A stretch of DNA of 64,000 nt. Source: Leucobacter musarum subsp. musarum (GTDB taxonomy: Bacteria; Actinomycetota; Actinomycetes; Actinomycetales; Microbacteriaceae). This document shows, piece by piece, positions 1 through 64,000 of this stretch (within the stretch, counting starts at the first letter, position 1; every line of letters begins with the position of its first letter). Under the pieces are notes generated by a model. The model had not been told where the DNA came from, ran no database searches, and worked only from the letters and a program-made list of their open reading frames with translations. A program made the translations under genes and the position numbers. Location of the stretch: contig NZ_JHBW01000087.1 of NCBI RefSeq assembly GCF_001273845.1, positions 434,001 to 498,000 of the forward strand, given 5' to 3'.

Positions 1-1526
1 CACGCGCCGTCGGCGCCCAGACGCGCGTCGAGTCCGCCGCGCTCCAGTGCCCAATCGGCGAGCCCGACCTGATCGAGCACGGCCCACAGGTCGTCATCGT
101 TCGCCGAGCCGCGTGCAGCGCTGTCGCGAGCGAACTTGAGGTTTTGCCGCAGGTCGGAGTCGAACAGGTACGGGCGCTGCTCGCAGAGTCCGATGATTTC
201 GCGCACACTCTCGGGTGCCAGTTCGCGAACATCCCGGCCGCCGACTGCGAACCCGCCGCGCGACTCGAGGAAGCGCACGAGTGCCAGAGCCAACGTGGAC
301 TTGCCGGCCCCGCTCGCTCCGGTGATCACGAGGGTCTCCCCCGCCGCGACGCTGAACGAGACGCCCGCGACCGCATCGTGGTCGGCACCCGGGTGTCGCA
401 CCGCGAGCTGCTGCACCTCGACGAGCGGCGCCCCCGGTTCGGGCTCGAACGACGACACGGTTTCATCTGCGTCGTCGGCGAATGCGGCCGGCACGAGCTC
501 CGCCGGAAGCGAGCGCTCGGTCAGGTCGGCGACGCGCTCCGCGCTCGCCTGCACTGCGCGTCGTGCGCTGAGCGCTGCCGGCACCTGGGCAAACACTTCG
601 AACACCGCAGCGGGAACCACGACGGCGGCAGCGAACAGAGGTGCGGTGAGGGCACCAGGTTCCGTGCCGAGCGCGGGCAGCATCACGAGCAGGCCGACGA
701 TCGCCGCGAGTCCCGATGCGAGTCCGAGCACGGCGCCCGAGAACCCGGCGGTGCGGATGCGGCGGAGCTGCACCTGCGCGAGCCGACGCTCGGCGTCGCT
801 GATGCGGGCGCGCTGGTGATCCACCGCCCCGAATGCGGACAGCACCTCGGCCGCAGAGAACCGCTCGAGGAGCGCGTCGACGACGTCAGCGCGCGCGGCG
901 CTGACCCGGCGATCATCGGCCCCCGAGAAACGCGATGCCACGGCCACGGCTGCGCCGCCGCCAATGAGCAGCGCCGCGAGCAACACCAGGGCGGCGGGCA
1001 CCGAGATCACCGCGATGACCACCACGCTGAGGGCCGTAACAGCAATGCTCACGATGAGCGGCTGACGCACGCGCAGGGGTTCGTCTTGCAGCTGATCGAC
1101 GTCATCGACGAACGCGGCCAGCACCTCGCCGCGGCGATGGGACTCGATGCCGCCCGGCACCCGGGGCACGAGCGCCGCGAACGTGCGCGACCGCAGCGTG
1201 GCGAGCTGTGCGAGGGCCGCATTGTGGCTGAAAAGCCGCTCCGCATAGCGGAACGCGGCACGCCCGATCGCGAGCGCCCGCACCCCCACGATCGCGAAGG
1301 TGAGGTGAAGTATTGGCGGCTGCTCGCCCGCCCGAACGATGAGCCACATGCTCAGACCGAGCAGGCCCACCACGCAGGCATCGGCCAGAATGCCGAGCAC
1401 GATGCCGGGAGCACGGCGTCGACGGCTGGGCATCGCACGCTCGAGCACGGCCCGCTGTGCTGCGGTGCGCTTCAGGCCGGTGCGCTGCCCGTCCGTGCGT
1501 TGCGCAGTTTCGGTGAGCCGGCTCAT
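1..1526 (-). CDS. cydC: Cytochrome bd biogenesis ABC exporter subunit CydC (partial)
   Basis: One half of the CydDC heterodimeric ABC exporter, which sends thiol reductants out of the cytoplasm and is needed to assemble cytochrome bd. The frame runs leftwards off the window after 508 codons. It shows a membrane region (about residues 40-320) with the family motif RYAERLFSH (93-101). The start of the nucleotide-binding domain follows, with Walker A GASGAGKST near 403-411 and a Q-loop LCEQRPYLF. The ABC signature and Walker B lie beyond the edge. Its ATG overlaps the cydD stop (ATGA), so the two are probably translationally coupled. Assignment as CydC rather than another ABC exporter rests on motif plus position after cydA-cydB-cydD. 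Confidence 0.93.
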   Translation of the reverse strand, partial: MSRLTETAQRTDGQRTGLKRTAAQRAVLERAMPSRRRRAPGIVLGILADACVVGLLGLSMWLIVRAGEQPPILHLTFAIVGVRALAIGRAAFRYAERLFSHNAALAQLATLRSRTFAALVPRVPGGIESHRRGEVLAAFVDDVDQLQDEPLRVRQPLIVSIAVTALSVVVIAVISVPAALVLLAALLIGGGAAVAVASRFSGADDRRVSAARADVVDALLERFSAAEVLSAFGAVDHQRARISDAERRLAQVQLRRIRTAGFSGAVLGLASGLAAIVGLLVMLPALGTEPGALTAPLFAAAVVVPAAVFEVFAQVPAALSARRAVQASAERVADLTERSLPAELVPAAFADDADETVSSFEPEPGAPLVEVQQLAVRHPGADHDAVAGVSFSVAAGETLVITGASGAGKSTLALALVRFLESRGGFAVGGRDVRELAPESVREIIGLCEQRPYLFDSDLRQNLKFARDSAARGSANDDDLWAVLDQVGLADWALERGGLDARLGADGA

Positions 1527-3238
1527 TGTGCCACCTCCGAGATGGACGTTTCGGTGCCGGGAGCTTCGGCGGCGGCCGGAACGACCTGCACGACGCGGTC
1601 GGCCGTCGCCTGCAGTGCGGCGCGGTGCGTCACGAGGAGCACGGCACGGCCGGCGTCGGCTTCGGCGCGTGCGATCTTGCCGATGCGCGCCTCGCTCGCG
1701 GCGTCAAGGGCAGAGCTCGGCTCATCGAGCACGAGCGCGCCGCAGTCGAGTGCGCGCGCCCGGTACAGTGCGCGCGCCACGGCGATGCGCTGCGCCTGTC
1801 CGCCTGACACCCCGGTACCACCGGCGCCGAGCTCGAACGCCGTATCGAGGTCGGCGAGGTCCACGTCGGCCAGTGCCGACCTCACCAGCTCATGATCAAC
1901 GGAATCGGCTCCGAGCGCGACGTTGTCGGCGATCGTGCCGTGCAGGAGGCCCGGGCGCTGGCCGGCCCACGCGAGGCGCTCGGGTGCGGTGATCGTACCG
2001 CGAATCAGCGCGTTAAAGCCGAGGAGGGCTGCAAGCAGCGTGGACTTGCCGGCGCCCGAAGGGCCCACGAGCGCGACCACCTCTCCGGGGGCGACGTCGA
2101 AGCTCACGGGGCCGACCACGCGGCGCCCACCGCGCGCCACACTCACGGCGTCGAAACGCACGCCGCGAACCGCTTCCGCATCGGCGCCCGCTGCACCAGG
2201 CGCTGCAGGAGTCGCCGCGCGCACACGTGCAGCGTCGCCGTCTTCTTCGATGATGTCGAAGACGCGGGTGGCCGCCGCAAGCCCCTCGGTCGACGCGTGG
2301 AAGGCCGAGCCAACCTGCCGAATCGGCACGAAGGTCTCCGGCAGCAGCAGGAGCACGAACAGGCCGAGTCCGAGGGGAAACTCACCACTGACGAGCCGCG
2401 TGCCCACCGTCACAGCGACCAGCGCGATCGAGAACGTGCCGGCGAGGTCAAGCACGAACCCGGAGAGGAACGTAACGCGCAGCACCGTCATGGTGCGCGA
2501 GCGGTACTCGTCGGTCTCCCGAGCGATGCGCGCGACCTGACGCCGCTCGCGCCCGAAGATCCGCAGCGTCGCGAGGCCTGCGACGACATCGACGAACGAC
2601 GACGACAGTCGCTGCAGCTGATCCCACTGGCGATCCTGCACCGTCTGCGTTGCGAGGCCGATCAGAATCATGAACACCGGGATGACGGGAAACACCACGA
2701 CGACGATCAGTCCGCTCAGCGGATCGGCGAGGAGCACGGCAAGGATCAGGATCGGCGTCGCCGCCCCAGTCAGGATCAGCTGGGGAATGTACCCCGAGAA
2801 ATAGCCGTCGAGCGCATCGAGCCCGCGCCCGAGCACCGTCGCGAGCTCGGCGTCGCTCGCGCCGCCATCACGCTGCGGGGAACGGCGGTCGAGCGCGTCG
2901 AGCGCCGCAGCCCTGAGCTGCGCCTTCACGGCGACGGCGCCCCGCGCGGCGACGACGTCCATGCCCCAGCTCGCGGCCGATCGCACGAGCACGGCAGCCA
3001 GAGCGCCGGCCACGAGCCACGGCACCTGATCCGGAGCGAACGCCCCCTCGTCGATGCGACCCCGCACTCCGGGAATCCCGTCCATGAACGGGAGTGCCGC
3101 AGCGGTGATCGCCTGCGCCAGGCACCATGACCAGGCGAGAACTGCCCCGGTTCGCAGCAGGCCGAGCCCGGCCCCGATGAGCAGAACGCCACGGGCTGCG
3201 CGCGCATAGCGAAGCAGTCTCGGGTCGAAGGGTTTCAC
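1523..3238 (-). CDS. cydD: Cytochrome bd biogenesis ABC exporter subunit CydD
   Basis: Second half of the CydDC exporter, 571 aa. An N-terminal six-helix membrane domain is followed by an ATPase domain with Walker A GPSGAGKST (about 392-400), signature VSGGQAQR and Walker B ALVLDEPSSALD. I chose GTG at 3238 because it gives the typical family start VKPFDPRLLRYA and has AGGA seven bases upstream. The open frame continues to a GTG at 3310, but that codon sits inside a strong hairpin just after cydB and gives an atypical N-terminus. It is separated from cydB by about 100 bp with that hairpin, so the exporter genes may be expressed at a lower level than the oxidase genes. Confidence 0.93.
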   Translation of the reverse strand: MKPFDPRLLRYARAARGVLLIGAGLGLLRTGAVLAWSWCLAQAITAAALPFMDGIPGVRGRIDEGAFAPDQVPWLVAGALAAVLVRSAASWGMDVVAARGAVAVKAQLRAAALDALDRRSPQRDGGASDAELATVLGRGLDALDGYFSGYIPQLILTGAATPILILAVLLADPLSGLIVVVVFPVIPVFMILIGLATQTVQDRQWDQLQRLSSSFVDVVAGLATLRIFGRERRQVARIARETDEYRSRTMTVLRVTFLSGFVLDLAGTFSIALVAVTVGTRLVSGEFPLGLGLFVLLLLPETFVPIRQVGSAFHASTEGLAAATRVFDIIEEDGDAARVRAATPAAPGAAGADAEAVRGVRFDAVSVARGGRRVVGPVSFDVAPGEVVALVGPSGAGKSTLLAALLGFNALIRGTITAPERLAWAGQRPGLLHGTIADNVALGADSVDHELVRSALADVDLADLDTAFELGAGGTGVSGGQAQRIAVARALYRARALDCGALVLDEPSSALDAASEARIGKIARAEADAGRAVLLVTHRAALQATADRVVQVVPAAAEAPGTETSISEVAQ

Positions 3239-3296
3239 GAGATTCCTGACAGGTCGAAGCGGTGCGGTGCGGAGCCGCTCGAGGCAGTCTACGGGA

Positions 3297-3329
3297 GCCC
3301 GGGGCTTCACATCAGATGAAACCCCGGGC
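3297..3329 (-). terminator. Hairpin between cydB and cydD (terminator or attenuator)
   Basis: Arms 3297-3309 and 3317-3329 pair over 13 bp on the minus-strand transcript (one G-U pair) around a 7-nt loop. The hairpin begins just after the cydB stop. No T-run follows, so partial termination or mRNA-end protection of cydAB is as likely as full termination. Confidence 0.6.
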
Positions 3330-3337
3330 CACCGGCA

Positions 3338-4366
3338 TCAGTGCGCGCCCGCGGGGATTGCGTCGCGGGTCAGGCGCTTCCGGAAGACCCAGTAGGTCCA
3401 CGTCTGATAGGCGAGCACCAGCGGAAGCGTGAAGACCGCGACCCAGGTCATGAGCTCCAGCGTCTTCTGCGAGCTCGCTCCCCCGGCCACCGTCATGGAG
3501 TAGGCGGGGTCGATGCTCGACGCCATGAGGTTCGGGAACATCGACATAAAGATCGCGAGGAGCGCGAAAGCGATCGCCACCGCGTTGCCGGTGAACGCCC
3601 AGCCCTCGCGGCCCAGCACATTCGCCACCCATCCGCCGATCAGGGCCACGGCGGCGACGACCGCACTCGCCACGATGACCCAAAGCCACGGGCTCTCGAG
3701 GTGCTGCAGCACCGTCCAGACCAGGAAGGCGGCACCGGCGACGATCGCCGCGACGCCGACCTTCGTGGCGAGCGCCCGCGCGTGTTCGCGCATCTCGCCC
3801 GCCGTTTTCAGCGACACGAAGACGAGCCCGTGGGTGAACGTGATGAGCAGCATAGTCAACCCGCCGAGCAGTCCGTACGGGTTGAGCAGCGTGAGCAGTG
3901 TGCCCTCATAGAGCCACCCGCCGTTCTCCATCGGGATGATCGGCAACCCCTGCGCGAGGTTCGCGAACGCGACGCCCCAGAGCAGCGGAGGGATGACGGA
4001 GCCCCAGAAGATGAACTGATCGAACCAGCGGGTCCACTGCTGCCCCTTGCCGAGGTGCCGGTATTCAAACGACACCCCGCGCAGAATCAGGGCGACGAGG
4101 ATCACCAGCAGTGCCAGGTAGAACCCCGAGAACATGGTGGCGTACCACTCGGGGAACGCGGCGAACAGCGAAGCGCCGGCGACGATCAACCAGGTTTCGT
4201 TGAGGTCCCAGACCGGGCCGATGGTGTTGATGATGAGTCGACGGTCGGTGTTGTCTTTCCCGAGGAACGGCAACGACATGCCGACGCCGAAGTCGAACCC
4301 ATCGAGCACGAAGTACCCGATGAGCATCGCGCCGACGATGAAGAACCAGAGTGTGGTGAGTTCCAT
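3338..4366 (-). CDS. cydB: Cytochrome bd ubiquinol/menaquinol oxidase subunit II
   Basis: Membrane subunit II of the bd-type terminal oxidase, which pairs with CydA to oxidise quinol and reduce oxygen to water. It has 342 aa, a normal length for the family, with about eight or nine hydrophobic segments. The N-terminus carries the characteristic run ending in LDGFDFGVG (about residues 22-30) and PVWDLNETWL near 51-60, both hallmarks of CydB. ATG at 4366 has GGAG six bases upstream. It lies 9 bp after cydA in the same operon. Confidence 0.96.
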   Translation of the reverse strand: MELTTLWFFIVGAMLIGYFVLDGFDFGVGMSLPFLGKDNTDRRLIINTIGPVWDLNETWLIVAGASLFAAFPEWYATMFSGFYLALLVILVALILRGVSFEYRHLGKGQQWTRWFDQFIFWGSVIPPLLWGVAFANLAQGLPIIPMENGGWLYEGTLLTLLNPYGLLGGLTMLLITFTHGLVFVSLKTAGEMREHARALATKVGVAAIVAGAAFLVWTVLQHLESPWLWVIVASAVVAAVALIGGWVANVLGREGWAFTGNAVAIAFALLAIFMSMFPNLMASSIDPAYSMTVAGGASSQKTLELMTWVAVFTLPLVLAYQTWTYWVFRKRLTRDAIPAGAH

Positions 4367-4375
4367 GTCCGTCTC

Positions 4376-5830
4376 CTAGTAGACCGTCGCGAGCTGCTGA
4401 TGGTCGGGTTCGCCTGATCCGCCGTCGGCCGTGTCGCCCAGCGCGATCTCGGGCGGCCCCTCTTTGGCGGCCCGGGTGATCAACTTGAACTCGACCACGG
4501 CGAGCGATCCGTAGACGACGGTGAACACGATGAGCGAGATGAGAATCGCCCACCCCGGAACCCCCGGAGACACGCCCTGTTCCGTCGTCATCACTCCGAA
4601 TACGATCCAGGGCTGACGACCCATTTCCGTGAAGATCCAGCCCACCAGCGACGCGAGCATCGGCAGCGGTGCGGTCCAGATGGCGACCCGCCACACCCAA
4701 TCGGGCAGTTCTGCGTTCTTCCGGGTGATCCAGAGCCCGACTGCGGAGACGAGCGCCGCGAGTGCGCCGAGGCCGATCATCCACCGAAACGCCCAGTACG
4801 TGACCCAGATGATGGGAGCGAACTGGCCATCGCTCGGGCAGGTGAGCAGCGAATCCGCGCCGCAGTACTGCGCGGTGAACTCTGCCTGCAGATCGCGGAT
4901 GCCCTCGACGGAACCGTTGAATGTGCCGTTCGAGAGGAATGACAGCAGGTACGGCACACGGATCGAGAAGATCTCATGAGCACCGTCGGGCGTACCCAAG
5001 CTGAAGATCGAGAACGAGGCGTCGGCACCCGAGGCGTTGTTGTAGAGCGCCTCGGCCGCGGCCATCTTCATCGGCTGGGTCTCCGTCATCACCATGCCGA
5101 GCGAGTGACCGGTGAGGCCCACCCCCATGAACGCGATGATGTTCGTCCACGCACCGAAACGCAACGCCGTGCGCATCTCTTCAACGTGCTGCCCGCGACG
5201 CAGGTGCCACGCGGCCGTCGACACGATGACCACGCCGGCGAACATGACCGCGGCGAAAATGGTGTGGGGAAACTGCGTCACCGCGACCGGGTTGGTGAGT
5301 ACGGCACCGATGCTCTCGAGCTCGGCGCGGCCACGCTCCTCGTTGATCGTGAAGCCCTCGGGGTTCTGCATGAACGCATTCGCCGCGAGGATGAAGTAGG
5401 CCGAGGCGACGGTGCCGAGCCAGACGAACCAGATGGTCATGACGTGGATCTTCTTCGGCAGCTTGTCCCAGCCGAAGATCCAGAGGCCGATGAAGGTGGC
5501 CTCGAAGAAGAAGGCGATGAGGCCCTCCATCGCGAGCGGTGCACCGAAGATGTCGCCGACGAAGCGGGAGTAGTTCGACCAGTTCATGCCGAACTGGAAC
5601 TCCTGCACGATGCCGGTGACGACGCCCATCGCAAAGTTGATGAGGAAGATTTTGCCGAACAACCGCGTGAGCCGCAGGTACTTCACTTTGCCGGTCTTCA
5701 CCCACACCGTCTGCAGAATCGCGACGAGCAGGCACATGCCGATCGTGAGCGGCACGAAGATGAAGTGGTACAGCGTTGTCAACCCGAACTGCCACCTGGA
5801 CAGGGTCAACGGATCGAGGAACTCGTTCAT
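4376..5830 (-). CDS. cydA: Cytochrome bd ubiquinol/menaquinol oxidase subunit I
   Basis: Haem-bearing subunit I of cytochrome bd, 484 aa. The N-terminal LSRWQFGLTTLYHFIFVP region contains the conserved haem-ligand His near residue 19. A glutamate-rich proton/oxygen channel segment follows (MEGLIAFFFEATFIGLW), and a short quinol loop ending in GRQPWIVFGVMTTEQGVSP lies near 390-410. The Q-loop is of the short type seen in Gram-positives. I took ATG at 5830 as the start: CAGGAG lies seven bases upstream and the MNEFLDPLTLSRWQF N-terminus fits the family. An upstream in-frame extension to 5863 has no such support. Confidence 0.97.
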   Translation of the reverse strand: MNEFLDPLTLSRWQFGLTTLYHFIFVPLTIGMCLLVAILQTVWVKTGKVKYLRLTRLFGKIFLINFAMGVVTGIVQEFQFGMNWSNYSRFVGDIFGAPLAMEGLIAFFFEATFIGLWIFGWDKLPKKIHVMTIWFVWLGTVASAYFILAANAFMQNPEGFTINEERGRAELESIGAVLTNPVAVTQFPHTIFAAVMFAGVVIVSTAAWHLRRGQHVEEMRTALRFGAWTNIIAFMGVGLTGHSLGMVMTETQPMKMAAAEALYNNASGADASFSIFSLGTPDGAHEIFSIRVPYLLSFLSNGTFNGSVEGIRDLQAEFTAQYCGADSLLTCPSDGQFAPIIWVTYWAFRWMIGLGALAALVSAVGLWITRKNAELPDWVWRVAIWTAPLPMLASLVGWIFTEMGRQPWIVFGVMTTEQGVSPGVPGWAILISLIVFTVVYGSLAVVEFKLITRAAKEGPPEIALGDTADGGSGEPDHQQLATVY

Positions 5831-5943
5831 TTCACGCTCCTGAACACAGAGCGCGCACCTCACTCAGAGATGCACTCCCTTAGTGAGATCCGCCACGAGA
5901 TGTCATTCTCGCCGGAGCCATCGGCGGGATGCCGACTGACTCG

Positions 5944-5949
5944 ATTCTA
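5944..5949 (-). promoter_or_regulatory. Possible -10 box for the cyd operon
   Basis: TAGAAT on the minus strand, about 113 nt before the cydA ATG, in the 290-bp gap 5831-6120. No convincing -35 is seen. A small inverted repeat (CTCACT at 5859-5864, AGTGAG at 5882-5887) lies in the presumed leader. I found no Rex-type TTGTGAA...TTCACAA operator. Apart from this, the dedA promoter and the repeat, I see nothing in the gap. Confidence 0.3.
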
Positions 5950-6107
5950 CCGAGTCTGTGAGTTTGCTGCGAGTTTGGTTTGGCGTCGAAGCATATTTCA
6001 CTCGGGGTCGAACGGAATATCTCTCGATGCCGAGTGAGGTCGCACATATCGGGTTTCGCACGCGACATCTGGCGTGCCGCACCGGTCAGTTTTTCGGGCC
6101 GGATCGC

Positions 6108-6113
6108 TACACT
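6108..6113 (+). promoter_or_regulatory. -10 hexamer for a leaderless dedA transcript
   Basis: TACACT ends 7 nt before the GTG at 6121 and there is no Shine-Dalgarno sequence in between. Transcription would start at or next to the start codon. Confidence 0.5.
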
Positions 6114-6120
6114 CTGGGGC

Positions 6121-6789
6121 GTGACCGACTTCCTCAGCACCCTCATCGAGTGGATCCGCGACCTCGATCCGGTGCTGCGCACGCTGCTCGCCGGAGTCGG
6201 CATGCTGCTCGAAACGTCGGTCTTCGTCGGGCTCATCGTGCCCGGCGACACCATCGCACTCGTCGCGTCGGTCGGCGTCACCTCGACGCCGCAGTTCGTC
6301 TGGCTCGTCATCGCTCTCGTCCTCGGCGCCATCGGCGGCGAGAGCATCGGCTTCTTCCTCGGCCGTTGGGCCGGTCCACGCATCCGTGCGAGCCGGGCCG
6401 GGCGCAAGCTCGGCGAGCGCAACTGGCGCATCGCCGAGCACTACCTCGGCGAACGCGGGGGCGTCGCCGTGTTCCTGTCACGGTTTCTCCCCGTGTTGCA
6501 CTCGCTCATTCCGCTCACCGCAGGGATGGCGGGCATGCGATACCGCCGCTTTCTCCCCTGGACCGCATCGGCGAGCGTCGTCTGGGCCTTGATCGTCGTA
6601 TCGCTCGGCTCCGGTGCCGCCGCGGGCTTCGACCAACTGGCCGGTCAGGTGAAAGGTGCGGGTTTCATCTTCGCCGGGTTCGCCGTGGTCGTCGCCATCT
6701 CCGTCTGGCTCGTCAAGCGCTGGTTCCTGAAGCGCGAGCAACGGCACCTCGACGTGGACGCTAAGCTTCACGACGACCCCACGCCCTAG
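6121..6789 (+). CDS. DedA family membrane protein
   Basis: Integral membrane protein of the DedA/SNARE-associated (VTT domain) family, 222 aa, implicated in undecaprenyl-phosphate or phospholipid flipping and in membrane homeostasis. The acidic pair typical of the family is seen in LLETSVFVGLIVPGDTIAL (about residues 32-50). The conserved basic and glycine-rich stretch VAVFLSRFLPVLHSLIPLTAG follows near 117-137, and a hydrophobic C-terminal helix ends the protein. GTG at 6121 is chosen because it matches family length and sits 7 nt after TACACT (leaderless). An upstream in-frame ATG at 5980 would add 47 residues without family resemblance. It stands 9 bp before the App1-type phosphatase, another membrane-lipid gene. 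Confidence 0.85.
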   Translation: MTDFLSTLIEWIRDLDPVLRTLLAGVGMLLETSVFVGLIVPGDTIALVASVGVTSTPQFVWLVIALVLGAIGGESIGFFLGRWAGPRIRASRAGRKLGERNWRIAEHYLGERGGVAVFLSRFLPVLHSLIPLTAGMAGMRYRRFLPWTASASVVWALIVVSLGSGAAAGFDQLAGQVKGAGFIFAGFAVVVAISVWLVKRWFLKREQRHLDVDAKLHDDPTP

Positions 6790-6798
6790 ACTGGCACG

Positions 6799-7848
6799 GT
6801 GACTTCGCCCGTGCAGCCCGACCACCGACCCCGCTTCGCGGCTCGTCTGGAAGACTGGCTCCACGTGCGGCGCGCACGTCGCGCGATCTCGCGGGGCAAG
6901 AAGCCCTCGGTGATCCCGTACATCGGCTACGGCACGACGGAATGGGTGCGCGTACTCGGGCGCGTGCTGTACCTGCGGCCCGAGAGCCGCGAGCACACGC
7001 GCTTCCGACCCGACGTGGCCGAAGTCTCGCGCGTGCGCGGCTGGCGCACGTTCACGAGCCTTTCCGTGCCGCATCAGCCGGTTCGCGTGCTCATCGACGG
7101 CAAGCCGGTGACCGAGGTGATCGCAGATCGCGGCGGCGTCATCGATGCGATGGTACCGGTGCGCCTTGAACCCGGCTGGCACACCGTCACACTGCAGGCC
7201 GGCGACAGCGAAGCGGCCGACGCCCCCGTCAATGTCGTGACCCCCGACGCCCGGCTGGGCGTGATCTCAGACATCGACGACACCATTCTCATCACGGCGT
7301 TGCCCCGCCCGTTCGTGGCCGCCTGGAACAGCTTCGTGCTCGACGAGCACGCGCGATCCGCCACCCCCGGCATGGCCGTCATGCTCGATCACCTCGTCGC
7401 CGAGCATCCGGGCTCCCCCGTCATGTACCTGTCGACAGGCGCCTGGAATGCGGCCCCGGCGCTCAGCCGCTTCCTCGCGCGCAACCTCTACCCGATGGGT
7501 CCGCTGCTGCTGACCGACTGGGGGCCGACTCACGACCGCTGGTTCCGCAGCGGCCGCGAGCACAAGAGCCGCGAGCTCCGGCGCATCGCGCGCGAGTTCC
7601 CCGGCGTGAAATGGGTGCTGATCGGCGACGACGGCCAGCACGACGAGACGCTGTATCACGAGTTCGCCATGGCGCACCCCGAGAGCGTGGCCGCGGTGCT
7701 CATCCGCCAGCTCTCCGTGGGTGAAGCCGTGCTTGCCGGCGGCCGGTCGAAGGCGCGACTGCACCGCAGCACGAGCGGTGTGCCGTGGGTGTATGGCCCC
7801 GATGGTGCCACACTGCGCGAGGAGCTGCGCAAGCTGGACCTCTTGTGA
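6799..7848 (+). CDS. App1-type phosphatidate phosphatase (DUF2183)
   Basis: HAD-like lipid phosphatase related to the catalytic domain of yeast App1, 349 aa, expected to dephosphorylate phosphatidate-like substrates. The catalytic motif DIDDT is at residues 158-162. It is followed by MYLSTGAWN (the second HAD motif), a lysine in the HKSRELRRIAREFP segment, and the acidic motif LIGDDGQHDE. The N-terminal ~150 residues form a beta-rich region found in bacterial members. GTG at 6799 lies 6 nt after TAGACT (6787-6792), so it is probably leaderless. Its stop overlaps the start of the next gene. Confidence 0.85.
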   Translation: MTSPVQPDHRPRFAARLEDWLHVRRARRAISRGKKPSVIPYIGYGTTEWVRVLGRVLYLRPESREHTRFRPDVAEVSRVRGWRTFTSLSVPHQPVRVLIDGKPVTEVIADRGGVIDAMVPVRLEPGWHTVTLQAGDSEAADAPVNVVTPDARLGVISDIDDTILITALPRPFVAAWNSFVLDEHARSATPGMAVMLDHLVAEHPGSPVMYLSTGAWNAAPALSRFLARNLYPMGPLLLTDWGPTHDRWFRSGREHKSRELRRIAREFPGVKWVLIGDDGQHDETLYHEFAMAHPESVAAVLIRQLSVGEAVLAGGRSKARLHRSTSGVPWVYGPDGATLREELRKLDLL

Positions 7849-8915
7849 CGAGCCCGGTCACCCGCCCGTGGCGGCGGTTCAACCGTGACCTCACCGGCCG
7901 GTTCACCGTCTCCGTGCGACCGGCCTGGTGGCAGCTCGCGAAGGGCGCGGCGGCAGCGATTCTGACCTGGTTCGTCTGCCTCGCGATCTTCCCTGAACAG
8001 CTCCCGATCTTCGGCGCGATCGCAGCCCTGATCGTGATGCAAGACAACGTCGATCAGTCGCTCACCCGCGGCCTGGAGCGCGTCATCGGCGTGTTCGTCG
8101 GGGTCACCGTCGCGATCGGCGCCGGCGCGCTGTTCGGACCGCAGTCGTGGCTCTTCATCGCGGCCATCATCGTCGCGATGGGCGTGGGATGGCTACTGCG
8201 CATGACGCCGTCTGCGGCGAATCAGGTGGCGATCAGCGCACTGCTCATGATCGCACTCGGGGGCATTCAACTGCACTACGGCGCCGAGCGACTCATCGAG
8301 ACTGCCATCGGTGCAGCAATTGGCGTGCTGCTCAATGCGCTGATCGTTGCGCCCGTGCGCACGACGTCCGTGCATCTCGCGATCGTCGATCTCACACAGC
8401 ACTCCGCTTCGGTGCTCCGTCGCATCGCAGACGCGCTGGATGAGCCGCGTAACGCCGCGTGGCTCGCCGAGATGCTTGCCGAGGCGCGTGGGCTCCAAGA
8501 CGAGCGGACCCGCGTGCACGCACTTCTGCGCCAGGCGCGCGAGAGCCTGCGCTTCAACCCGCGAAGCCGCCGCTATCGCGAGGGCCTTGCGATCGACGAT
8601 GACCAATTTCAGCGGCTGCAGCGCATCGTCACGCAGGTCATTGGCATGGCCCGCGCGCTCGCCGACAACTACGCCGCCGACCTCGTCGACGATCCATCGG
8701 TCATCGGCATGGCAGAAGAAATGCGCCGCGCGGCGCACGACCTCGAGTTACTCGTCGCCGCGCCTGAGACGCATGATTCGCCGCACGCGGAGCCGCCAGC
8801 GTTGACGACGCCGTTCACGATCCCTCGGCCGAACCCGGAGCACTGGGTGCTCATCGGCTCGCTGATGGAGGATCTGCGACGCGTTCGCGGTCGCATCACC
8901 GGCGAGCTCGACTGA
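7845..8915 (+). CDS. FUSC/aromatic acid exporter-like membrane protein
   Basis: Membrane protein of the FUSC/ArAE (DUF939-like) superfamily, 356 aa. About six hydrophobic segments lie in residues 20-170 (for example LPIFGAIAALIVMQDNVDQSL, which carries the usual start of this family). A soluble, helical, charged C-terminal half follows. Members are putative aromatic-acid or small-molecule exporters; the substrate here cannot be read from sequence. The GTG at 7845 overlaps the TGA of the App1-type gene (GTGA), implying coupled translation. An ATG at 7785 in the same frame would overlap the upstream gene by 64 bp and is unlikely. Confidence 0.75.
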   Translation: MTSPVTRPWRRFNRDLTGRFTVSVRPAWWQLAKGAAAAILTWFVCLAIFPEQLPIFGAIAALIVMQDNVDQSLTRGLERVIGVFVGVTVAIGAGALFGPQSWLFIAAIIVAMGVGWLLRMTPSAANQVAISALLMIALGGIQLHYGAERLIETAIGAAIGVLLNALIVAPVRTTSVHLAIVDLTQHSASVLRRIADALDEPRNAAWLAEMLAEARGLQDERTRVHALLRQARESLRFNPRSRRYREGLAIDDDQFQRLQRIVTQVIGMARALADNYAADLVDDPSVIGMAEEMRRAAHDLELLVAAPETHDSPHAEPPALTTPFTIPRPNPEHWVLIGSLMEDLRRVRGRITGELD

Positions 8916-8960
8916 CGCGGCGGCCGCACCGCCGCACCGCCGCCGCACCGCGCAAAACGC

Positions 8961-9032
8961 CGATTGGGGCAACTTCGGACCAGTGGCGCAGCCGCTTTCG
9001 CGGCGCGCACCCGTCCGAAGTTACCCCAATCG
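8961..9032. terminator. Long palindrome, probable bidirectional terminator
   Basis: Arms 8961-8980 and 9013-9032 are complementary over 20 bp with a single mismatch. A second hairpin (8991-8995 with 9000-9004) lies inside the loop. It sits between two genes that converge on it (FUSC-type, plus; YceI, minus), the usual place for a two-way terminator. A short GC-rich direct repeat (GCACCGCC units, 8926-8948) precedes it. Confidence 0.65.
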
Positions 9033-9056
9033 CACTGGTCGCCCGTGGGCGAACGA

Positions 9057-9614
9057 TTACTGGGCGAGCGCCGCCTGCACGTCGAGCGTGATGGTGACGT
9101 CGGAGCCGAGCAGCAGGCCGCCCTTCTCCAGCGGAGCATTCCAGGTGAGGCCGAAATCTTCGCGCTTCACGACCGTGGTCGCGGTGAAGCCCGCCTTGTA
9201 GTTGCCGTACGCGTCCTCACCGAAGCCGCCGAACTCGAAGGCGAAAGTGACCGGCTTGGTCACGCCGCGCAGCGTGAGGTCGCCGTCCACGAAAAAGTCG
9301 CCGTTCTCCTCGCGCGCGCCCGTCGACACGAAGGTGAGCTTCGGGAACTCGTCGGCCGCGAAGAAGTCTCCGGTTGCGAGGTGGCCGTCACGGTTCTTCT
9401 CGTTCGTGTTCACCGAGGCCACGTCGGCGCTCGCGGTCACGGTGGAGTCGAGCGGGTTCTCACCGGTGGTGAAGGTCGCCTCGAACGACTCGAACTTGCC
9501 CTTGACCTTGCTGATCGCGAGGTGGCGCACGGAGAAGCCCACCTCGGAGTGCGTGGGGTCGATGTTCCAGGTTCCGACGCGGTAGCCGGGGATCTGCTCT
9601 GCGGTAATGCTCAT
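9057..9614 (-). CDS. YceI family protein
   Basis: Lipocalin-like beta-barrel protein of the YceI family, 185 aa, thought to bind isoprenoid or other amphipathic lipids. Family hallmarks are the N-terminal WNIDPTHSEVGFSVRHL (about residues 14-30), the central GDLTLRGVTKPVTFAFEFGG and the C-terminal REDFGLTWN. No signal peptide is present, so the protein is cytoplasmic, as for many actinobacterial YceI proteins. ATG at 9614 has AAAGG seven bases upstream. An in-frame upstream start at 9656 lacks support. Confidence 0.9.
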   Translation of the reverse strand: MSITAEQIPGYRVGTWNIDPTHSEVGFSVRHLAISKVKGKFESFEATFTTGENPLDSTVTASADVASVNTNEKNRDGHLATGDFFAADEFPKLTFVSTGAREENGDFFVDGDLTLRGVTKPVTFAFEFGGFGEDAYGNYKAGFTATTVVKREDFGLTWNAPLEKGGLLLGSDVTITLDVQAALAQ

Positions 9615-9656
9615 GACGTGCCTTTCGTTGGTCGTGCGAGGTACTGCTGAACACAA

Positions 9657-9662
9657 CTATTA
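9657..9662 (-). promoter_or_regulatory. Possible -10 box of the yceI gene
   Basis: TAATAG on the minus strand, 42 nt before the yceI ATG, in an AT-richer patch (9640-9690). The -35 side is weak. Confidence 0.4.
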
Positions 9663-9772
9663 CATGCAAACGAATATTCCCGAACTCGTCCAGAAATGTT
9701 TCGTCGCGTCATTCGGGCGCGTCATCGTGGCGATGACTCCCCCGCGGGCAGTACCGTACCGCAGTCGGCTGA

Positions 9773-10495
9773 CTAGCGCGGGCGCTTCTTCGCGCTCGCA
9801 CGCGCGTTGCGCACGAGGTCACTGTCAGCAGCGACGGGGGTGAACGTTCCGTAGCGTCGGCGCGCCGCTTCGCCGATCAGGAAGTCGCTGAGCGCCGGGT
9901 TCTTCGGCAGCAACGAACCATGCAGGTAGCTCCCGATGACATTGCCTGTGCGGGCACCCTCGAAACCGGCGCCTGGCGCATTTCCTGCACCCTGCACCAC
10001 ACGACCGAGCGGCTGTGACCCCGGGCCGAGCGTCGTCGCGCCGCTGTGGTTCTCGTATCCGATGATCTCGCCGAACTCGGTGGTGTCGAGCACGATGTTG
10101 CCGATCATTCGCTCGGTGCCGCCGAGCGTCTCGACGTCGAGCACCCCGATGCCCGTGAGCTCCTCGCCCTGGTGCGTCACAAAACGGTGCCCGAAGAGCT
10201 GGTAGAGGCCGCAGATCATCAGCATCGGCACCCCGTCGGCGGCAAGCGCCCGAATCTCATCGGCGCGCACGCCGAGGTCGAGCGCAACGCGGCCCTGACC
10301 CGAATCCTGCCCGCCGCCCCCGACGACGATATCGACTGACTCGGGCATCGGGTCACCGGAATTCACCTCGACCACTCGAGGGGTGTATCCCTGCGCGCTC
10401 GCCCGACGGGTGAGCGCGAGTACGTTGCCGCGGTCGCCGTAAATATTCATGTCGCGCGGGTACAGCGACACAATGGTGAGTTCGCGATCGGTCAC
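9773..10495 (-). CDS. gatD: Lipid II isoglutaminyl synthase, glutamine amidotransferase subunit GatD
   Basis: Glutamine amidotransferase that supplies ammonia to MurT for amidating the alpha-carboxyl of D-Glu in lipid II. It has 240 aa and a CobB/CobQ-like fold. The nucleophile Cys is at residue 95 in LMICGLYQLFG, matching the known GatD active-site position, and the catalytic His is near residue 192 in SYLHGSLLPKNP. The N-terminus LTIVSLYPRDMNIYGDRGN is strongly family-typical. GTG at 10495 overlaps the TGA of murT (GTGA), so the two subunits are translationally coupled. An upstream in-frame extension into murT is rejected. Confidence 0.93.
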   Translation of the reverse strand: MTDRELTIVSLYPRDMNIYGDRGNVLALTRRASAQGYTPRVVEVNSGDPMPESVDIVVGGGGQDSGQGRVALDLGVRADEIRALAADGVPMLMICGLYQLFGHRFVTHQGEELTGIGVLDVETLGGTERMIGNIVLDTTEFGEIIGYENHSGATTLGPGSQPLGRVVQGAGNAPGAGFEGARTGNVIGSYLHGSLLPKNPALSDFLIGEAARRRYGTFTPVAADSDLVRNARASAKKRPR

Positions 10496-11850
10496 CAGAC
10501 ATCCTCCACATCCGTGAGTTCGGCAAGCGCACGACGCAGTTCCAGCATCGCGGTATAGGTGCAATAGATGCGCCGGGGTCGGCCCGTCGTATTCGCCCGG
10601 AACGCGGCAAGCGCCTCGCGCAGATCTTCGTCGACGCGTGCGACCGGCACGTCATCGTGCTCAAGTCGAAGGGCCATATCCCAAGCGCGCGTGCCCGAGA
10701 CGGTGTCGACGCCGGCCGCCGAGAGCGAGGTGAAGTCGACGTCCCAGAGCCACGACATATCTCGACCGTCGGCGTACTGGTCGTTGATCGCGATCATCGC
10801 GGCGACGCCGGCCGCCTCGAACGACGCCAGGCCGAGTCGGAACCCGGCGGGATTCTTCACGAGCACGAGCTCGAGCGGCTGCCCATCGAGTTCGAGCTGC
10901 TCGCCCCGACCGAATGCGGGGCGAATCTCGGCGAGCGCGGTGACGAGTTCTGCACTCGTCGCAGTCGGGGCTGGCGGCGCCGCTGCGGAATCGAGCGGGC
11001 CGGCATCGATGATCTGACGCACCAGCGCGAGAGCCGACGCGGCGTTGAACGTGTTGTAGAGCCCTTCGAGGCGAAGCGTGGTGCGCAGTTGCTCACCATC
11101 GATCGAGAACAGAGCTTCGTGATCACCGACTTCGAGGAGCGTCACGTCGGCAGCCTCGCGCACCTCGGCCCCCTCGGCCGAACCGGCAGCAGTCGTATGG
11201 AAGTCATCGTCGCTCGGGAACGTGGCAAGCAGGTCGTTCGAGAGCCCGAATTCGCGCACATCGATCGACGCGCCGCCGCTGAGCTCCGTCGCGACGCCGG
11301 CGCGAGCCCGCGTGCGCCGACCGATCGCAGCGACCAGGCGATCCTCCCGGTTCACGACCAACCCCTCGGTGGTCGCATCTGCGATGCGCTCGAGCAGCTT
11401 GGCCGTCGTGTCGATCTCGCCGAAGCGGTCGAGCTGATCGCGCAGCACGTTGAGAAGGAGTGTAAACCGGGGCGGTACGCGATCGATGAAGTACATGGCG
11501 TGCGCCTCATCGAGTTCGAGCACGGCGATATCGGCGTCGAGTCGCCCCCGAACATCGCCTTCCTGAATCGCCGCAGCAACGACACCGCGGGAGAAATTCG
11601 ATCCGGTGCGGTTCGTGAACACCCGAAGCCCACGAGCCTCCAACAGCTCGACGACCATCTTCGTCGTGGTCGTCTTGCCGTTCGTACCGCTGATCGCAAC
11701 CACACCGTACGGCAATTTGCCCAGCACCCTCCCGAGAAACCCGGGGTCGATCTTCTCGATCACCAGGCCGGGCAGTGCAGAGCCGCCGCCGCGCAGGCGG
11801 GCGATCTGTCGTACCGTCTTTCCGACGACGGCTGAGAGCACATCACGCAT
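10492..11850 (-). CDS. murT: Lipid II isoglutaminyl synthase, ligase subunit MurT
   Basis: Mur-ligase-like subunit that activates D-Glu of lipid II with ATP and amidates it with ammonia from GatD, 452 aa. The ATP loop AISGTNGKTTTTKM is at about residues 53-66, the Mur middle-domain motif AVLELDEAH at about 110-118, and a C-terminal DUF1727-type domain follows (VKNPAGFR, DGRDMSWLWDVDF). The four-cysteine ribbon seen in the middle domain of Firmicute MurT is absent: the whole protein has a single Cys, near the C-terminus. ATG at 11850 lies 6 nt after TAGGCT (11857-11862), so probably leaderless. Confidence 0.92.
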   Translation of the reverse strand: MRDVLSAVVGKTVRQIARLRGGGSALPGLVIEKIDPGFLGRVLGKLPYGVVAISGTNGKTTTTKMVVELLEARGLRVFTNRTGSNFSRGVVAAAIQEGDVRGRLDADIAVLELDEAHAMYFIDRVPPRFTLLLNVLRDQLDRFGEIDTTAKLLERIADATTEGLVVNREDRLVAAIGRRTRARAGVATELSGGASIDVREFGLSNDLLATFPSDDDFHTTAAGSAEGAEVREAADVTLLEVGDHEALFSIDGEQLRTTLRLEGLYNTFNAASALALVRQIIDAGPLDSAAAPPAPTATSAELVTALAEIRPAFGRGEQLELDGQPLELVLVKNPAGFRLGLASFEAAGVAAMIAINDQYADGRDMSWLWDVDFTSLSAAGVDTVSGTRAWDMALRLEHDDVPVARVDEDLREALAAFRANTTGRPRRIYCTYTAMLELRRALAELTDVEDVW

Positions 11851-11873
11851 GCGTCCAGCCTAGTGCGACTGGG

Positions 11874-12614
11874 CTAGTCGTCAGCGGCGTGACGACCGCG
11901 CGTATCCCCGCGCAAGGCCCAAGGCAGCAACTCAGGGCGCACTCGACGCGTGCGTTCGACGCGCTGCTCCTGGCGCCACTGCGTGATCGCCGCGTGGTTG
12001 CCGCTGAGCAGCACCTCGGGCACCGCACGATCGCGCCAGGTTGCCGGCTTCGTGTAGCTGGGGTACTCGAGCAGCCCGTCTTCTTCGTGCGACTCCTCGA
12101 CGAGGCTCTCGGGGTTGCCGACGACTCCCGGCACGAGGCGCCCGATGGCTTCGATCATGGCGATCGTCGCCACCTCGCCCCCATTAAGCACGTAATCGCC
12201 GATACTCACGAGACGCACGCGACCGCGTGACGCGTATTCGTCGAACACGCGCTGATCGATTCCCTCGTAGCGGCCGCAGCCGAAGACGAGATGCGATTCA
12301 TCTGCGAGCTCTCGCGCCATCGCCTGCGTAAAGACGTCACCCGCAGGCGATGGGAAGATCACGAGCGGATCATCACCCGCGTCGTCAGCCGTGAGTACGG
12401 CATCGAGTGCTGCACCCCAGGGCTCCGGCTTCATGACCATGCCGGCGCCACCCCCGGTCGGGGTGTCATCGACCGTGCGGTGCTTGTCGTGCGCGGACTC
12501 GCGCAGGTCGTGCACTCGCAGGTCGATGAGCCCTCGCTGTCGCGCCTTGCCCAGAAGCGACAGCTCGAGCGCGTCGAAGTACCCCGGAAAAATGGAGACG
12601 ACGTCGATCTTCAC
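11874..12614 (-). CDS. trmD: tRNA (guanine37-N1)-methyltransferase
   Basis: SPOUT-class methyltransferase that forms m1G37 in tRNAs to prevent frameshifting, 246 aa, normal family length. The start [22 protein letters not shown], the [12 protein letters not shown] segment (about 54-65), the SAM-knot sequence [14 protein letters not shown] (about 110-123) and [12 protein letters not shown] (about 137-148) are all diagnostic. Its ATG overlaps the rimM stop (ATGA). It is last in the rpsP-khpA-rimM-trmD operon. Confidence 0.97.
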
Positions 12615-13222
12615 CGTGCGTCCTCAGCCTCGGACGCGTCGAACAGCCCCGGTGGAGGGGTGACCCGCACCACTCCGGCGGCAATATCGACGGAGGGCAC
12701 GATCGCTTCGACGAACGGCACGAGCACCGTGCCGTCTTCCGTCTTCACGACCAGCAGGTCTTGCGCGGGCAGATGCTGGATCTCGCTGACGACGCCGAGC
12801 TTGACCGGCGGCTCATCGGCTCCGGGTGCGTCGCGCACGACATCGAGGCCGACCAGCTGGTGATGATACCACGCATTCTCTTCTTCACCGGCTTCGACCG
12901 CCTGCTCATCGATCCAGAGAATCGCGCGGACAATACTTTCGGCCGCGGTGCGGTCGCCAACCTCCGCAAAGAACCCGACCGGTGAATCGTTGAACCAGCG
13001 CAGCTCGCGGAGCGTGATGGTGCGACCGAACCATTCGGATTCGGCCGGCACCTGCAGGTGAAACTCGGCCCCGGGCACGAAGCGCAGTTCGGGGTTATCG
13101 GTGAAGAGTTCGAGCTTGATGCCACCCTTGAGACCGTGTGGTTTCGTGAGGCGGCCAACGCGCAAACTCCCCGCCCCGCTAGCGGGACGGGGAGCCTGCG
13201 AACGACCATTCGGGTTGGCCAT
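12611..13222 (-). CDS. rimM: Ribosome maturation factor RimM
   Basis: 30S assembly factor that binds ribosomal protein S19, 203 aa. The N-terminal RimM domain begins with the typical [21 protein letters not shown] (about residues 22-42). The C-terminal PRC-barrel domain includes [25 protein letters not shown] and [14 protein letters not shown] short N-terminal extension (about 18 residues, proline- and glycine-rich) is not part of the family core, so a slightly later start is possible. It abuts khpA (stop at 13222) and overlaps trmD. Confidence 0.95.
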
Positions 13223-13497
13223 CAGGCGCCGCTCTCCGTTTCGGAATCGGCACCGTCGGTATCGACGACGTCGACACGCACCCGATCGCCGTCGGCGAGC
13301 GACGAGACCAGCGTGCGCAACGATGACGCCGTGCGCCCGCCGCGGCCGATCACGCGGCCGAGATCGCTCGGGTGCACACGCACCTCGAGCACGTCGCCGC
13401 GACCGGAATCGCGAGCGTCGACGCGCACGCGATCCGGGTGATCGACGATGCCGCGCACGAGGTGCGCCAGCGCGTCGGAGAGCGCCTGTTCAGCCAA
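13222..13497 (-). CDS. khpA: KH-domain RNA-binding protein KhpA
   Basis: Small single-KH-domain protein, 91 aa, that binds RNA and partners with KhpB (Jag) in cell-division and elongation control in Firmicutes; its role here is inferred. The KH signature GRVIGRGGRTASSLRTLV lies at about residues 46-63, preceded by HLVRGIVDHPDRVRV, the usual N-terminal core. The start is TTG at 13497, 5 nt after the rpsP stop, with GAGG ten bases upstream inside rpsP. The alternative GTG 13 codons later would cut into the conserved N-terminus. Confidence 0.9.
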   Translation of the reverse strand: MAEQALSDALAHLVRGIVDHPDRVRVDARDSGRGDVLEVRVHPSDLGRVIGRGGRTASSLRTLVSSLADGDRVRVDVVDTDGADSETESGA

Positions 13498-13502
13498 GAG
13501 GA

Positions 13503-13931
13503 TTACGCCTCGGTCGACTCTGCAGCGGCCTCTTCGGCCGGAGCCTCGGTCGCCTCTTCAGCCGGAGCTGCAGCAGGCTTCTCAGCCTTGGGGCGCAGCA
13601 CGGTCTTCTTCGAAGCGTCAGCCTCGAAGACGGCCTTGGCCTCGGGAGCGAGGATCTGCGACTCGGTGTTGCCCTCGCCCTTGAACTTGCCCCAGTCGCC
13701 CGAGAGCTTCAGGATGGCGGCGACCTGCTCGGTCGGCTGTGCGCCGACGCTCAGCCAGTACTGCGCACGCTCGGAATCGACCTCGATGAACGAGGGGTGC
13801 TCAGTCGGGTGGTACTTGCCGATCTCCTCGATCACGCGACCGTCGCGCTTGGTGCGCGAGTCGGCGACGACGATGCGGTAGTACGGTGCGCGGATCTTGC
13901 CGAGGCGCTTCAGACGAATCTTGACAGCCAT
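13503..13931 (-). CDS. rpsP: 30S ribosomal protein S16
   Basis: Small-subunit ribosomal protein, 142 aa. The S16 core occupies residues 1-85 ([44 protein letters not shown]). It is followed by an alanine- and glutamate-rich low-complexity tail of about 40 residues with repeated PAEEA units, common in actinobacterial S16. ATG at 13931 has AAGGAG seven bases upstream. First gene of the rpsP-khpA-rimM-trmD operon. Confidence 0.97.
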
Positions 13932-14019
13932 GAGTGACTCCTTGATGAAAGTGAACGACGCCGAACCTGCCGGCGAGGCGGTACGGAAGCGTGGGCGCGC
14001 GAGATGCGCGAACTCGTCA

Positions 14020-14048
14020 AGTTTGCCACACTCGCGGCGCATTTGCAA
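14020..14048 (-). promoter_or_regulatory. Candidate promoter of the rpsP operon
   Basis: On the minus strand TTGCAA (14043-14048) and CAAACT (14020-14025) are separated by 17 bp. This fits a housekeeping sigma promoter with a leader of about 80 nt before rpsP. Confidence 0.45.
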
Positions 14049-14069
14049 TTTTCGTCACGACCTGGACTT

Positions 14070-15239
14070 TTAGTCGAGAATCGCTCCCAACACCCACGGA
14101 AACGCCAGCAGTGCGGCCACGACCACAGCGCCGATGGCGGTGTTCCACACCGCCGACCGCCGACGGAGGCGTTTCCCCGCGATGTCGATGTCGAGCCGAG
14201 GCCGCGGGGCACGCGGGTCGCTGTAGGTCGCCACTTGGTGAGCGAGCTCCGCACCCCAGATCTCGGCGAATCGAAGCAGCGCGGTGGTTTCGGCGCGATC
14301 GAAGCGCCGTCGCACGCGAGTGGATGCGACGATGACGCGATCCTCGACGATCTCGACATCCCAGAACCGGCCGAGATCGATGAGGCACGCCATCACGTCG
14401 GGGGTGAGCAGTTCGAGCGCATCCCGCTCGTATCCGCTGGGGACGTGCAGCACGAAGTGCCGGCCGAAATCGCCTTCGAGTTCAAGCTGTTGGCCGCCGC
14501 GAAGCACGGCGCGCACCCGGCCGTTGCGACGCGCGTCGATGAACAGGTGCGGCAATGGGCGTGTCGATTGAAAGCTCGCGAACCGGAATGTGCCGAGTGG
14601 GCCGCGCGGGTCGTTCTTGCCGCCCGCAAACACGGCGAGTCCGAGTTGCAGCTCATCAGGGGACGCGATCGGTGTGCGCGATCGGCGATGCCACATCGAC
14701 GGCTCCGAGGCGAGCCAGAATTCAGAGCGGTACCGTGCCCCCGCCGACCCCGGCGCGGGCGCGCGCCCTGCGAGACGACGCGGCAATGGTGGCGCGGGTG
14801 CCCCAGCAGCCTCGCCGAACAGCACCCCCTGCTCGGGCGGCGTGATGCCATAACGCGCGAATCTCAGCCCCCGACGTTCCGCAAACTCCGCGAACGCGAG
14901 CCCTCGCCGCGTATCCGAAGGCATGCGCAGGAGCAGCACCGCCGCCAACCAGAGCATGATCGAGAGCCACATTCCGACGACAGTGAACAGCCCGCGCAGA
15001 GCCTCCAACCATCCCGGCAGCACCAGAGGAACGGGCATCTCGAGCACCAGGCATGTCCAGAGCAGCGTGCACGCTGCAGCCGGAGCGATCAATACACCCC
15101 CGAGTGCCGCCTGCCGAAACGCTTGGGGTGCCACTGCACGCACACGCGACCACGCCACGCGCCGCGGCCATTCCGCACGGAATATCGCAAGCCGTGCGTC
15201 GCCGCTCCCAGCGTCGCCACGGCCCGCTTCGTCACTCAT
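14070..15239 (-). CDS. Uncharacterised membrane protein
   Basis: I do not recognise a named family; 389 aa. Two strong hydrophobic segments lie at about 47-70 and 85-108, followed by a soluble region of about 240 residues and a final helix near 365-385. The block LTPDVMACLIDLGRFWDVEIVEDRVIV near 285-310 resembles the end of bacterial DUF3137-like membrane proteins, but this is only a hint. It lies 9 bp after ffh on the same strand, between ffh and the rpsP operon, and may be cotranscribed with ffh. ATG at 15239 is the only good start. Confidence 0.7.
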   Translation of the reverse strand: MSDEAGRGDAGSGDARLAIFRAEWPRRVAWSRVRAVAPQAFRQAALGGVLIAPAAACTLLWTCLVLEMPVPLVLPGWLEALRGLFTVVGMWLSIMLWLAAVLLLRMPSDTRRGLAFAEFAERRGLRFARYGITPPEQGVLFGEAAGAPAPPLPRRLAGRAPAPGSAGARYRSEFWLASEPSMWHRRSRTPIASPDELQLGLAVFAGGKNDPRGPLGTFRFASFQSTRPLPHLFIDARRNGRVRAVLRGGQQLELEGDFGRHFVLHVPSGYERDALELLTPDVMACLIDLGRFWDVEIVEDRVIVASTRVRRRFDRAETTALLRFAEIWGAELAHQVATYSDPRAPRPRLDIDIAGKRLRRRSAVWNTAIGAVVVAALLAFPWVLGAILD

Positions 15240-15248
15240 GCGCAGGGA

Positions 15249-16811
15249 CTAGCGCAGCCCCTTGCCGAGCATCTGCTGCAGCTTCGCGAGATCTTGTTCG
15301 CTCGGCTGCGCTCCGCCCGAGCCGAGCCCGAAGCCTGAGCCGCCCTGAGCCGCTGCCGGCTGTGCGGGGAGGCCGGCGGCCTCCTGGGCGCGCTTCGCCG
15401 GGTTGCCCGAACGCTGTTTCCCCTTGCCCTTGGACTGCTGCTGCTTCTTGCGACCGCCGCCACCCATGCCCGGCATCGGACCCATGCCCGGAATCTGTGG
15501 CACGCCACCCCGAGCAACGGTCTTCATCATCTTCGCGGCCTGGTCGAACCGCTGCACGAGCTGGTTCACATCGGTCACGGTCATGCCCGAGCCCTTCGCA
15601 ATGCGCAGGCGGCGTGAGCCATTGAGCAGCTTCGGGTTGTCGCGCTCGGCCTTCGTCATGGACTGGATGATCGCCTCGGTGTGCACGATCTCGCGCTCGT
15701 CGAAGTTGTCGAGCTGGGCCTGCATCTTGCCCATGCCGGGCAGCATGCCCATCATCTTCTTCAGCGAACCGGCCTTGCGCAGTTGCTGCATCTGACCGAG
15801 GAAGTCGTCGAGCGTGAACGCGTCTTTCGCGATCTTCTCGGCAACCTTGCGCGCTTCGTCTTCGTCGAACGCCGACTGCGCCTGCTCGATCAGCGTGAGA
15901 ATGTCGCCGAGGTCGAGGATGCGGCTCGCCATACGGTCGGGGTGGAACGGCTCGAAATCGCCGAGGCCCTCACCGGTCGATGCGAACAGGATCGGGCGGC
16001 CGGTCACGCTGCGGATCGACAGCGCCGCACCACCGCGCGCATCACCGTCGAGCTTCGTCAGCACGACACCGGTGAAATCGACGCCTTCCTGGAACGCCTG
16101 CGCCGTCGCGACGGCGTCTTGACCGATCATCGCGTCGATCACGAAGAGCACCTCGTCGGGCTGCGTCGCCTTACGGATGTCGGAGGCCTGCTGCATCAGC
16201 TCGGCATCGACGCCGAGTCGACCGGCGGTATCGATGATGACGAAGTCGTGGTGCTTCGCCTTCGCTTCGGCGACGCCGCGCTTCGCGACCTGCACCGGAT
16301 CACCGACACCGTTGCCCGGCTCGGGCGCGAAGATGTCGGCGCCTGCCTGCTCGGCTACGACGCCGAGCTGAGTCACCGCGTTGGGGCGCTGCAGGTCGCA
16401 GGCAACGAGCAACGGCGTGTGCCCCTGATCGCGCAGCCACTTGGCGAGCTTGCCGGCGAGCGTCGTCTTACCGGCGCCCTGCAGACCCGCGAGCATGATG
16501 ATGGTCGGCGGGTTCTTCGCAAACTCGAGTCGACGCTGCTCGCCGCCGAGAATCGTCACGAGCTCTTCGTTGACGATCTGCACGACCTGCTGCGCCGGGT
16601 TGAGCGCCTGGTTCACCTCGTCGCCGAGCGCCCGCTCGCGCACCTTGCCGGTGAACTCCTTGACGACGTCGAGCGCAACGTCGGCTTCGAGCAGCGCGCG
16701 CCGGATTTCGCGGACCGTGCTGTCGACGTCGGAAGCCGACAGCTTGCCCTTCGAACGGAGGTTCTTGAGGGATTCGGTCAGTCGAGCCGAGAGGTTTCCG
16801 AAAGTAGCCAT
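15249..16811 (-). CDS. ffh: Signal recognition particle protein Ffh
   Basis: SRP54 GTPase that binds signal sequences and SRP RNA and targets nascent membrane proteins to FtsY, 520 aa. The N-domain helices occupy residues 1-85. The G-domain has GLQGAGKTT (about 109-117), the DTAGRLG switch (about 195) and TKLDGDARGG (about 250). The methionine-rich M-domain (about 330-450) includes KKMMGMLPGMGKMQ and the RNA-binding SRRLRIAKGSG. A low-complexity Gly/Gln/Lys tail ends the protein. ATG at 16811 is preceded by TAGAAT at 16821-16826 (9 nt away), so the leader is very short. Confidence 0.97.
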   Translation of the reverse strand: MATFGNLSARLTESLKNLRSKGKLSASDVDSTVREIRRALLEADVALDVVKEFTGKVRERALGDEVNQALNPAQQVVQIVNEELVTILGGEQRRLEFAKNPPTIIMLAGLQGAGKTTLAGKLAKWLRDQGHTPLLVACDLQRPNAVTQLGVVAEQAGADIFAPEPGNGVGDPVQVAKRGVAEAKAKHHDFVIIDTAGRLGVDAELMQQASDIRKATQPDEVLFVIDAMIGQDAVATAQAFQEGVDFTGVVLTKLDGDARGGAALSIRSVTGRPILFASTGEGLGDFEPFHPDRMASRILDLGDILTLIEQAQSAFDEDEARKVAEKIAKDAFTLDDFLGQMQQLRKAGSLKKMMGMLPGMGKMQAQLDNFDEREIVHTEAIIQSMTKAERDNPKLLNGSRRLRIAKGSGMTVTDVNQLVQRFDQAAKMMKTVARGGVPQIPGMGPMPGMGGGGRKKQQQSKGKGKQRSGNPAKRAQEAAGLPAQPAAAQGGSGFGLGSGGAQPSEQDLAKLQQMLGKGLR

Positions 16812-16820
16812 AGCCCCAGC

Positions 16821-16854
16821 ATTCTATCGCGGGTCGCGGGTGTGACGTTACGCT
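16821..16854. promoter_or_regulatory. Divergent promoter region ffh / membrane protein
   Basis: Minus strand: TAGAAT (16821-16826), 9 nt before the ffh ATG. Plus strand: TACGCT (16849-16854), about 35 nt before the ATG at 16890, which has its own AGGAG. The two -10 boxes are 22 bp apart in a 78-bp gap. Confidence 0.45.
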
Positions 16855-16889
16855 GAACGCATCACCCGTGTATCCACGAGGAGTCGCCA

Positions 16890-17435
16890 ATGCTGACCGA
16901 GTTTCTCCGAGATCAGGCCACCGCAATCGCGTGGCTCGCACTGATGGCCGGCGGCTGGTTCGGCTGGTCGCAGGAAGATCCGCCCAAACGACTGAGCGGG
17001 TGGTGGGGTACGGGCTCGGTCATCGGCCTGCTCGTCTCCGTCGCATTCGGCCTGCTGGTGTGGCGCAATTGGTCGACGCCGAGTGCACTCGAGGGCAACT
17101 ACTGGGTGTTCGGCGTCATCGTGCTCGCCGAGGCCGTGCTCATCGGCGGCGGTTGCATCGTCCTCGCCCGTCGCGGCGCGACACGCTGGTACGGATGGTG
17201 GATTGGGCTCTGCGTCGCCCTGCACTTCGTGCCGTTGGCGTGGCTCTTCGCCGACCCCTCATACGGCATCCTGGCACTCGTACAGGTGATCGGCCTTCTT
17301 GCCATGCGGCCGGCGCTCACGCGTTCGACCGCCACCACCAGCCGGTGGGCCTGCCCCTGGATCGCAGGCACATTCTTGCTCTTCGCGCTCGTCTCGGCGG
17401 CGCTGTTCGTCACGCGCTACGGGTACCCCTGGTAA
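16890..17435 (+). CDS. Small integral membrane protein, unknown function
   Basis: 181 aa with about five hydrophobic helices (near 10-28, 42-60, 72-95, 103-120 and 155-175) and many tryptophans. No catalytic motif or named family is recognised. ATG at 16890 has AGGAG seven bases upstream. It is transcribed away from ffh and towards ftsY, whose stop is only 3 bp beyond its own. It may simply be a membrane protein maintained next to the SRP genes; no role can be inferred. Confidence 0.75.
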   Translation: MLTEFLRDQATAIAWLALMAGGWFGWSQEDPPKRLSGWWGTGSVIGLLVSVAFGLLVWRNWSTPSALEGNYWVFGVIVLAEAVLIGGGCIVLARRGATRWYGWWIGLCVALHFVPLAWLFADPSYGILALVQVIGLLAMRPALTRSTATTSRWACPWIAGTFLLFALVSAALFVTRYGYPW

Positions 17436-17438
17436 GGA

Positions 17439-18314
17439 TCACCCGACGAGTTGCTGGGCGAACACGTGCGGGGTGAAACCCGTCAGGTCGCCGATACCCT
17501 CGCCCTGCCCCACGAGCTTCACGGGCAGGCCCGTCTTCTCCTGCACGGACAGCACGAAGCCGCCCTTCGCGGAGCCGTCGAGCTTGGTGAGCACGAGACC
17601 CGTGACGCCGGCGTGCTCGATGAACGCTTCGGCCTGAGCCAGCCCGTTCTGCCCGGTCGTCGCGTCGAGCACGAGCAATACCTCTGACACCGGGGCCTGC
17701 TTCTCGATGACGCGGCGCACCTTCGTCAGCTCATCCATGAGACCGCCCTTGGTCTGCAGCCGGCCGGCGGTGTCGATAATGGCGATGTCGTACTGCTGCT
17801 CGACTGCCCGCTGCACCGTCTGGAACCCGACCGACGCCGGATCTTGCCCGGCCTGCTGAGGCTTCACGATGTCGACGCCGGCGCGATCCGCCCAGGTGGC
17901 GAGCTGCTCGACGGCGGCGGCGCGGAACGTATCAGCGGCTCCAACGAGAATGCGCTTGTCGAACGCCGTGAGATAGTTGGCGAACTTGCCGATCGTGGTC
18001 GTCTTGCCGACCCCGTTCACGCCGACGACGAGAATCACCGCGGGGCGCTCTGACAGGTTGAGGGTGGGGTCGTACTTCGCGAGACGCTCTTCGATCACGT
18101 CGCGCAGCATGCGACGCATCTCGGCCACCTCGGTGACCCGGTGCCGCTCGATATCGGCGCGCAGTTCTCCGAGGATCGCGTCGGTGACGTCGGGGCCGAA
18201 ATCTGCCGTGATGAGTGCCGTCTCGAGGTCGTCCCAGGTCTCCTCGGTGATGAGTTCGGGACCGCTGAAGATGTTGCGGAACGCTTTCGAGAAAGACCAG
18301 GATCGCTCTGCCAT
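17439..18314 (-). CDS. ftsY: Signal recognition particle receptor FtsY
   Basis: Membrane-associated GTPase receptor for Ffh, 291 aa, consisting of the N and G domains only. The long acidic A-domain of E. coli FtsY is missing, as in many actinobacteria. Motifs: GVNGVGKTTTIGK (about 98-110), DTFRAAAVEQL (about 127-137), DTAGRLQTKGGLM (about 180-192), LTKLDGSAKGG (about 235-245) and the closing GEGIGDLTGFTP. ATG at 18314 lies exactly 6 nt after TAGACT (18321-18326), so it is probably leaderless. Confidence 0.96.
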   Translation of the reverse strand: MAERSWSFSKAFRNIFSGPELITEETWDDLETALITADFGPDVTDAILGELRADIERHRVTEVAEMRRMLRDVIEERLAKYDPTLNLSERPAVILVVGVNGVGKTTTIGKFANYLTAFDKRILVGAADTFRAAAVEQLATWADRAGVDIVKPQQAGQDPASVGFQTVQRAVEQQYDIAIIDTAGRLQTKGGLMDELTKVRRVIEKQAPVSEVLLVLDATTGQNGLAQAEAFIEHAGVTGLVLTKLDGSAKGGFVLSVQEKTGLPVKLVGQGEGIGDLTGFTPHVFAQQLVG

Positions 18315-18351
18315 ACGTCGAGTCTACCGGCGCGGTCGGCGCCGTGTTTGC

Positions 18352-19359
18352 TCACTCCACGGGCGACCAGACGTGCACGTTCACGTGCGTTTCGGGCTCG
18401 CAGCGACGCCATTCAACCGCAGCGGTTTCGGGTACAGCGGCCGACCCGAGCCAGTACGTGGTGTCCGGATCCCACCCCGCGATCACACTCGCGGTGTGCT
18501 CGTCGCACGCGATCACGGTCCCAGCGCTGCGCAAGTATCCGGCCACGCTGAGATGCACGGCGTCCCAGTCCGCCGCAACCGCACGCCAGTTCGGCATCAC
18601 CCATGCCCCGCGGCGCCCGGTCGTCTCGCGCCAATCCCACTGCTTCTGCAGCGTGACGTCTGTGGGGTACCGGCGGCAGAGGTCGGCCCAGTGCTCCGCG
18701 CGGTCGATCCGGAACACCCGAGCACCATCTGCCACGCGCACGGCTCGCACTTCGGCGATTTCGGGGCCGTGCGAATCCTCTTTCAGGTGCAGTTGCACGG
18801 GCCCGAAGCGCGGGATCTCGCTCGTCGTGCGTACGAGCCCCCACGGCGGCTTCGACCACCAGTGATTGGAATGACCATCGGGCAACTCGTGCAGTTCTGA
18901 TCGAGCGCGCTGCTCCCAGTACCTGGTCTCGTTCTCCCAGGCGATCAGCGCCGCGAGCGCGCTCTCGGGTGGGGCGAGAGGCGACGGCGCTTCCTCCGGT
19001 TCGGTTTCGTGCGCGATCCACTCGGTCTCGACGTCGTGCGCCGCTCCCACCGGTCGTTCCCACCATTCCGCGGCTTCGGACGACACGATGGCGCGCGCGA
19101 ATCGCAAGAGGCCGGGGCGGGCTTCCGGCATCGCCGCGAACACGTCGTGCCCGTCTGGCGGCTGCCAGTAGCGCGCCGAATCTACCGACTCGATCAACGC
19201 CTCGAGCAGCAGTTCTGGGGTCAGCGGAATCAAGGGCACTCGCTCTAAGGCGTCAATCCGCCGAACGTTCGGCTCTGCCGAGCCGGGTGCACACAACATG
19301 GCCACCTCGAGGCACACGCGACGCCCCCGGGGGCCTTCGAGCAGCTCCTCGGGAGTCAC
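18352..19359 (-). CDS. Uncharacterised protein between smc and ftsY
   Basis: 335 aa, cytoplasmic, no signal peptide or membrane helix, rich in tryptophan and acidic residues. No named domain is recognised. The C-terminal half contains RKYP-like and tryptophan-rich blocks (QKQWDWRETTGRRGAW) that look structural rather than catalytic. GTG at 19359 starts 3 bp after the smc stop, so it is probably cotranscribed with smc. No function is proposed. Confidence 0.7.
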   Translation of the reverse strand: MTPEELLEGPRGRRVCLEVAMLCAPGSAEPNVRRIDALERVPLIPLTPELLLEALIESVDSARYWQPPDGHDVFAAMPEARPGLLRFARAIVSSEAAEWWERPVGAAHDVETEWIAHETEPEEAPSPLAPPESALAALIAWENETRYWEQRARSELHELPDGHSNHWWSKPPWGLVRTTSEIPRFGPVQLHLKEDSHGPEIAEVRAVRVADGARVFRIDRAEHWADLCRRYPTDVTLQKQWDWRETTGRRGAWVMPNWRAVAADWDAVHLSVAGYLRSAGTVIACDEHTASVIAGWDPDTTYWLGSAAVPETAAVEWRRCEPETHVNVHVWSPVE

Positions 19360-19362
19360 GGA

Positions 19363-22300
19363 TCAGTCCTCTTCGCGGCCGACCCGCTGGCCGACGACGG
19401 CGGAGATGCCGTCCTGACGCATCGAGACGCCGTAGAGCGCGTCGGCGATCTCCATCGTGCGCTTCTGGTGGGTGATGATAATGAGCTGCGAATTCTCGCG
19501 GAGCCGTTCGAAGACCTGCAATAGACGGCCAAGGTTCGCGTCGTCGAGCGCGGCCTCCACCTCGTCCACGATGTAGAACGGGCTCGGTCGGGCCTGGAAT
19601 ATCGCCATCAGCCACGCCACCGCCGCGAGCGAGCGCTCGCCGCCCGAGAGCAGCGACATGCGCTCGACCTTTTTGCCGGCGGGTCGCACCGCGATGTCGA
19701 TGCCGGTGTTCAGCAAGTCGTCGGGGTTGCTCAGCGCGATCTCGCCGGATCCACCGGGGAACAGGATCGGGAACACCTCGGCGAAGGCCACCCGGGTGTC
19801 TTCGAACGCCGCAGCGAAGATGCCCTGCATCTTCTCGTCGAGGTCGGCGATGATCGCCATGAGGTCGGTGCGCGTCTTCGCGAGGTCCTGCAGTTGCGCC
19901 GTGAGGAAGCTGTGACGCTGTTCGAGCGCCGCGAATTCTTCGAGCGCGAGCGGGTTGATGCGCCCAAGCTCGGCGAGGCGGCGCTCGGCCTTTGCGAGCC
20001 GCCGCTCCTGTTCGGCGCGCACGAAGGGAACCGTGCGTATCGGCTGCGCGGCTTCAGATGCATCCGACGCGGTCTCCACGGAGACTGCGTCCGACAATTC
20101 GTCGGATCGCTCCCCCGCAGCATCGAGTCCGAGTTCGGCGGCGAGCTGCGCCTCGAGATCATTCGCGTACGCAGGCGCTTCCGACGGTGCATCGGAACGC
20201 GCGGTCGCAGGTGCGGCCACGGGTTCCCCCGTATCGATCGGCACGGCGACTTCAGGGCCGTACTCCGCGATCAGCACGTCCTCGACCAGTCCCAGCTCAT
20301 TACCGGAGCGCTCGAGCAGCGCAGATAGCTGCAGCTTGCGCTCATAACTCTTCAGTTCGGCGCCGTGCACGCGCTCGGTGAGCGTTTGCAGCTTCTGTCG
20401 CACGGCGGATTCCTCCGAGCGCAGCAGGGTGAGTTCTTGGCTGTGGCGCGCACGCTCCTGCTCGGCCTGCTGCTGCGCAATGCGCGCCTCGGCCAACGAA
20501 CGATCGCAGGCGTCGAGGATCGCGGGAAGCAGTGCGGCGACGCGCTCTGCCTGCGCCACCTGCCGCGCGCGCAGCACCGCTCGGCGGGCGGCTTCGTCGG
20601 CAGCGCGTCGTTCAGCCTCGAACTGCTCGGCGAGCGTTGCGCGCTGCGCTGCCGCGGCGCGCGCCCGTTCGCGCGCGGTTTCCAGTGCGAGGCGAGCTTC
20701 GAGCTCCGCTGCGCGGGCGCGCTCGACGTCAGCCCAGACGCCCTCGCGCTGACTGGCGTCGAGCATGGGCCGGGGTTTCGACGATGCCTCAGCATGGGCA
20801 TGGACTGCCCGCTCCGCCTCCGCCGTTGCGCCGGTCGCAGACTCGGCCACCGACGCGAGCGCCTGGCGGGCACGCTCGGCTTCGGCCACCGCCGACTCGG
20901 CGCGCGCCGAGAGACGATTGCGCTCTTGGGAGACCGCGGCAAGGCGAGCGTCAGCGGCTCGGAGGTCGGAGAACGCCTCCTGCGCGTCGCTCTTCGCGCG
21001 GTTCGAGGCCGCTCGCAGTTCCGCGAGCTCGGCTTCGCGCTCTGCGACCGACTCGGCAACCGCGGCGCGCTGCTGCTCGGCCTGTTCGAGTTCCGCCGTG
21101 AGTTCGATGCGTGAAGGAGCCTGCCCCGACCCGCCGCTCAGCGTGTGCGCCGTGACGACATCGCCGGCTGAGGTCACCACGGTGAACCCGCCCGACGGCC
21201 AGTGCGCATGCAGAGCTTCGGCCGTCGTGATCGCACCGTCGAGATCAGCAGCGATGTAGCTGCGCTCGAGGAGTCCACGCACCCCTGCGGGGGCGTCGAT
21301 GAGCGCGTCGATTGCGCGCGTCGCACCAGCAACTGTCGGCGCGTCGTGGGTGCTCAACTCAGCCGCATCGGATCCACGGCCCGCGGCGCCTGCGATCACG
21401 GCCCGCAACCGGCCGAGGTCCTGCGTTCGAGCCGACGCTACGGCGCGCCCCGCGGCCGCTGCCGTATCGGCGACGAGGGCGTCCGCAAACGAGCCGAGCG
21501 CCGCAGCGATCGCGGCTTCCGACCCTTCCGCGACGCGCACGTGGTCGGCCACCCGACCCACAATGCCCTCGGGGGCGTCGCTCAAGAGCGCTCCCGACGC
21601 ATCGCGACGATCAAGCGACCGGGTCAGCGCGCTGACACGCGCCTCCAAACCCGCAAGTTCCTGTTCCAGTTGGTGCAGGTGCTCCCGCACCGCGTCGCGC
21701 TGCTGCTCTGCAGCGGCTTGTCGTTCCTGCGCAGCCCGATACGCCGCGTCGCGATCTTCGCCCGACTGTTCATCGCCCGAATCGTCGGCTAGGTCCTCGC
21801 GCTCCTCGAACCCGGTGAGCGCGAGCCGCGCCTCCTCAGCGCGGGCCTCGGCGCCGGCGACCGCCGCCTCGCGCCGTTCGACCTCCTGTGCGACGGTCGC
21901 GCGCTTCTGCTCTGCGGCTTCAGCGCGCCCGCGCAACTGCGAGAGCTGCAGATCGTGCTTCGACACGAGTTCGCTCTGCGCGGCGATGTGCTCGTCGATG
22001 GCGTCGAGCGATTGCTGCGCCGTGCGCGTCGCCGACTGCGCCCGCTGCCATGCAGCTTCCGTCTCCGGAACCAAGCTCTCGAGCCGGGCGGCCTCCTCGC
22101 CGGCCTCCTCAACCGAGGCACGCGAGAGTCGTGTCGACTGCTCGGGCGCCTCTGCCTGCGTCGCCAGGAAGGTCAGTCGCTGCTGCGTCTGAGCGTAGAG
22201 CCCGCGCAATTTCGATTGCACCGATTCGAGGCCGATCGTCACGCGTCGAGCCGCATCGAGCTCGTCGCTCTGCTGCTCGTGCTCGAGACGTTGAATGCGC

Positions 22301-23100
22301 AGCTGCTTCTGCTCGACCTGCTCTTGCAGCACGATGCGTTCGGAGTGCTGCTCCGACTCATCGCGCGCAAGCCCATCGAGCTCGGCGCGCAGGCGGTGCA
22401 CATCGTCGGCGAGCAGACGCGCCTTCGCGTCGCGCACCTCGGCGGCGATGCCCTGCGCCGCACGCGCCACTTCAGCCTGCCGGCCGAGCGGCTTCAACTG
22501 GCGACGAATCTCACCGGCCAGATCGTTCAGACGCGTGAGGTTCGTCTCCATGGCCTCGAGCTTGCGCAGCGTGCGCTCTTTGCGCCGCCGGTGCTTCAGA
22601 ATGCCCGCGGCCTCTTCGATGAACCCCCGGCGATCCTCCGCCGTCGCGCGCAATACGGCATCGAGCTGCCCCTGGCCGACGATGACGTGCATCTCGCGCC
22701 CGAGACCCGAATCGCTCAGCAGCTCCTGCACGTCGAGCAACCGGCACGACTCGCCATTGATCGCGTACTCGCTCGAGCCGTTACGGAACAGCGTGCGGCT
22801 GATCGTGACTTCGGTGTATTCGATCGGCAGTGCGCCATCAGCATTGTCGATGGTGAGCTTCACCTCGGCCCGCCCCAGTGGGCCGCGCGTCGAGGTGCCG
22901 GCGAAGATAACGTCTTCCATCTTTCCGCCGCGCAGCGTCTTCGCGCCCTGCTCGCCCATCACCCAGGCGAGCGCATCGACGACGTTCGACTTGCCCGATC
23001 CGTTCGGACCGACGATTGCGGTGACCCCGGGCTCGAACTGGAATGTGGTCGGCTGTGCAAAGGACTTGAAGCCCTTGAGCGTGAGGCTCTTGAGATGCAC
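19363..23100 (-). CDS. smc: Chromosome segregation protein SMC
   Basis: ATP-driven DNA-loop extruder of the bacterial condensin complex with ScpA/ScpB, 1245 aa. The N-terminal head carries Walker A GPNGSGKSN (residues 32-40). Long coiled coils flank a hinge (about 505-660, with EGIVGRVADHV and GGFTVVTSAGDVVTAHTLSGG). The C-terminal head has the signature LLSGGERSLAAVA and Walker B PFYIVDEVEAALDDAN. An alanine-, glutamate- and serine-rich insert of about 90 residues interrupts the C-terminal coil just before the head (around 20040-20280). ATG at 23100 matches the usual MHLKSLTLKGFKSFA start. Confidence 0.97.
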   Translation of the reverse strand: MHLKSLTLKGFKSFAQPTTFQFEPGVTAIVGPNGSGKSNVVDALAWVMGEQGAKTLRGGKMEDVIFAGTSTRGPLGRAEVKLTIDNADGALPIEYTEVTISRTLFRNGSSEYAINGESCRLLDVQELLSDSGLGREMHVIVGQGQLDAVLRATAEDRRGFIEEAAGILKHRRRKERTLRKLEAMETNLTRLNDLAGEIRRQLKPLGRQAEVARAAQGIAAEVRDAKARLLADDVHRLRAELDGLARDESEQHSERIVLQEQVEQKQLRIQRLEHEQQSDELDAARRVTIGLESVQSKLRGLYAQTQQRLTFLATQAEAPEQSTRLSRASVEEAGEEAARLESLVPETEAAWQRAQSATRTAQQSLDAIDEHIAAQSELVSKHDLQLSQLRGRAEAAEQKRATVAQEVERREAAVAGAEARAEEARLALTGFEEREDLADDSGDEQSGEDRDAAYRAAQERQAAAEQQRDAVREHLHQLEQELAGLEARVSALTRSLDRRDASGALLSDAPEGIVGRVADHVRVAEGSEAAIAAALGSFADALVADTAAAAGRAVASARTQDLGRLRAVIAGAAGRGSDAAELSTHDAPTVAGATRAIDALIDAPAGVRGLLERSYIAADLDGAITTAEALHAHWPSGGFTVVTSAGDVVTAHTLSGGSGQAPSRIELTAELEQAEQQRAAVAESVAEREAELAELRAASNRAKSDAQEAFSDLRAADARLAAVSQERNRLSARAESAVAEAERARQALASVAESATGATAEAERAVHAHAEASSKPRPMLDASQREGVWADVERARAAELEARLALETARERARAAAAQRATLAEQFEAERRAADEAARRAVLRARQVAQAERVAALLPAILDACDRSLAEARIAQQQAEQERARHSQELTLLRSEESAVRQKLQTLTERVHGAELKSYERKLQLSALLERSGNELGLVEDVLIAEYGPEVAVPIDTGEPVAAPATARSDAPSEAPAYANDLEAQLAAELGLDAAGERSDELSDAVSVETASDASEAAQPIRTVPFVRAEQERRLAKAERRLAELGRINPLALEEFAALEQRHSFLTAQLQDLAKTRTDLMAIIADLDEKMQGIFAAAFEDTRVAFAEVFPILFPGGSGEIALSNPDDLLNTGIDIAVRPAGKKVERMSLLSGGERSLAAVAWLMAIFQARPSPFYIVDEVEAALDDANLGRLLQVFERLRENSQLIIITHQKRTMEIADALYGVSMRQDGISAVVGQRVGREED

Positions 23101-23203
23101 GCCGGTCCTTCCTCGTATCGTGAGCGCCGCACCCCCGCGCGGGCACTGAGTTCACCTTAAGGCAACCTGTGATCGGCCCGGCAGTGGCGCGCGGCGAGAG
23201 ATG

Positions 23204-23599
23204 TCAGATGGTGACGCCCACCGGGATGATCGTGCCGTCGGCGTCGCGGAAGCCGAAACCGAACGCGCGATCCGCGGCGATGTGCACGAACCAGGCTGCG
23301 CCCGCAAGCGCCACGTACACGAACCCACCGTTCACCCCGCCAGTGATGAAGAAGACGATGAGCCCGATGACGAGCAGCACAACCGGGGTGATCATGGTGT
23401 GCAGCGTGTTGTAGAGCCGCACCCGGCTCGGCTTCAGCCTGCCGCGTTCAGAGAATGCACCGAGCAGTGACACGTCAGGGCCAAGCCCGAAGACCAGTGC
23501 CACGATGACCGCAAGCGGGCCCAGGGCGATGCAGACGAGCACGATGACGGCGAACCAGACGGCGGCGCTCATGCCCCAGCTCAGACGCATGAAGTTCAT
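23204..23599 (-). CDS. DUF4260-like small membrane protein
   Basis: 131 aa with about four hydrophobic segments. The C-terminal motif WFVHIAADRAFGFGFRD resembles the conserved H-x-x-x-DR-x-x-GFG signature of DUF4260 membrane proteins. Function unknown. ATG at 23599 lies 6 nt after TAGAAT (23606-23611), a leaderless arrangement. It sits between smc and an unrelated divergent gene, so it is not part of the smc operon. Confidence 0.7.
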   Translation of the reverse strand: MNFMRLSWGMSAAVWFAVIVLVCIALGPLAVIVALVFGLGPDVSLLGAFSERGRLKPSRVRLYNTLHTMITPVVLLVIGLIVFFITGGVNGGFVYVALAGAAWFVHIAADRAFGFGFRDADGTIIPVGVTI

Positions 23600-23739
23600 A
23601 GGGCGATTCTACGGCCCCGCAATGGCCCAATCTGCCGAGTCACGGTGGCGACGCGGGCAGCGGCGAGCGCTGCGGCGAGCGCGATGCAGCATCGACTCAG
23701 GCACTGCCGCGAGTGCGGCGCGAGGAGTACCGTGGCGGT

Positions 23740-24258
23740 GTGCACCCCGACGATCTGCCTCCCGAGCCGCCGTCCGGCACGTTGATCGCGCGGCCAGAGC
23801 GCCGGTACGCGACGGGCCGCGGCACGGTCTGGGTGCGACGCGGTGCGCTGATCCTCACTGCCCTCACGGTGGTGGGCAGTCTCCTCGCGTATCCAGCGCT
23901 GCCCGATGCCATCCCGACGCATTTCGACAACGCTGGCCGCGCAGACGGGTACGGCCCGAAGTCGACGCTCCTCGTCGTGCTTGCGGCGCTTACCCTCATC
24001 GTGGTGATGCTCGCGATCGCATCGCACGTGCCCCGCCTGTTCACCTATCCCGTTCCCCTCACCGAGGAGAACGCCCAGCGCCTCTACCGCGCGGGCGAGC
24101 AGATGATCGTGTGGAAGACGGGCATCGTCGCGGTGATGCTGCTCGGTCTCGCACTCGCCGTGCTGATTCGGTTGCCGATCCTGGTCTTTGCGATTGCCGG
24201 GCTCGTGAGCCTCGTCGTCTCCCTCATTGTGGGGATCGTGCGCATGGTGCGGGTGTAG
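23740..24258 (+). CDS. DUF1648-type membrane protein (first copy)
   Basis: 172 aa membrane protein with about four helices. The segment YPALPDAIPTHFDNAGRADGYGPKS (about residues 50-74) carries the P-x-HF-x-x-x-G-x-x-D-x-x-G signature of DUF1648 proteins, some of which are linked to antimicrobial-peptide immunity (SdpI-like). GTG at 23740 lies 6 nt after TACCGT (23728-23733) and is preferred to an in-frame GTG at 23713. A second, divergent copy follows 29 bp downstream, so this looks like a tandem duplication. Confidence 0.72.
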   Translation: MHPDDLPPEPPSGTLIARPERRYATGRGTVWVRRGALILTALTVVGSLLAYPALPDAIPTHFDNAGRADGYGPKSTLLVVLAALTLIVVMLAIASHVPRLFTYPVPLTEENAQRLYRAGEQMIVWKTGIVAVMLLGLALAVLIRLPILVFAIAGLVSLVVSLIVGIVRMVRV

Positions 24259-24287
24259 CGGCAGTGCCATCCAGCTAGTGTGAACGC

Positions 24288-24809
24288 ATGAATTTCGCCC
24301 ATGACCCGAATTCCCTGGCATCCGAGGACGCAGCCGACCCCGCGGCATTTCGCGTCGGCCAGGCAACGGGGTGGGTGCGGCGTCTCGCTTACCTCTCTGC
24401 CGTCATCGCGGTGGGCAACGTCGCCACGCATCTGCACCGTCTCCCCCAGGAGATGCCGACGCATTTCGGCATCACCGGTGAACCAGACGCTTGGGGACCA
24501 CCTGGGGCAGCTATCGCGGGTATCGTACTCATCTCGACGCTCGCCGCAGTGTTTGCCTGGCTTTCGACTCGCCGCGTGCCACTGAACCTGCCGTTCCCCA
24601 TCCACGAAGGCAACGAAGCGCGAATACGCCGCACTGCGGGGCAAATGCTCGCGCAGATCGCCTTCGCGGCCGGCCTGCTCGCGGTCAGCATGTCGTACGC
24701 AGCGCTCCAACTGTGGAATACGAGCGCACTCACCCTCGGCGCTGTAGCGCTCATGGGCGGGTCGGTCACCGTCGGCATGATTCGGCTGTTCGCTCAGGGA
24801 TCCCGCTAG
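24288..24809 (+). CDS. DUF1648-type membrane protein (second copy)
   Basis: 173 aa. Its hydropathy pattern and the segment PQEMPTHFGITGEPDAWGPPG (about 53-73) match the gene before it and the DUF1648 signature, so the two are likely paralogues. Four hydrophobic segments. ATG at 24288 lies 6 nt after TAGTGT (24276-24281), so it may be transcribed on its own as a leaderless mRNA. Function unknown; an SdpI-like immunity or permeability role is possible but not shown. Confidence 0.72.
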   Translation: MNFAHDPNSLASEDAADPAAFRVGQATGWVRRLAYLSAVIAVGNVATHLHRLPQEMPTHFGITGEPDAWGPPGAAIAGIVLISTLAAVFAWLSTRRVPLNLPFPIHEGNEARIRRTAGQMLAQIAFAAGLLAVSMSYAALQLWNTSALTLGAVALMGGSVTVGMIRLFAQGSR

Positions 24810-24819
24810 CCTGAACCCC

Positions 24820-25731
24820 GTGAGCACGAACGACCAGACTGCAGCCCCGACATCCCTGCGGGTACGTGACGCCGGCGAACACGATCTCGCGGCCATCACC
24901 GAGATCTACAACGATGCGGTACTCCACTCCACGGCGATCTGGAACGAGACCCCGGTCGACATCGAGAACCGACGTGCATGGATGCGCGATCGCGCGCGCT
25001 CCGGCTTTCCGATTCTGATCGCCGAACGCAGTGACGGCGGGGCGATCGCCTACGCGTCTTTCGGCGACTGGCGCCCATTCTCGGGGTATCGACAGACGGT
25101 CGAGCATTCCATCTACGTGCGCACCGATGTGCGTCACACGGGAGTCGGCGCACTGCTCATGGGCGAGCTCATCGCCCGGGCGCGGCTGCTCGGCAAGCAC
25201 GCGATGATCGCCGGCATCGATGCAACGAATGCCGCCTCCATCTACCTGCACGAGAAATTCGGATTCACGCGCGTCGGCACCTTCCCCGAGGTCGGCGCGA
25301 AGTTCGGCTCCTGGCTCGATCTCACGTGCATGGAGCTGCGACTCGATCACGCGGCCTCCCCCGCACCCATGACAGCAAACGGCACGAGCACGGCAGACGA
25401 CACCGACGACGCCGAGCGCACCCCCACCATCACCGAGGTACGCGCCGAGATCGACGACCTCGATCGCCGCATCGTCGATCTGATCGCGGAGCGTCAGCGC
25501 TGGGTCGTTCGCGCAGGATCGCTGAAGTCCGACGAATCCGCTGTACGCGCGCCTGCCCGCGTCGAGCAGGTCATCGAGAAAGTACGGGAACTCGCGCGCA
25601 CCGCGAGCGCCTCCCCCGACGTCGTCGAAGGGGCCTATCGTGCCCTCATCGCCGGGTTCATCGACCTCGAGCTACACACCCACCGCATCATGTCGCAGGA
25701 CGGCCAGAATCCCCAGACTGCGCAGCCGTAG
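24820..25731 (+). CDS. Fusion: GNAT acetyltransferase - chorismate mutase (AroQ class)
   Basis: 303 aa with two clear modules. Residues ~14-180 are a GNAT N-acetyltransferase of the phosphinothricin/methionine-sulfone type: IYNDAVLHSTAIWNE, VRHTGVGALLMGELI (acetyl-CoA loop), IAGIDATNAASIYLHEKFGF and FPEVGAKFGSWLDLT. A linker of about 25 residues rich in Thr and Asp follows. Residues ~202-292 are an AroQ-type chorismate mutase helix bundle (EIDDLDRRIVDLIAERQRWV, the usual lysine at LKSDE, and RAPARVEQVIEKVREL). The frame is continuous with no sign of a stop between modules. GTG at 24820 lies 7 nt after TAGCCT. The fusion is unusual; the mutase half may feed phenylalanine/tyrosine synthesis and the GNAT half may acetylate an amino-acid-like compound. 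Confidence 0.85.
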   Translation: MSTNDQTAAPTSLRVRDAGEHDLAAITEIYNDAVLHSTAIWNETPVDIENRRAWMRDRARSGFPILIAERSDGGAIAYASFGDWRPFSGYRQTVEHSIYVRTDVRHTGVGALLMGELIARARLLGKHAMIAGIDATNAASIYLHEKFGFTRVGTFPEVGAKFGSWLDLTCMELRLDHAASPAPMTANGTSTADDTDDAERTPTITEVRAEIDDLDRRIVDLIAERQRWVVRAGSLKSDESAVRAPARVEQVIEKVRELARTASASPDVVEGAYRALIAGFIDLELHTHRIMSQDGQNPQTAQP

Positions 25732-25978
25732 CCCCACTCGGCGGGCAACGCAGATAGGTCGGCTTGCCCGGGCCTCCGCGATCGACGCGGTGCGCACTCA
25801 TCGAGGCGCCACAGATCGGGCACTTCGGGTCCGCGGGGGCGATGTACGCCGGCTCGTTCGGGTCACCGAGCTGCGCGGTCCCCTCGAACTGATAGAAGAA
25901 TCGCCGCCAGGCCGCCCAGAAACCGGGCTGACCGTCCCACGGCGTCGCATGCCAGAGTCGTCGTTTTCGTTCGCGCAC
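25688..25978 (-). CDS. Small zinc-ribbon protein facing the OhrR-like gene
   Basis: 96 aa. A tryptophan-rich N-terminus (LWHATPWDGQPGFWAAWRRFFYQ) leads to a probable zinc site, CPICGASM then LRCP about 20 residues later (three cysteines in all). GTG at 25978 lies 7 nt after TACCAT on the minus strand, a leaderless layout. A longer in-frame start at 26032 would overlap the divergent regulator. Its 3' end overlaps the end of the GNAT-mutase fusion by 44 bp, tail to tail. The gene starts inside one operator-like palindrome, so it is probably controlled by the OhrR-like protein. Function unknown. Confidence 0.6.
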   Translation of the reverse strand: MRERKRRLWHATPWDGQPGFWAAWRRFFYQFEGTAQLGDPNEPAYIAPADPKCPICGASMSAHRVDRGGPGKPTYLRCPPSGATAAQSGDSGRPAT

Positions 25979-25986
25979 AAACGAAA
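25965..25986. promoter_or_regulatory. Operator-like palindrome 1
   Basis: Inverted repeat with 7-bp arms, TTTCGTT (25965-25971) and AACGAAA (25980-25986), covering the start codon of the zinc-ribbon gene. It has the same TTCGTT/AACGAA core as palindrome 2, whose centre is 29 bp away. Confidence 0.55.
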
Positions 25987-25994
25987 TGGTATCA

Positions 25995-26014
25995 CGTTCG
26001 TTCACGCACGAACG
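25995..26014. promoter_or_regulatory. Operator-like palindrome 2
   Basis: Perfect inverted repeat CGTTCGT (25995-26001) and ACGAACG (26008-26014) directly upstream of the -10 TAGAAT (26018-26023) of the OhrR-like gene. Position and symmetry fit autoregulation by a MarR-family dimer. Confidence 0.6.
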
Positions 26015-26030
26015 AGTTAGAATCGTCGGC

Positions 26031-26486
26031 ATGGCACAGCTTCCCGGCGATCCGCTCGAACTCGACCGTCAGGTGTGCTTCGCACTCGCCGTCGCGAACC
26101 GCAGCGTCATCGGGGTGTATCGCCCCATCCTTGAGCCACTGGGCCTCACACACCCGCAGTACCTCGTCATGCTGGCACTCTGGGGCGGCGAGCCGCTGCG
26201 ATTCGGAGAGATCGCCGAACTGCTCCATTTCGACCGCGCCTCACTCTCGCCCATCATCAAGCGGCTGGAACAGGCCGGGCTCATCGAACGCACACCGGTC
26301 GCGGAAGACGAGCGCACATTCACGCTCGCTCCGACCACGGCGGGCACCGCGCTTCGCGAACGCGCACTCGAAGTGCCTCCCGCCGTCGTCGATCGACTCG
26401 GCCTGCCCATCGAGCAGCTCGTCGCACTTCGCGATCAGCTGACGGGCATCATCGCCGCGGTCGAGCGCTCCGCGACTCGCGACTAA
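26031..26486 (+). CDS. OhrR-like MarR family regulator
   Basis: 151 aa winged-helix repressor. The N-terminal block LDRQVCFALAVANRSVIGVYRPILEPLGLTHPQYLVMLALW is strongly OhrR-like, with the peroxide-sensing Cys at residue 16 and Tyr30 conserved. The third usual Tyr of the sensing site (LTYPQY) is His41 here. The wing helix DRASLSPIIKRLEQAGLIER is intact. OhrR normally represses ohr (organic hydroperoxide reductase), but no ohr gene is next to it; a zinc-ribbon gene is instead divergent. ATG at 26031 lies 7 nt after TAGAAT, so leaderless. Confidence 0.85.
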   Translation: MAQLPGDPLELDRQVCFALAVANRSVIGVYRPILEPLGLTHPQYLVMLALWGGEPLRFGEIAELLHFDRASLSPIIKRLEQAGLIERTPVAEDERTFTLAPTTAGTALRERALEVPPAVVDRLGLPIEQLVALRDQLTGIIAAVERSATRD

Positions 26487-26628
26487 GCTCCCGCGCGCAC
26501 GCACCATCACTCCGGGCCGGCCCGCCCCGCCTCGCATCGCGCACCCCGCGAATCGCGCGAACCCCACGAACTGCGCCAGCCCCGCGAACCGCAGCGTTAC
26601 TGAATCGTTTCAGAATGTCATCACACCA

Positions 26629-26643
26629 AGGATAGGCTTACCT
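26629..26643 (+). promoter_or_regulatory. DtxR/IdeR-type iron box
   Basis: The 15-mer AGGATAGGCTTACCT agrees with the core of the DtxR consensus (AGGTTAGGCTAACCT) at 13 of 15 positions and is nearly symmetrical. It lies 116 bp before the surface-protein start, in the 272-bp gap 26487-26758, and probably overlaps the promoter. Iron-replete DtxR would repress the gene. The rest of the gap holds C-rich repeats of CCCCGCGAA type (26540-26590) and an imperfect palindrome CTGAATCGTTTCAG near 26600. Confidence 0.6.
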
Positions 26644-26758
26644 CGGCAACCTCCGATGATTGCGTTCTGCGTAATCTCAGGTGCTCTTCTGTGTTGATCA
26701 CTCCACGCGCCGACTCGCGAACAGCTCTCGATTCGGCGCGCCGAAAGGATGCAATCCC

Positions 26759-29700
26759 TTGTCCCGAAGAATCCTGAAGCCGGCGCTCGCTGCAGCGCTG
26801 GTTGCAGTCGTCACGCTGAGCGGCGTCTCGACCGCACAGGCGGTGACCGGGCGCGTGAACTTCGCGCACGGCGCCCAAGTCACCGCCAGCTCGACCCACC
26901 CATGGAACAACGGCGCGCTCGCGGGCGCGAACCTCGTCGACGGCTCCGTGCAGACCCGTTGGGCCGCAGCCGACGATGCCACGTTCCCCATCACCATCGA
27001 TCTCGATCTCGGCGAAACGAAGACCTTCGACGAGGTCTACCTCGACGAATACACGGATTCGGGCACCGACCCACGCGTCGATCACTTCCAGCTCCAGCAG
27101 TGGGACACCGACTCGAGCAGCTGGAGCACCTTCGGCTCGTACAGCGGCGGTATCGGGCACAGCAAGACGATCGTACTCGATGAGCACGTCAGCACCGAGA
27201 AAGTGCGTCTGTCCATCACCGATATGCTCCCCGGCGAGATCTACACGCCAACGCTGAGCGAGATCCAGCTCTACTCCAGCGATGACCCTGGCTCAGGAAC
27301 GGGCGGCGAACCCGCCAACGATCCGTTCTACGCCGGATTCGACAGCACGCCGACCGCACAGCCCGACTCGATCGGTGCGAACGCGCAGGCTCTCCTCATC
27401 GATACGCCCTCCGAAAACGGCAACAACACGCTGCGTGCTGTCACCTCCGACGCCGGCATCGTGTTGCAGCAGGTCACCGAAGAGACCGGTCAGGTCACGC
27501 AGAGCCTGGACCTGTCGCAGTACCTGGACACCGTAACCTCCGCTTCCGCCGCCGTCGACTGGGATCAGGCCGCACCGCGCCCGCTCAACGTCTATGTCAT
27601 TGGCGAACGCGATGGTGAGCGTCAGCTCCTCACCGTCACCACTCCCGGTGCGGGCACACTCGGTACGGCGTCGACCTCGACGTTTACCGTGACCGACGCC
27701 GCGAAGTTCAAGTCACTCACGGGGGTGGCGCTCGCCGACTTGCAGCTGCTGAACCCGTTCAGCACCGGCATGCTCGCGGTGTACCGCGACGGCGACGCCT
27801 ACGCCGGAAAGCGCCTCACGTACGCGCTGTCCCCTCAGGCAGGTCGCGAGCCCTTTGCCCTGCCGTTCGACGGCGCCGCGCGATCCTTCGCTTCAGATTC
27901 CTACGGCAACGTCTTCTCGAGCAAGCCCGGCCAGGTCGACTCCGTGTCACTGTACAACCTGACATCGCCGGCCACCGCGAAGGTCGACGGACTCGCCACG
28001 GTGCAGCAGTGGCTGCTCGACAACAATGGCTTCATCGCCGTCAGCGATGATCAGGGTCACGTCGCGCTCGTGAACGCGAACACGTCTTCGGGCGTGCAGT
28101 CCACGCGCTCGGTGCTCGACATCGGTGACGATGCCGCGTCCCTGGCCTACGTCAGCTACCTGAACGAGCTGCAGGTCACGACGGCTCGCGGCAATGCGAT
28201 TCTGCGCTACTCGACCGACACTGGTGCCGCCCGCACCTCGCTCGACGTCGCCGGCACTGTGATTGCCGGATCGCTCCGCTCGCACATCGGCTGGCGCCCC
28301 GCCACGACGATGCTCGTCACACTCGATTCGGGCGCATACTCGTACCGCACGGAGTACATCACCGCTCCGAAGCCTTACTCCACGCTGACGCTGAATGCAG
28401 CCACCCGGGGTGCCGGCATCGATTTCGCCTACGGGGCCGCCGGAACCGACATCGCCCTGAACCGCGTCTGGTTCGAGTACAGCCTCGACGACGGCGCGTC
28501 GTGGGCGAAGCGCGGCGAATCGTGGAACTCCGCGATCTCCGACATCGGCTCGGTCACGACGCTCCCCGGCGCACAGCCCGGGCCGCTGAATGATGAGGCG
28601 CCGTACCTGCGTCAGGAAACCGGCGAAGATGTGTGGGCGACCTCGACCACCAGCTCGTTCTCGTCGCAGTTGCAGGTACCGACCGAGCAGCTCGATGCGC
28701 TCTGGCGCTACCGGGTCGAAAGCGCCTACGGCTCGCGCGCCAGCAACACCACGCGCATCGTCTTCGCTGACGAGCAAGAGGTCGATACGAGCCTGCGCGT
28801 CACCGCTCAGCCGGAGTCCGCTCGCGTCAGCGTGGGCGAGCAGACGTCACTGAAGTCTGAAGCGACCGCGGCCGACACCCCTGCCGTGCAGTGGCAGCGC
28901 TCCACCGACGGCCAGACGTGGGCCGATATCGACCAGGCGACTGCGAGCACCTACACGTTCACCGCTGCGGCGAGTGATTCGGGTGCGCAGTTCCGCGCCG
29001 TATTCAGCTCGGGCGGTTCCGAGGTCGTGAGCGACCCCGCAACCGTGAGCGTGATGGCGCCGGCCGGGATCTCGCTCGGCGCAGCACCTGCGGGCGCGGT
29101 GACCGCGAGCGAGGCACAGTTCACGCTCGACCTCTCGAAGTACGCGCACGACTGGATGCGCGACACCGCGTCGCCGAACGTCACGCTCGGCGCCACCGGC
29201 TTCGACTTCGCGAACGGCACCGGATGGAGCAACGCCACGACTGGCGAGGCCCAGTTGACCTGGCAGGGCACCGCCATCTATCGCCCCTACGGCGGATACC
29301 TGGGGCTCTACATGGCGATCGCCGATCCGTACCTCGCGGTGGGAGCCGACGGTCGCGCCACGCTGACTGCCGAGGTCGCCTGGAACGATGGCGGCGGCCA
29401 CTGGAGCGGGCCCGTCGACAGCAGCTACCGTCGGGTCATCGTCGCGACCTTCTCGGCGAGTGAACTCGCCGCGGCGAATGATGGGTCACTCACCTTCTCG
29501 GGTACCCCCGAGTGGGAAGGCCGCAGCTACACGCAGGGCGCCGGGCTCACCTACCCGAACAGCTTCCCGCTGTCGTTCGTGAGCTACTTCGATGTGTCGA
29601 ACCAGCCCTGGTTCTATGCAAGCGGCAGCGACCGCGACCCCGAGAAGGCCCCGCTGGCGGTCACCGCGACCGCGGCAGTGTCGACCGATGCGCCTGCGAC

Positions 29701-31096
29701 CGACGGCACGCGCATCGATCATGCCGACCCGCTCGGCGATGGGAAGAACCCGTTCACCCCGGCATCGCCGACTGTCGTCGAACAGCCGAGCTCGGTCACG
29801 ATCGCCGTCGACGGCACGGCGACACTCACGGCGAGTGCCGCAGGCTCCCCCGCACCGACCGTGCAGTGGCAGCAGCTCGTCGACGAGGCCTGGAACGATA
29901 TCGCCGGCGCCACTGAGCCGACATTCGTCACCCCGAAGCTTGCTGAGGGCACGTACTCGTATCGCGCAGTGTTCACGGGTGGAGGCGAATCGGTCACAAC
30001 CGATACCGCCGTCGTCACCGTGACGTCTGAGCCAATCGATACCGATCCCGACGGCGGCCCCGCGCTGGTCGTCACGCCGGGCGCCGATCTCGCGAACGAG
30101 ACCGCGGTCTCGGTGTCGGGATCCGGCTACGAGAAGCACACCAACACCTCGGGCGCGTATCTGCTGTTCGGATACTCGACCAAGGCGCCCTCGCAGGGCG
30201 GCAAGCTCGGCACCGATTACGATTACATTCCGGAAATGGCGAACCAGCGCTTCATCGCGTGGCCGGACTCGGCGACGGCAGGGTCGGCGCAAGCCGTCTT
30301 CGCCGACGGCGGCTTCACGGCCGACGGCCTCACCGTGCAGTCGAAGTTCATCGGCGCCTCGGGCGCAGTGGTCGATTGCCTGGCAAGCGGGATCACCTGC
30401 GGTGTCTTCACCATCGGCGCACACGGTGGCCGCGACTCGGCACTCGAAGCGTTCACTCCGGTGACCTTCGCCGGTGCGGGCACGGACCCCGGAACCGACC
30501 CCGGCACGGATCCGGGAACCGACCCCGGGACCGACCCGGGAACTGACCCGGGAACCGATCCGGGAACCGACCCCGGAACCGACACGGGCACCGACCCGGG
30601 AACTGACCCCGGAACCGATCCCGGTACCGACCCGGGCGTTGATCCCGATCCGATCTCGGTCACGCCGTCGGAAGACGACTTGACTGCTGAGCTCGAGGGG
30701 CGCATTGTGGCCCCGCCGACGGCAATCGCAGGCTCAACGATCGAGGTCGCTATCCGCGACGAGTACGCGCGGCAGAACGTCGCCGCGTACCTGTTCTCGT
30801 CGCCGACGGATCTCGGAACGCACACGGTGAGCGCGAACAACACGTTCTCCGTGACGCTGCCCGAAAACGTGACCGGTCAGCATCGCCTCGCCGCGTATGA
30901 TGCGTCCGGCGCCATCATCGGATGGGTGCCGATCGCGATCGCCTCAGCCGACGAGCTCGCTGCTACGTCGCAGCTCCCGGTCACCGGAGCGTCTTCCGCG
31001 CTGCCGGTGGGCGTGATCGGCGGTGCTGCACTGCTCATCGTGCTCGGTGCAGGCCTCGTGCTCGCACGCCGAGTACGCGTGCGTTCGCGCGCGTAG
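26759..31096 (+). CDS. LPXTG surface protein: discoidin, Ig-like and HtaA-like domains
   Basis: 1445 aa, secreted and sortase-anchored. A signal peptide (residues 1-28, ending STAQA) leads to an F5/8C discoidin domain (about 30-178), a beta-rich propeller-like region (about 190-650) and an Ig-like domain (about 678-767). An HtaA-like domain (about 775-965) with W-x-G-T-A-x-Y-R-P-Y-G-G-Y-L-G-L and LTAEVAWN blocks follows; such domains bind haem in corynebacterial HtaA/ChtA. Then come a second Ig-like domain (about 1001-1090), another beta domain (about 1100-1237), a DPGT repeat (1243-1298), LPVTG at 1406-1410, a membrane helix and an Arg-rich tail. Start is TTG at 26759 with AAAGGA nine bases upstream. 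The upstream iron box supports a haem or iron role. No sortase gene is in the window. Confidence 0.85.
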   Translation: MSRRILKPALAAALVAVVTLSGVSTAQAVTGRVNFAHGAQVTASSTHPWNNGALAGANLVDGSVQTRWAAADDATFPITIDLDLGETKTFDEVYLDEYTDSGTDPRVDHFQLQQWDTDSSSWSTFGSYSGGIGHSKTIVLDEHVSTEKVRLSITDMLPGEIYTPTLSEIQLYSSDDPGSGTGGEPANDPFYAGFDSTPTAQPDSIGANAQALLIDTPSENGNNTLRAVTSDAGIVLQQVTEETGQVTQSLDLSQYLDTVTSASAAVDWDQAAPRPLNVYVIGERDGERQLLTVTTPGAGTLGTASTSTFTVTDAAKFKSLTGVALADLQLLNPFSTGMLAVYRDGDAYAGKRLTYALSPQAGREPFALPFDGAARSFASDSYGNVFSSKPGQVDSVSLYNLTSPATAKVDGLATVQQWLLDNNGFIAVSDDQGHVALVNANTSSGVQSTRSVLDIGDDAASLAYVSYLNELQVTTARGNAILRYSTDTGAARTSLDVAGTVIAGSLRSHIGWRPATTMLVTLDSGAYSYRTEYITAPKPYSTLTLNAATRGAGIDFAYGAAGTDIALNRVWFEYSLDDGASWAKRGESWNSAISDIGSVTTLPGAQPGPLNDEAPYLRQETGEDVWATSTTSSFSSQLQVPTEQLDALWRYRVESAYGSRASNTTRIVFADEQEVDTSLRVTAQPESARVSVGEQTSLKSEATAADTPAVQWQRSTDGQTWADIDQATASTYTFTAAASDSGAQFRAVFSSGGSEVVSDPATVSVMAPAGISLGAAPAGAVTASEAQFTLDLSKYAHDWMRDTASPNVTLGATGFDFANGTGWSNATTGEAQLTWQGTAIYRPYGGYLGLYMAIADPYLAVGADGRATLTAEVAWNDGGGHWSGPVDSSYRRVIVATFSASELAAANDGSLTFSGTPEWEGRSYTQGAGLTYPNSFPLSFVSYFDVSNQPWFYASGSDRDPEKAPLAVTATAAVSTDAPATDGTRIDHADPLGDGKNPFTPASPTVVEQPSSVTIAVDGTATLTASAAGSPAPTVQWQQLVDEAWNDIAGATEPTFVTPKLAEGTYSYRAVFTGGGESVTTDTAVVTVTSEPIDTDPDGGPALVVTPGADLANETAVSVSGSGYEKHTNTSGAYLLFGYSTKAPSQGGKLGTDYDYIPEMANQRFIAWPDSATAGSAQAVFADGGFTADGLTVQSKFIGASGAVVDCLASGITCGVFTIGAHGGRDSALEAFTPVTFAGAGTDPGTDPGTDPGTDPGTDPGTDPGTDPGTDPGTDTGTDPGTDPGTDPGTDPGVDPDPISVTPSEDDLTAELEGRIVAPPTAIAGSTIEVAIRDEYARQNVAAYLFSSPTDLGTHTVSANNTFSVTLPENVTGQHRLAAYDASGAIIGWVPIAIASADELAATSQLPVTGASSALPVGVIGGAALLIVLGAGLVLARRVRVRSRA
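30485..30652 (+). repeat. 12-bp tandem repeat coding for DPGT
   Basis: Fourteen consecutive 12-bp units (consensus GACCCCGGAACC) inside the surface-protein gene, encoding eight DPGT, one DTGT, three DPGT, one DPGV and a final DPDP. Units vary mainly at third codon positions. In the protein it is an acidic spacer before the wall-anchoring part, and as a minisatellite it may vary in length between strains. Confidence 0.9.
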
Positions 31097-31106
31097 AGGC
31101 GGAATC

Positions 31107-31140
31107 AGCGGGGGTCGCGCGGCAACGCACGGCCCCCGCT
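31107..31140 (+). terminator. Terminator hairpin after the surface-protein gene
   Basis: AGCGGGGG (31107-31114) pairs with CCCCCGCT (31133-31140) eleven bases after the stop, followed by a short T-rich stretch (GTCGTTTCTG). Confidence 0.6.
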
Positions 31141-31169
31141 GTCGTTTCTGCGGGGTGCTTTTCTGCTGG

Positions 31170-31745
31170 CTACAGGCTAAGCATGGCCACGGTGACCACC
31201 GTAACCAGCAGCACAACGGCGATCCCGGCGCCGCAGCCGATGCCGATCAGCGCCCCGTAGCCCATCCGCGACGTTCGAGCTCCCGATGCGCGTGCGGCGG
31301 CGATGAACTCCGGCCCTCCCTGGGTCACCCACGACCCGGCGGCCGACACTTGCGTCAAGCCTCGACTGAGGTCGACGCCCGCCGCGAATCGATCGTGGTC
31401 GAGCACGGTCGCGACCGTGCCTGCGATGCCGTAGCGCAGCACCCGGTTGACCACGGTCGGGTCGGCGAGCAGCGGATAGCTCTGCCCCCGCACGACCAGG
31501 GTGATGCGCTGTGCCGCGGACTTCACCGTTACTTCGGTCGCCGCCACGCTGAACACTTGAGCCCACCCCGTGGCAGTGATGACCCACAGCGTGATCCACC
31601 CGTTGCTGATCTCTGCGCGCGCCGGATAGTAGGCACCGGTCGAGTTATCTCCGTAGGCACCGGTGAACACGGCATACGGATACTGAAACTGCTGCGGCTG
31701 CGGATACTGCGGCTGCGGAACCTGCGACGAATACAGCTGCGTCAT
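31170..31745 (-). CDS. Uncharacterised protein with C-terminal membrane helix
   Basis: 191 aa. The N-terminus is rich in Pro, Gln and Tyr (PQPQYPQPQQFQYPYA). The middle is beta-rich (WITLWVITATGWAQVFSV, QRITLVVRGQSYPLL). A glycine-rich hydrophobic helix at about 165-188 ends the protein. This looks like a cytoplasmic domain anchored at the C-terminus. No named family is recognised. ATG at 31745 lies 6 nt after TAGACT (31752-31757), so leaderless. It converges on the surface-protein gene across a terminator. Confidence 0.68.
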   Translation of the reverse strand: MTQLYSSQVPQPQYPQPQQFQYPYAVFTGAYGDNSTGAYYPARAEISNGWITLWVITATGWAQVFSVAATEVTVKSAAQRITLVVRGQSYPLLADPTVVNRVLRYGIAGTVATVLDHDRFAAGVDLSRGLTQVSAAGSWVTQGGPEFIAAARASGARTSRMGYGALIGIGCGAGIAVVLLVTVVTVAMLSL

Positions 31746-31770
31746 CGTGCCAGTCTATGCCTGACGTGTC

Positions 31771-32244
31771 TCAGCACGCCGTGTCACCCGGCTCGTCAAG
31801 CGCGTTGAGCAGCGTCGTCAGATCAGGTGCCACCACCGTGGAGACTTCGAACTCGGGCTCTGTCCCGTGCACGATCACACCATCCGCGCGCTCAGCCAGA
31901 TACGCGTAATCGCCGCGGACGCTGAGCAGAATTGGGGTGCACTCCCGCCAGTACGCGGTGACCTCAGCCGCTGCCGCGGCCGTGTTCGCCGCCTCCAGGC
32001 TCAGCATCTCACAGGCATTCCACGCGAATCCGTCGGCGTCCTCGACCGCGTAGTCGTCTCGGCTCAGAAACCAGACCGCATCGTCGGAGCTCGACAACTC
32101 GCTGAAGGAGTTGACCCACGTCATTAGCGCAGGAGACGCATTCTCGAGGGCATTGGGCACCCCAGATTCCGCCGGCACCGAGGGGCGATAACGCCAACCC
32201 GCTCCCCCGAGGTTCGCAATCGCACGGGTCGCCTCATCTGCCAT
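31771..32244 (-). CDS. Uncharacterised cytoplasmic protein
   Basis: 157 aa, acidic, no membrane helix. The end (WRECTPILLSVRGDYAYLAERADGVIVHGTEPEFE) resembles small SMI1/KNR4-like (SUKH) proteins in style, but I would not assign it. ATG at 32244 begins 4 nt after the stop of the mutM 3' remnant. Its -10 hexamer TATCCT (32251-32256) is made of the last codons of that remnant, so its present promoter depends on the remnant. A longer in-frame GTG at 32304 would run back through the remnant and is rejected. Confidence 0.65.
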   Translation of the reverse strand: MADEATRAIANLGGAGWRYRPSVPAESGVPNALENASPALMTWVNSFSELSSSDDAVWFLSRDDYAVEDADGFAWNACEMLSLEAANTAAAAAEVTAYWRECTPILLSVRGDYAYLAERADGVIVHGTEPEFEVSTVVAPDLTTLLNALDEPGDTAC

Positions 32245-32248
32245 GACT

Positions 32249-32395
32249 TCAGGATACGGTGCGCCGCCTCTGGCACTTCGGGCAGAAGTGAGACCCACGC
32301 CCACCTAAGGTGATGCGTGTGATGGGGGTGCCGCACCGCGGGCAAAGCTGTGCGGCACGACCGCAGGTATTTAGCGAGTAAGCAAAGCAACCAAC
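32249..32395 (-). pseudogene. 3'-terminal remnant of a mutM (Fpg) gene
   Basis: On the minus strand this encodes, after an in-frame stop, a run from VGCFAYSLN through the complete Fpg-type zinc finger (CPRCGTPITRIT and GSHFCPKCQRRRT) to a stop at 32249. It aligns without gaps to the C-terminus of the complete mutM at 35230. I count about 34 of 46 residues identical, and about 94 of 107 bases identical over 32258-32364. The N-terminal five-sixths of the gene are missing. It has lost the usual Tyr and His of the FAHSLNAYGR block (to Tyr and Cys), which suggests decay. Together with the true mutM it brackets a 2.9-kb low-G+C segment. Confidence 0.85.
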
Positions 32396-32530
32396 TTATC
32401 TTCGTCTATTGCGTTCGTTTCGGATTAGACCAGTCCACGGACTTTCTACGCGCGATAGGAAATCACCCGTTAGTTCAAGGAGTCGCGACCATAAGAGTTG
32501 ATGAGCGGTCGCTCTGCTGAGATCGGATAA

Positions 32531-33829
32531 CTACGCCGGCGTCTCTCTGGCTACAGCTCGGTTTACAACGTCAAACACGTCGCGCACTGCACCTGGCAGT
32601 GCTCCGTGCTGAGCGGGATTCTCGGCTGCCTGCTTCACCGACTTGGATGCGTTGTCGTTCATCGAGGTGGTAGCGAGGGCCTCCACATCGGTGATCAACT
32701 CGCGGACGCTTTGGTAGCGACGATCTGGCTGGGAGTCGATGCACTTGTGCACAATGTCCTCCAGCGGTGTCCTCACACTTCGTCCGATGTTCTTGCGCCC
32801 GGTGAAGATGTACAGAAGCACGAACCCAGCGGCGAAGATGTCATGGACTGCACTGAAATCCTTGAAGGAACCGAGCGCGGGATCAATCTTCGTGCCCTTC
32901 AGCTCTGTTTCGGTCATCGTAAAGTCCGATCCCCTGCGCTTCGCGAGACCGAAGTCGGAGAGCTTGACGAGGACGGCTGAACCGCCGAACGTCTTCAGTA
33001 AGACATTTCGCGTACTTAGGTCACGATGGAAGTGCCCTCTGGTGTGGATGAAGTTCAAACCGTAGAGAAATTGGAGTGCGATGCGCTTGCGGCTGGTCAA
33101 CCCGAATGCAGGCTGGTTGTTGCGCTTGGCGACATAGTCTTCGAGCGAGGTATCGCAGTGTTCCATTGTGTAGGACCAGTCCGACTCCTGGAAGCGGTGG
33201 ACCTCAAGAACGTATGGGAACTGGAGTTCCTTCATTAGCTCAAATTCTCGACGAAAGCGCTCCTTTTCTCTGTGGTCAGCTCCAGGTTTGAGCTTTTTCC
33301 GAGCAAGGGTCAGCCCGTAGTTTGGATCAGTGAATCGGTGGACCACTGCAAAGGCACCTTCTCCGACGGGTGTCAACTTCACTGAACGAGAGTCGGACAG
33401 CGTTACCGCCTGATCGCCGAGGCCGAATACTGGAGCGTAACTCTCCACGTGTACCGGCGTGAAGCCCTCAGGGATGGGGCTGCCCCCGCTATCCACCAGC
33501 CATGCCGGAGCGTTCTCGATGACCCGGCGGTACTCGGGTGACATCGTGAGTTCGTGGCCTGCCTTACTGAGCACGGTGCGCGCCTCCGTCAGCAAGTCGA
33601 TGAGGTCCAGAAGTTTCCGGGAATTGTCGGCATTGAAGTGCCCGCTGGTGCCACCACGAGCCTTGTAGTTCATCCACTTGAATTCGGCATCGAGACCTTC
33701 ATGAATGTAGGCAAATGCTCTGGGCAGAACCGACTCGCGTCGGTATAAGTCGAGATAAGTCGAGTCGAACTGCTTCTCGTAGAACGTTCGCTCGAAGCGT
33801 TCGACCCTCTCCTGCTCCAAAGTCTTCAT
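32531..33829 (-). CDS. Ser/Thr protein kinase with unknown N-terminal domain
   Basis: 432 aa, cytoplasmic. Residues 1-~145 are a helical, charged domain I do not recognise. A complete eukaryotic-like kinase domain follows: glycine loop GEGAFAVV (156-163), the Lys of LARKKLK (about 176), catalytic HRDLSTRN (268-275) and DFGLAK (292-297). A C-terminal tail of about 60 residues has no membrane helix or PASTA repeat, unlike the cell-wall kinases PknA/PknB, so it is probably a soluble signalling or defence kinase. ATG at 33829 lies 6 nt after TAGCAT (33836-33841). Codon use is visibly less GC-rich than in neighbours, consistent with transfer. Confidence 0.85.
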   Translation of the reverse strand: MKTLEQERVERFERTFYEKQFDSTYLDLYRRESVLPRAFAYIHEGLDAEFKWMNYKARGGTSGHFNADNSRKLLDLIDLLTEARTVLSKAGHELTMSPEYRRVIENAPAWLVDSGGSPIPEGFTPVHVESYAPVFGLGDQAVTLSDSRSVKLTPVGEGAFAVVHRFTDPNYGLTLARKKLKPGADHREKERFRREFELMKELQFPYVLEVHRFQESDWSYTMEHCDTSLEDYVAKRNNQPAFGLTSRKRIALQFLYGLNFIHTRGHFHRDLSTRNVLLKTFGGSAVLVKLSDFGLAKRRGSDFTMTETELKGTKIDPALGSFKDFSAVHDIFAAGFVLLYIFTGRKNIGRSVRTPLEDIVHKCIDSQPDRRYQSVRELITDVEALATTSMNDNASKSVKQAAENPAQHGALPGAVRDVFDVVNRAVARETPA

Positions 33830-33835
33830 ATGTCG

Positions 33836-33841
33836 ATGCTA
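33836..33841 (-). promoter_or_regulatory. -10 hexamer of the kinase gene
   Basis: TAGCAT on the minus strand, exactly 6 nt before the ATG at 33829. The layout matches the leaderless pattern seen in the host genes despite the lower G+C of the island. Confidence 0.45.
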
Positions 33842-34064
33842 TCGATGAGAAATGCAACTTCTACTTGCAGCGAAGGAGTGGCCAACTAACGTTGCTCGTT
33901 TTCTCATTCGCTCTCTGATTCGCCATCCGCAGGACGCGCGCGCAGAATCTACGCTTGCGGTAAATGAAACGCAAACGTACCCGCAATACTGGTCTCATGT
34001 CCTGCATCCCACTCCATTCCGCAACCCTCATCAGTGCAAACCTGCTGGAGCAGGGACGTCAGAG

Positions 34065-34646
34065 TTGAACGTCCAAGATCATCCGCACGGAGCAGGCGCG
34101 TCTTCGTCGATCACTTCAGCAGTGGCTGTTGTCCCTAACGGATGGATCTACGAGCGAAACGATGACAACTCCGCGCGCTTTCTGTTGGGCACGGAGGGTT
34201 CAAATCCACTGATCTGCTTCGGAGTTAACCCCAGCACTGCGGTGCCCGACGAACTTGATCAGACACTCAGGCGGGTGCGAGGCTACTCTCAGCGCAATGG
34301 GTTTGGCAGCTGGATGATGTTCAACTTGTATCCGCAGAGGTCAACCGACCCCGAAGGCCTCCACGACGCCTACATTGCAGAGCTAAAGACAACGAACGAG
34401 CGACGGATTGCAGAGTTCATTAATGGCCGTGCATTGACACTGCTTGCAGCCTGGGGCGAACCGATCACAACACGCCCCTACTTGAGGGACATGTTGGCGG
34501 ACATCGTAGGCATCACCGACGCTTCGGCTTGCAGTTGGCAATCAATCGGTGCCCTCACGACCAAACTGCACCCGCGACATCCATCGCGCGGTGCGTACCT
34601 TCCGCTGCGGGACTTCGACATTGCGTCCTATCTAAAACGGCTCTGA
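34065..34646 (+). CDS. DUF1643 domain protein
   Basis: 193 aa from the start chosen. The signature LICFGVNPSTAVPDELDQTLRRV (about residues 49-71), SWMMFNLYPQRSTDPEGLH (about 83-101) and LLAAWGEP (about 126-133) match DUF1643, a family of unknown function often carried by phages, plasmids and islands. TTG at 34065 has AGGGA eight bases upstream; the frame is open back to an ATG at 33852, which would add 71 poorly conserved residues. It is divergent from the kinase gene inside the mutM-bounded island, so the two may form one module. Confidence 0.72.
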   Translation: MNVQDHPHGAGASSSITSAVAVVPNGWIYERNDDNSARFLLGTEGSNPLICFGVNPSTAVPDELDQTLRRVRGYSQRNGFGSWMMFNLYPQRSTDPEGLHDAYIAELKTTNERRIAEFINGRALTLLAAWGEPITTRPYLRDMLADIVGITDASACSWQSIGALTTKLHPRHPSRGAYLPLRDFDIASYLKRL

Positions 34647-35229
34647 GTCGAAGTGGGACTCTGGGAGTACGCGTGGTCTCTACTGGAACGACAAACGATG
34701 ACTTTGTCACAGCGGAAGTCGCCCGTCATCAACTGCGCTCAGCGAAGTGGGCCGCGTTTAGGCCGTATAACTCCATACGATGGCTGACGGCGAATGCGCC
34801 AGAGGACGAAGCAGAGAATGGCTCCTTGCGGATTGGCTAACTTATGCCGCGCAGGTATTGTTCGAACGCTGGAGTCCACCTACGCGGTACACTCGTCGGC
34901 AGTGCAGCGATCCGGTTCCAAGTGCAGGCGTACCTCGACATCCGTCCCGGAACAAGTCGATTCCGAGGTAAACGCCCGTGGTCATCTCCTCTCAAAGATG
35001 TTTCTTCAGAGGAGTGTGCCCTCTTGCCGTGATGTGTACGGTTTGGGAGAGCGTGGTCAGTAGATTGCGCTACGCAGAGCGCGGTTCGATACATTGACTC
35101 AAACACCAGAGAACGGCGCATTCAATTCGGAGCCTCCGAAAGACCCTGCGGCAGGTCAGAATGTCGCTCATACATGAATCACAGGCCCCCTGTGCTTCCG
35201 CTCCTGCCCCAAATGTGCTCTGCTATCCG
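34647..35229. other. 583-bp stretch without a recognisable gene
   Basis: Right part of the island between the DUF1643 gene and mutM. Only short frames occur on both strands (the longest about 90-100 codons, for example minus 34837-35121). None has a family resemblance, good codon bias or a ribosome site. I see no tRNA, integrase remnant or clear terminator. Confidence 0.5.
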
Positions 35230-36180
35230 TCAGGTGCGCCGCTTCTGGCACCTCGGGCAGAAGTGCGACCCACGTCCACCGAAGGTGATGCGCTTGATGG
35301 GGGTGCCGCACCGCGGGCAGGGCTGCCCGGTGCGACCGTATGCGTTGAGTGAGTGCGCGAAATACCCTGCCTGCCCGTTCACGTTGACGTACTGCGCATC
35401 AAAGCTCGTGCCGCCCTCGACGAGAGCCTGTGCGAACACCGCACGCAACAGTGCGAGCAACTCCACTGCCTTGCGCGGGCCGACCGCGCTGCCGGGTGTC
35501 TCTGGGTGCAGGCGTGCTCGCCAGAGCGCCTCATCGGCGTAGATGTTACCCACACCGCTGATCAGCGTCTGATCGAGCAGCAGCTTCTTGACCCCGGAAG
35601 TACGCGAGCGCAGCGCGGCGATGAAACGGGCATCGTCGAAGGCCTGGTCAAGCGGGTCGCGCGCGATGTGCGCGGCCTGCGTCGGAATCACGCCGGGCCC
35701 GTCGTTCGCCGGGTGCAGCGCATCGAGCGCCAGCGATCCGAACAGCCGCTGGTCGGCGAAGTCGACCCGCAGCTCACCGTGGTCTGGGTGCGCGATCCAC
35801 AGCCGAATGCGCACGTGCCGGTCGTCGACCGCGTCGTGCGCGCGCAGCAACACCTGGCCGCTCATGCCGAGGTGCGCGAGCAGCGCTAGCGGCTCCCCCG
35901 CGGCTGACCGACCGCTCGTCGGCACCCACAGGAACTTGCCTCGACGCTCGGGTGCCGCCAGCGTGAGTCCGGTCACGCGCCGCTCGAAATCGGCAGAGCG
36001 TGCCGCGCCAGCCGCAGCCGTCAGTGTCACTCCGTGGCCGCCGAGACCATCGTCGCCCGCAGTCGGCAGATGGCGCTTCAACGCGCGCGGATCCATGACC
36101 TGAGCCGAAACGACGCGGGCGCCGGTCACGGCGGGCGCCAACCCGGCGCGCACCACCTCGACTTCGGGGAGTTCAGGCAC
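35230..36180 (-). CDS. mutM: Formamidopyrimidine-DNA glycosylase (Fpg/MutM)
   Basis: Bifunctional glycosylase/AP lyase that removes 8-oxoguanine and formamidopyrimidines, 316 aa. The catalytic N-terminal Pro and Glu are in MPELPEVEVVRAGL. The beta-hairpin lysine motif RRGKFLW lies at about 79-85, the H2TH region (LLDQTLISGVGNIYADEALW) at about 200-220, and the zinc finger CPRCGTPIKRITFGGRGSHFCPRCQ at the end. ATG at 36180 overlaps the end of rnc by 8 bp. A 74%-identical copy of its last 46 residues lies 3 kb away at 32249. Confidence 0.97.
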   Translation of the reverse strand: MPELPEVEVVRAGLAPAVTGARVVSAQVMDPRALKRHLPTAGDDGLGGHGVTLTAAAGAARSADFERRVTGLTLAAPERRGKFLWVPTSGRSAAGEPLALLAHLGMSGQVLLRAHDAVDDRHVRIRLWIAHPDHGELRVDFADQRLFGSLALDALHPANDGPGVIPTQAAHIARDPLDQAFDDARFIAALRSRTSGVKKLLLDQTLISGVGNIYADEALWRARLHPETPGSAVGPRKAVELLALLRAVFAQALVEGGTSFDAQYVNVNGQAGYFAHSLNAYGRTGQPCPRCGTPIKRITFGGRGSHFCPRCQKRRT

Positions 36181-36913
36181 GCCGGCGCTTCGCGGGCGTG
36201 CGCAGTCGATTCACGGCGTCGCGAGCCGCGGCAAGTTCGGCGGCTTTCTTGCTGGTCCCTGCCCCCTCGCCGACGATGCCATCGAGAACCACCCTCGACG
36301 TGTACCGTCGGTCGTGGTCGGGGCCGGTGCCGCGCGTTTCGAACGGCGGGTGCGGCAGCCCGCGGCGCGAGGCCTCCTGCTGCAGTGAGGTTTTCGGGTC
36401 GAGCGCCTCGAGCGACTCGAGGAACCGATCGGTGTCTTCGAGCAGTGGCTCGATCAGATCGAGCACGAAGCGGGTTGCGGTCGCCGGGTCGGTGGAGAGG
36501 TAGACCGCTCCGATTACCGCCTCAACTGCATCGGCGAGCAGCGAATCCTTGTCGCGCCCACCGGTGAGTTCTTCACCTTTGCCGAGACGCAGCAGTTCTC
36601 CGATGCCGTGCTGTCGAGCGACTTCGGCAAGCGCGACAGTCGACACCAGTGCGGCGCGGCGCTTCGCGAGCTCGCCCTCACTGAAATCGGGGAAGGTCTC
36701 GTAGAGCTTCACGGTGACGGCCTGCCCCAGCACCGAGTCGCCGAGAAACTCGAGTCGCTCGTTGTGCGGCGCACTGCCGTGCTCGTACGCCCATGAGCGA
36801 TGCGTCAGAGCCAGTTGAATCAGTTCGGGATCGGCCCGAACGCCGAATGCAAGGAGAAAGCCGCCGGGGTCCCCTTCCGGGGAGCCCGACGGCTCTACAA
36901 CGCTCTGGGTCAA
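36173..36913 (-). CDS. rnc: Ribonuclease III
   Basis: Double-strand-specific endoribonuclease for rRNA and mRNA processing, 246 aa from the chosen start. The catalytic signature NERLEFLGDSVLG lies at about 56-68 and the second acidic site LLADAVEAVIGAVYL at about 122-136. A C-terminal dsRNA-binding domain ends in GEGAGTSKKAAELAAARDA. TTG at 36913 is the only in-frame start between the rpmF stop and the conserved LALTHRSW; there is no good ribosome site, so initiation may be coupled to rpmF. A strong hairpin (36860-36893) lies in its first codons. Confidence 0.93.
   Translation of the reverse strand: MTQSVVEPSGSPEGDPGGFLLAFGVRADPELIQLALTHRSWAYEHGSAPHNERLEFLGDSVLGQAVTVKLYETFPDFSEGELAKRRAALVSTVALAEVARQHGIGELLRLGKGEELTGGRDKDSLLADAVEAVIGAVYLSTDPATATRFVLDLIEPLLEDTDRFLESLEALDPKTSLQQEASRRGLPHPPFETRGTGPDHDRRYTSRVVLDGIVGEGAGTSKKAAELAAARDAVNRLRTPAKRRRA
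36860..36893 (-). terminator. Strong hairpin after rpmF, inside the 5' end of rnc
   Basis: On the minus strand the left arm (GCCG, CGGG, TCCCC) pairs with the right arm (GGGGA, CCCG, CGGC) around a GGAA tetraloop, with one mismatch and one G-T pair. It is followed by TTTCTCCTT. This fits an intrinsic terminator of rpmF with readthrough, or an RNase III cleavage site for self-control as described for the rpmF-rnc (absB) transcripts of Streptomyces. Confidence 0.6.
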
Positions 36914-36914
36914 C

Positions 36915-37118
36915 TCAGGCGTCAGCGACCTTGCGGCCCTTGTACTCGAGGAAGAGGGCGTTGCCCTGCGAATCCTCGACCACGCGGGCGCGGTGCGGGA
37001 GGCTGTACACGGTGCGGCCGTTTTCAACGGTCTTCACCAGAGTGGGGGCCTCGGCCTTCCACGCCGAACGGCGGTGGCGGGTGTTCGATCGCGACGTCTT
37101 CCGCTTGGGAACAGCCAT
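36915..37118 (-). CDS. rpmF: 50S ribosomal protein L32
   Basis: Large-subunit ribosomal protein, 67 aa. The start [21 protein letters not shown] is unmistakable. It lacks the paired cysteines of zinc-binding L32 forms (it is the C-minus type). ATG at 37118 has a GGAAAGAG site. It lies 13 bp after the DUF177 gene, the usual pairing. Confidence 0.97.
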
Positions 37119-37131
37119 GATGCTCTCTTTC

Positions 37132-37716
37132 CTACTTGCTTTCGGACTCGGGAGTCTCACCCGAGCCGTGGTCTTCTTCAGCCTCGACTGCGTTGGTCTT
37201 CGCGCCTTCCGGAGCAAAACCCGCCAGCGCCGCCCACCGCGGATCTACATCCGTGGTGTTTGCCACCGCAGCCTCGGTGTCGCGCAGCTCACCGGACTCG
37301 GGATCGAGTCCCGGACAGTCCGGACGACACACAGGCTGGAACGGCAGTGCAAGCACTACCGCGTCTCGGAGCGGGGGTTCAAGATCCACGTGATCACCGT
37401 GAACCCCATACTCTTCGGCCTCCGTAGGAGTATACGCGAAAAGTTCCTGGAACTCGACTTGAAACGGCGTGGTGAAATCTTTCAGGCATCGACCGCACTC
37501 GGCGTGCATGGTCGTCGCGATCTCGGTCGAAGCCAGAATGCCCTCGTGCACCGATTCGAGACGCACATCGAGATCGAGTTCGACACCCGCAGGAATCTCA
37601 GCGAGCCCCTCGCCGAACTTCTCGGGAACCGTCAGCGTGCGCGAACGTTCGCGCATCTCCCCCGGACGGTTGATGATGTCGCGGATATTCTCCTCGTAGA
37701 CACGGCTCTTACTCAC
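37132..37716 (-). CDS. DUF177 / YceD family protein
   Basis: 194 aa. YceD-type proteins are linked to 23S rRNA and ribosome assembly, and the gene is almost always next to rpmF, as here. Paired cysteines CGRC (about 74-77) and CRPDC (about 129-133) form the probable metal site, and the acidic C-terminus is typical. GTG at 37716 lies 6 nt after TAGACT (37723-37728), so leaderless; the transcript probably carries DUF177-rpmF and possibly rnc. Confidence 0.92.
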
Positions 37717-37746
37717 CGAAGCAGTCTACCGCGTGCGCGCCCGGGC

Positions 37747-38238
37747 CTATGCCGGGTGACGCTTCTCGAGGAAGCGGGCGACGGCGTCGGGAACGTACGG
37801 GCTGACATCGCCACCCATCTCGGAGACCTGTCGCACCAGCGTGCTCGAGACGTGGGCATGCGCCGGGTCCGGCAGCATGAACACGGTCTCGACGTCAGCG
37901 AGACTGCGATTCATGATGGCCATGGGGGTTTCGTACGACACATCGATCTGCGACCGGATGCCTTTCACGAGCACCGAGGCATCGACCTCGGTGCAGTAGT
38001 CGACGAGCAGCCCAACCGACCATGATGCGACGGTGATGTTGGCAGGTGCGCCGGCGTCGGCGAGCGACTTCTGAATGAGCGACATGCGCTCGGTGATCGG
38101 CAGCATCGCCGTCTTATTCGGATTGTGCACCACCAGCACGTGCAGCTCATCGAAGATGCGCGCTGCGCGCAGAATGACATCGAGGTGCCCCATCGTGACC
38201 GGGTCGAAGGAGCCGGGAACCACAGCGATTTTCGTCAT
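37747..38238 (-). CDS. coaD: Phosphopantetheine adenylyltransferase
   Basis: Converts 4'-phosphopantetheine and ATP to dephospho-CoA, 163 aa. The nucleotidyltransferase motif [15 protein letters not shown] (about 8-22), [12 protein letters not shown] (about 92-103) and the C-terminal [22 protein letters not shown] are diagnostic. ATG at 38238 lies 6 nt after TAGGCT (38245-38250). It is followed by DUF177-rpmF-rnc-mutM. The usual upstream partner rsmD is 11.5 kb away in this genome. Confidence 0.97.
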
Positions 38239-38306
38239 GGCTTCAGCCTAGGGGGTGACCCATGCCCCTGAGCCTGAGGTCCGCTGTGATCTGCGATCCG
38301 GTGCGA

Positions 38307-39275
38307 TCAGTTCTCGGCCCGCCCGCGCCGCCAGTACCCCATGAACGCGACCGATTGACGGTCGATGCCGCGCTCTGCAACGAGATGCCGACGAATGAGT
38401 TTGATGGCACCGGCCTCACCCGCCAGCCACGCGTATCCCTCCGAAGATCGCGTGTCGCTCGCGGCCGGGGTTCCGGTCAGCGCGTCGACGCCGGGAACTT
38501 CCCAGAGGATGTCACGGTCCACGTCGATCTCCTGCAGCTCGTCCTGCGCCGCCGCCGCCGATCGCTCGACATCAACGAGCCCGCCCGGGAACACGGATTC
38601 GAGTCCGCGCACCGCCTCCACCAGAGCCGCACCCGGCGCAGCGGGATCGCGCTGCAGCACGGTGAGCTCGACTCGCCCCGACGCGAGCAGCGCATCTGCG
38701 TCGAGGAGTGCGGCGTCCGCGCGATCCGCCACTTCAAGAATGACGTGTGCGCAGGCCGTGGCTTCAAGCGATGCCAGAATCCCGGCGATCGCAGGAAGCG
38801 CCGTGTCGTCTCCGACGATCAAGAATCGTTCGGCGCGCTGCGGAGGGATCCACCCGACCGCGGTGTTCGGGCCGGCGAACTGCGCATCCGGGCCCAAAAT
38901 CGTCAGCGCGGCCCCCGGAATGGCTTGCTCTGCCCACGCCGAGGCCGGGCCGGGGTGGGTGTCGTGCCGCGCGAAATCGACCGTGACCCGCACCTCGCCG
39001 CCCGTGCGACTCACATCGCGCGGTGTGTACGTGCGCATCGGCGGCCGCTCATCATCGGCCATCGCCGCCCACGACTGGTACCAGCCGTCGCCGTTCTCCA
39101 GCGCGGGAATCTGGCCGTGCTCGTTGGGAAGCAGCAGCTTGATGCGCTGGTCGAGCCCCGCGAAACCGAATCGTTCGAGCTCGGGGCCGGCGAACACGAC
39201 ACGCACGAATCCCGGGGCCGGTCGGCTCACCTCGGTCGCGGTGACCTCGAACAAGCGGTAGGCGGTGGTGCTCAT
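38307..39275 (-). CDS. Siderophore-interacting protein (ferric-siderophore reductase)
   Basis: Flavin-dependent reductase of the SIP family that releases iron from imported ferric siderophores, 322 aa. The FAD-binding motif MRTYTPRDV (about 80-88), the NAD(P)H-binding segment FLIVGDDTALPAIAGIL (about 149-165) and the terminal GYWRRGRAE match the family. Its ATG overlaps the stop of the upstream ATPase gene (ATGA), so it is the last gene of a five-gene uptake operon and acts in the cytoplasm after import. Confidence 0.92.
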   Translation of the reverse strand: MSTTAYRLFEVTATEVSRPAPGFVRVVFAGPELERFGFAGLDQRIKLLLPNEHGQIPALENGDGWYQSWAAMADDERPPMRTYTPRDVSRTGGEVRVTVDFARHDTHPGPASAWAEQAIPGAALTILGPDAQFAGPNTAVGWIPPQRAERFLIVGDDTALPAIAGILASLEATACAHVILEVADRADAALLDADALLASGRVELTVLQRDPAAPGAALVEAVRGLESVFPGGLVDVERSAAAAQDELQEIDVDRDILWEVPGVDALTGTPAASDTRSSEGYAWLAGEAGAIKLIRRHLVAERGIDRQSVAFMGYWRRGRAEN

Positions 39276-40126
39276 GCGGTTCCTTCCGGGGCATCGGTGG
39301 GGGCTGTAGGTGCGCGCTGCGGCTCGGGATCGATGGGGTGCGGTGCTCCGACAGGGACGACCATCGGCGTGCCGGCAATGGGGTCGGGCACGATGACCGA
39401 AGCGAGTCCGAACACCTCGGCGATGAGCTGCTCGGTCACGATTTCACCGGGCGCGCCCTCTGCCACGATCTCACCGTGTCGCATGGCGATGAGGTGATCC
39501 GCGTAACGTGTCGCGAGGTTGAGCTCGTGCATCACCACCACGATCTGCGTGCCTCGAGTGCGTTGCAGCGTGACCAGCAGTTCAAGTAGTTCGACCTGGT
39601 GGGCGAGGTCGAGGTAGGTGGTCGGTTCGTCGAGCAGCAGGATGTCTGGCTCCTGCGCCAGGGCCATGGCGACCCACGCGCGCTGCCGCTGACCGCCCGA
39701 GAGCGCGTCAACGGATCGCTCGGCGAAGGCATCCATGTGGGTGAGGGCAAGCGCTTCGGCCACGACCTCATCATCATGCTGGTTGCGACGACCGAGCCAT
39801 TCGCGGTGCGGCGTACGCCCGCGATCGACCAATTCGGACACTGTGATGCCGTCGGGGGCGATCGGTGCCTGGGGCAGCAGGCCGATGATGCGTGCGACCT
39901 GCTTCGTGTGCAGGCGTTGGATCGGCTCGCCATTGAGCAGCACCGCACCGCTGCGGGCCTTCAGCAATCGTGCGAGCGTGCGCAGCAGCGTCGATTTTCC
40001 GCAGCCGTTCGCCCCCACGATCATCGTGATCCCCGATTCAGGAAGCACAAGGTCGAGGCCTGTGATCACCGGGTCGCCGTCGTAGCCGACGGTGAGGTCT
40101 TTCGCGGCGAGCAAGTGGGAGGTCAT
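39272..40126 (-). CDS. Iron-siderophore ABC transporter ATPase (FecE/FhuC type)
   Basis: Cytoplasmic ATPase of the siderophore importer, 284 aa. Walker A GANGCGKST (about 40-48), signature DALSGGQRQRAWVAMALAQ (about 140-158) and Walker B ILLLDEPTTYLD (about 161-172) are complete. The pattern PQAPIAPDGITVSELV is typical of FecE/FhuC ATPases. ATG at 40126 overlaps the stop of the permease. The C-terminal ~30 residues are Pro-rich and outside the fold. The frame is open much further upstream, but that part overlaps the permease. Confidence 0.94.
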   Translation of the reverse strand: MTSHLLAAKDLTVGYDGDPVITGLDLVLPESGITMIVGANGCGKSTLLRTLARLLKARSGAVLLNGEPIQRLHTKQVARIIGLLPQAPIAPDGITVSELVDRGRTPHREWLGRRNQHDDEVVAEALALTHMDAFAERSVDALSGGQRQRAWVAMALAQEPDILLLDEPTTYLDLAHQVELLELLVTLQRTRGTQIVVVMHELNLATRYADHLIAMRHGEIVAEGAPGEIVTEQLIAEVFGLASVIVPDPIAGTPMVVPVGAPHPIDPEPQRAPTAPTDAPEGTA

Positions 40127-41175
40127 ACTCGGGTCCTTCCCCGCATGAGCAGAACGATGAGGAACGGGGCGCCGATCGCCCCCGTGATCACGCCGATGGG
40201 CATAGCAGTCGGGAACGCATGCTGCGACACGGCATCGGCGAGCAACACGATGAGGGCACCGACCAGTGCCGATGCGAACGGACGCGACTCGGGGCGACGC
40301 ACGAGACGCGTGGCGATCGGCCCGGAGAGAAACGCGACGAATGCGATCGGCCCGGAAAGCGACGTGGCCACCGAAATGAGCAGCACCGCCAGCACGATGA
40401 GCAGCAAACGATCCCGCTGCTCGCGGACGCCGAGTGCTCGCGCCGTGTCGACGCTCAGCGCCAGAAGCGGAATGCGCCGCGCCGCGATCAAGGCGATGAC
40501 GAGCAGTGCGAACAGGATCGGCGCGATTGGCCGCAACTGGTCCCAGAGACTGCGCGAGAGTGAGCCGGTCATCCAGACCACGGCCTCGTGCGCCTGGTTC
40601 ACGTCGGTTCGGGTCAGCGCATACGCGATCACGGCTTGGAGGCCTGCGGCGACCGCGACCCCGGCGAGCACGAAGCGCATCCCCGAGAGACCGCGCTTCG
40701 ACGCGACCGCCCAGATGAGCAGCGCCGTGGCGAGCGCACCGATGACCGCGGCGGCCATCACCGTGGTACCCGAGGCGGCGAAGAAGGCGATCGACACGAC
40801 GGCCGCCGCACTGGCACCCGACGAGATGCCGATCACATCGGGGCTCGCGAGCACGTTGCGCAGCAGGGTCTGGAAGATGATGCCGCCGAGCCCGAACGCT
40901 GCCCCCACGAGCACCGCGCCGAGTGCCCGCGGCGCCCGAATCGTGCTGACCGAGAACGACACCCCGGGGATGCTTTCGCCGCGCAGTGCCGCAATGACCT
41001 GGTCGAGCGGCGTGAATTTCGTGCCCCAGACGAGCACCAGAGCGGCGAGCACTATGACGCCGCACGCGAGCACAGCGATCACGACGGCATCGCGGAGACG
41101 CCTACTGCGGCGATCTGCTCGCAGACGTTCGGGAGTCACGAGCGCGGGTGATCCGCCACTCACGATCTGGCTCAT
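40123..41175 (-). CDS. Iron-siderophore ABC transporter permease (FecCD, second)
   Basis: FecCD/BtuC-type membrane permease, 350 aa, with about nine or ten helices. Conserved features are the RAPRALGAVLVGAAFGLGG block (about 83-101), LASPDVIGISSGA (about 112-124) and the ATPase-contact region ARALGVREQRDRLLL. ATG at 41175 overlaps the stop of the first permease (ATGA). The pair presumably forms a heterodimeric channel. Confidence 0.94.
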   Translation of the reverse strand: MSQIVSGGSPALVTPERLRADRRSRRLRDAVVIAVLACGVIVLAALVLVWGTKFTPLDQVIAALRGESIPGVSFSVSTIRAPRALGAVLVGAAFGLGGIIFQTLLRNVLASPDVIGISSGASAAAVVSIAFFAASGTTVMAAAVIGALATALLIWAVASKRGLSGMRFVLAGVAVAAGLQAVIAYALTRTDVNQAHEAVVWMTGSLSRSLWDQLRPIAPILFALLVIALIAARRIPLLALSVDTARALGVREQRDRLLLIVLAVLLISVATSLSGPIAFVAFLSGPIATRLVRRPESRPFASALVGALIVLLADAVSQHAFPTAMPIGVITGAIGAPFLIVLLMRGRTRV

Positions 41176-42206
41176 ACTCCCACCATCCGCCCGCGTCGCA
41201 GCAGCACGATGAAGATCGGCGCCCCGATCGCCGCCGTGACGATGCCGACCTCGAGCACGCCCGGGCGGGCGATAACGCGACCTGCGACATCGCAGACGAG
41301 CAAGAACGCAGCGCCGACCGCGGCCGAGAGCGGCACGATACGTCGATAGTCGGTCCCCGCGAACGCGCGTACCGCGTGCGGCACCGCCAGACCGACGAAC
41401 CCGATGGGCCCGGCGAGCGCCGTCGCCGTACCGCAGAGCAGCACCACGGCACCCGCGCTGGTCACGCGCAGCAGGCCGACCTGCACGCCGAGCCCGCGCG
41501 CGGCGTCGTCGCCCAGCGCGAGCGCGTTGAGCTTTCCCGAGCTGAACACCGCGAGCACCGCACCAAGCATGAGGAAACCCGACAGCTGGGCAAGCGTCTC
41601 CGGCGTCGCGCCGGTGAGCGAACCGAGCTGCCAGAACCGGTACCGGTCGAGCGTGTTCTGGTCGAAGATGATGATCGCCGCGATACCCGACCCGGCCAGC
41701 GCCGTGATCGCGGCACCCGCGAGCGCGAGCGTCACGGGCGTCGCTCCCCCGGGGCTCGCCGCAGCGGCGAGATAGCCGAGCGCCACCGCGACGCCGGCTC
41801 CCGCGAACGCGAGCCACACGGTCGCGAACGGTTGCTGCAACCCGAACACCGACATGCCGAGCACCACGAACAGCGCCGCACCGGCGTTCACACCGAGCAG
41901 ACCTGGATCGGCGAGCGGATTGCGCGCCATGCCTTGCATCAACGATCCACCCATGCCGAGCGCGGCGCCCACGAGCAGCCCCGTGATGGTGGTCGGAACG
42001 CGCGACAGCACGGCCGCCTGATCGGTCGATGCCGCATCAGGATGCGTGAACGCCGCCCACGCCGTCGCGAGCGAGACGTCGCGCGCGCCGATCGTCAGCG
42101 ACAGCAGCACCGCGGCGATCAGCACGACCACCGCGACGGTCAGCATGAGGCTCAGCGGACGCCGCCGCCGAGTGACTCGGGCGACCGCCGCAGTGGCAGC
42201 GGTCAC
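41172..42206 (-). CDS. Iron-siderophore ABC transporter permease (FecCD, first)
   Basis: FecCD-family permease, 344 aa, partner of the next gene. Conserved blocks: RVPTTITGLLVGAALGMGG, NPLADPGLLGVNAGA, ARGLGVQVGLLR and GPIGFVGLAVPHAVR. The N-terminus is a short Arg-rich cytoplasmic tail. GTG at 42206 overlaps the stop of the binding-protein gene (GTGA). A longer frame upstream to 42260 overlaps that gene and is rejected. Confidence 0.94.
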   Translation of the reverse strand: MTAATAAVARVTRRRRPLSLMLTVAVVVLIAAVLLSLTIGARDVSLATAWAAFTHPDAASTDQAAVLSRVPTTITGLLVGAALGMGGSLMQGMARNPLADPGLLGVNAGAALFVVLGMSVFGLQQPFATVWLAFAGAGVAVALGYLAAAASPGGATPVTLALAGAAITALAGSGIAAIIIFDQNTLDRYRFWQLGSLTGATPETLAQLSGFLMLGAVLAVFSSGKLNALALGDDAARGLGVQVGLLRVTSAGAVVLLCGTATALAGPIGFVGLAVPHAVRAFAGTDYRRIVPLSAAVGAAFLLVCDVAGRVIARPGVLEVGIVTAAIGAPIFIVLLRRGRMVGV

Positions 42207-43249
42207 TTGACCTTGGCTGCGGCGTCGTCGAGGCGCTGCGTGAGATTGTCGATCGCCCACGGGATCGACAGCACCGAGGGCGAGGAGAGTGCCATCAGCA
42301 CGTCCTCATCATTGGTGAGCACGACGGTGCCGTTCGCGACCGCCGGAATCTTGCTGAGCAGCGGATCCTTCTCGAGCGTCGACAGGTCGCCGCCCTGCAC
42401 GAACATGATCGCGACGTCGGCGTCGAGCTTGTCGGCCTGCTCAGCGCTGATACTGAACACGAAACCCGATTCGTTCTTCGAGAGCTCTTCCACACCCGGG
42501 GCGATCGTGAGGCCGAGGTCCTGCAAGAACTGCACGCGGGTATCTGCCGGCGTGTACACCTGAATCTTTCCGAGATCCGCCGCATCCACCCAGGCGACCA
42601 TGCCGGTCTTCCCGGCGAGGTCAGGATGCTGTGCGAGCGCGTCAGCAATGGTCTTTTCGGTCTGGCTCACGAGTTCCGTGGCCTGCTGCTCCTTGCCGAG
42701 CGCCTTGCCGACGAGCTCGGTGGTATCGCGCCAGCTTGTGCCGTACGGCTGGCCCGGGTAGGCGACCGTCGGTGCGATCTCGCTGAGGGTGCTGAAATCC
42801 TGATCCGAGAGCCCGGAGTTCGCGGCCAGGATCACATCGGGCTCGGTGTCCGCGATCTTCTCGAAGGGAACGCCGTCCATTTCGGAGTACAGCACGGGGG
42901 TCTCCGCGTCGGCCTGCGTGAGCGCGTCACTGATCCACTCGAGCACGCCGTCACCGTCAGTGTCGCCGTAGCTCTGCTCCGGCATGCCCACCGGAATCGA
43001 GCCGAGCGCGATCGCCGCATCCGCACTGCCCCAACCCACGATTGCGGGGCGCTCGGGCTGCGCGCCGATCGTGGTCTCGCCGAGTGCGTGGGTGATGGTC
43101 ACCGGGAACTCGCCGCTCGAAGCGTTGGAGTCACCTGCGGTGTCGCCGGAACCGCTCGAGCAGGCGGCGAGAGCGAGCGCCAGCACGCCGGCGCCAGCGG
43201 CCCCGGCAATTCGCAGCGCACGACGGTGAGGCATCGTTCGAGTGGTCAA
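42203..43249 (-). CDS. Iron-siderophore substrate-binding lipoprotein (FecB type)
   Basis: Extracytoplasmic receptor of the siderophore importer, 348 aa. A lipoprotein signal ends in LALALAAC with the lipid-bearing Cys at residue 30. A type-III binding fold follows, with HALGETTIGAQPERPAIVGWG near the start, EPDVILAANSGLSDQD, and a C-terminal SIPWAIDNLTQRLDDA. TTG at 43249 has AGGAG five bases upstream; an internal ATG (43234) is possible. It is the first gene of the five-gene operon. A TATGAT -10 box lies at 43277-43282. I find no iron box close by. Confidence 0.92.
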   Translation of the reverse strand: MTTRTMPHRRALRIAGAAGAGVLALALAACSSGSGDTAGDSNASSGEFPVTITHALGETTIGAQPERPAIVGWGSADAAIALGSIPVGMPEQSYGDTDGDGVLEWISDALTQADAETPVLYSEMDGVPFEKIADTEPDVILAANSGLSDQDFSTLSEIAPTVAYPGQPYGTSWRDTTELVGKALGKEQQATELVSQTEKTIADALAQHPDLAGKTGMVAWVDAADLGKIQVYTPADTRVQFLQDLGLTIAPGVEELSKNESGFVFSISAEQADKLDADVAIMFVQGGDLSTLEKDPLLSKIPAVANGTVVLTNDEDVLMALSSPSVLSIPWAIDNLTQRLDDAAAKVK

Positions 43250-43276
43250 CGGATCTCCTTCGTCATGAAACATCAG

Positions 43277-43282
43277 ATCATA
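43277..43282 (-). promoter_or_regulatory. Candidate -10 box of the siderophore operon
   Basis: TATGAT on the minus strand, 28 nt before the TTG of the binding-protein gene, followed by a leader with AGGAG. Confidence 0.45.
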
Positions 43283-43352
43283 CGAAGCTTACACTTGCTC
43301 GTCGCCTGTGCCGCCTGCACCGTGTCCAGGTTTCAGCCTCGCACCAGCGGCA

Positions 43353-44048
43353 CTAGAGACCGTGTTGCTTGGCAAAAATCACCGCGTGCACGCGGTCGCG
43401 CAAATGCAGCTTTGCGAGCACCCGCCCCACGTGCGTCTTCACCGTGGACTCCGATAGAAAGAGGTCAGCACTGATCTCGGCGTTGTTCTTTCCCTCTGCG
43501 ATCAGCCGAAGCACATCGTGCTCCCGCTCCGTCAGGGCACTGAGCGCCGCGACGTCCGCCTCAGCTTCCGCGCTGGCGGCGAACCCGAGCGCCGCGCCCG
43601 AGCCGGTGCCCGCGCGCAACTGCTCGAGCAGGCGCCGCGTCACACTCGGAGCCATCGTCGCGTCACCCGCGGCGACCCGATGAATGGCGTCAACGAGCTC
43701 TGTGGGTCGGGCGTCTTTCAGGAGGAACCCGCTGGCCCCCGCCTGAATCGCTCCGGTCGCGTACTCATCCAGGTCGAAGGTGGTGAGCACCACGACCCGC
43801 GTCTCCGGGAACCGACGCGCAATCTCTGCCGTCGCCTCGATCCCGTTCATTCCCGGCATGCGCACATCCATCAACACGATGTCGCATCCCCCCGGGCCGA
43901 GCTCGTCGAGCCGTGCGAGCGCCTCCGCCCCATCGGACGCTTCGGCGACAACATCGATGTCTGACTCCGCAAGCAGCACCAGGCGGAAGCCGGTGCGTAT
44001 CAGCTCCTGGTCATCGACCAACATGATTCGGATCGGTGCGGTGCTCAC
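43353..44048 (-). CDS. NarL/LuxR-type response regulator
   Basis: 231 aa DNA-binding response regulator. The receiver domain has the acidic DD pair in IMLVDDQELIR, the phosphoacceptor Asp in DIVLMDVRMPGMNG (about residue 57), the Thr of VVLTTFD and the Lys of FLLKDA. The LuxR-type helix-turn-helix lies at the end (LTEREHDVLRLIAEGKNNAEIS, VKTHVGRVLAKL). GTG at 44048 overlaps the stop of the kinase gene (GTGA). It probably controls the adjacent ABC exporter. Confidence 0.93.
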   Translation of the reverse strand: MSTAPIRIMLVDDQELIRTGFRLVLLAESDIDVVAEASDGAEALARLDELGPGGCDIVLMDVRMPGMNGIEATAEIARRFPETRVVVLTTFDLDEYATGAIQAGASGFLLKDARPTELVDAIHRVAAGDATMAPSVTRRLLEQLRAGTGSGAALGFAASAEAEADVAALSALTEREHDVLRLIAEGKNNAEISADLFLSESTVKTHVGRVLAKLHLRDRVHAVIFAKQHGL

Positions 44049-45439
44049 AGCGTCTCTCTTTCTGCAGCTGAAGTGGTGAATACTTGCGTCCCCTCGCGGG
44101 CACCGGCGTTCACGGGAAGTTCCGCCCAGAGACGCCACCCTCCCCCGTCGGCAGATCCGACCGGGCCGGATTCGATGTGCCCACCGAACACGCGCGCCCG
44201 CTCGGTGAGGCCCGTCAACCCGCGCCCCGAACCGATCCCCGTCACGGGCGCCGCCGCGCCGGCCGCCGGCCCGAAGTCGCGCACCTCGACGGTCGTGCGC
44301 TCCGCGTCCCGATGCAATTCGACGCGCACCCGGGCGCCTGTTCCCGCGTAGCGGAGCACATTTGTGAGCCCCTCCTGCGCGATGCGATAGATCGCCAGAT
44401 CTTGACCGCGATCCCCCGCTGAGGCGCCGGAGACGTCGAGCGAGACGTCGAGCCCCGCGTCTCGGAATCCTGCGACGAGTTGCGGCAGATCCTCCACCCC
44501 CGGCTGCGGCAGCAGCGCCGCCTGCTCATCGGGAGTGTGGAGCGCCCCGAGCAACCGGCGCATCTCGGCGAGGGCGGTTCGCCCGGTCTCGGCACTGCGA
44601 CGCATCGCGTCGGTCGCCGCCTCGGGCGCCGTCGCCGCAGCGCGCGAGGCGCCTTCTGACAGCGCGATCATCACCGAGACCGAGTGCGCGACGATGTCGT
44701 GCATCTCGCGTGCGATGCGCGACCGCTCCTCGGCAACGGCGAGCTGCGCGAGCTGATCGCGCTCCCGGGCCAGTTGATGCGCGCGATCAATCACCGCGGC
44801 GATGTAGCGCCGACGATTGCCCAGGTTGATTCCCAGCATGAGCACCGCGAGCATCCACAGCGCGCCCATGATCGTGATCGTCACCAACTCGCCGAAGCTG
44901 CGCACCGCGCTCGTCTCGGCGACCAGGAGATTCGCGGGGCTTGCGCTGCCGACATCACCGAAACCTCGCCAGTACGCGAGGAGACCCTGCAAGATGATGC
45001 CCGCCGTCGCGATGGCATACCCTAGCCAGGCCGCGGTGACGCTCCGGTACACCGGAACGGCGTACAGCAAGAACATCAGCGCAACGCCATTCGCGAATGA
45101 CTGAATTCCCTGCTCGCCAAAGGTCACCACGACAATGACGATCAACCCCGCTAACGGGTACTTGCGTCGGAACAACAGGGCCGTGGCAATAATGAGGATG
45201 CGCGCGGCGGTGATGAGCACCCAAGGCCAGGTCAGCTGGATGGGCGGCCCGGGCCACTCGATCGACTCAGTCGCTTCGTTCCACTGCTGCGTGCTGAGCA
45301 CATCGAGCAAAATGCCGATGCCGCTGCCGATGAAGTACCAGACGACGATCGTGATATCGACTGCCAACGGGTGCGCGGCGAACGCCCGCCGGATCACACC
45401 CGGCGGGCGCGGCAGTCGCACCTCGGCATCGCGCGTCAT
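44045..45439 (-). CDS. NarL-family sensor histidine kinase
   Basis: 464 aa membrane kinase of the HisKA_3 class. Four or five hydrophobic helices (about 25-215) suggest an intramembrane sensor with no large outer domain. The phosphoacceptor is His247 in EERSRIAREMHDIVAHSVSVM, and the ATPase domain (about 340-440) has IAQEGLTNVLRYAG and GSGRGLTGLTERA. ATG at 45439 lies 6 nt after TAGGGT (45446-45451). It pairs with the response regulator downstream and is preceded by an ABC exporter. Confidence 0.93.
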   Translation of the reverse strand: MTRDAEVRLPRPPGVIRRAFAAHPLAVDITIVVWYFIGSGIGILLDVLSTQQWNEATESIEWPGPPIQLTWPWVLITAARILIIATALLFRRKYPLAGLIVIVVVTFGEQGIQSFANGVALMFLLYAVPVYRSVTAAWLGYAIATAGIILQGLLAYWRGFGDVGSASPANLLVAETSAVRSFGELVTITIMGALWMLAVLMLGINLGNRRRYIAAVIDRAHQLARERDQLAQLAVAEERSRIAREMHDIVAHSVSVMIALSEGASRAAATAPEAATDAMRRSAETGRTALAEMRRLLGALHTPDEQAALLPQPGVEDLPQLVAGFRDAGLDVSLDVSGASAGDRGQDLAIYRIAQEGLTNVLRYAGTGARVRVELHRDAERTTVEVRDFGPAAGAAAPVTGIGSGRGLTGLTERARVFGGHIESGPVGSADGGGWRLWAELPVNAGAREGTQVFTTSAAERETL

Positions 45440-45479
45440 GCTTTCACCCTACTGCCGGGCGACCACACCACTGCGACGC

Positions 45480-46391
45480 TCAGCGTGCGTCGCGGCGCTT
45501 GAAGAGCACCGCAGCCGGAAGCACGACGACAGCGACCCAGCCGACCATCGCGGCAAGCGCCACCCAGAAGTTCGGGCCAGTGCTGACCTCGACGACCCCC
45601 TGGGAGAGCAGCGACCCGAGCTGTGCCGGCAGGTACGGCGTGACGGCGGCAACCCACTCCCAGCCGGTCATCCCGAGCAGCTGGAACGCGATCGGCAGTA
45701 CGAAGGTCACGCCGGCGACGACCGCGATGCCGCCGGCCGTCGACCGCAGCAGCGCAGCGACGCCATAGGCGAAGAGCGAGATCAGCACGAGGTAGGCGAT
45801 CGTACCGAGCGCACCCGAAATGACGATGCCGCTCCCGAGTTGAGCCGCGGCGCTCGGGTAGCACAGCACCGCCACCGCGAGGCTGCCGCCGACCAAGACG
45901 AGTGCGCCGATCGCTGCAACCGCCGCGAGCACGAGCGCTTTGCCGAAGAACACCGGCGTGCGCTTCGGCACCGCCGTGAGCGTGGAGAGGATCATGCCAC
46001 TGGAGTACTCGCTCGAGATCGCGAAGACGCCGAGCACTCCGAAGACGAGCGCCAGGAAGGGGGTCGCGAACGTCGCGATGATGAGGAGATAGCTTTGCAG
46101 CCCCGCGGCATCCGCCGTCAAGAATGACGGTGCGCCGTCAGTCGAGGTGTTGCGGAGTTCGTTGCTGAAGAAGAACGCGATGGCTGCGCTCAAGGCGATC
46201 CCGAACAGCACCGTAATGATGAGCGTGATCTTGATGCTCCGCAGCGAGGTGAGTTTAATGCGCTCGGATTTCAGCACGCCGCCAAAGCTGACGGGGCGGG
46301 CGACGCGATCACGGGTCTGACGGGTGCCGTGCTGTGGGGTCTGGTGAGGCGTCGATGCCGAGCCGGCATCGATGACGATGGAGGAGGTCAT
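45480..46391 (-). CDS. ABC-2 type exporter permease
   Basis: 303 aa membrane protein with six or seven helices after a Gln/Thr-rich cytoplasmic N-terminus. The segment GVLGVFAISSEYSSGMILSTLTAVPKR (about 120-146) is typical of ABC-2 permeases of the bacitracin/lantibiotic-resistance type. ATG at 46391 is 64 bp after the ATPase gene. With the ATPase and the two-component system it looks like a drug- or envelope-stress-responsive efflux module; the substrate is unknown. Confidence 0.88.
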   Translation of the reverse strand: MTSSIVIDAGSASTPHQTPQHGTRQTRDRVARPVSFGGVLKSERIKLTSLRSIKITLIITVLFGIALSAAIAFFFSNELRNTSTDGAPSFLTADAAGLQSYLLIIATFATPFLALVFGVLGVFAISSEYSSGMILSTLTAVPKRTPVFFGKALVLAAVAAIGALVLVGGSLAVAVLCYPSAAAQLGSGIVISGALGTIAYLVLISLFAYGVAALLRSTAGGIAVVAGVTFVLPIAFQLLGMTGWEWVAAVTPYLPAQLGSLLSQGVVEVSTGPNFWVALAAMVGWVAVVVLPAAVLFKRRDAR

Positions 46392-46455
46392 GAGAGTCTC
46401 GATTCTTCGCTGGTGCGGTGAATGCGGTCGGTGTGTGGGGTGCGAATCGCCCGCG

Positions 46456-47367
46456 CTATGCGGTGGCGTACTCGACTTCGCCGCGGGTGAGCTCGAGATA
46501 CGCATCTTCCAAGCTCGCGGCGACCGGGCTGAGTTCGTGCAGCGCGAGGCCCTGCGAGGCGGCCAGGTCGCCGATCTCTGCGGCGGTGAACCCGCTTGCC
46601 GTGAACCCTTCATCGCCGAGCGGTTCGAGTGCTGCGCCGTCGCGATGCGCTTCCATGAGGAGCGACGCGAGCCGTGCCGCGTGGGGGCTGCGCACCGTGA
46701 CGCGCGTGGTGCGCCCGCCCGAGACGAATTCAGCGATCGGCGCATCGGCGACTACCCGACCCCGCCCGAGCACGATGACGTGATCGGCGGTCTGCGACAT
46801 CTCGCTCATCAGGTGGCTCGACAGCAGTACCGTGCGCCCCTCGGAGGCCAGGTGGCGCAGCAGCTGGCGCACCCACAGCACGCCGTCGGGGTCGAGCCCG
46901 TTGACGGGTTCGTCGAGAATCAGCACCTGCGGATCGCCGAGCAGCGCCGCCGCAATGCCGAGTCGCTGTCCCATGCCGAGCGAGAAGCCCCCGACGCGGC
47001 GATTCGCCACCGCGGCGAGGCCGGTCTGCTCGAGTACGGCGTCGACGCGACGATCCGAGATGCCGTGCGTCGCGGCGAGGGCACGCAAGTGGCTGCGCGC
47101 GCTACGACCCGGGTGCACGCCCTTCGCGTCGAGCAGCGCACCGACCTCGGCGATGGGCGCCTGCGCGTCGGCGTAGCGTGCGCCGTTGACGGTGACGGTG
47201 CCGGCGGTGGGGCGATCCAGCCCGACCATCAATCGCATGCTCGTCGATTTGCCCGCGCCGTTCGGCCCGAGAAACCCGGTCACCTGGCCCGGCTTGATGT
47301 TGAAACTCACGTCGTGCACCGCGGTCTTCGTGCCGTAGTGCTTGGTCAGTCCACGTGCTTCGATCAT
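46456..47367 (-). CDS. ABC exporter ATPase (BcrA/DrrA type)
   Basis: 303 aa. Walker A GPNGAGKST (about 35-43), signature FSLGMGQRLGIAAALLG (about 128-144) and Walker B VLILDEPVNGLDPDG (about 148-162). The C-terminal extension of about 80 residues, beginning near GGRTTRVTVRS, is typical of antibiotic or peptide exporter ATPases. ATG at 47367 has GGAG five bases upstream. A 12-bp perfect palindrome TCGATGCATCGA (47445-47456) lies in the promoter region and could be an operator. Confidence 0.92.
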   Translation of the reverse strand: MIEARGLTKHYGTKTAVHDVSFNIKPGQVTGFLGPNGAGKSTSMRLMVGLDRPTAGTVTVNGARYADAQAPIAEVGALLDAKGVHPGRSARSHLRALAATHGISDRRVDAVLEQTGLAAVANRRVGGFSLGMGQRLGIAAALLGDPQVLILDEPVNGLDPDGVLWVRQLLRHLASEGRTVLLSSHLMSEMSQTADHVIVLGRGRVVADAPIAEFVSGGRTTRVTVRSPHAARLASLLMEAHRDGAALEPLGDEGFTASGFTAAEIGDLAASQGLALHELSPVAASLEDAYLELTRGEVEYATA

Positions 47368-47444
47368 GGCGTCTCCGTTTCTCCGTGGGCAATGCGGCAT
47401 GTGCCGCAGTGGGGCGATGGTTCCACGGTAGGCGGGATTCTCAG

Positions 47445-47456
47445 TCGATGCATCGA
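47445..47456. promoter_or_regulatory. 12-bp palindrome upstream of the ABC exporter operon
   Basis: Perfect TCGATGCATCGA, about 80 bp before the ATPase start, in the 147-bp gap next to recG. A GGTACC repeat (around 47478-47490) is nearby. Regulator unknown. Confidence 0.35.
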
Positions 47457-47514
47457 TCCGCGGTGCGATTGTGGGTGGTACCTGGGTACCGTTGCGTGCG
47501 CGGGATCGCCGAGC

Positions 47515-49707
<2,193 letters not shown>

Positions 49708-49713
49708 GTCTCC

Positions 49714-49744
49714 AGCGTATCGGGGACCACCGACACGCTACGCT
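49714..49744. promoter_or_regulatory. Divergent leaderless promoters of recG and rsmD
   Basis: Minus strand TACGCT (49714-49719), 6 nt before the recG ATG; plus strand TACGCT (49739-49744), 6 nt before the rsmD GTG. The start codons are only 43 bp apart, so the two -35 regions must overlap. Confidence 0.55.
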
Positions 49745-49750
49745 CGTGTG

Positions 49751-50338
49751 GTGACGAGAATCATCGCCGGAGTCGCCGGATCCCTGCGGCTCGAAGTCCC
49801 CAAGGCCGGCACCCGACCGACGAGTGATCGCGTGCGCGAGGCGATCTTCTCCACGCTCGGCTCCTGGGATCTCATCGAGGGAACCCGCGTGCTCGACCTG
49901 TACGCAGGATCTGGAGCTTTGGCGCTCGAAGCGGCGAGCCGCGGTGCCACCGACGTCACGCTCGTCGAGAAGCATCCGCAGGCCGCCGAGGTAGCGAAGC
50001 GCAACGGCCGCATCGTCGCCAACGCGTTCGAACGCTCATCTGAGTCGGCTCCGCGCATCGAGGTCGTTCGCCAGGCGGTCCAAGCTTTCGTCACGGCAGC
50101 GGCCGAGCGCGATCCTTCGCCGCAGTGGGACGTCGTGCTGCTTGATCCTCCGTACGACCTGTCCGAGCAGGAGATCGCCGACAACTTAGCGGCGCTCGTT
50201 CCGCTGCTCGCTCCGGGCGGCGCGGTGCTCGTCGAACGCAGCACGCGCTCCCCTGAACCGGCATGGCCTGCCGGCATCGAGTTGATTCGTGAGAAGCGCT
50301 ACGGCGAGACCGCGCTGTGGTGGGCAGAATCTGCTTGA
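49751..50338 (+). CDS. rsmD: 16S rRNA (guanine966-N2)-methyltransferase RsmD
   Basis: 195 aa class-I methyltransferase. Typical start RIIAGVAGSLRLEVPKAGTRPTSDRVREAIF, SAM motif VLDLYAGSGALALEAASRG (about 49-67) and the catalytic DPPY in VVLLDPPYDLSEQE. GTG at 49751 is 6 nt after TACGCT; the frame is open further upstream but overlaps recG. In most actinobacteria coaD follows directly; here a repeat cluster and gabD follow instead. The last codons form part of an inverted repeat. Confidence 0.94.
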   Translation: MTRIIAGVAGSLRLEVPKAGTRPTSDRVREAIFSTLGSWDLIEGTRVLDLYAGSGALALEAASRGATDVTLVEKHPQAAEVAKRNGRIVANAFERSSESAPRIEVVRQAVQAFVTAAAERDPSPQWDVVLLDPPYDLSEQEIADNLAALVPLLAPGGAVLVERSTRSPEPAWPAGIELIREKRYGETALWWAESA

Positions 50339-50454
50339 CGGCAACGCATCGCGTTGCGCAGATTCTGCCGCCGAAAGGCGGTCGCTGCATAGCGAAGCAA
50401 CGCTTCGCGCGAGTTCTGCCGCCGACAGGCGGTCTGCTTGACGGCAACGCATCG
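50325..50454. repeat. Repeat cluster after rsmD
   Basis: CAGAATCTGC (50325-50334) pairs with GCAGATTCTG (50358-50367), with an inner stem GCAACGC/GCGTTGC, giving a nested hairpin that includes the rsmD stop. A 22-bp sequence (50330-50351) recurs exactly at 50433-50454. Two copies of a CCGCC-loop-GGCGG hairpin preceded by TTCTG lie at 50363-50382 and 50414-50433. The arrangement looks like a REP/palindromic intergenic element that duplicated the gene end. Confidence 0.7.
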
Positions 50455-50470
50455 TCCGCCCGCACACGCA

Positions 50471-50506
50471 CAACGGGCCCGGGATTTTGCGATCCCGAGC
50501 CCGTTG
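50471..50506. terminator. Bidirectional terminator between rsmD and gabD
   Basis: Arms 50471-50484 and 50493-50506 pair over 14 bp with one mismatch around an 8-nt loop. It lies between two genes that converge on it. Confidence 0.7.
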
Positions 50507-50519
50507 CACTTACCAGCGC

Positions 50520-51989
50520 TTAGGAGCGCGGCAGCAGGGTGTACTTCGACGAGAGGAACTCGTGGATGCCCTCAAAGCCGCCCTCGCGGCCGATACCCGA
50601 CTGCTTCACGCCACCGAACGGTGCCGCAGCGTTCGACACGAGGCCGGTGTTCAGGCCCATCATGCCGGTCTCGAGCTTCTCGATCATGCGGTGCCCGCGA
50701 CCGATGTTCTCGGTGAACACGTAGCTCACGAGACCGTACTCGGTGTTGTTAGCGATCTCGACCGCTTCCTCCTCGGTGGAGAAACGGATGATGCCGAGCA
50801 CCGGCCCGAAGATCTCCTCGCGCATGATCGCAGCCTGGGGGCTGATGTGATCGATCACGGTAGGCTGGAAGAAGAACCCGGGGCCGTCAACGGTCTCGCC
50901 ACCGGTCACGATCGTGCCGCCGGTCTCGACGGCATCCGCGACGAGACGAGCCGTGTTGGTCACGGCCTTCTCCTCGACGAGCGCACCGATGTCGTTGCCC
51001 TCGTCGGCGCCACGGCCGATCGACATCGCCGCGACCTTCTCGCCCACGCGACGAGCGAACTCGTCGGCGACTGACTCGTGCACGATGATGCGGTTTGCCG
51101 CGGTGCAGGCCTGGCCGATGTTGCGGAACTTCGCAAGCATCGCACCCTCAACAGCCTTATCCAGATCGGCGTCTTCGAAGACGACGAACGGCGCGTTGCC
51201 GCCGAGCTCCATCGAGGTGCGCAGCACGTTCTCAGCAGCGGCCTGCAGCAGCTTCACACCCACCGGCGTCGAGCCGGTGAACGAGAGCTTGCGCAGACGC
51301 GGATCGGACAGCAGCGCGCTCGACTGAGCGCTCGACTTCGACGTCGCGACGACGTTGACCACACCTGCGGGCAGGCCGGCCTCTTCGAGCAGCTGCGCGA
51401 AGAAGACCGTGGTCAGCGGGGTGAGCGCGGCGGGCTTGATGACGACCGTGCAGCCGGCAGCGAGCGCCGGTGCGATCTTGCGCGTCGCCATGGCCAGGGG
51501 GAAGTTCCACGGCGTGATGAAGTAGCAGGGGCCCACGGGCATCTGCGAAACGATCATCGTGCCGGTGCCCTCGGGGTTCTGGCGGTAGTCGCCGGGAACG
51601 CGCACGGCTTCTTCCGAGAACCAGCGGAGGAACTCGCCACCGTAGTTCACTTCACCGCGAGCCTCGGCGATGGGCTTACCCATTTCCATGCTCATCAGCA
51701 GCGCGAACTCTTCCTTGCGCTCCATGAGCAGGTCGAAGGTGCGGCGCAGGATGTTGGAGCGTTCGCGGCTCGACGTCGCGGCCCACTTTTCCTGCGCTTC
51801 AACTGCGGCGTCGAGTGCGCGCACAGCGTCTTCGACGGTTGCGTCAGCGATCTGCTTGATGACCTCGCCGGTGGCGGGGTCGTGCACGTCGATCGTCGCA
51901 CCCGACGACGACGGCTCCCAGGTGCCGCCGATGCCGAGACCGGACTGGACGCGGTCGAGCAGCTCCTGCTCGTTGGGCTTCAAAGCCAT
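50520..51989 (-). CDS. gabD: Succinate-semialdehyde dehydrogenase (NADP+)
   Basis: Second step of GABA degradation: oxidises succinate semialdehyde to succinate, 489 aa. ALDH landmarks: [22 protein letters not shown] (about 155-176), [12 protein letters not shown], the general base Glu in [11 protein letters not shown] (about 258) and the nucleophile Cys in [11 protein letters not shown] (about 292). ATG at 51989 has AAAGGA upstream. It lies 36 bp after gabT in a two-gene operon. Confidence 0.94.
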
Positions 51990-52025
51990 GTTCGGTGTCC
52001 TTTCAAAGAGTGCGGGATCGTCGGA

Positions 52026-53363
52026 TCACTTGGCAGCGAGCGCGTCGGCGACGACCTGCAGGCCCTCGCGGAGCAGCTCGTCGGAGATCGACAGCGGAGG
52101 CAGGAAGCGGATCACGTTGCCGTAGGTGCCGCAGGTGAGCACCACGACGCCCTGCTCGCCGGCTGCCTTCGCGATCGCACCGGTCAGTGCTGCCGCGGGC
52201 TTCTGCGAACCCGACTCGACGAGCTCGACGGCCTTCATCGCGCCGCGACCGCGGATGTCGCCAATACGATCGTCCGACTTCTGCAGCTCTCCGAAGAACT
52301 CGTCGATGATCGCACCGATCTCGCGGGCGCGCTCGGTGAGGTTCTCACGCTCGTAGGTATCGATGGTCGCGAGAGCCGCAGCACAGGCGATGGGGCTGCC
52401 GGCGTAGGTGCCGCCGAGGCCGCCGGCGTGCGCCGAGTCCATGATGTCGGCGCGGCCGGTCACTGCCGAGAGCGGCAGACCACCCGCGATGCCCTTTGCG
52501 GTGGTGACGAGGTCGGGAACGACACCCTCGTGGTTCGCGGCGAACAGATCGCCGGTGCGCGCGAAGCCGGTCTGCACCTCATCGAGGATGAAGACGACGT
52601 TGTTCGCGGTCGCCCACTCCTGCAGCGCGGGCAGGAAGCCCTCGGCGGGAGCGATGAAGCCGCCCTCACCCTGGATGGGCTCGATGATGATCGCCGCGAG
52701 GTTGCCCGCACCGACCTGCTTCTCGATCTGCGTCAGCGCAACCGCTGCGGCATCGACGCCCGAGAGGCCGTCGCGGAAGGGGTACGAGGTGGGTACACGG
52801 TAGACCTCAGGAGCGAAGGGACCGAAGCCATCCTTGTAGGGGATGTTCTTCGCGGTCATGCCCATAGTGAGGTTCGTGCGACCGTGGTAGGCGTGATCGA
52901 AGACGACGACGGCGTTCTTCTTCGTGAAGTGACGAGCGATCTTGATCGCGTTCTCGACGGCCTCGGCGCCCGAGTTGAACAGCGCCGAGCGCTTCTCGTG
53001 GTCACCGGGGGTGAGCTCGTTGAGCTTCTCGGCGACGGCGACATAGCCCTCGTAGGGGGTGACGGTAAAGCAGGTGTGGGTGAACTGCTGCACCTGGTTC
53101 GTCACGGCTTCGACGACCGCGGGTGCCGAGTTGCCGACACCGGTCACGGCGATGCCGGAGCCGAGGTCGATGAGCGAGTTGCCGTCGACGTCGACCATGA
53201 CGCCGCCGCCTGCGGCGACGATGGAGACGGGAAGCGCGACGCCGACGCCGGCAGCGACTGCGGCGTTCTTACGCGCGAGCAGCTCCTGTGACTTGGGGCC
53301 GGGGATGCTGGTGACGAGCTTGCGCTCCTGCGGAAGCGAGGGGCCGCCGGTGACTTCAGCCAT
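52026..53363 (-). CDS. gabT: 4-aminobutyrate transaminase
   Basis: Class-III PLP aminotransferase that converts GABA and 2-oxoglutarate to succinate semialdehyde and glutamate, 445 aa. The cofactor loop SGAEAVENAIKIAR (about 131-144), the Asp of FILDEVQTGFARTG and the PLP lysine in TTAKGIAGGLPLSAV (about 290) are intact. ATG at 53363 has AGGAG upstream. With gabD it forms the GABA shunt; the divergent PucR-type gene is the likely regulator. Confidence 0.94.
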   Translation of the reverse strand: MAEVTGGPSLPQERKLVTSIPGPKSQELLARKNAAVAAGVGVALPVSIVAAGGGVMVDVDGNSLIDLGSGIAVTGVGNSAPAVVEAVTNQVQQFTHTCFTVTPYEGYVAVAEKLNELTPGDHEKRSALFNSGAEAVENAIKIARHFTKKNAVVVFDHAYHGRTNLTMGMTAKNIPYKDGFGPFAPEVYRVPTSYPFRDGLSGVDAAAVALTQIEKQVGAGNLAAIIIEPIQGEGGFIAPAEGFLPALQEWATANNVVFILDEVQTGFARTGDLFAANHEGVVPDLVTTAKGIAGGLPLSAVTGRADIMDSAHAGGLGGTYAGSPIACAAALATIDTYERENLTERAREIGAIIDEFFGELQKSDDRIGDIRGRGAMKAVELVESGSQKPAAALTGAIAKAAGEQGVVVLTCGTYGNVIRFLPPLSISDELLREGLQVVADALAAK

Positions 53364-53445
53364 GACTGATTCTCCTTGTGAGTTTCGGAACGTGCCCGCG
53401 ACCTGAATCACGGGTTCGTTGTGATGCGGGTTCAGCCTAACCCCT

Positions 53446-53508
53446 GTGCCATGTTTCGTAATCTGCCAGAATGGTGACGCGAGGCACCTTGTTTCACCAA
53501 CATGGCAC
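53446..53508. promoter_or_regulatory. Inverted repeat between gabT and its regulator
   Basis: GTGCCATGTT (53446-53455) and AACATGGCAC (53499-53508) are perfect reverse complements with centres 53 bp apart, close to five helical turns. They lie in the gap between divergent gabT and the PucR-type gene and are the likely sites for a looping or paired-dimer regulator. Confidence 0.6.
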
Positions 53509-53526
53509 GCTTCGGGAAAGGCCATG

Positions 53527-55164
53527 ATGAGCAACGCAACACCGCGCGATCCGTCGGCACCGCAGTCGGGCGGGGCACCCGCAGCTCCCCCACCGCCGGC
53601 CCCCACCATCCAACTGGGCGAGCTGCTGCACCAGTACCAACTCGAGCTCTCACTGATCGCGGGCGCCAGCCGCGAAGCAGCTTCGCGCCCCGTGCAGTGG
53701 GTGCACGTCAGCGAGCTCGAAGACCCCGCGCCATTTTTGACGCCCCGCACCGTGCTCCTCACGACCGGCGCCCGCTTCAGCGCGCTCGATGACGCGCGCG
53801 ACGCCGATGGGTATGTGCAGCGTCTCATCGACGCCGGCGTCACGGCGCTCGGCGTCGCGGTCGGGCTGCACTGGGAGCGGGTTCCCGCGTCCATCGTCTC
53901 GGCGTGCGACCGCCTCGACCTCCCCCTGTTCCGCGTGCCCTACGACACGGCGTTCATCGAGATCGTGCAGACGGCCGCCCGACTCCTCGATGCGCAGACC
54001 CGCGATCGCGATATCTGGTCGCTCGAATCCCAGCGGGCAGTCGCGAATGCCTCCCTGCACCGTGATGGGCTCGGAGCCGCCATTCGCGAAGCCTCGGGCC
54101 GACTCGGGCGCTGGGTGTGCCTCACCGACCGGTTCGGGCGCATCGTCGAGTTCGCTCCGCAAGCCCAGCGGTCCACGTTCCCGGCCGACGGGGTGCGCCG
54201 GGAATCCCGGCGTCTCATCGAGCGCGGAGTGAGCGCCGGCCGCATTGAGAACGAAGACGGTACGGGCATGCAATTGCAGGCGCTCGGCCGCCAGGGGCAC
54301 GTGCTCGGCGTGCTCGCGGTTGAAGAACGCGGCGTCGCCGACAACGCAGAACGCGCCCTGCACGGGCTGGTCGCGGCGCTCGCAACGGTGCAACTGGAGC
54401 ACCGCAGCGGCATCCGATCAGCGCAGACCGCGCTTCGCGACGCCATTCTCGAACTCCTGCTCGCCGGCCAGATCGAACTCGCCGAGCGGCTCTCGCGCGG
54501 CACGCTGTCGCGCTTCCCGCAGGGGCCGGTGGTGGCGGTGCGTTACGCGGTTCCGGATCACCTCGACCCCACCTTCGCCGAAGATCTGCAGTCGCTCGAC
54601 GCCGGCAGCCCCGGGCTCTTCACCGCCGCGCTCAACGGCGCACCGCTCATGGTGGCCGAGGTGCGCCACCTTCCGGCGATCCGGCGTCTATTCGCCTCCC
54701 ACCAGCTCGCTGCTGGCGTCTCCGATCGCGGCGCACTCACCCGCTTGCACGAAGCCGCGGCCGAAGCCGACCTCGCGCTCGATCGAGCCATCGCGACCGA
54801 TGCCGGTGGATCGGTCGACTACCTCCCGGCACTGCATCAGGGAGTGCTGCATCTGCTCGATGCCCAGCCCGAGGCACGGCGACGCGCGCAACTGCTGCTC
54901 GCGCCGGTACGACACCACGATGAGCGTCACGACGACCGCATTGAGGAAGCGCTCACGGTCTGGCTTGCGCATCACGGGCAGACCAGCGCCGCCGCCACCG
55001 AACTGGGGCTGCACCGGCACACGCTCAAGGCCCGGGTACACACTGCGGCCCAATTGCTGCAAAACAACCTCGACTCGCCCGACACGCGAGCGGAACTCTG
55101 GGCCGCCCTCAGGCTCACCGGGCGCCCGGAAGAGAACCCAGAGCGCCCGGCACTGCGCGACTGA
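53527..55164 (+). CDS. PucR family transcriptional regulator (putative GabR)
   Basis: 545 aa. An N-terminal PucR/DUF-type sensor domain (about 25-140, with LSLIAGASREAASRPVQWVHVSELEDPAPFLTP) leads to a central domain. The C-terminal HTH_30 helix-turn-helix has the typical SAAATELGLHRHTLKARVHTAAQLL (about 488-512). Such proteins activate catabolic operons in response to the substrate; divergence from gabT-gabD and the shared inverted repeat suggest GABA control. The ATG at 53527 is preferred (AAAGG five bases upstream); the ATG three bases earlier is possible. Confidence 0.85.
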   Translation: MSNATPRDPSAPQSGGAPAAPPPPAPTIQLGELLHQYQLELSLIAGASREAASRPVQWVHVSELEDPAPFLTPRTVLLTTGARFSALDDARDADGYVQRLIDAGVTALGVAVGLHWERVPASIVSACDRLDLPLFRVPYDTAFIEIVQTAARLLDAQTRDRDIWSLESQRAVANASLHRDGLGAAIREASGRLGRWVCLTDRFGRIVEFAPQAQRSTFPADGVRRESRRLIERGVSAGRIENEDGTGMQLQALGRQGHVLGVLAVEERGVADNAERALHGLVAALATVQLEHRSGIRSAQTALRDAILELLLAGQIELAERLSRGTLSRFPQGPVVAVRYAVPDHLDPTFAEDLQSLDAGSPGLFTAALNGAPLMVAEVRHLPAIRRLFASHQLAAGVSDRGALTRLHEAAAEADLALDRAIATDAGGSVDYLPALHQGVLHLLDAQPEARRRAQLLLAPVRHHDERHDDRIEEALTVWLAHHGQTSAAATELGLHRHTLKARVHTAAQLLQNNLDSPDTRAELWAALRLTGRPEENPERPALRD

Positions 55165-56343
55165 TTAGTCCCATGTCTCGTCTGGCGGGATGCTGTCCAC
55201 GATCGTGGAGGTGATGGCGCTTGCGCCAATGACGTCGCCGGGAGAAAAACCCGGGTACTCGCGTGATTCTCTTTCGACCACGTTCCGGGTACCGATCAGC
55301 CTCCCCGTGGCATCGTCGAAGATCAGCTGCGTGGTGATGTCAGGGAGCACGTGAATCGAAATGCTGGTGCCCGCTCCGATCGAGATCGTCGAACCCGTAG
55401 GCGAGTTCCACTCCTGAGCGGCGTCGTAGCCCGCGAAGTACGTGACCTCGAGTTCTGAATCCGTGGCGAGCAGGCGATAGGCCCCAGCGCGAAGTTCGCC
55501 GGGCAGACTCTGGTCAGCTGCGATCGACCAGGCACCGTAGGCGATGGCGCCCTGCTCGGAGGAGATGGGCAAGTCACCGTTTTCGCGCTGGCGCGCCTCC
55601 TCGAGAACGTACGCGCGCAATCCGTCGACGTCGGTTGGGGCCTGCGACCGGCCCGCCTCGACTCCACGCGGCCAGGTATCGTCGTTCTCTGCCCCCGGCG
55701 CGGGTTCGGCCGACGGGCCGGTCACCGCGTCATCGACGACCGCGAACTCTTCGCGCACCTGGCGCTCGAGGTCGCCGCCTAAGGGGTACACCAGCTGTCG
55801 ACCGTAGTCTGCGGACTGGCGCACGGTGTAAGGCGCGTCATGATCAGCGGGGAGATACGTCGCCACCTCCATCTGAGACTTCACCAGCGCCGCCGGCTCC
55901 CCCTCGTTCACATAGTCATTCACGTTCCACGACGACCCGATTCCCTCGGAGCGAGAGGCGACACGCATGTACTGGCCCGGAGCCAACTCGGCATCGGCGG
56001 CGAGCACCTGATCTGCTGCTCGCCCCAGAAGCTCGGCGGCCTCCGCCGAGGTATCGGCCGGTGCGATCGGACCGAATACGGGGGCCGGCGTCGCCACAAT
56101 GGCGACCCCGGCAATAGCTCCGACCGCGATCACCCCGATACCCGCCCAGGTCACTCGCCTGCGGCGGGAACGCGCGCGCACCCGCGTCGGCGACTCGACG
56201 TCACCCGAGAGGCTCCGAGCGAGATCGCGCTCGAAACGCGCGAAGCCGCGCACCAGATCGTCGTCGCCGGGTTCGACGCCGCCGACGCGTTCACGCGCTC
56301 GGCGCACGGACGACAGTTCGTCGTGCTGCATTGCGTTGTTCAT
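55165..56343 (-). CDS. Membrane partner of the ECF sigma factor (CU044_5270-like)
   Basis: 392 aa. A charged N-terminal cytoplasmic region (about 1-70) ends in an Arg cluster. One membrane helix follows (about 73-95, GIGVIAVGAIAGVAIVA), then a large extracytoplasmic domain with conserved tryptophans and acidic residues. The layout matches the CU044_5270 family encoded next to ECF sigma factors in actinobacteria, so an anti-sigma or stress-sensing role is likely but not shown. ATG at 56343 has GGAG seven bases upstream and overlaps the sigma gene by 53 bp. Its stop touches that of the PucR gene. Confidence 0.78.
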   Translation of the reverse strand: MNNAMQHDELSSVRRARERVGGVEPGDDDLVRGFARFERDLARSLSGDVESPTRVRARSRRRRVTWAGIGVIAVGAIAGVAIVATPAPVFGPIAPADTSAEAAELLGRAADQVLAADAELAPGQYMRVASRSEGIGSSWNVNDYVNEGEPAALVKSQMEVATYLPADHDAPYTVRQSADYGRQLVYPLGGDLERQVREEFAVVDDAVTGPSAEPAPGAENDDTWPRGVEAGRSQAPTDVDGLRAYVLEEARQRENGDLPISSEQGAIAYGAWSIAADQSLPGELRAGAYRLLATDSELEVTYFAGYDAAQEWNSPTGSTISIGAGTSISIHVLPDITTQLIFDDATGRLIGTRNVVERESREYPGFSPGDVIGASAITSTIVDSIPPDETWD

Positions 56344-56938
56344 CAGTGTTCTCCACTTCACGGGCCGCGCCCGCTGCAAGTTGTGTGCGAAGGATGCGCC
56401 GGACACGATGCAGTCGAGACCGCGCGGTGCCCTCCGGAATGCCGAGCGCGGTTGCGATGCCCGCGGAGTCGAGCTCCGACCAGGCCGAAAGCATCAGAAC
56501 GTCGCGGTCACGCTTCGGCAACCGCGCGACGGTAGCCGCGATTGATCGAACGGCGGTATCCGCGTCGAGGCGCGAGTCGATCCCCTCACTGGGGTCATGG
56601 CCCGAGTGCACGGTACCGTCACCGCCGATGCCGCCCACTGCGGAGACGAGACGCCACAGATCGGCTTCCTGCCGTCGGCGCCGACGAATCAGGCGCGTGG
56701 CGATCCCGAGTACCCAGGGCAGTGCTCCGGGAACCGCGACGTCGTAGGTGTCGCGTCGTTCGAACGCCACCAGGAACGTCTCCGCCACGATGTCGTCAGC
56801 GGCCTCACGGCCGAGTCGCGAGATGGCATATCGAAACACCGCAGCGGCATGTCGCCGGTACAGCTCGGTGAAGGCCTCGGGCTGCTCGCGCGCGCTGGCG
56901 ATGATCTCGGCATCGCTCTGCACGTAACTGGATCTCAT
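56291..56938 (-). CDS. ECF RNA polymerase sigma factor
   Basis: 215 aa. Region 2 includes FTELYRRHAAAVFRYAISRLGREAADDIVAETFLVAFERR (about 23-62) and region 4 LPKRDRDVLMLSAWSELDSAGIATALGIPEGTARSRLHRVR (about 135-180). No conserved region 3, so group IV. The 3' end overlaps the membrane-partner gene by 53 bp, an arrangement typical of sigma/regulator pairs. ATG at 56938 is chosen; a GTG 15 bp upstream is also in frame. Confidence 0.9.
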   Translation of the reverse strand: MRSSYVQSDAEIIASAREQPEAFTELYRRHAAAVFRYAISRLGREAADDIVAETFLVAFERRDTYDVAVPGALPWVLGIATRLIRRRRRQEADLWRLVSAVGGIGGDGTVHSGHDPSEGIDSRLDADTAVRSIAATVARLPKRDRDVLMLSAWSELDSAGIATALGIPEGTARSRLHRVRRILRTQLAAGAAREVENTDEQRNAARRTVVRAPSA

Positions 56939-57006
56939 ACCGAGTATTGCCACCCCGGCGCCTGAGCGTTCACGATTCGTCTCAGATCATTGAAACCGGC
57001 GCAGGA

Positions 57007-57633
57007 TCAGCCCGACGCGGTCTGCGCGCGCACGTCGATGCGCACGCTCACCTGAATGTCTCGGGCGGTGACCTCGGGCGCAAAATCTTTCGCCGCGGCC
57101 ATACGCATGACAGGCGGGCCGGGGAACCCCGCGTCGCTCGCGTCTTCGACTGAAGTGATCTCGATCCCAGGTGCGCCGAGCGCTGCCGCGTAGTCTCCTG
57201 CCGCCGCACGAGCGTCAGCGACCGCCTCGGCTCGAAGCTCGCTGATCACGGCTGCACGATGCGCCGCGCTGAGCTCCCACGTCGCGTCAGCATCGGCGCC
57301 GTCCTCGATCAGGCCCGCGATGAGCTCGCCGACACGCTGCGGGTCATGCAGTGTCACCGACACCGACACCACAGCGCTGTGCTCGACGACTCGCACGCCG
57401 CCCTCGCCCGACCATGAATTGCTCGAGGTGCTGATCGGGTCCGCAATATAGGCGTCGGCCCCGCCCGCGGCGGCGACAGCGCGAAGACGATCGAGCACGC
57501 GATCCTGCAGCGCGCTGGCACTGGCGACCACGTTCTCGCGCGATGCGTCCGCGAATCGCGCGGATGCTCGCACGGTTGCCTGGTCCGCGGGAAGCGATCG
57601 TGTCGCTGCGCCGGTCACTCGAATCTCAGTCAT
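57007..57633 (-). CDS. SIMPL domain protein (DUF541)
   Basis: 208 aa. N-terminal VTGAATRSLPADQATVRASARFADASRE and C-terminal APEVTARDIQVSVRIDVRAQ match the periplasmic/cytoplasmic SIMPL (DUF541, BP26-like) fold, whose oligomers form channel-like structures of unknown function. No signal peptide, so probably cytoplasmic here. ATG at 57633 has GGAG upstream; a longer in-frame start at 57849 would overlap thiL. Confidence 0.8.
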   Translation of the reverse strand: MTEIRVTGAATRSLPADQATVRASARFADASRENVVASASALQDRVLDRLRAVAAAGGADAYIADPISTSSNSWSGEGGVRVVEHSAVVSVSVTLHDPQRVGELIAGLIEDGADADATWELSAAHRAAVISELRAEAVADARAAAGDYAAALGAPGIEITSVEDASDAGFPGPPVMRMAAAKDFAPEVTARDIQVSVRIDVRAQTASG

Positions 57634-57685
57634 GGCTGCTCCGATCGTCGGTCGAATCCACGTGCCGATGCCTTGCGCGTGCACG

Positions 57686-58741
57686 TCATGGCACCACAGT
57701 AGAGGCTGACGGCGCATCGGCGCCAGGAAGTCGCACGGTGTACGGATCCCACCCCTGCGCAGTGAGCGCTTCGCCGTCGAGCCGCAGGCTCGTCCCGGCG
57801 CCGGATGGCACCACGGCACCGATCCGGTGGAACCCGCTCGGAAGCTCAATTGCTGCAGGGAATGTTGCCAGAAGTCCGTGGTCTTCGCCGCCGGTGAGCA
57901 TCGCGGTCAGCGGCACCGGCACCCCTTGCTGCTCGCCGAACGACGCCAGCAGGTGCTCCGCTGAGAAATCGATGCCGACTCCGCTCGCACGCGCGAGGCG
58001 CTCCGCGTCGATCGACAACGAATCTGACACATCCATCATCGCGGTCGCCCCGAACTGCGCGGCAACGACCCCCAGCGGAATCGGCGGCGCGGGCGCGAGT
58101 TGCGCCGCGAGCACTTCGGGGTGCGTCGCCCAGAGCCGGGGCAATGCACGATCGTGCGCGATGCCGTCGCCGTCGGCCGCCTCCGCGAAGAGGAGCGACA
58201 GGCCGAGACCAGCAAGGCCGAGCTCCCCCGCGTACGCGACGACATCACCCGGGCACGCCCCGCCGCGCAGCACCGGAGCCCGTCCGTCAAGGTCACCGAT
58301 CGCGGTCACCGCTGCCGTCACGACGGGGGCGCGCCCGAGGTCACCCCCGACCACCCCGCACCCCGGCGCGAGCGCGCGGCACGCAGCATCGAGCCCCTCA
58401 GCGATGCGCTCGAGCAGCACGACCGGGGTGTCGTGCGGCACGGCGAGCGCAACCGTGAGCGCCGTCGGCCGCGCACCCATCGCCGCGACATCAGACAGAT
58501 TGGTCGCCGCCAGCTTCCAGCCGAGTTCGAATCCGTCGTGCCAGGCAAGTCGGAAATCGGGGCCCTCGATCATGGTGTCGGTCGTCACCACGATGTCGCC
58601 GGAATGCCGCATCACCGCGCAATCGTCGCCGGGGCCGACCGACGCCGCCTCAGCGCCCGTGAATCGAGCGAGCACACGCGCGAGCACACCGCGCTCTCCC
58701 AACGCTCCCACGGTCATTTCGGATTCTTCGACAGGCGTCAC
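57686..58741 (-). CDS. thiL: Thiamine-monophosphate kinase
   Basis: Phosphorylates thiamine monophosphate to the pyrophosphate cofactor, 351 aa. Motifs: VGPGDDCAVM (about 35-44), TTDTMIEGPDFRL (about 53-65), LAATNLSDVAAMGARPTAL (about 77-95), GGDLGRAP and MDVSDSLSIDAERLA. GTG at 58741 lies 6 nt after TAGCGT (58748-58753); an in-frame ATG eight codons later is possible. Divergent from the DUF3515 gene. Confidence 0.94.
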   Translation of the reverse strand: MTPVEESEMTVGALGERGVLARVLARFTGAEAASVGPGDDCAVMRHSGDIVVTTDTMIEGPDFRLAWHDGFELGWKLAATNLSDVAAMGARPTALTVALAVPHDTPVVLLERIAEGLDAACRALAPGCGVVGGDLGRAPVVTAAVTAIGDLDGRAPVLRGGACPGDVVAYAGELGLAGLGLSLLFAEAADGDGIAHDRALPRLWATHPEVLAAQLAPAPPIPLGVVAAQFGATAMMDVSDSLSIDAERLARASGVGIDFSAEHLLASFGEQQGVPVPLTAMLTGGEDHGLLATFPAAIELPSGFHRIGAVVPSGAGTSLRLDGEALTAQGWDPYTVRLPGADAPSASTVVP

Positions 58742-58747
58742 GACTCC

Positions 58748-58821
58748 ACGCTACCGGGCGACCGCCCCGAGTGCCCGAGACGGCACCGTGCGGCGATCCA
58801 CCAGATGCCGACGAGTAGGCT
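58748..58821. promoter_or_regulatory. Divergent leaderless promoters of thiL and DUF3515
   Basis: Minus strand TAGCGT (58748-58753), 6 nt before the thiL GTG; plus strand TAGGCT (58816-58821), 6 nt before the DUF3515 GTG. Confidence 0.5.
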
Positions 58822-58827
58822 GGCCGG

Positions 58828-59322
58828 GTGAAGTCTCGTGCCCTGAAGATCGCCGCATCGACCGCCGCACTGCTGGGCGCAGCATCCATGCTCACCGCAT
58901 GCGCACCGACGGTGCCCATGACCGCGGCCGACGATGCCAACAATCCGGCGTGCGCAAATGTCATCGTGCGTCTACCCGACACGGTCGCGGGGCAGGATCG
59001 CCGCACCACCAACGCCCAGTCGACCGGGGCATGGGGCGACAGCGCGGTCCAATTGATCTGCGGCACCGAACCGAGCGGGCCGACGACCGATGCCTGCGTC
59101 GATGTGAACGGCGTCGATTGGGTGATCGACGACTCAGCCGCGCCGATCTACAAATTCGAGCCGTACGGGCGCACCCCTGGCATCGTGGTGTACGTCGATT
59201 CCGAGCAGGTCAGCGGCACCGAGACCACCGTCGACCTCAACAACGTCGTGCAACAGTTGCCCCAAGAGCGCCAGTGCACGGCACTCACCGACACGTTCGA
59301 CATTCCCGGCGCGAAACAATAA
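58828..59322 (+). CDS. DUF3515 lipoprotein
   Basis: 164 aa exported lipoprotein with lipobox SMLTAC (Cys25). The body has PACANVIVRLPDTVAGQDRRTTNAQSTGAWGD and IVVYVDSEQ, characteristic of DUF3515, an actinobacterial family normally found between thiL and ddl as here. Four further cysteines may form disulfides. Function unknown. GTG at 58828 is 6 nt after TAGGCT. Confidence 0.85.
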   Translation: MKSRALKIAASTAALLGAASMLTACAPTVPMTAADDANNPACANVIVRLPDTVAGQDRRTTNAQSTGAWGDSAVQLICGTEPSGPTTDACVDVNGVDWVIDDSAAPIYKFEPYGRTPGIVVYVDSEQVSGTETTVDLNNVVQQLPQERQCTALTDTFDIPGAKQ

Positions 59323-59358
59323 ACATCGCGCCGTGAGACGCCCCGATCGTGCCGTCGG

Positions 59359-60492
59359 TCAGTAGGCCGGGCGGCGCTCGATCGCGAGCTCGATGAGCTC
59401 GGTGATGAGGTCGGTGTAACTGAGACCCGACTCCTCCCAGAGGCGCGGGTACATCGAGATCGGCGTGAAGCCGGGAAGCGTGTTCAGTTCGTTGAGCACC
59501 GGGCCTTCTGCCGTGAGGAAGAAGTCGATGCGGGCCAGCCCGGCGCACTGCGCGATCTCGAACGCGTGCACCGCATCCCGCTGCAGCGCCGCGAACTCCG
59601 CCTCCGTCACCGATGCCGGCAGCTGGAGTTCGACACCCGACGCTCCCAGGTACTTCGCGTCGAAATCGTAGAACCCCGAACCGCTGATGACGATCTCGCC
59701 GATGACCGAACTCGTGCGCGGGCGGTCGTCGCCACGCCCTTCGAGTACGGCGATCTCGACCTCGCGGCCGATGATGGCGGACTCGATGAGCACCGTGCGA
59801 TCCTCCGCGAATGCGATCTCGAGCGCGGCGCCCAGGCCCGCCTGCTCCGTCACCTTGCTGACCCCGACGCTCGAACCGGCACGGGCCGGCTTCACGAAGA
59901 GCGGATAAGTCAGGCCCTCGTCGAGACGCGACACGAGATACGGGTCGTGATCGAGCTGCGAACGCGTGACGGTGTTCCACGGGGCCACCGCGATGCCGGC
60001 GTCGGCAAGCACCGTCTTTACCGCGTGCTTGTCCATGCACAATGCCGACCCGAGCACACCGCTGCCGACGTACGGCATATCGACGAGTTCGAGCATGCCC
60101 TGCACGGTGCCGTCTTCACCGTAGGGTCCGTGCAGCATCGGCAGCACGGCGTCGACGTGGCCGAGACTGCGCAGCGTGCCCTGCTGGTCGATCACGGTGA
60201 CCGCGCGCGTCGCGGTCGACGCCGGCCAGAGCACACGCGTGCCGTTGTCGCGCACCTCGGGCAGCACCGCGGCGTCGAGTCGGTATTCCGAAAGATCTTC
60301 TTCGCGCATCAGCACAGTCGCGCCGTGCTTCGTGATGCCGACCGGAATCACGTCGAACTTCTCGCGGTCGATCGCGTGCAGCACGCCGGCAGCGGTGACG
60401 CAGCTGATGCCGTGCTCGCTCGATCGGCCGCCGAACAGCAGCACGACGGTGCTCTTCGCGTGTTCGCTGCCCTGGGGCTGGGGCTCAGTCAC
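59359..60492 (-). CDS. ddl: D-alanine--D-alanine ligase
   Basis: Makes the D-Ala-D-Ala dipeptide for peptidoglycan, 377 aa. ATP-grasp landmarks: LLFGGRSSEHGISC (about 18-31), HGPYGEDGTVQGMLE (about 120-134), MDKHAVKTVL, FVKPARAGSSVGVSKV (about 199-214) and the terminal LNELNTLPGFTPISMYP. GTG at 60492 overlaps the gpsA stop (GTGA) with AGGAG upstream inside gpsA. Confidence 0.96.
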   Translation of the reverse strand: MTEPQPQGSEHAKSTVVLLFGGRSSEHGISCVTAAGVLHAIDREKFDVIPVGITKHGATVLMREEDLSEYRLDAAVLPEVRDNGTRVLWPASTATRAVTVIDQQGTLRSLGHVDAVLPMLHGPYGEDGTVQGMLELVDMPYVGSGVLGSALCMDKHAVKTVLADAGIAVAPWNTVTRSQLDHDPYLVSRLDEGLTYPLFVKPARAGSSVGVSKVTEQAGLGAALEIAFAEDRTVLIESAIIGREVEIAVLEGRGDDRPRTSSVIGEIVISGSGFYDFDAKYLGASGVELQLPASVTEAEFAALQRDAVHAFEIAQCAGLARIDFFLTAEGPVLNELNTLPGFTPISMYPRLWEESGLSYTDLITELIELAIERRPAY

Positions 60493-61610
60493 GAAGTTTC
60501 TCCTTTAAAACGGTTGAATAGTCGCCGGATTCTTCCGGCCTGCGGCGCGGCGAGACTGAGCTCGGCCTGAGGCACCTCGTCTTCGGTCGCCAAGTGCGGG
60601 CCGAGGTGCTTCGGCGCCATGCGGCCACTGAGCACCATCTGCACCTGCTCCACGATCGGCATGACGATGCCCCGCTCACGGGCGAGCTCGAGCACGGGCG
60701 GCACCGACGTGATGCCCTCGGCGACCTGCTGCATCTGCTCGCGGGTCTCCTCCTGCGTGTACCCCTGACCGATGAGTCGCCCCGCGGTGTTGTTGCGCGA
60801 AAGCGGAGACTGGCAGGTGGCAATCAGGTCGCCCAGGCCCGCCAACCCCGACAGCGTCGCCGGGTCGGCCCCGGATGCCACCGAGAACTCGGTCATCTCT
60901 GCCAACCCACGCGTGATGATCGCGGCTTTCGTGTTCTCGCCGTACCCCACACCGTCGACGATGCCGATCGCCAGTGCGATCAGATTCTTGAGCACGCCAC
61001 CGAGTTCGGTCCCCACCACATCGGTGTTCACGTACGTGCGGAAGTAGTGAGCATTCGCGGCCGTGGCCACCTCTTGGGCAACGCCCAGATCGACGCACGA
61101 CGCGACCGCTCCAGTGGGTTGCTCCTTCGCGATCTCGAGCGCGATGTTTGGGCCTGACACCACGGCGATGCGCTCGGGGTCGAGATCGAGCGTATCCGCG
61201 ATGACTTCGGACATGCGCATGGTGGTGGTCTTTTCCACACCCTTCACCAGGCTGACGAGCACCGAGCGACGATCGAGATACGGCTCGAGGTCGATGAGGT
61301 TCTGCCGCAGTGTCTGACTCGGGACGGCCAGGAAGACGAGGCGAGCACCCTTCAGCGCGACCGAGAGATCGTCGGTGGCGCTGAGCCGCTTCGGCAGATT
61401 GATTCCCGGGAGGTACTGACTGTTGCGCTTCGCGACGCGGATCTCATTCGCGACCTCCGGGCGACGGGCCCAGATCGTGACGTCGCACCCCGCATCGGCA
61501 AGCACTTTGGCAAACGTGGTGCCCCAGCTGCCGGCACCGATGACGGCGACCTTGCGGCCGCGATTCTTCGTCGCGCTCGCGGACACCACGGGTACGGGTC
61601 GAGTACTCAA
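60489..61610 (-). CDS. gpsA: Glycerol-3-phosphate dehydrogenase [NAD(P)+]
   Basis: Supplies sn-glycerol-3-phosphate for phospholipids, 373 aa. The Rossmann motif VAVIGAGSWGTTFAKVLA (about 21-38), FLAVPSQTLRQ, SGPNIALEIA and the catalytic lysine block LGGVLKNLIALAIGI (about 204-218) are typical. TTG at 61610 overlaps the plsC stop, so translation is probably coupled; an internal GTG is possible. A C-terminal extension of about 30 residues follows the family core. Confidence 0.95.
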   Translation of the reverse strand: MSTRPVPVVSASATKNRGRKVAVIGAGSWGTTFAKVLADAGCDVTIWARRPEVANEIRVAKRNSQYLPGINLPKRLSATDDLSVALKGARLVFLAVPSQTLRQNLIDLEPYLDRRSVLVSLVKGVEKTTTMRMSEVIADTLDLDPERIAVVSGPNIALEIAKEQPTGAVASCVDLGVAQEVATAANAHYFRTYVNTDVVGTELGGVLKNLIALAIGIVDGVGYGENTKAAIITRGLAEMTEFSVASGADPATLSGLAGLGDLIATCQSPLSRNNTAGRLIGQGYTQEETREQMQQVAEGITSVPPVLELARERGIVMPIVEQVQMVLSGRMAPKHLGPHLATEDEVPQAELSLAAPQAGRIRRLFNRFKGETS

Positions 61611-62383
61611 AAGCGTCCCGTTTCGCTCTGTTGGTGCTTACTCGGATCCCAGCGCTCAGCGGGCGGGGTCTCGCCGCGCAGTTCCGCGAGCAGCGCAGTG
61701 ATGGCGTCCATAAGCTCGCGCGTCGCTTCGTTGATGACACGCTGATCGAGGGGCCGGCCCTTGAACTTGCTCAGATCGAGCGGCGCCCCGATCGATACCT
61801 CGATCGTCTTCCGAGGGAACGGATGCAGTCGCTTCGCATACCGCGGCATCAAGTGCTGCGTACCCCAGTGCGCCACGGGGATCAGCGGAATGCCTGATTC
61901 AAGGGCGAGACGCACTGCTCCACTCTTGCCGCGCATCGGCCAGAGATCGGGGTCGCGGGTCAGGGTGCCCTCGGGGTACACGATGACCCCTTGTTGGCGT
62001 TCGATCAACAGTGACGCCGCGCTCATGGGGTTTCCGTCACGGGCGGCGGAGCGCGCCGCACCTTCTCGCTGCACCGGGATCTGACCCGAGGCACGCATCA
62101 GCCAGCCGAGTACGGGCACCTTGAACAGGCTCGCCTTCGCCATGAAACGCGGCAGTCGACCGAGATGCCAGACGGCGGCACCCATCGCAATCGGATCGAC
62201 TTCGCTGTAGTGATTGGGCGCGAGGATGAAGGGACCGCTCTCGGGCAGCTTCGACTTCGGCGTGAAGCGATAGCGAACCATCATCGACCAGAACGGCAGA
62301 ATCAACGATGCGAGCGCCCAGAACGCTGAGGGCCGGCGTTTCTCCGCGGAAAGCCGGCTGCGGAATTTCACCGTGTCAGTCAT
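61607..62383 (-). CDS. plsC: 1-acylglycerol-3-phosphate O-acyltransferase
   Basis: Adds the second acyl chain to form phosphatidate, 258 aa, membrane-associated. Catalytic motif NHYSEVDP (H-x4-D, about 57-64), FMAKASLFKVPVLGWLM and VYPEGTLTRDP (about 136-146) are complete. ATG at 62383 lies 6 nt after a GATAAT box (62390-62395), so it has its own promoter after the murA terminator. Coupled to gpsA, which supplies its precursor pathway. Confidence 0.93.
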   Translation of the reverse strand: MTDTVKFRSRLSAEKRRPSAFWALASLILPFWSMMVRYRFTPKSKLPESGPFILAPNHYSEVDPIAMGAAVWHLGRLPRFMAKASLFKVPVLGWLMRASGQIPVQREGAARSAARDGNPMSAASLLIERQQGVIVYPEGTLTRDPDLWPMRGKSGAVRLALESGIPLIPVAHWGTQHLMPRYAKRLHPFPRKTIEVSIGAPLDLSKFKGRPLDQRVINEATRELMDAITALLAELRGETPPAERWDPSKHQQSETGRF

Positions 62384-62400
62384 ACGTCCATTATCCCGAA

Positions 62401-62441
62401 GCGGCGGTGGCCCGGAAGCATACGCTCCGGGCCACCGCCGC
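62401..62441 (-). terminator. Terminator hairpin after murA
   Basis: Arms 62401-62416 and 62426-62441 are perfectly complementary over 16 bp around a 9-nt loop, between the murA stop and the plsC promoter. Confidence 0.7.
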
Positions 62442-62467
62442 ATTCGCAGAAAATGATTGCTGCAGGA

Positions 62468-63898
62468 TCAGCTCTCGTAGACGAAATCTGCCCCGAGCAG
62501 GTGCAGCTTCTCGATGAAGTTCTCATAGCCGCGAGAGATGATGCCGAGGTTCGTGACCTTCGATTGGCCTTCTGCAGTGAGCGCTGCGATGAGGTGGCTG
62601 AACCCGCCGCGCAGGTCGGGAACCTCGATATCGGCGCCGCGCAGGTGCACGGGCCCGGTGATCACCGCGGCCTGCTCGAACTCGCGACGCTTGACGCGAC
62701 GGTTCTCGTCGTGCAGACCCTCCTTGTACACCACGATGTCCGCTCCCATCTTCACGAGTGCGTCCGTGAAGCCGAAGCGGTTCTCGTACACCGTCTCATG
62801 AATCGTCGACTCGCCCTGAGCGAGTGTGAGCGCGACCACCAGGGGCTGCTGCCAATCGGTCATGAAGCCGGGGTGCACGTCGGTCTCGATGACGACGGGC
62901 TTGAGCTCTCCACCCGGGTGCCAGAAGCGGATTCCGTCGTCGTGGACGTCGAAATCGCCCCCGACCTTGCGGAACACGTTCAGGAAGGTCATCATCTCTT
63001 CCTGCTCGACACCGCCGACGAAGATGTCGCCCTTGGTCGCGAGCGCGGCAGCAGCCCAGCTCGCGGCTTCGTTGCGGTCGAAGATCGCACGGTGGTCGTA
63101 GCCGCGCAGCTCGGGAACGCCCTCGATGAAGATGACGCGGTTCGGCTCCATCGAGATGATGGCGCCCATCTTCTGCAAGATGCAGATGAGGTCAACGATC
63201 TCGGGCTCGATCGCTGCATTGCGCAGCTCGGTCTGGCCCTCGGCGAGCACGGCGGTGAGCAGCACCTGCTCCGTGGCACCGACGGACGGGTAAGGCAGCT
63301 CGATGTTCGCTCCCTTGAGGCCATCCGGAGCGGTCAGGCTGATGCCGCTCGGCAGCTTCTCGATGACGGCACCGAACTGGCGCAGCGCATCGAGGTGGAA
63401 GTCGATCGGACGGTCGCCGATGCGGCATCCGCCGAGGTCGGGGATGAAGGCTTCACCGAGGCGATGCAGCAGCGGCCCGCAGAAGAGGATCGGGATGCGC
63501 GACGAGCCCGCGTGCGCATCGATGTCAGCCTGATGCGCCACCTCGACGTTCGACGGGTCGAGGCGCCACTCCCCGGCCTGATCACCCTTGGTGATGAGCA
63601 CGCCGTGCAGTGCGAGCAGTCCGGCGACGACGCGAACATCGGAGATGTTCGGCACGTTGCGCAGCACGCTCGGCGTCTTGCCGAGCAGCGCCGCGACCAT
63701 GGCCTTGGTCGCGAGGTTCTTCGCACCCCGCACCTCGATGCGGCCCTTCAGCGGCCGTCCACCGTTGATGATGATCTCATCGGAGGTGAGGCCGACTCGG
63801 GCGCCGGCGCGCTGCGCGTCGAGCTTGCGCCCGGCGGCATCCGCGTCTTCAGTCGCGGTCTCGACCGCAGTGTCTTGGGTCGTGAGCTTCTCGGTCAT
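62468..63898 (-). CDS. murA: UDP-N-acetylglucosamine 1-carboxyvinyltransferase
   Basis: First committed step of peptidoglycan synthesis, transferring enolpyruvate to UDP-GlcNAc, 476 aa. The catalytic Cys is kept in [19 protein letters not shown] (about 150-168), so it should be fosfomycin-sensitive in principle. Other landmarks: [22 protein letters not shown] (about 44-65), [16 protein letters not shown] and [15 protein letters not shown]. An N-terminal extension of about 40 residues precedes the fold. ATG at 63898 has GGAGG upstream and overlaps the leuD stop (ATGA). Confidence 0.95.
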
Positions 63899-64000
63899 GC
63901 GGCCTCCACGGGAGTCGTCGTCGGCATCCAATTCGGGCGTTTCGCCTCGAACTGGGTGATCGCATCCGCGTTGCGGAGCGTCAGGGAAATATCGTCAAGG
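63895..64000 (-). CDS. leuD: 3-isopropylmalate dehydratase small subunit (C-terminal fragment)
   Basis: The last 34 codons enter from the right edge. [28 protein letters not shown] matches the C-terminus of LeuD (leucine biosynthesis, isomerising 2-isopropylmalate with LeuC). It overlaps murA by four bases; leuCD-murA adjacency is common in actinobacteria. Too little is present to judge integrity. Confidence 0.8.

Follow-up and report, generated by a model that had tools for sequence, protein, structure and literature searches.

The 64,000-nt window analysed here, from a Leucobacter genome, carries a complete mutM (Fpg) gene together with a second, likewise oriented copy of the mutM 3' end, and the low-G+C stretch between the two holds a kinase and a DUF1643 gene. 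The features of the locus are as follows.

31771-32244, minus strand: chromosomal neighbour, whose homologue directly follows mutM in the empty site of genome G032
32249-32395, minus strand: second, apparently displaced mutM 3' end (the remnant), VGCFAYSLN...QRRRTVS*, 4 nt ahead of the neighbour gene; the TVS end is common to P0242, a 97%-identical MutM
32345-32395, minus strand: first 17 codons of the remnant, diverged (20 of 51 nt unlike mutM; GC3 0.41)
32396-32419, minus strand: stretch faintly resembling the left, element-side arm of a serine-recombinase attachment site, score 64
32396-35229, no strand: island proper, about 2.8 kb, G+C 0.56, without a recognised gene for integrase, relaxase or mobilisation
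32531-33829, minus strand: Ser/Thr protein kinase, putative cargo; the kinase part matches the antiphage kinase models Mad6, Stk2 and PD-T4-6
33852-34646, plus strand: DUF1643 (PF07799) protein, putative cargo
34647-35229, no strand: stretch from the DUF1643 gene to the mutM stop, with no gene recognised
35230-35370, minus strand: current mutM 3' end, AGYF codon through stop (...QKRRT*), including the repeat copy 35233-35354
35230-36180, minus strand: complete mutM, the putative insertion target (PF01149, PF06831 and PF06827; NF002211 above cut-off)

Within the window, 32258-32379 aligns ungapped and in the same orientation with 35233-35354 at the mutM 3' end, with 103 of 122 bp identical and a score of 149, against 30 for the best other match on either strand. 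The initial annotation had described such a repeat at 88% DNA identity; the repeat is real, at 93 of 107 positions (87%) over 32258-32364. Its account of a frame-intact zinc finger likewise holds, as the remnant at 32249-32395 comprises 48 open codons followed by a stop, with the two CxxC pairs of the Fpg zinc finger both present, and the lower G+C it noted between the ends is evident in 32396-35229 (0.56) relative to 28000-32248 and 35371-39500 (0.67 each). The lack of an integrase is also borne out: the recombinase of related elements (below) has no match in the window, the own genome yields no match to PF07508, and PF00589 matches on this contig come no closer than about 107 kb. Relics of recombinase or mobilisation genes were not found in the island with proteins of G134 and G007 at E 0.01, relaxase and NikA-like genes were absent from it when searched with relatives' proteins, and the window yielded no tRNA.

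Among 54 Leucobacter genomes surveyed, including the source genome, the kinase is detected in the source genome alone at E 1e-25, and a relative of 84-85% identity occurs in another genus (G329); the DUF1643 family is present in 14 of the 54. The Stk2 model matches residues 151-401 of the kinase at E 6e-33, as one of 33 matching PADLOC models, many of which are kinases. A fixed pairing of kinase and DUF1643 is unsupported, as the flanks of the G329 kinase (7.6 and 8.2 kb) hold no match to the DUF1643 protein of the window.

The same 54 genomes contain 12 extra mutM C-terminal fragments, distributed over 11 genomes, the source genome included. Ten of the 12 start at residues 267-279, and in all nine genomes with fragment and mutM on one contig the fragment lies 1.4-13.2 kb downstream of the gene and shares its orientation. 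Antiphage-type genes occur at five of ten insert loci among the frames scanned, counting the kinase of the window, and two mutM remnants stand in succession in G001, as expected from tandem accretion. The initial annotation had inferred that mutM is an insertion target, and had suggested searching related genomes for an empty site and for other cargo between two mutM ends. Each arrangement is found in one genome. In G032 (L061), mutM is followed after about 100 bp by a homologue of the 31771-32244 gene, and in G003 (L046) different cargo lies between two mutM ends, followed by the homologue of that gene. Both loci support the inferred target, as do the fragments in 11 of 54 genomes, and the recombinase and replacement end seen in relatives. 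Against it stand the spacing in G032, which is about 100 bp as opposed to 4 nt between mutM end and neighbour in the window, and the fact that the empty site is represented by one genome; further, in G018 the neighbour homologue lies about 2.3 kb from mutM, and a remnant was not found.

In G004 and G007, the two genomes which supplied the query, the displaced end of mutM adjoins a large serine recombinase with Resolvase and Recombinase domains. Homologues found afterwards by similarity likewise neighbour a mutM end, one in a different genus (G134, 81% identity) and one in a different family (G576, 68%), although in G576 mutM and the fragment are on separate contigs, which counts against the explanation given below. 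The association with mutM refers to these four close homologues; some 30 more protein clusters at 54-95% identity come without genomic context, which counts against a general preference of the family for this site. In favour of the link, no mutM end was found in the flanks (about 1.5 kb) of 12 homologues at 45% identity or less. Relaxase and NikA-like genes occur in the G134 and G007 inserts, and were not found in the shorter G004 insert. A viral source of the recombinase was considered and rejected, as eight viral-contig loci carry relatives at 34-40% identity, with no mutM match in the available sequence. The mutM genes of the four genomes terminate in a non-host zinc-finger end of 45 codons. 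Between G004 and G134, amino acid identity is 89% in this tail, 53% in the mutM body and 59% between displaced ends, and between G134 and G576 the corresponding values are 77%, 48% and 68%. This signal of a shared tail fails between G007 and G576 (tail 61%, displaced ends 66%) and is not apparent between G007 and G004 (82% for both), which weighs against the explanation that follows.

We consider it highly probable that the mutM 3' end is an integration site in Leucobacter and in some other Actinomycetes, and that the window holds an integrase-less occupant of that site. From the repeat, the empty site, the alternative cargo, and the recombinase next to displaced ends in relatives, all of them visible in sequence, we infer a recombination event in which a mobilisable element encoding a large serine recombinase would recombine with mutM about 45 codons ahead of the stop. 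Such an element would bring an in-frame copy of those zinc finger codons and thus furnish a substitute end that keeps the gene whole, while the native end would come to lie at the opposite edge of the insert. The island in the window would then consist of the kinase and DUF1643 genes, set between intact mutM and a displaced end which abuts the original neighbour; its own recombinase may have been lost or never carried, and homologous exchange between mutM ends may have helped its entry or later remodelling. Like the serine-recombinase elements of G004, G007, G134 and G576, the insert lies between mutM and a second, co-oriented mutM 3' end that begins near the AGYF codon. Two further observations count against this explanation. 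The mutM end in the window is of host type (AHSLNAYG; AHSLNAYGRTG) rather than of the element type found with the recombinase (SRYLHSYG or SRELHSYG), such that the motif SR[YE]LHSYGR is absent from it. Further, the putative left arm only weakly resembles known arms, a score as high as its 64 occurring at 37 of 5572 positions in the island, at 399 of 127952 in the window and in 0.6% of shuffles.

The repeat is also mosaic, with differences at 20 of the first 51 nt and 7 of the last 78 (Fisher 5e-5), a skew seen in none of 946 pairs of host-type tails compared in register. This bears on a variant of the explanation above, at the same site, in which a circle or fragment bearing a single mutM end underwent a crossover within the zinc-finger codons; mutM would then combine a native first part with island-borne last codons, the remnant would be the reverse, and no recombinase would be needed in the host. 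In the last 78 nt the two copies, both of host type, are each other's nearest relatives (0.91; next 0.78). Over the first 17 codons the remnant, and not mutM, is the aberrant copy, contrary to the main explanation. In line with the variant, the first part of mutM looks native and P0242, from another sample, ends in TVS like the remnant. As mutM in the window ends in T, the last codons of the remnant are probably native. Of 13 informative positions in P0242, ten agree with mutM and three with the remnant, which again counts against the main explanation; the eight that lie in the first 17 codons sit at residues common to most native tails. The mutM ends in G003 are skewed likewise (10/51 versus 2/79; p 0.0015), as are those of a Nocardiaceae MAG, L143 (11/51 versus 0/79; p 2e-5), and in G021 a host-type first part of mutM is joined to last codons and post-stop DNA in common with G037 (80.9% over 94 bp). 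However, only two of nine Leucobacter pairs tested (the window and G003) show the skew, the other seven giving p 0.18 to 1, and L143 turned up during the search for second ends rather than in a planned test. Moreover, a simple crossover alone gives no difference in similarity between parts of the repeat, gene conversion following site-specific insertion would account for the mosaic equally well, and neither circle nor transfer is visible from sequence. We regard entry by homologous recombination as a serious contender, while leaning somewhat against it. The more general point, that homologous exchange shaped the island, is probable given mosaic ends and an island that lacks a recombinase; the caveat in the initial annotation, of an event in trans, a deletion or homologous recombination, was apt in this respect.

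A tyrosine-recombinase element which crossed over in the last codons (GGRxSHFCPxCQ) and lost its integrase, leaving the longer repeat incidental, appears improbable. G047 does contain a perfect 38/38 bp repeat at these codons, spanning 54 to 16 nt ahead of the mutM stop and recurring about 1.9 kb downstream, but the nearest PF00589 gene in that genome falls beyond the 1.9-kb insert, some 12 kb from mutM, there is no PF00589 gene within about 107 kb of the island in the window, and the remnant there reaches back to the AGYF codon, like the recombinase-linked class. Least credible is descent of the remnant from an old mutM paralogue (the alternative offered by the initial annotation) or from a local tandem duplication without a mobile element, for although the copies are both of host type and mutually nearest in their last 78 nt, this reading is disfavoured by the recurrence, in 11 of 54 genomes, of fragments with nearly the same starting codon and differing cargo, the empty site in G032, the recombinase beside fragments in relatives, and the low identity (29-43%) of the remaining Fpg/Nei matches in these genomes.

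Integration at mutM, as preferred here, has partial parallels. Integrative mobilisable elements (IMEs) at the 3' ends of housekeeping genes, as covered in the available text of PMC5704250, are alike in their 3'-end insertion, in restoration of the gene by one end of the insert, and in their relaxase-type mobilisation genes. That text, in which mutM is not among the IME targets named, ties 3'-end targets to tyrosine recombinases and has specific serine-recombinase IMEs disrupting dispensable genes, whereas the mutM elements pair a serine recombinase with a 3' end and supply about 45 codons. The same source describes CIMEs, which have lost integration and transfer genes and keep attL and attR; the island in the window resembles these in its flanking mutM ends and in having no recognised recombinase or transfer gene, and the successive remnants in G001 fit accretion. 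It differs in having mosaic ends, with a host-type sequence on the mutM side, so that site-specific mobility of this island is not apparent. Large serine recombinases with single-gene targets (PMC10083194) share the Resolvase and Recombinase domains and, as far as the four close homologues go, the use of one target gene; in the portion available their targets are described as disrupted, unlike mutM, which is kept whole, and the word 'glycosylase' does not occur in the main text. The SpyCI islands in mutL of Streptococcus pyogenes also occupy a DNA-repair gene, although in the accounts available they sit at its 5' end and block transcription, whereas the mutM elements replace the 3' end and leave the gene open. 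Among the matches listed in the literature searched, a coverage outside which bioRxiv and most subscription papers fall, none describes integration into mutM; in the accessible part of PMC13310844, mutM serves as a typing locus.

More broadly, the evidence is evenly balanced on the proposal that serine-recombinase mobilisable elements in at least two Actinomycete families target mutM with an interchangeable 45-codon zinc-finger end, rewriting the DNA-binding end of an 8-oxoguanine repair enzyme and often carrying antiphage cargo, and that integrase-less islands remain in place afterwards, with turnover driven by homologous exchange between the ends of mutM. The mutM 3' end may thereby offer a predictable, named spot for antiphage genes in Leucobacter and its relatives, and the recombinase subfamily appears tied, in the cases checked, to one conserved target. 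The pattern suggests repeated replacement of the zinc finger of a DNA-repair enzyme by mobile-element versions, which raises the question of how efficiently a chimeric MutM repairs DNA, and with what effect on mutation rate. The mosaic ends in three lineages could provide a route to studying how islands that lack a recombinase change and move. Incidentally, weak second matches are also seen in G024 (L070) and in Corynebacterium lowii (L138).

The mutM gene in the window is complete and is followed, in the same orientation, by a second copy of its 3' end on the far side of a segment of low G+C content. This arrangement, described in the initial annotation, is real: the two copies are identical at 103 of 122 bases in a DNA alignment without gaps (score 149; no other match in the window scores above 30), and G+C is 0.56 between them and 0.67 on either flank. 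The features concerned are as follows.

35230-36180, minus strand: complete mutM, upstream of the low-G+C segment
32249-32395, minus strand: second mutM 3' end (the remnant), its stop 4 nt ahead of the next gene
31771-32244, minus strand: chromosomal gene after the remnant

Two genes are recognisable in the segment, encoding a Ser/Thr kinase and a DUF1643 protein. The reported absence of an integrase was borne out, with no PF07508 match in the genome itself and the closest PF00589 matches on the window's contig at least ~107 kb away. Elsewhere in the window, positions 26681-31096 encode a 1471-aa surface-type protein, in which a GTDPGTDP repeat and an LPVTG-like C-terminal anchor can be discerned by eye.

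The proposal that mutM is the target of an end-replacing insertion holds, and both the empty site and the exchanged cargo that it anticipated were found. In one genome (G032) a homologue of the 31771-32244 gene (62% amino-acid identity) starts ~100 bp past the mutM stop; in another (G003) mutM is followed by 6.8 kb of other genes, a second mutM end, and then the homologue. In a third (G018) the homologue lies ~2.3 kb from mutM, with no detectable second end. As this gene, present in 11 of 54 genomes, is near mutM in only four (the window's, G032, G003 and G018), the comparison rests on few genomes.

The mutM end is a hotspot, rather than the site of a one-off event. From the nearest named mutM homologues, the window is assigned to Leucobacter. 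Searched as protein against 54 genomes of that genus, the window's MutM gave 12 extra C-terminal fragments in 11 of them (G000, G001 with two, G003, G004, G007, G012, G014, G021, G025, G027 and G037), 60-80% identical and starting at residues 267-279 in 10 of the 12. In the nine genomes that have both on a single contig, the fragment lies downstream of mutM on the same strand, 1.4-13.2 kb off; G025 and G027 have them on separate contigs. Short downstream repeats of the mutM end occur in G005 and G047, and no such fragment was reported in the remaining 41 genomes, some of which are fragmentary assemblies and one of which (G038) lacks any mutM match. Among 79 named loci outside the genus, a clear second end was found in one, from a Nocardiaceae MAG (L143; 1.6 kb downstream, mutM stop +1644), and a weak match in another (L138).

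In G004 and G007 a large serine recombinase gene, pointing into the insert, has its start ~40 bp within the displaced mutM end; these two recombinases (84% identical) were picked up through their position at the mutM end, and are thus not independent of the site. The sole homologue above 45% to the G007 recombinase reported among 398 genomes from the family (G134, another genus; 81%), and the sole one at E 1e-100 among 394 genomes from the class (G576, another family; 68%), likewise adjoin a mutM end. Twelve remoter homologues, at 45% or less, are without a mutM end in flanks of ~1.5 kb. About 30 more clusters at 54-95%, some named from Gordonia, Nocardia, Streptomyces, Kocuria and Cutibacterium, were retrieved as proteins alone, without genomic context. 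Judged by gene content, the G134 and G007 inserts are mobilisable elements, having in common an HTH gene, a NikA-like gene and a MobA-type relaxase; of these and the recombinase, the G004 insert has the recombinase and HTH gene only. The elements of G134 and G007 additionally share a 251-aa protein (L192:13554-14309; 55% identical) that has no Pfam match at E 0.01.

The mutM gene now ends in an element-type finger, GYFSR[YE]LHSYGR, in each of the four genomes that have the recombinase; their displaced copies have GYFAHSLNAYGR, GYFAHSLNVYGQ or GYFARNLNVYGH instead. Tails are more alike than bodies in all six pairs, which conservation of the finger would partly account for, and more alike than displaced ends in four.

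Amino-acid identity (%) between recombinase-bearing genomes
G004-G134: tail 89, body 53, displaced end 59
G007-G134: tail 80, body 55, displaced end 59
G134-G576: tail 77, body 48, displaced end 68
G004-G576: tail 70, body 47, displaced end 61
G007-G576: tail 61, body 45, displaced end 66
G007-G004: tail 82, body 71, displaced end 82

Non-host mutM ends are also present in G012, whose displaced copy is host-type, and in G001, whose displaced AHSQNSYG copy is close (0.91) to the present end of G037. Remnants were positioned on the AGYF codon, about where the swapped end of ~45 codons would start, so the boundary was read from loss of similarity: mutM similarity fades upstream of about this codon in the window remnant and eight other Leucobacter remnants, and reaches further back in that of G027. 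At the best of 16 centres, between two G's, the G007 half-sites show an imperfect dyad of 14 out of 25. Such dyad sites are used by serine recombinases. For Tn4451, a review describes a 2-bp core (PMC5704250).

As a whole, these findings are best explained by the mutM 3' end being an integration site of serine-recombinase elements, with the window island an integrase-less occupant. We consider this probable; confidence was lowered slightly, since only two of the four recombinases were found independently of the site and the tails of one pair do not fit. Alone, the island is an ordinary occupant without an integrase; the interest comes from the site, at which a family of serine-recombinase elements replaces the zinc finger of a repair enzyme and can deliver antiphage genes. 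Within the literature searched on mutM as an integration target, the combination of serine recombinase and 3'-end replacement looks new, because PMC5704250, in the part available, assigns 3'-end targets to tyrosine recombinases and has specific serine-recombinase elements disrupt dispensable genes, whereas here a serine recombinase accompanies a 3'-end target.

The ends of the window island are themselves mosaic. The 24 bases ahead of the remnant are weakly like the element-side arms (score 64, equalled at 37 of 5572 island positions, 399 of 127952 window positions and in 0.6% of shuffles). The remnant's end appears native and the last codons of mutM do not, the best evidence being one MutM from another sample (P0242, known as protein alone; 97% identical to the window's). 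It terminates CPKCQKRRTVS, the remnant CPKCQRRRTVS and the present mutM CPRCQKRRT, and the VS plus stop common to P0242 and the remnant, beside the old neighbour, argues for this assignment. At 13 informative positions P0242 agrees with mutM at 10 (eight in the first 17 codons, plus 30 and 43) and with the remnant at three (40, 47 and 48); the eight are residues that most native tails have anyway. The window's copies differ at 20 of the first 51 nt versus 7 of the last 78 (Fisher 5e-5), a skew seen in 0 of 946 pairs of host-type tails, and are mutually closest in the last part (0.91; next 0.78). The pairs of G003 (10/51 versus 2/79) and of L143, from a different family (11/51 versus 0/79), are skewed as well, and 7 of nine Leucobacter pairs tested are not. 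In G021, the first part of mutM is host-type, and the last codons and post-stop DNA are as in G037 (80.9%, 94 bp). From these alignments, we read the mosaic ends as homologous exchange between mutM ends, added to site-specific insertion; such exchange may have introduced the window island, or may have acted on its ends alone.

Cargo was scanned in selected open frames of twelve insert loci. The window kinase is antiphage-type through model similarity, its kinase part matching Mad6, Stk2 and PD-T4-6 (E down to 5e-33), with HRD and DFG motifs discernible by eye. Antiphage-type genes of other inserts are type I restriction-modification (G134), a type ISP enzyme (G007), GmrSD and SIR2_2 (G037), and Mrr/AAA and AIPR (G001). 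The G014 insert has Fic. Non-antiphage by name are MFS, dehydrogenase and aldo-keto reductase genes (G003) and polyketide-cyclase-type genes (G012, G021); the single frame tested in each of G004, G005 and G047 held no recognisable gene. Antiphage-type genes thus occur, in the frames scanned, at 5 of the 10 loci whose AGYF-type fragment shares a contig with mutM (nine Leucobacter and G134), a raw count over these insert loci and not a measure of enrichment. The window kinase has no match at E 1e-25 in the other genomes among the 54 of the genus; a protein in another genus (G329) is 84% identical, and relatives at 77-86% are named from Agrococcus, Brevibacterium, Microbacterium and Nesterenkonia, a distribution that mobile cargo would be expected to show.

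Further loci depart from the simple layout. In L068 (G033) and L072 (G026) the mutM ends are non-host-type and no displaced end was found in the stretch searched; it may be hidden by a larger island or the contig end. Two displaced ends lie in series behind one mutM in L071 (G001; stop +10997 and ~+13255), the pattern that two elements accreted in tandem would leave, the first being like the present G037 end (0.91). In L042 (G047), a perfect 38-bp mutM-end repeat (mutM stop +1918 to +1956) maps elsewhere in mutM, 54 to 16 nt ahead of the stop, which suggests a second element class at mutM, perhaps tyrosine-type.
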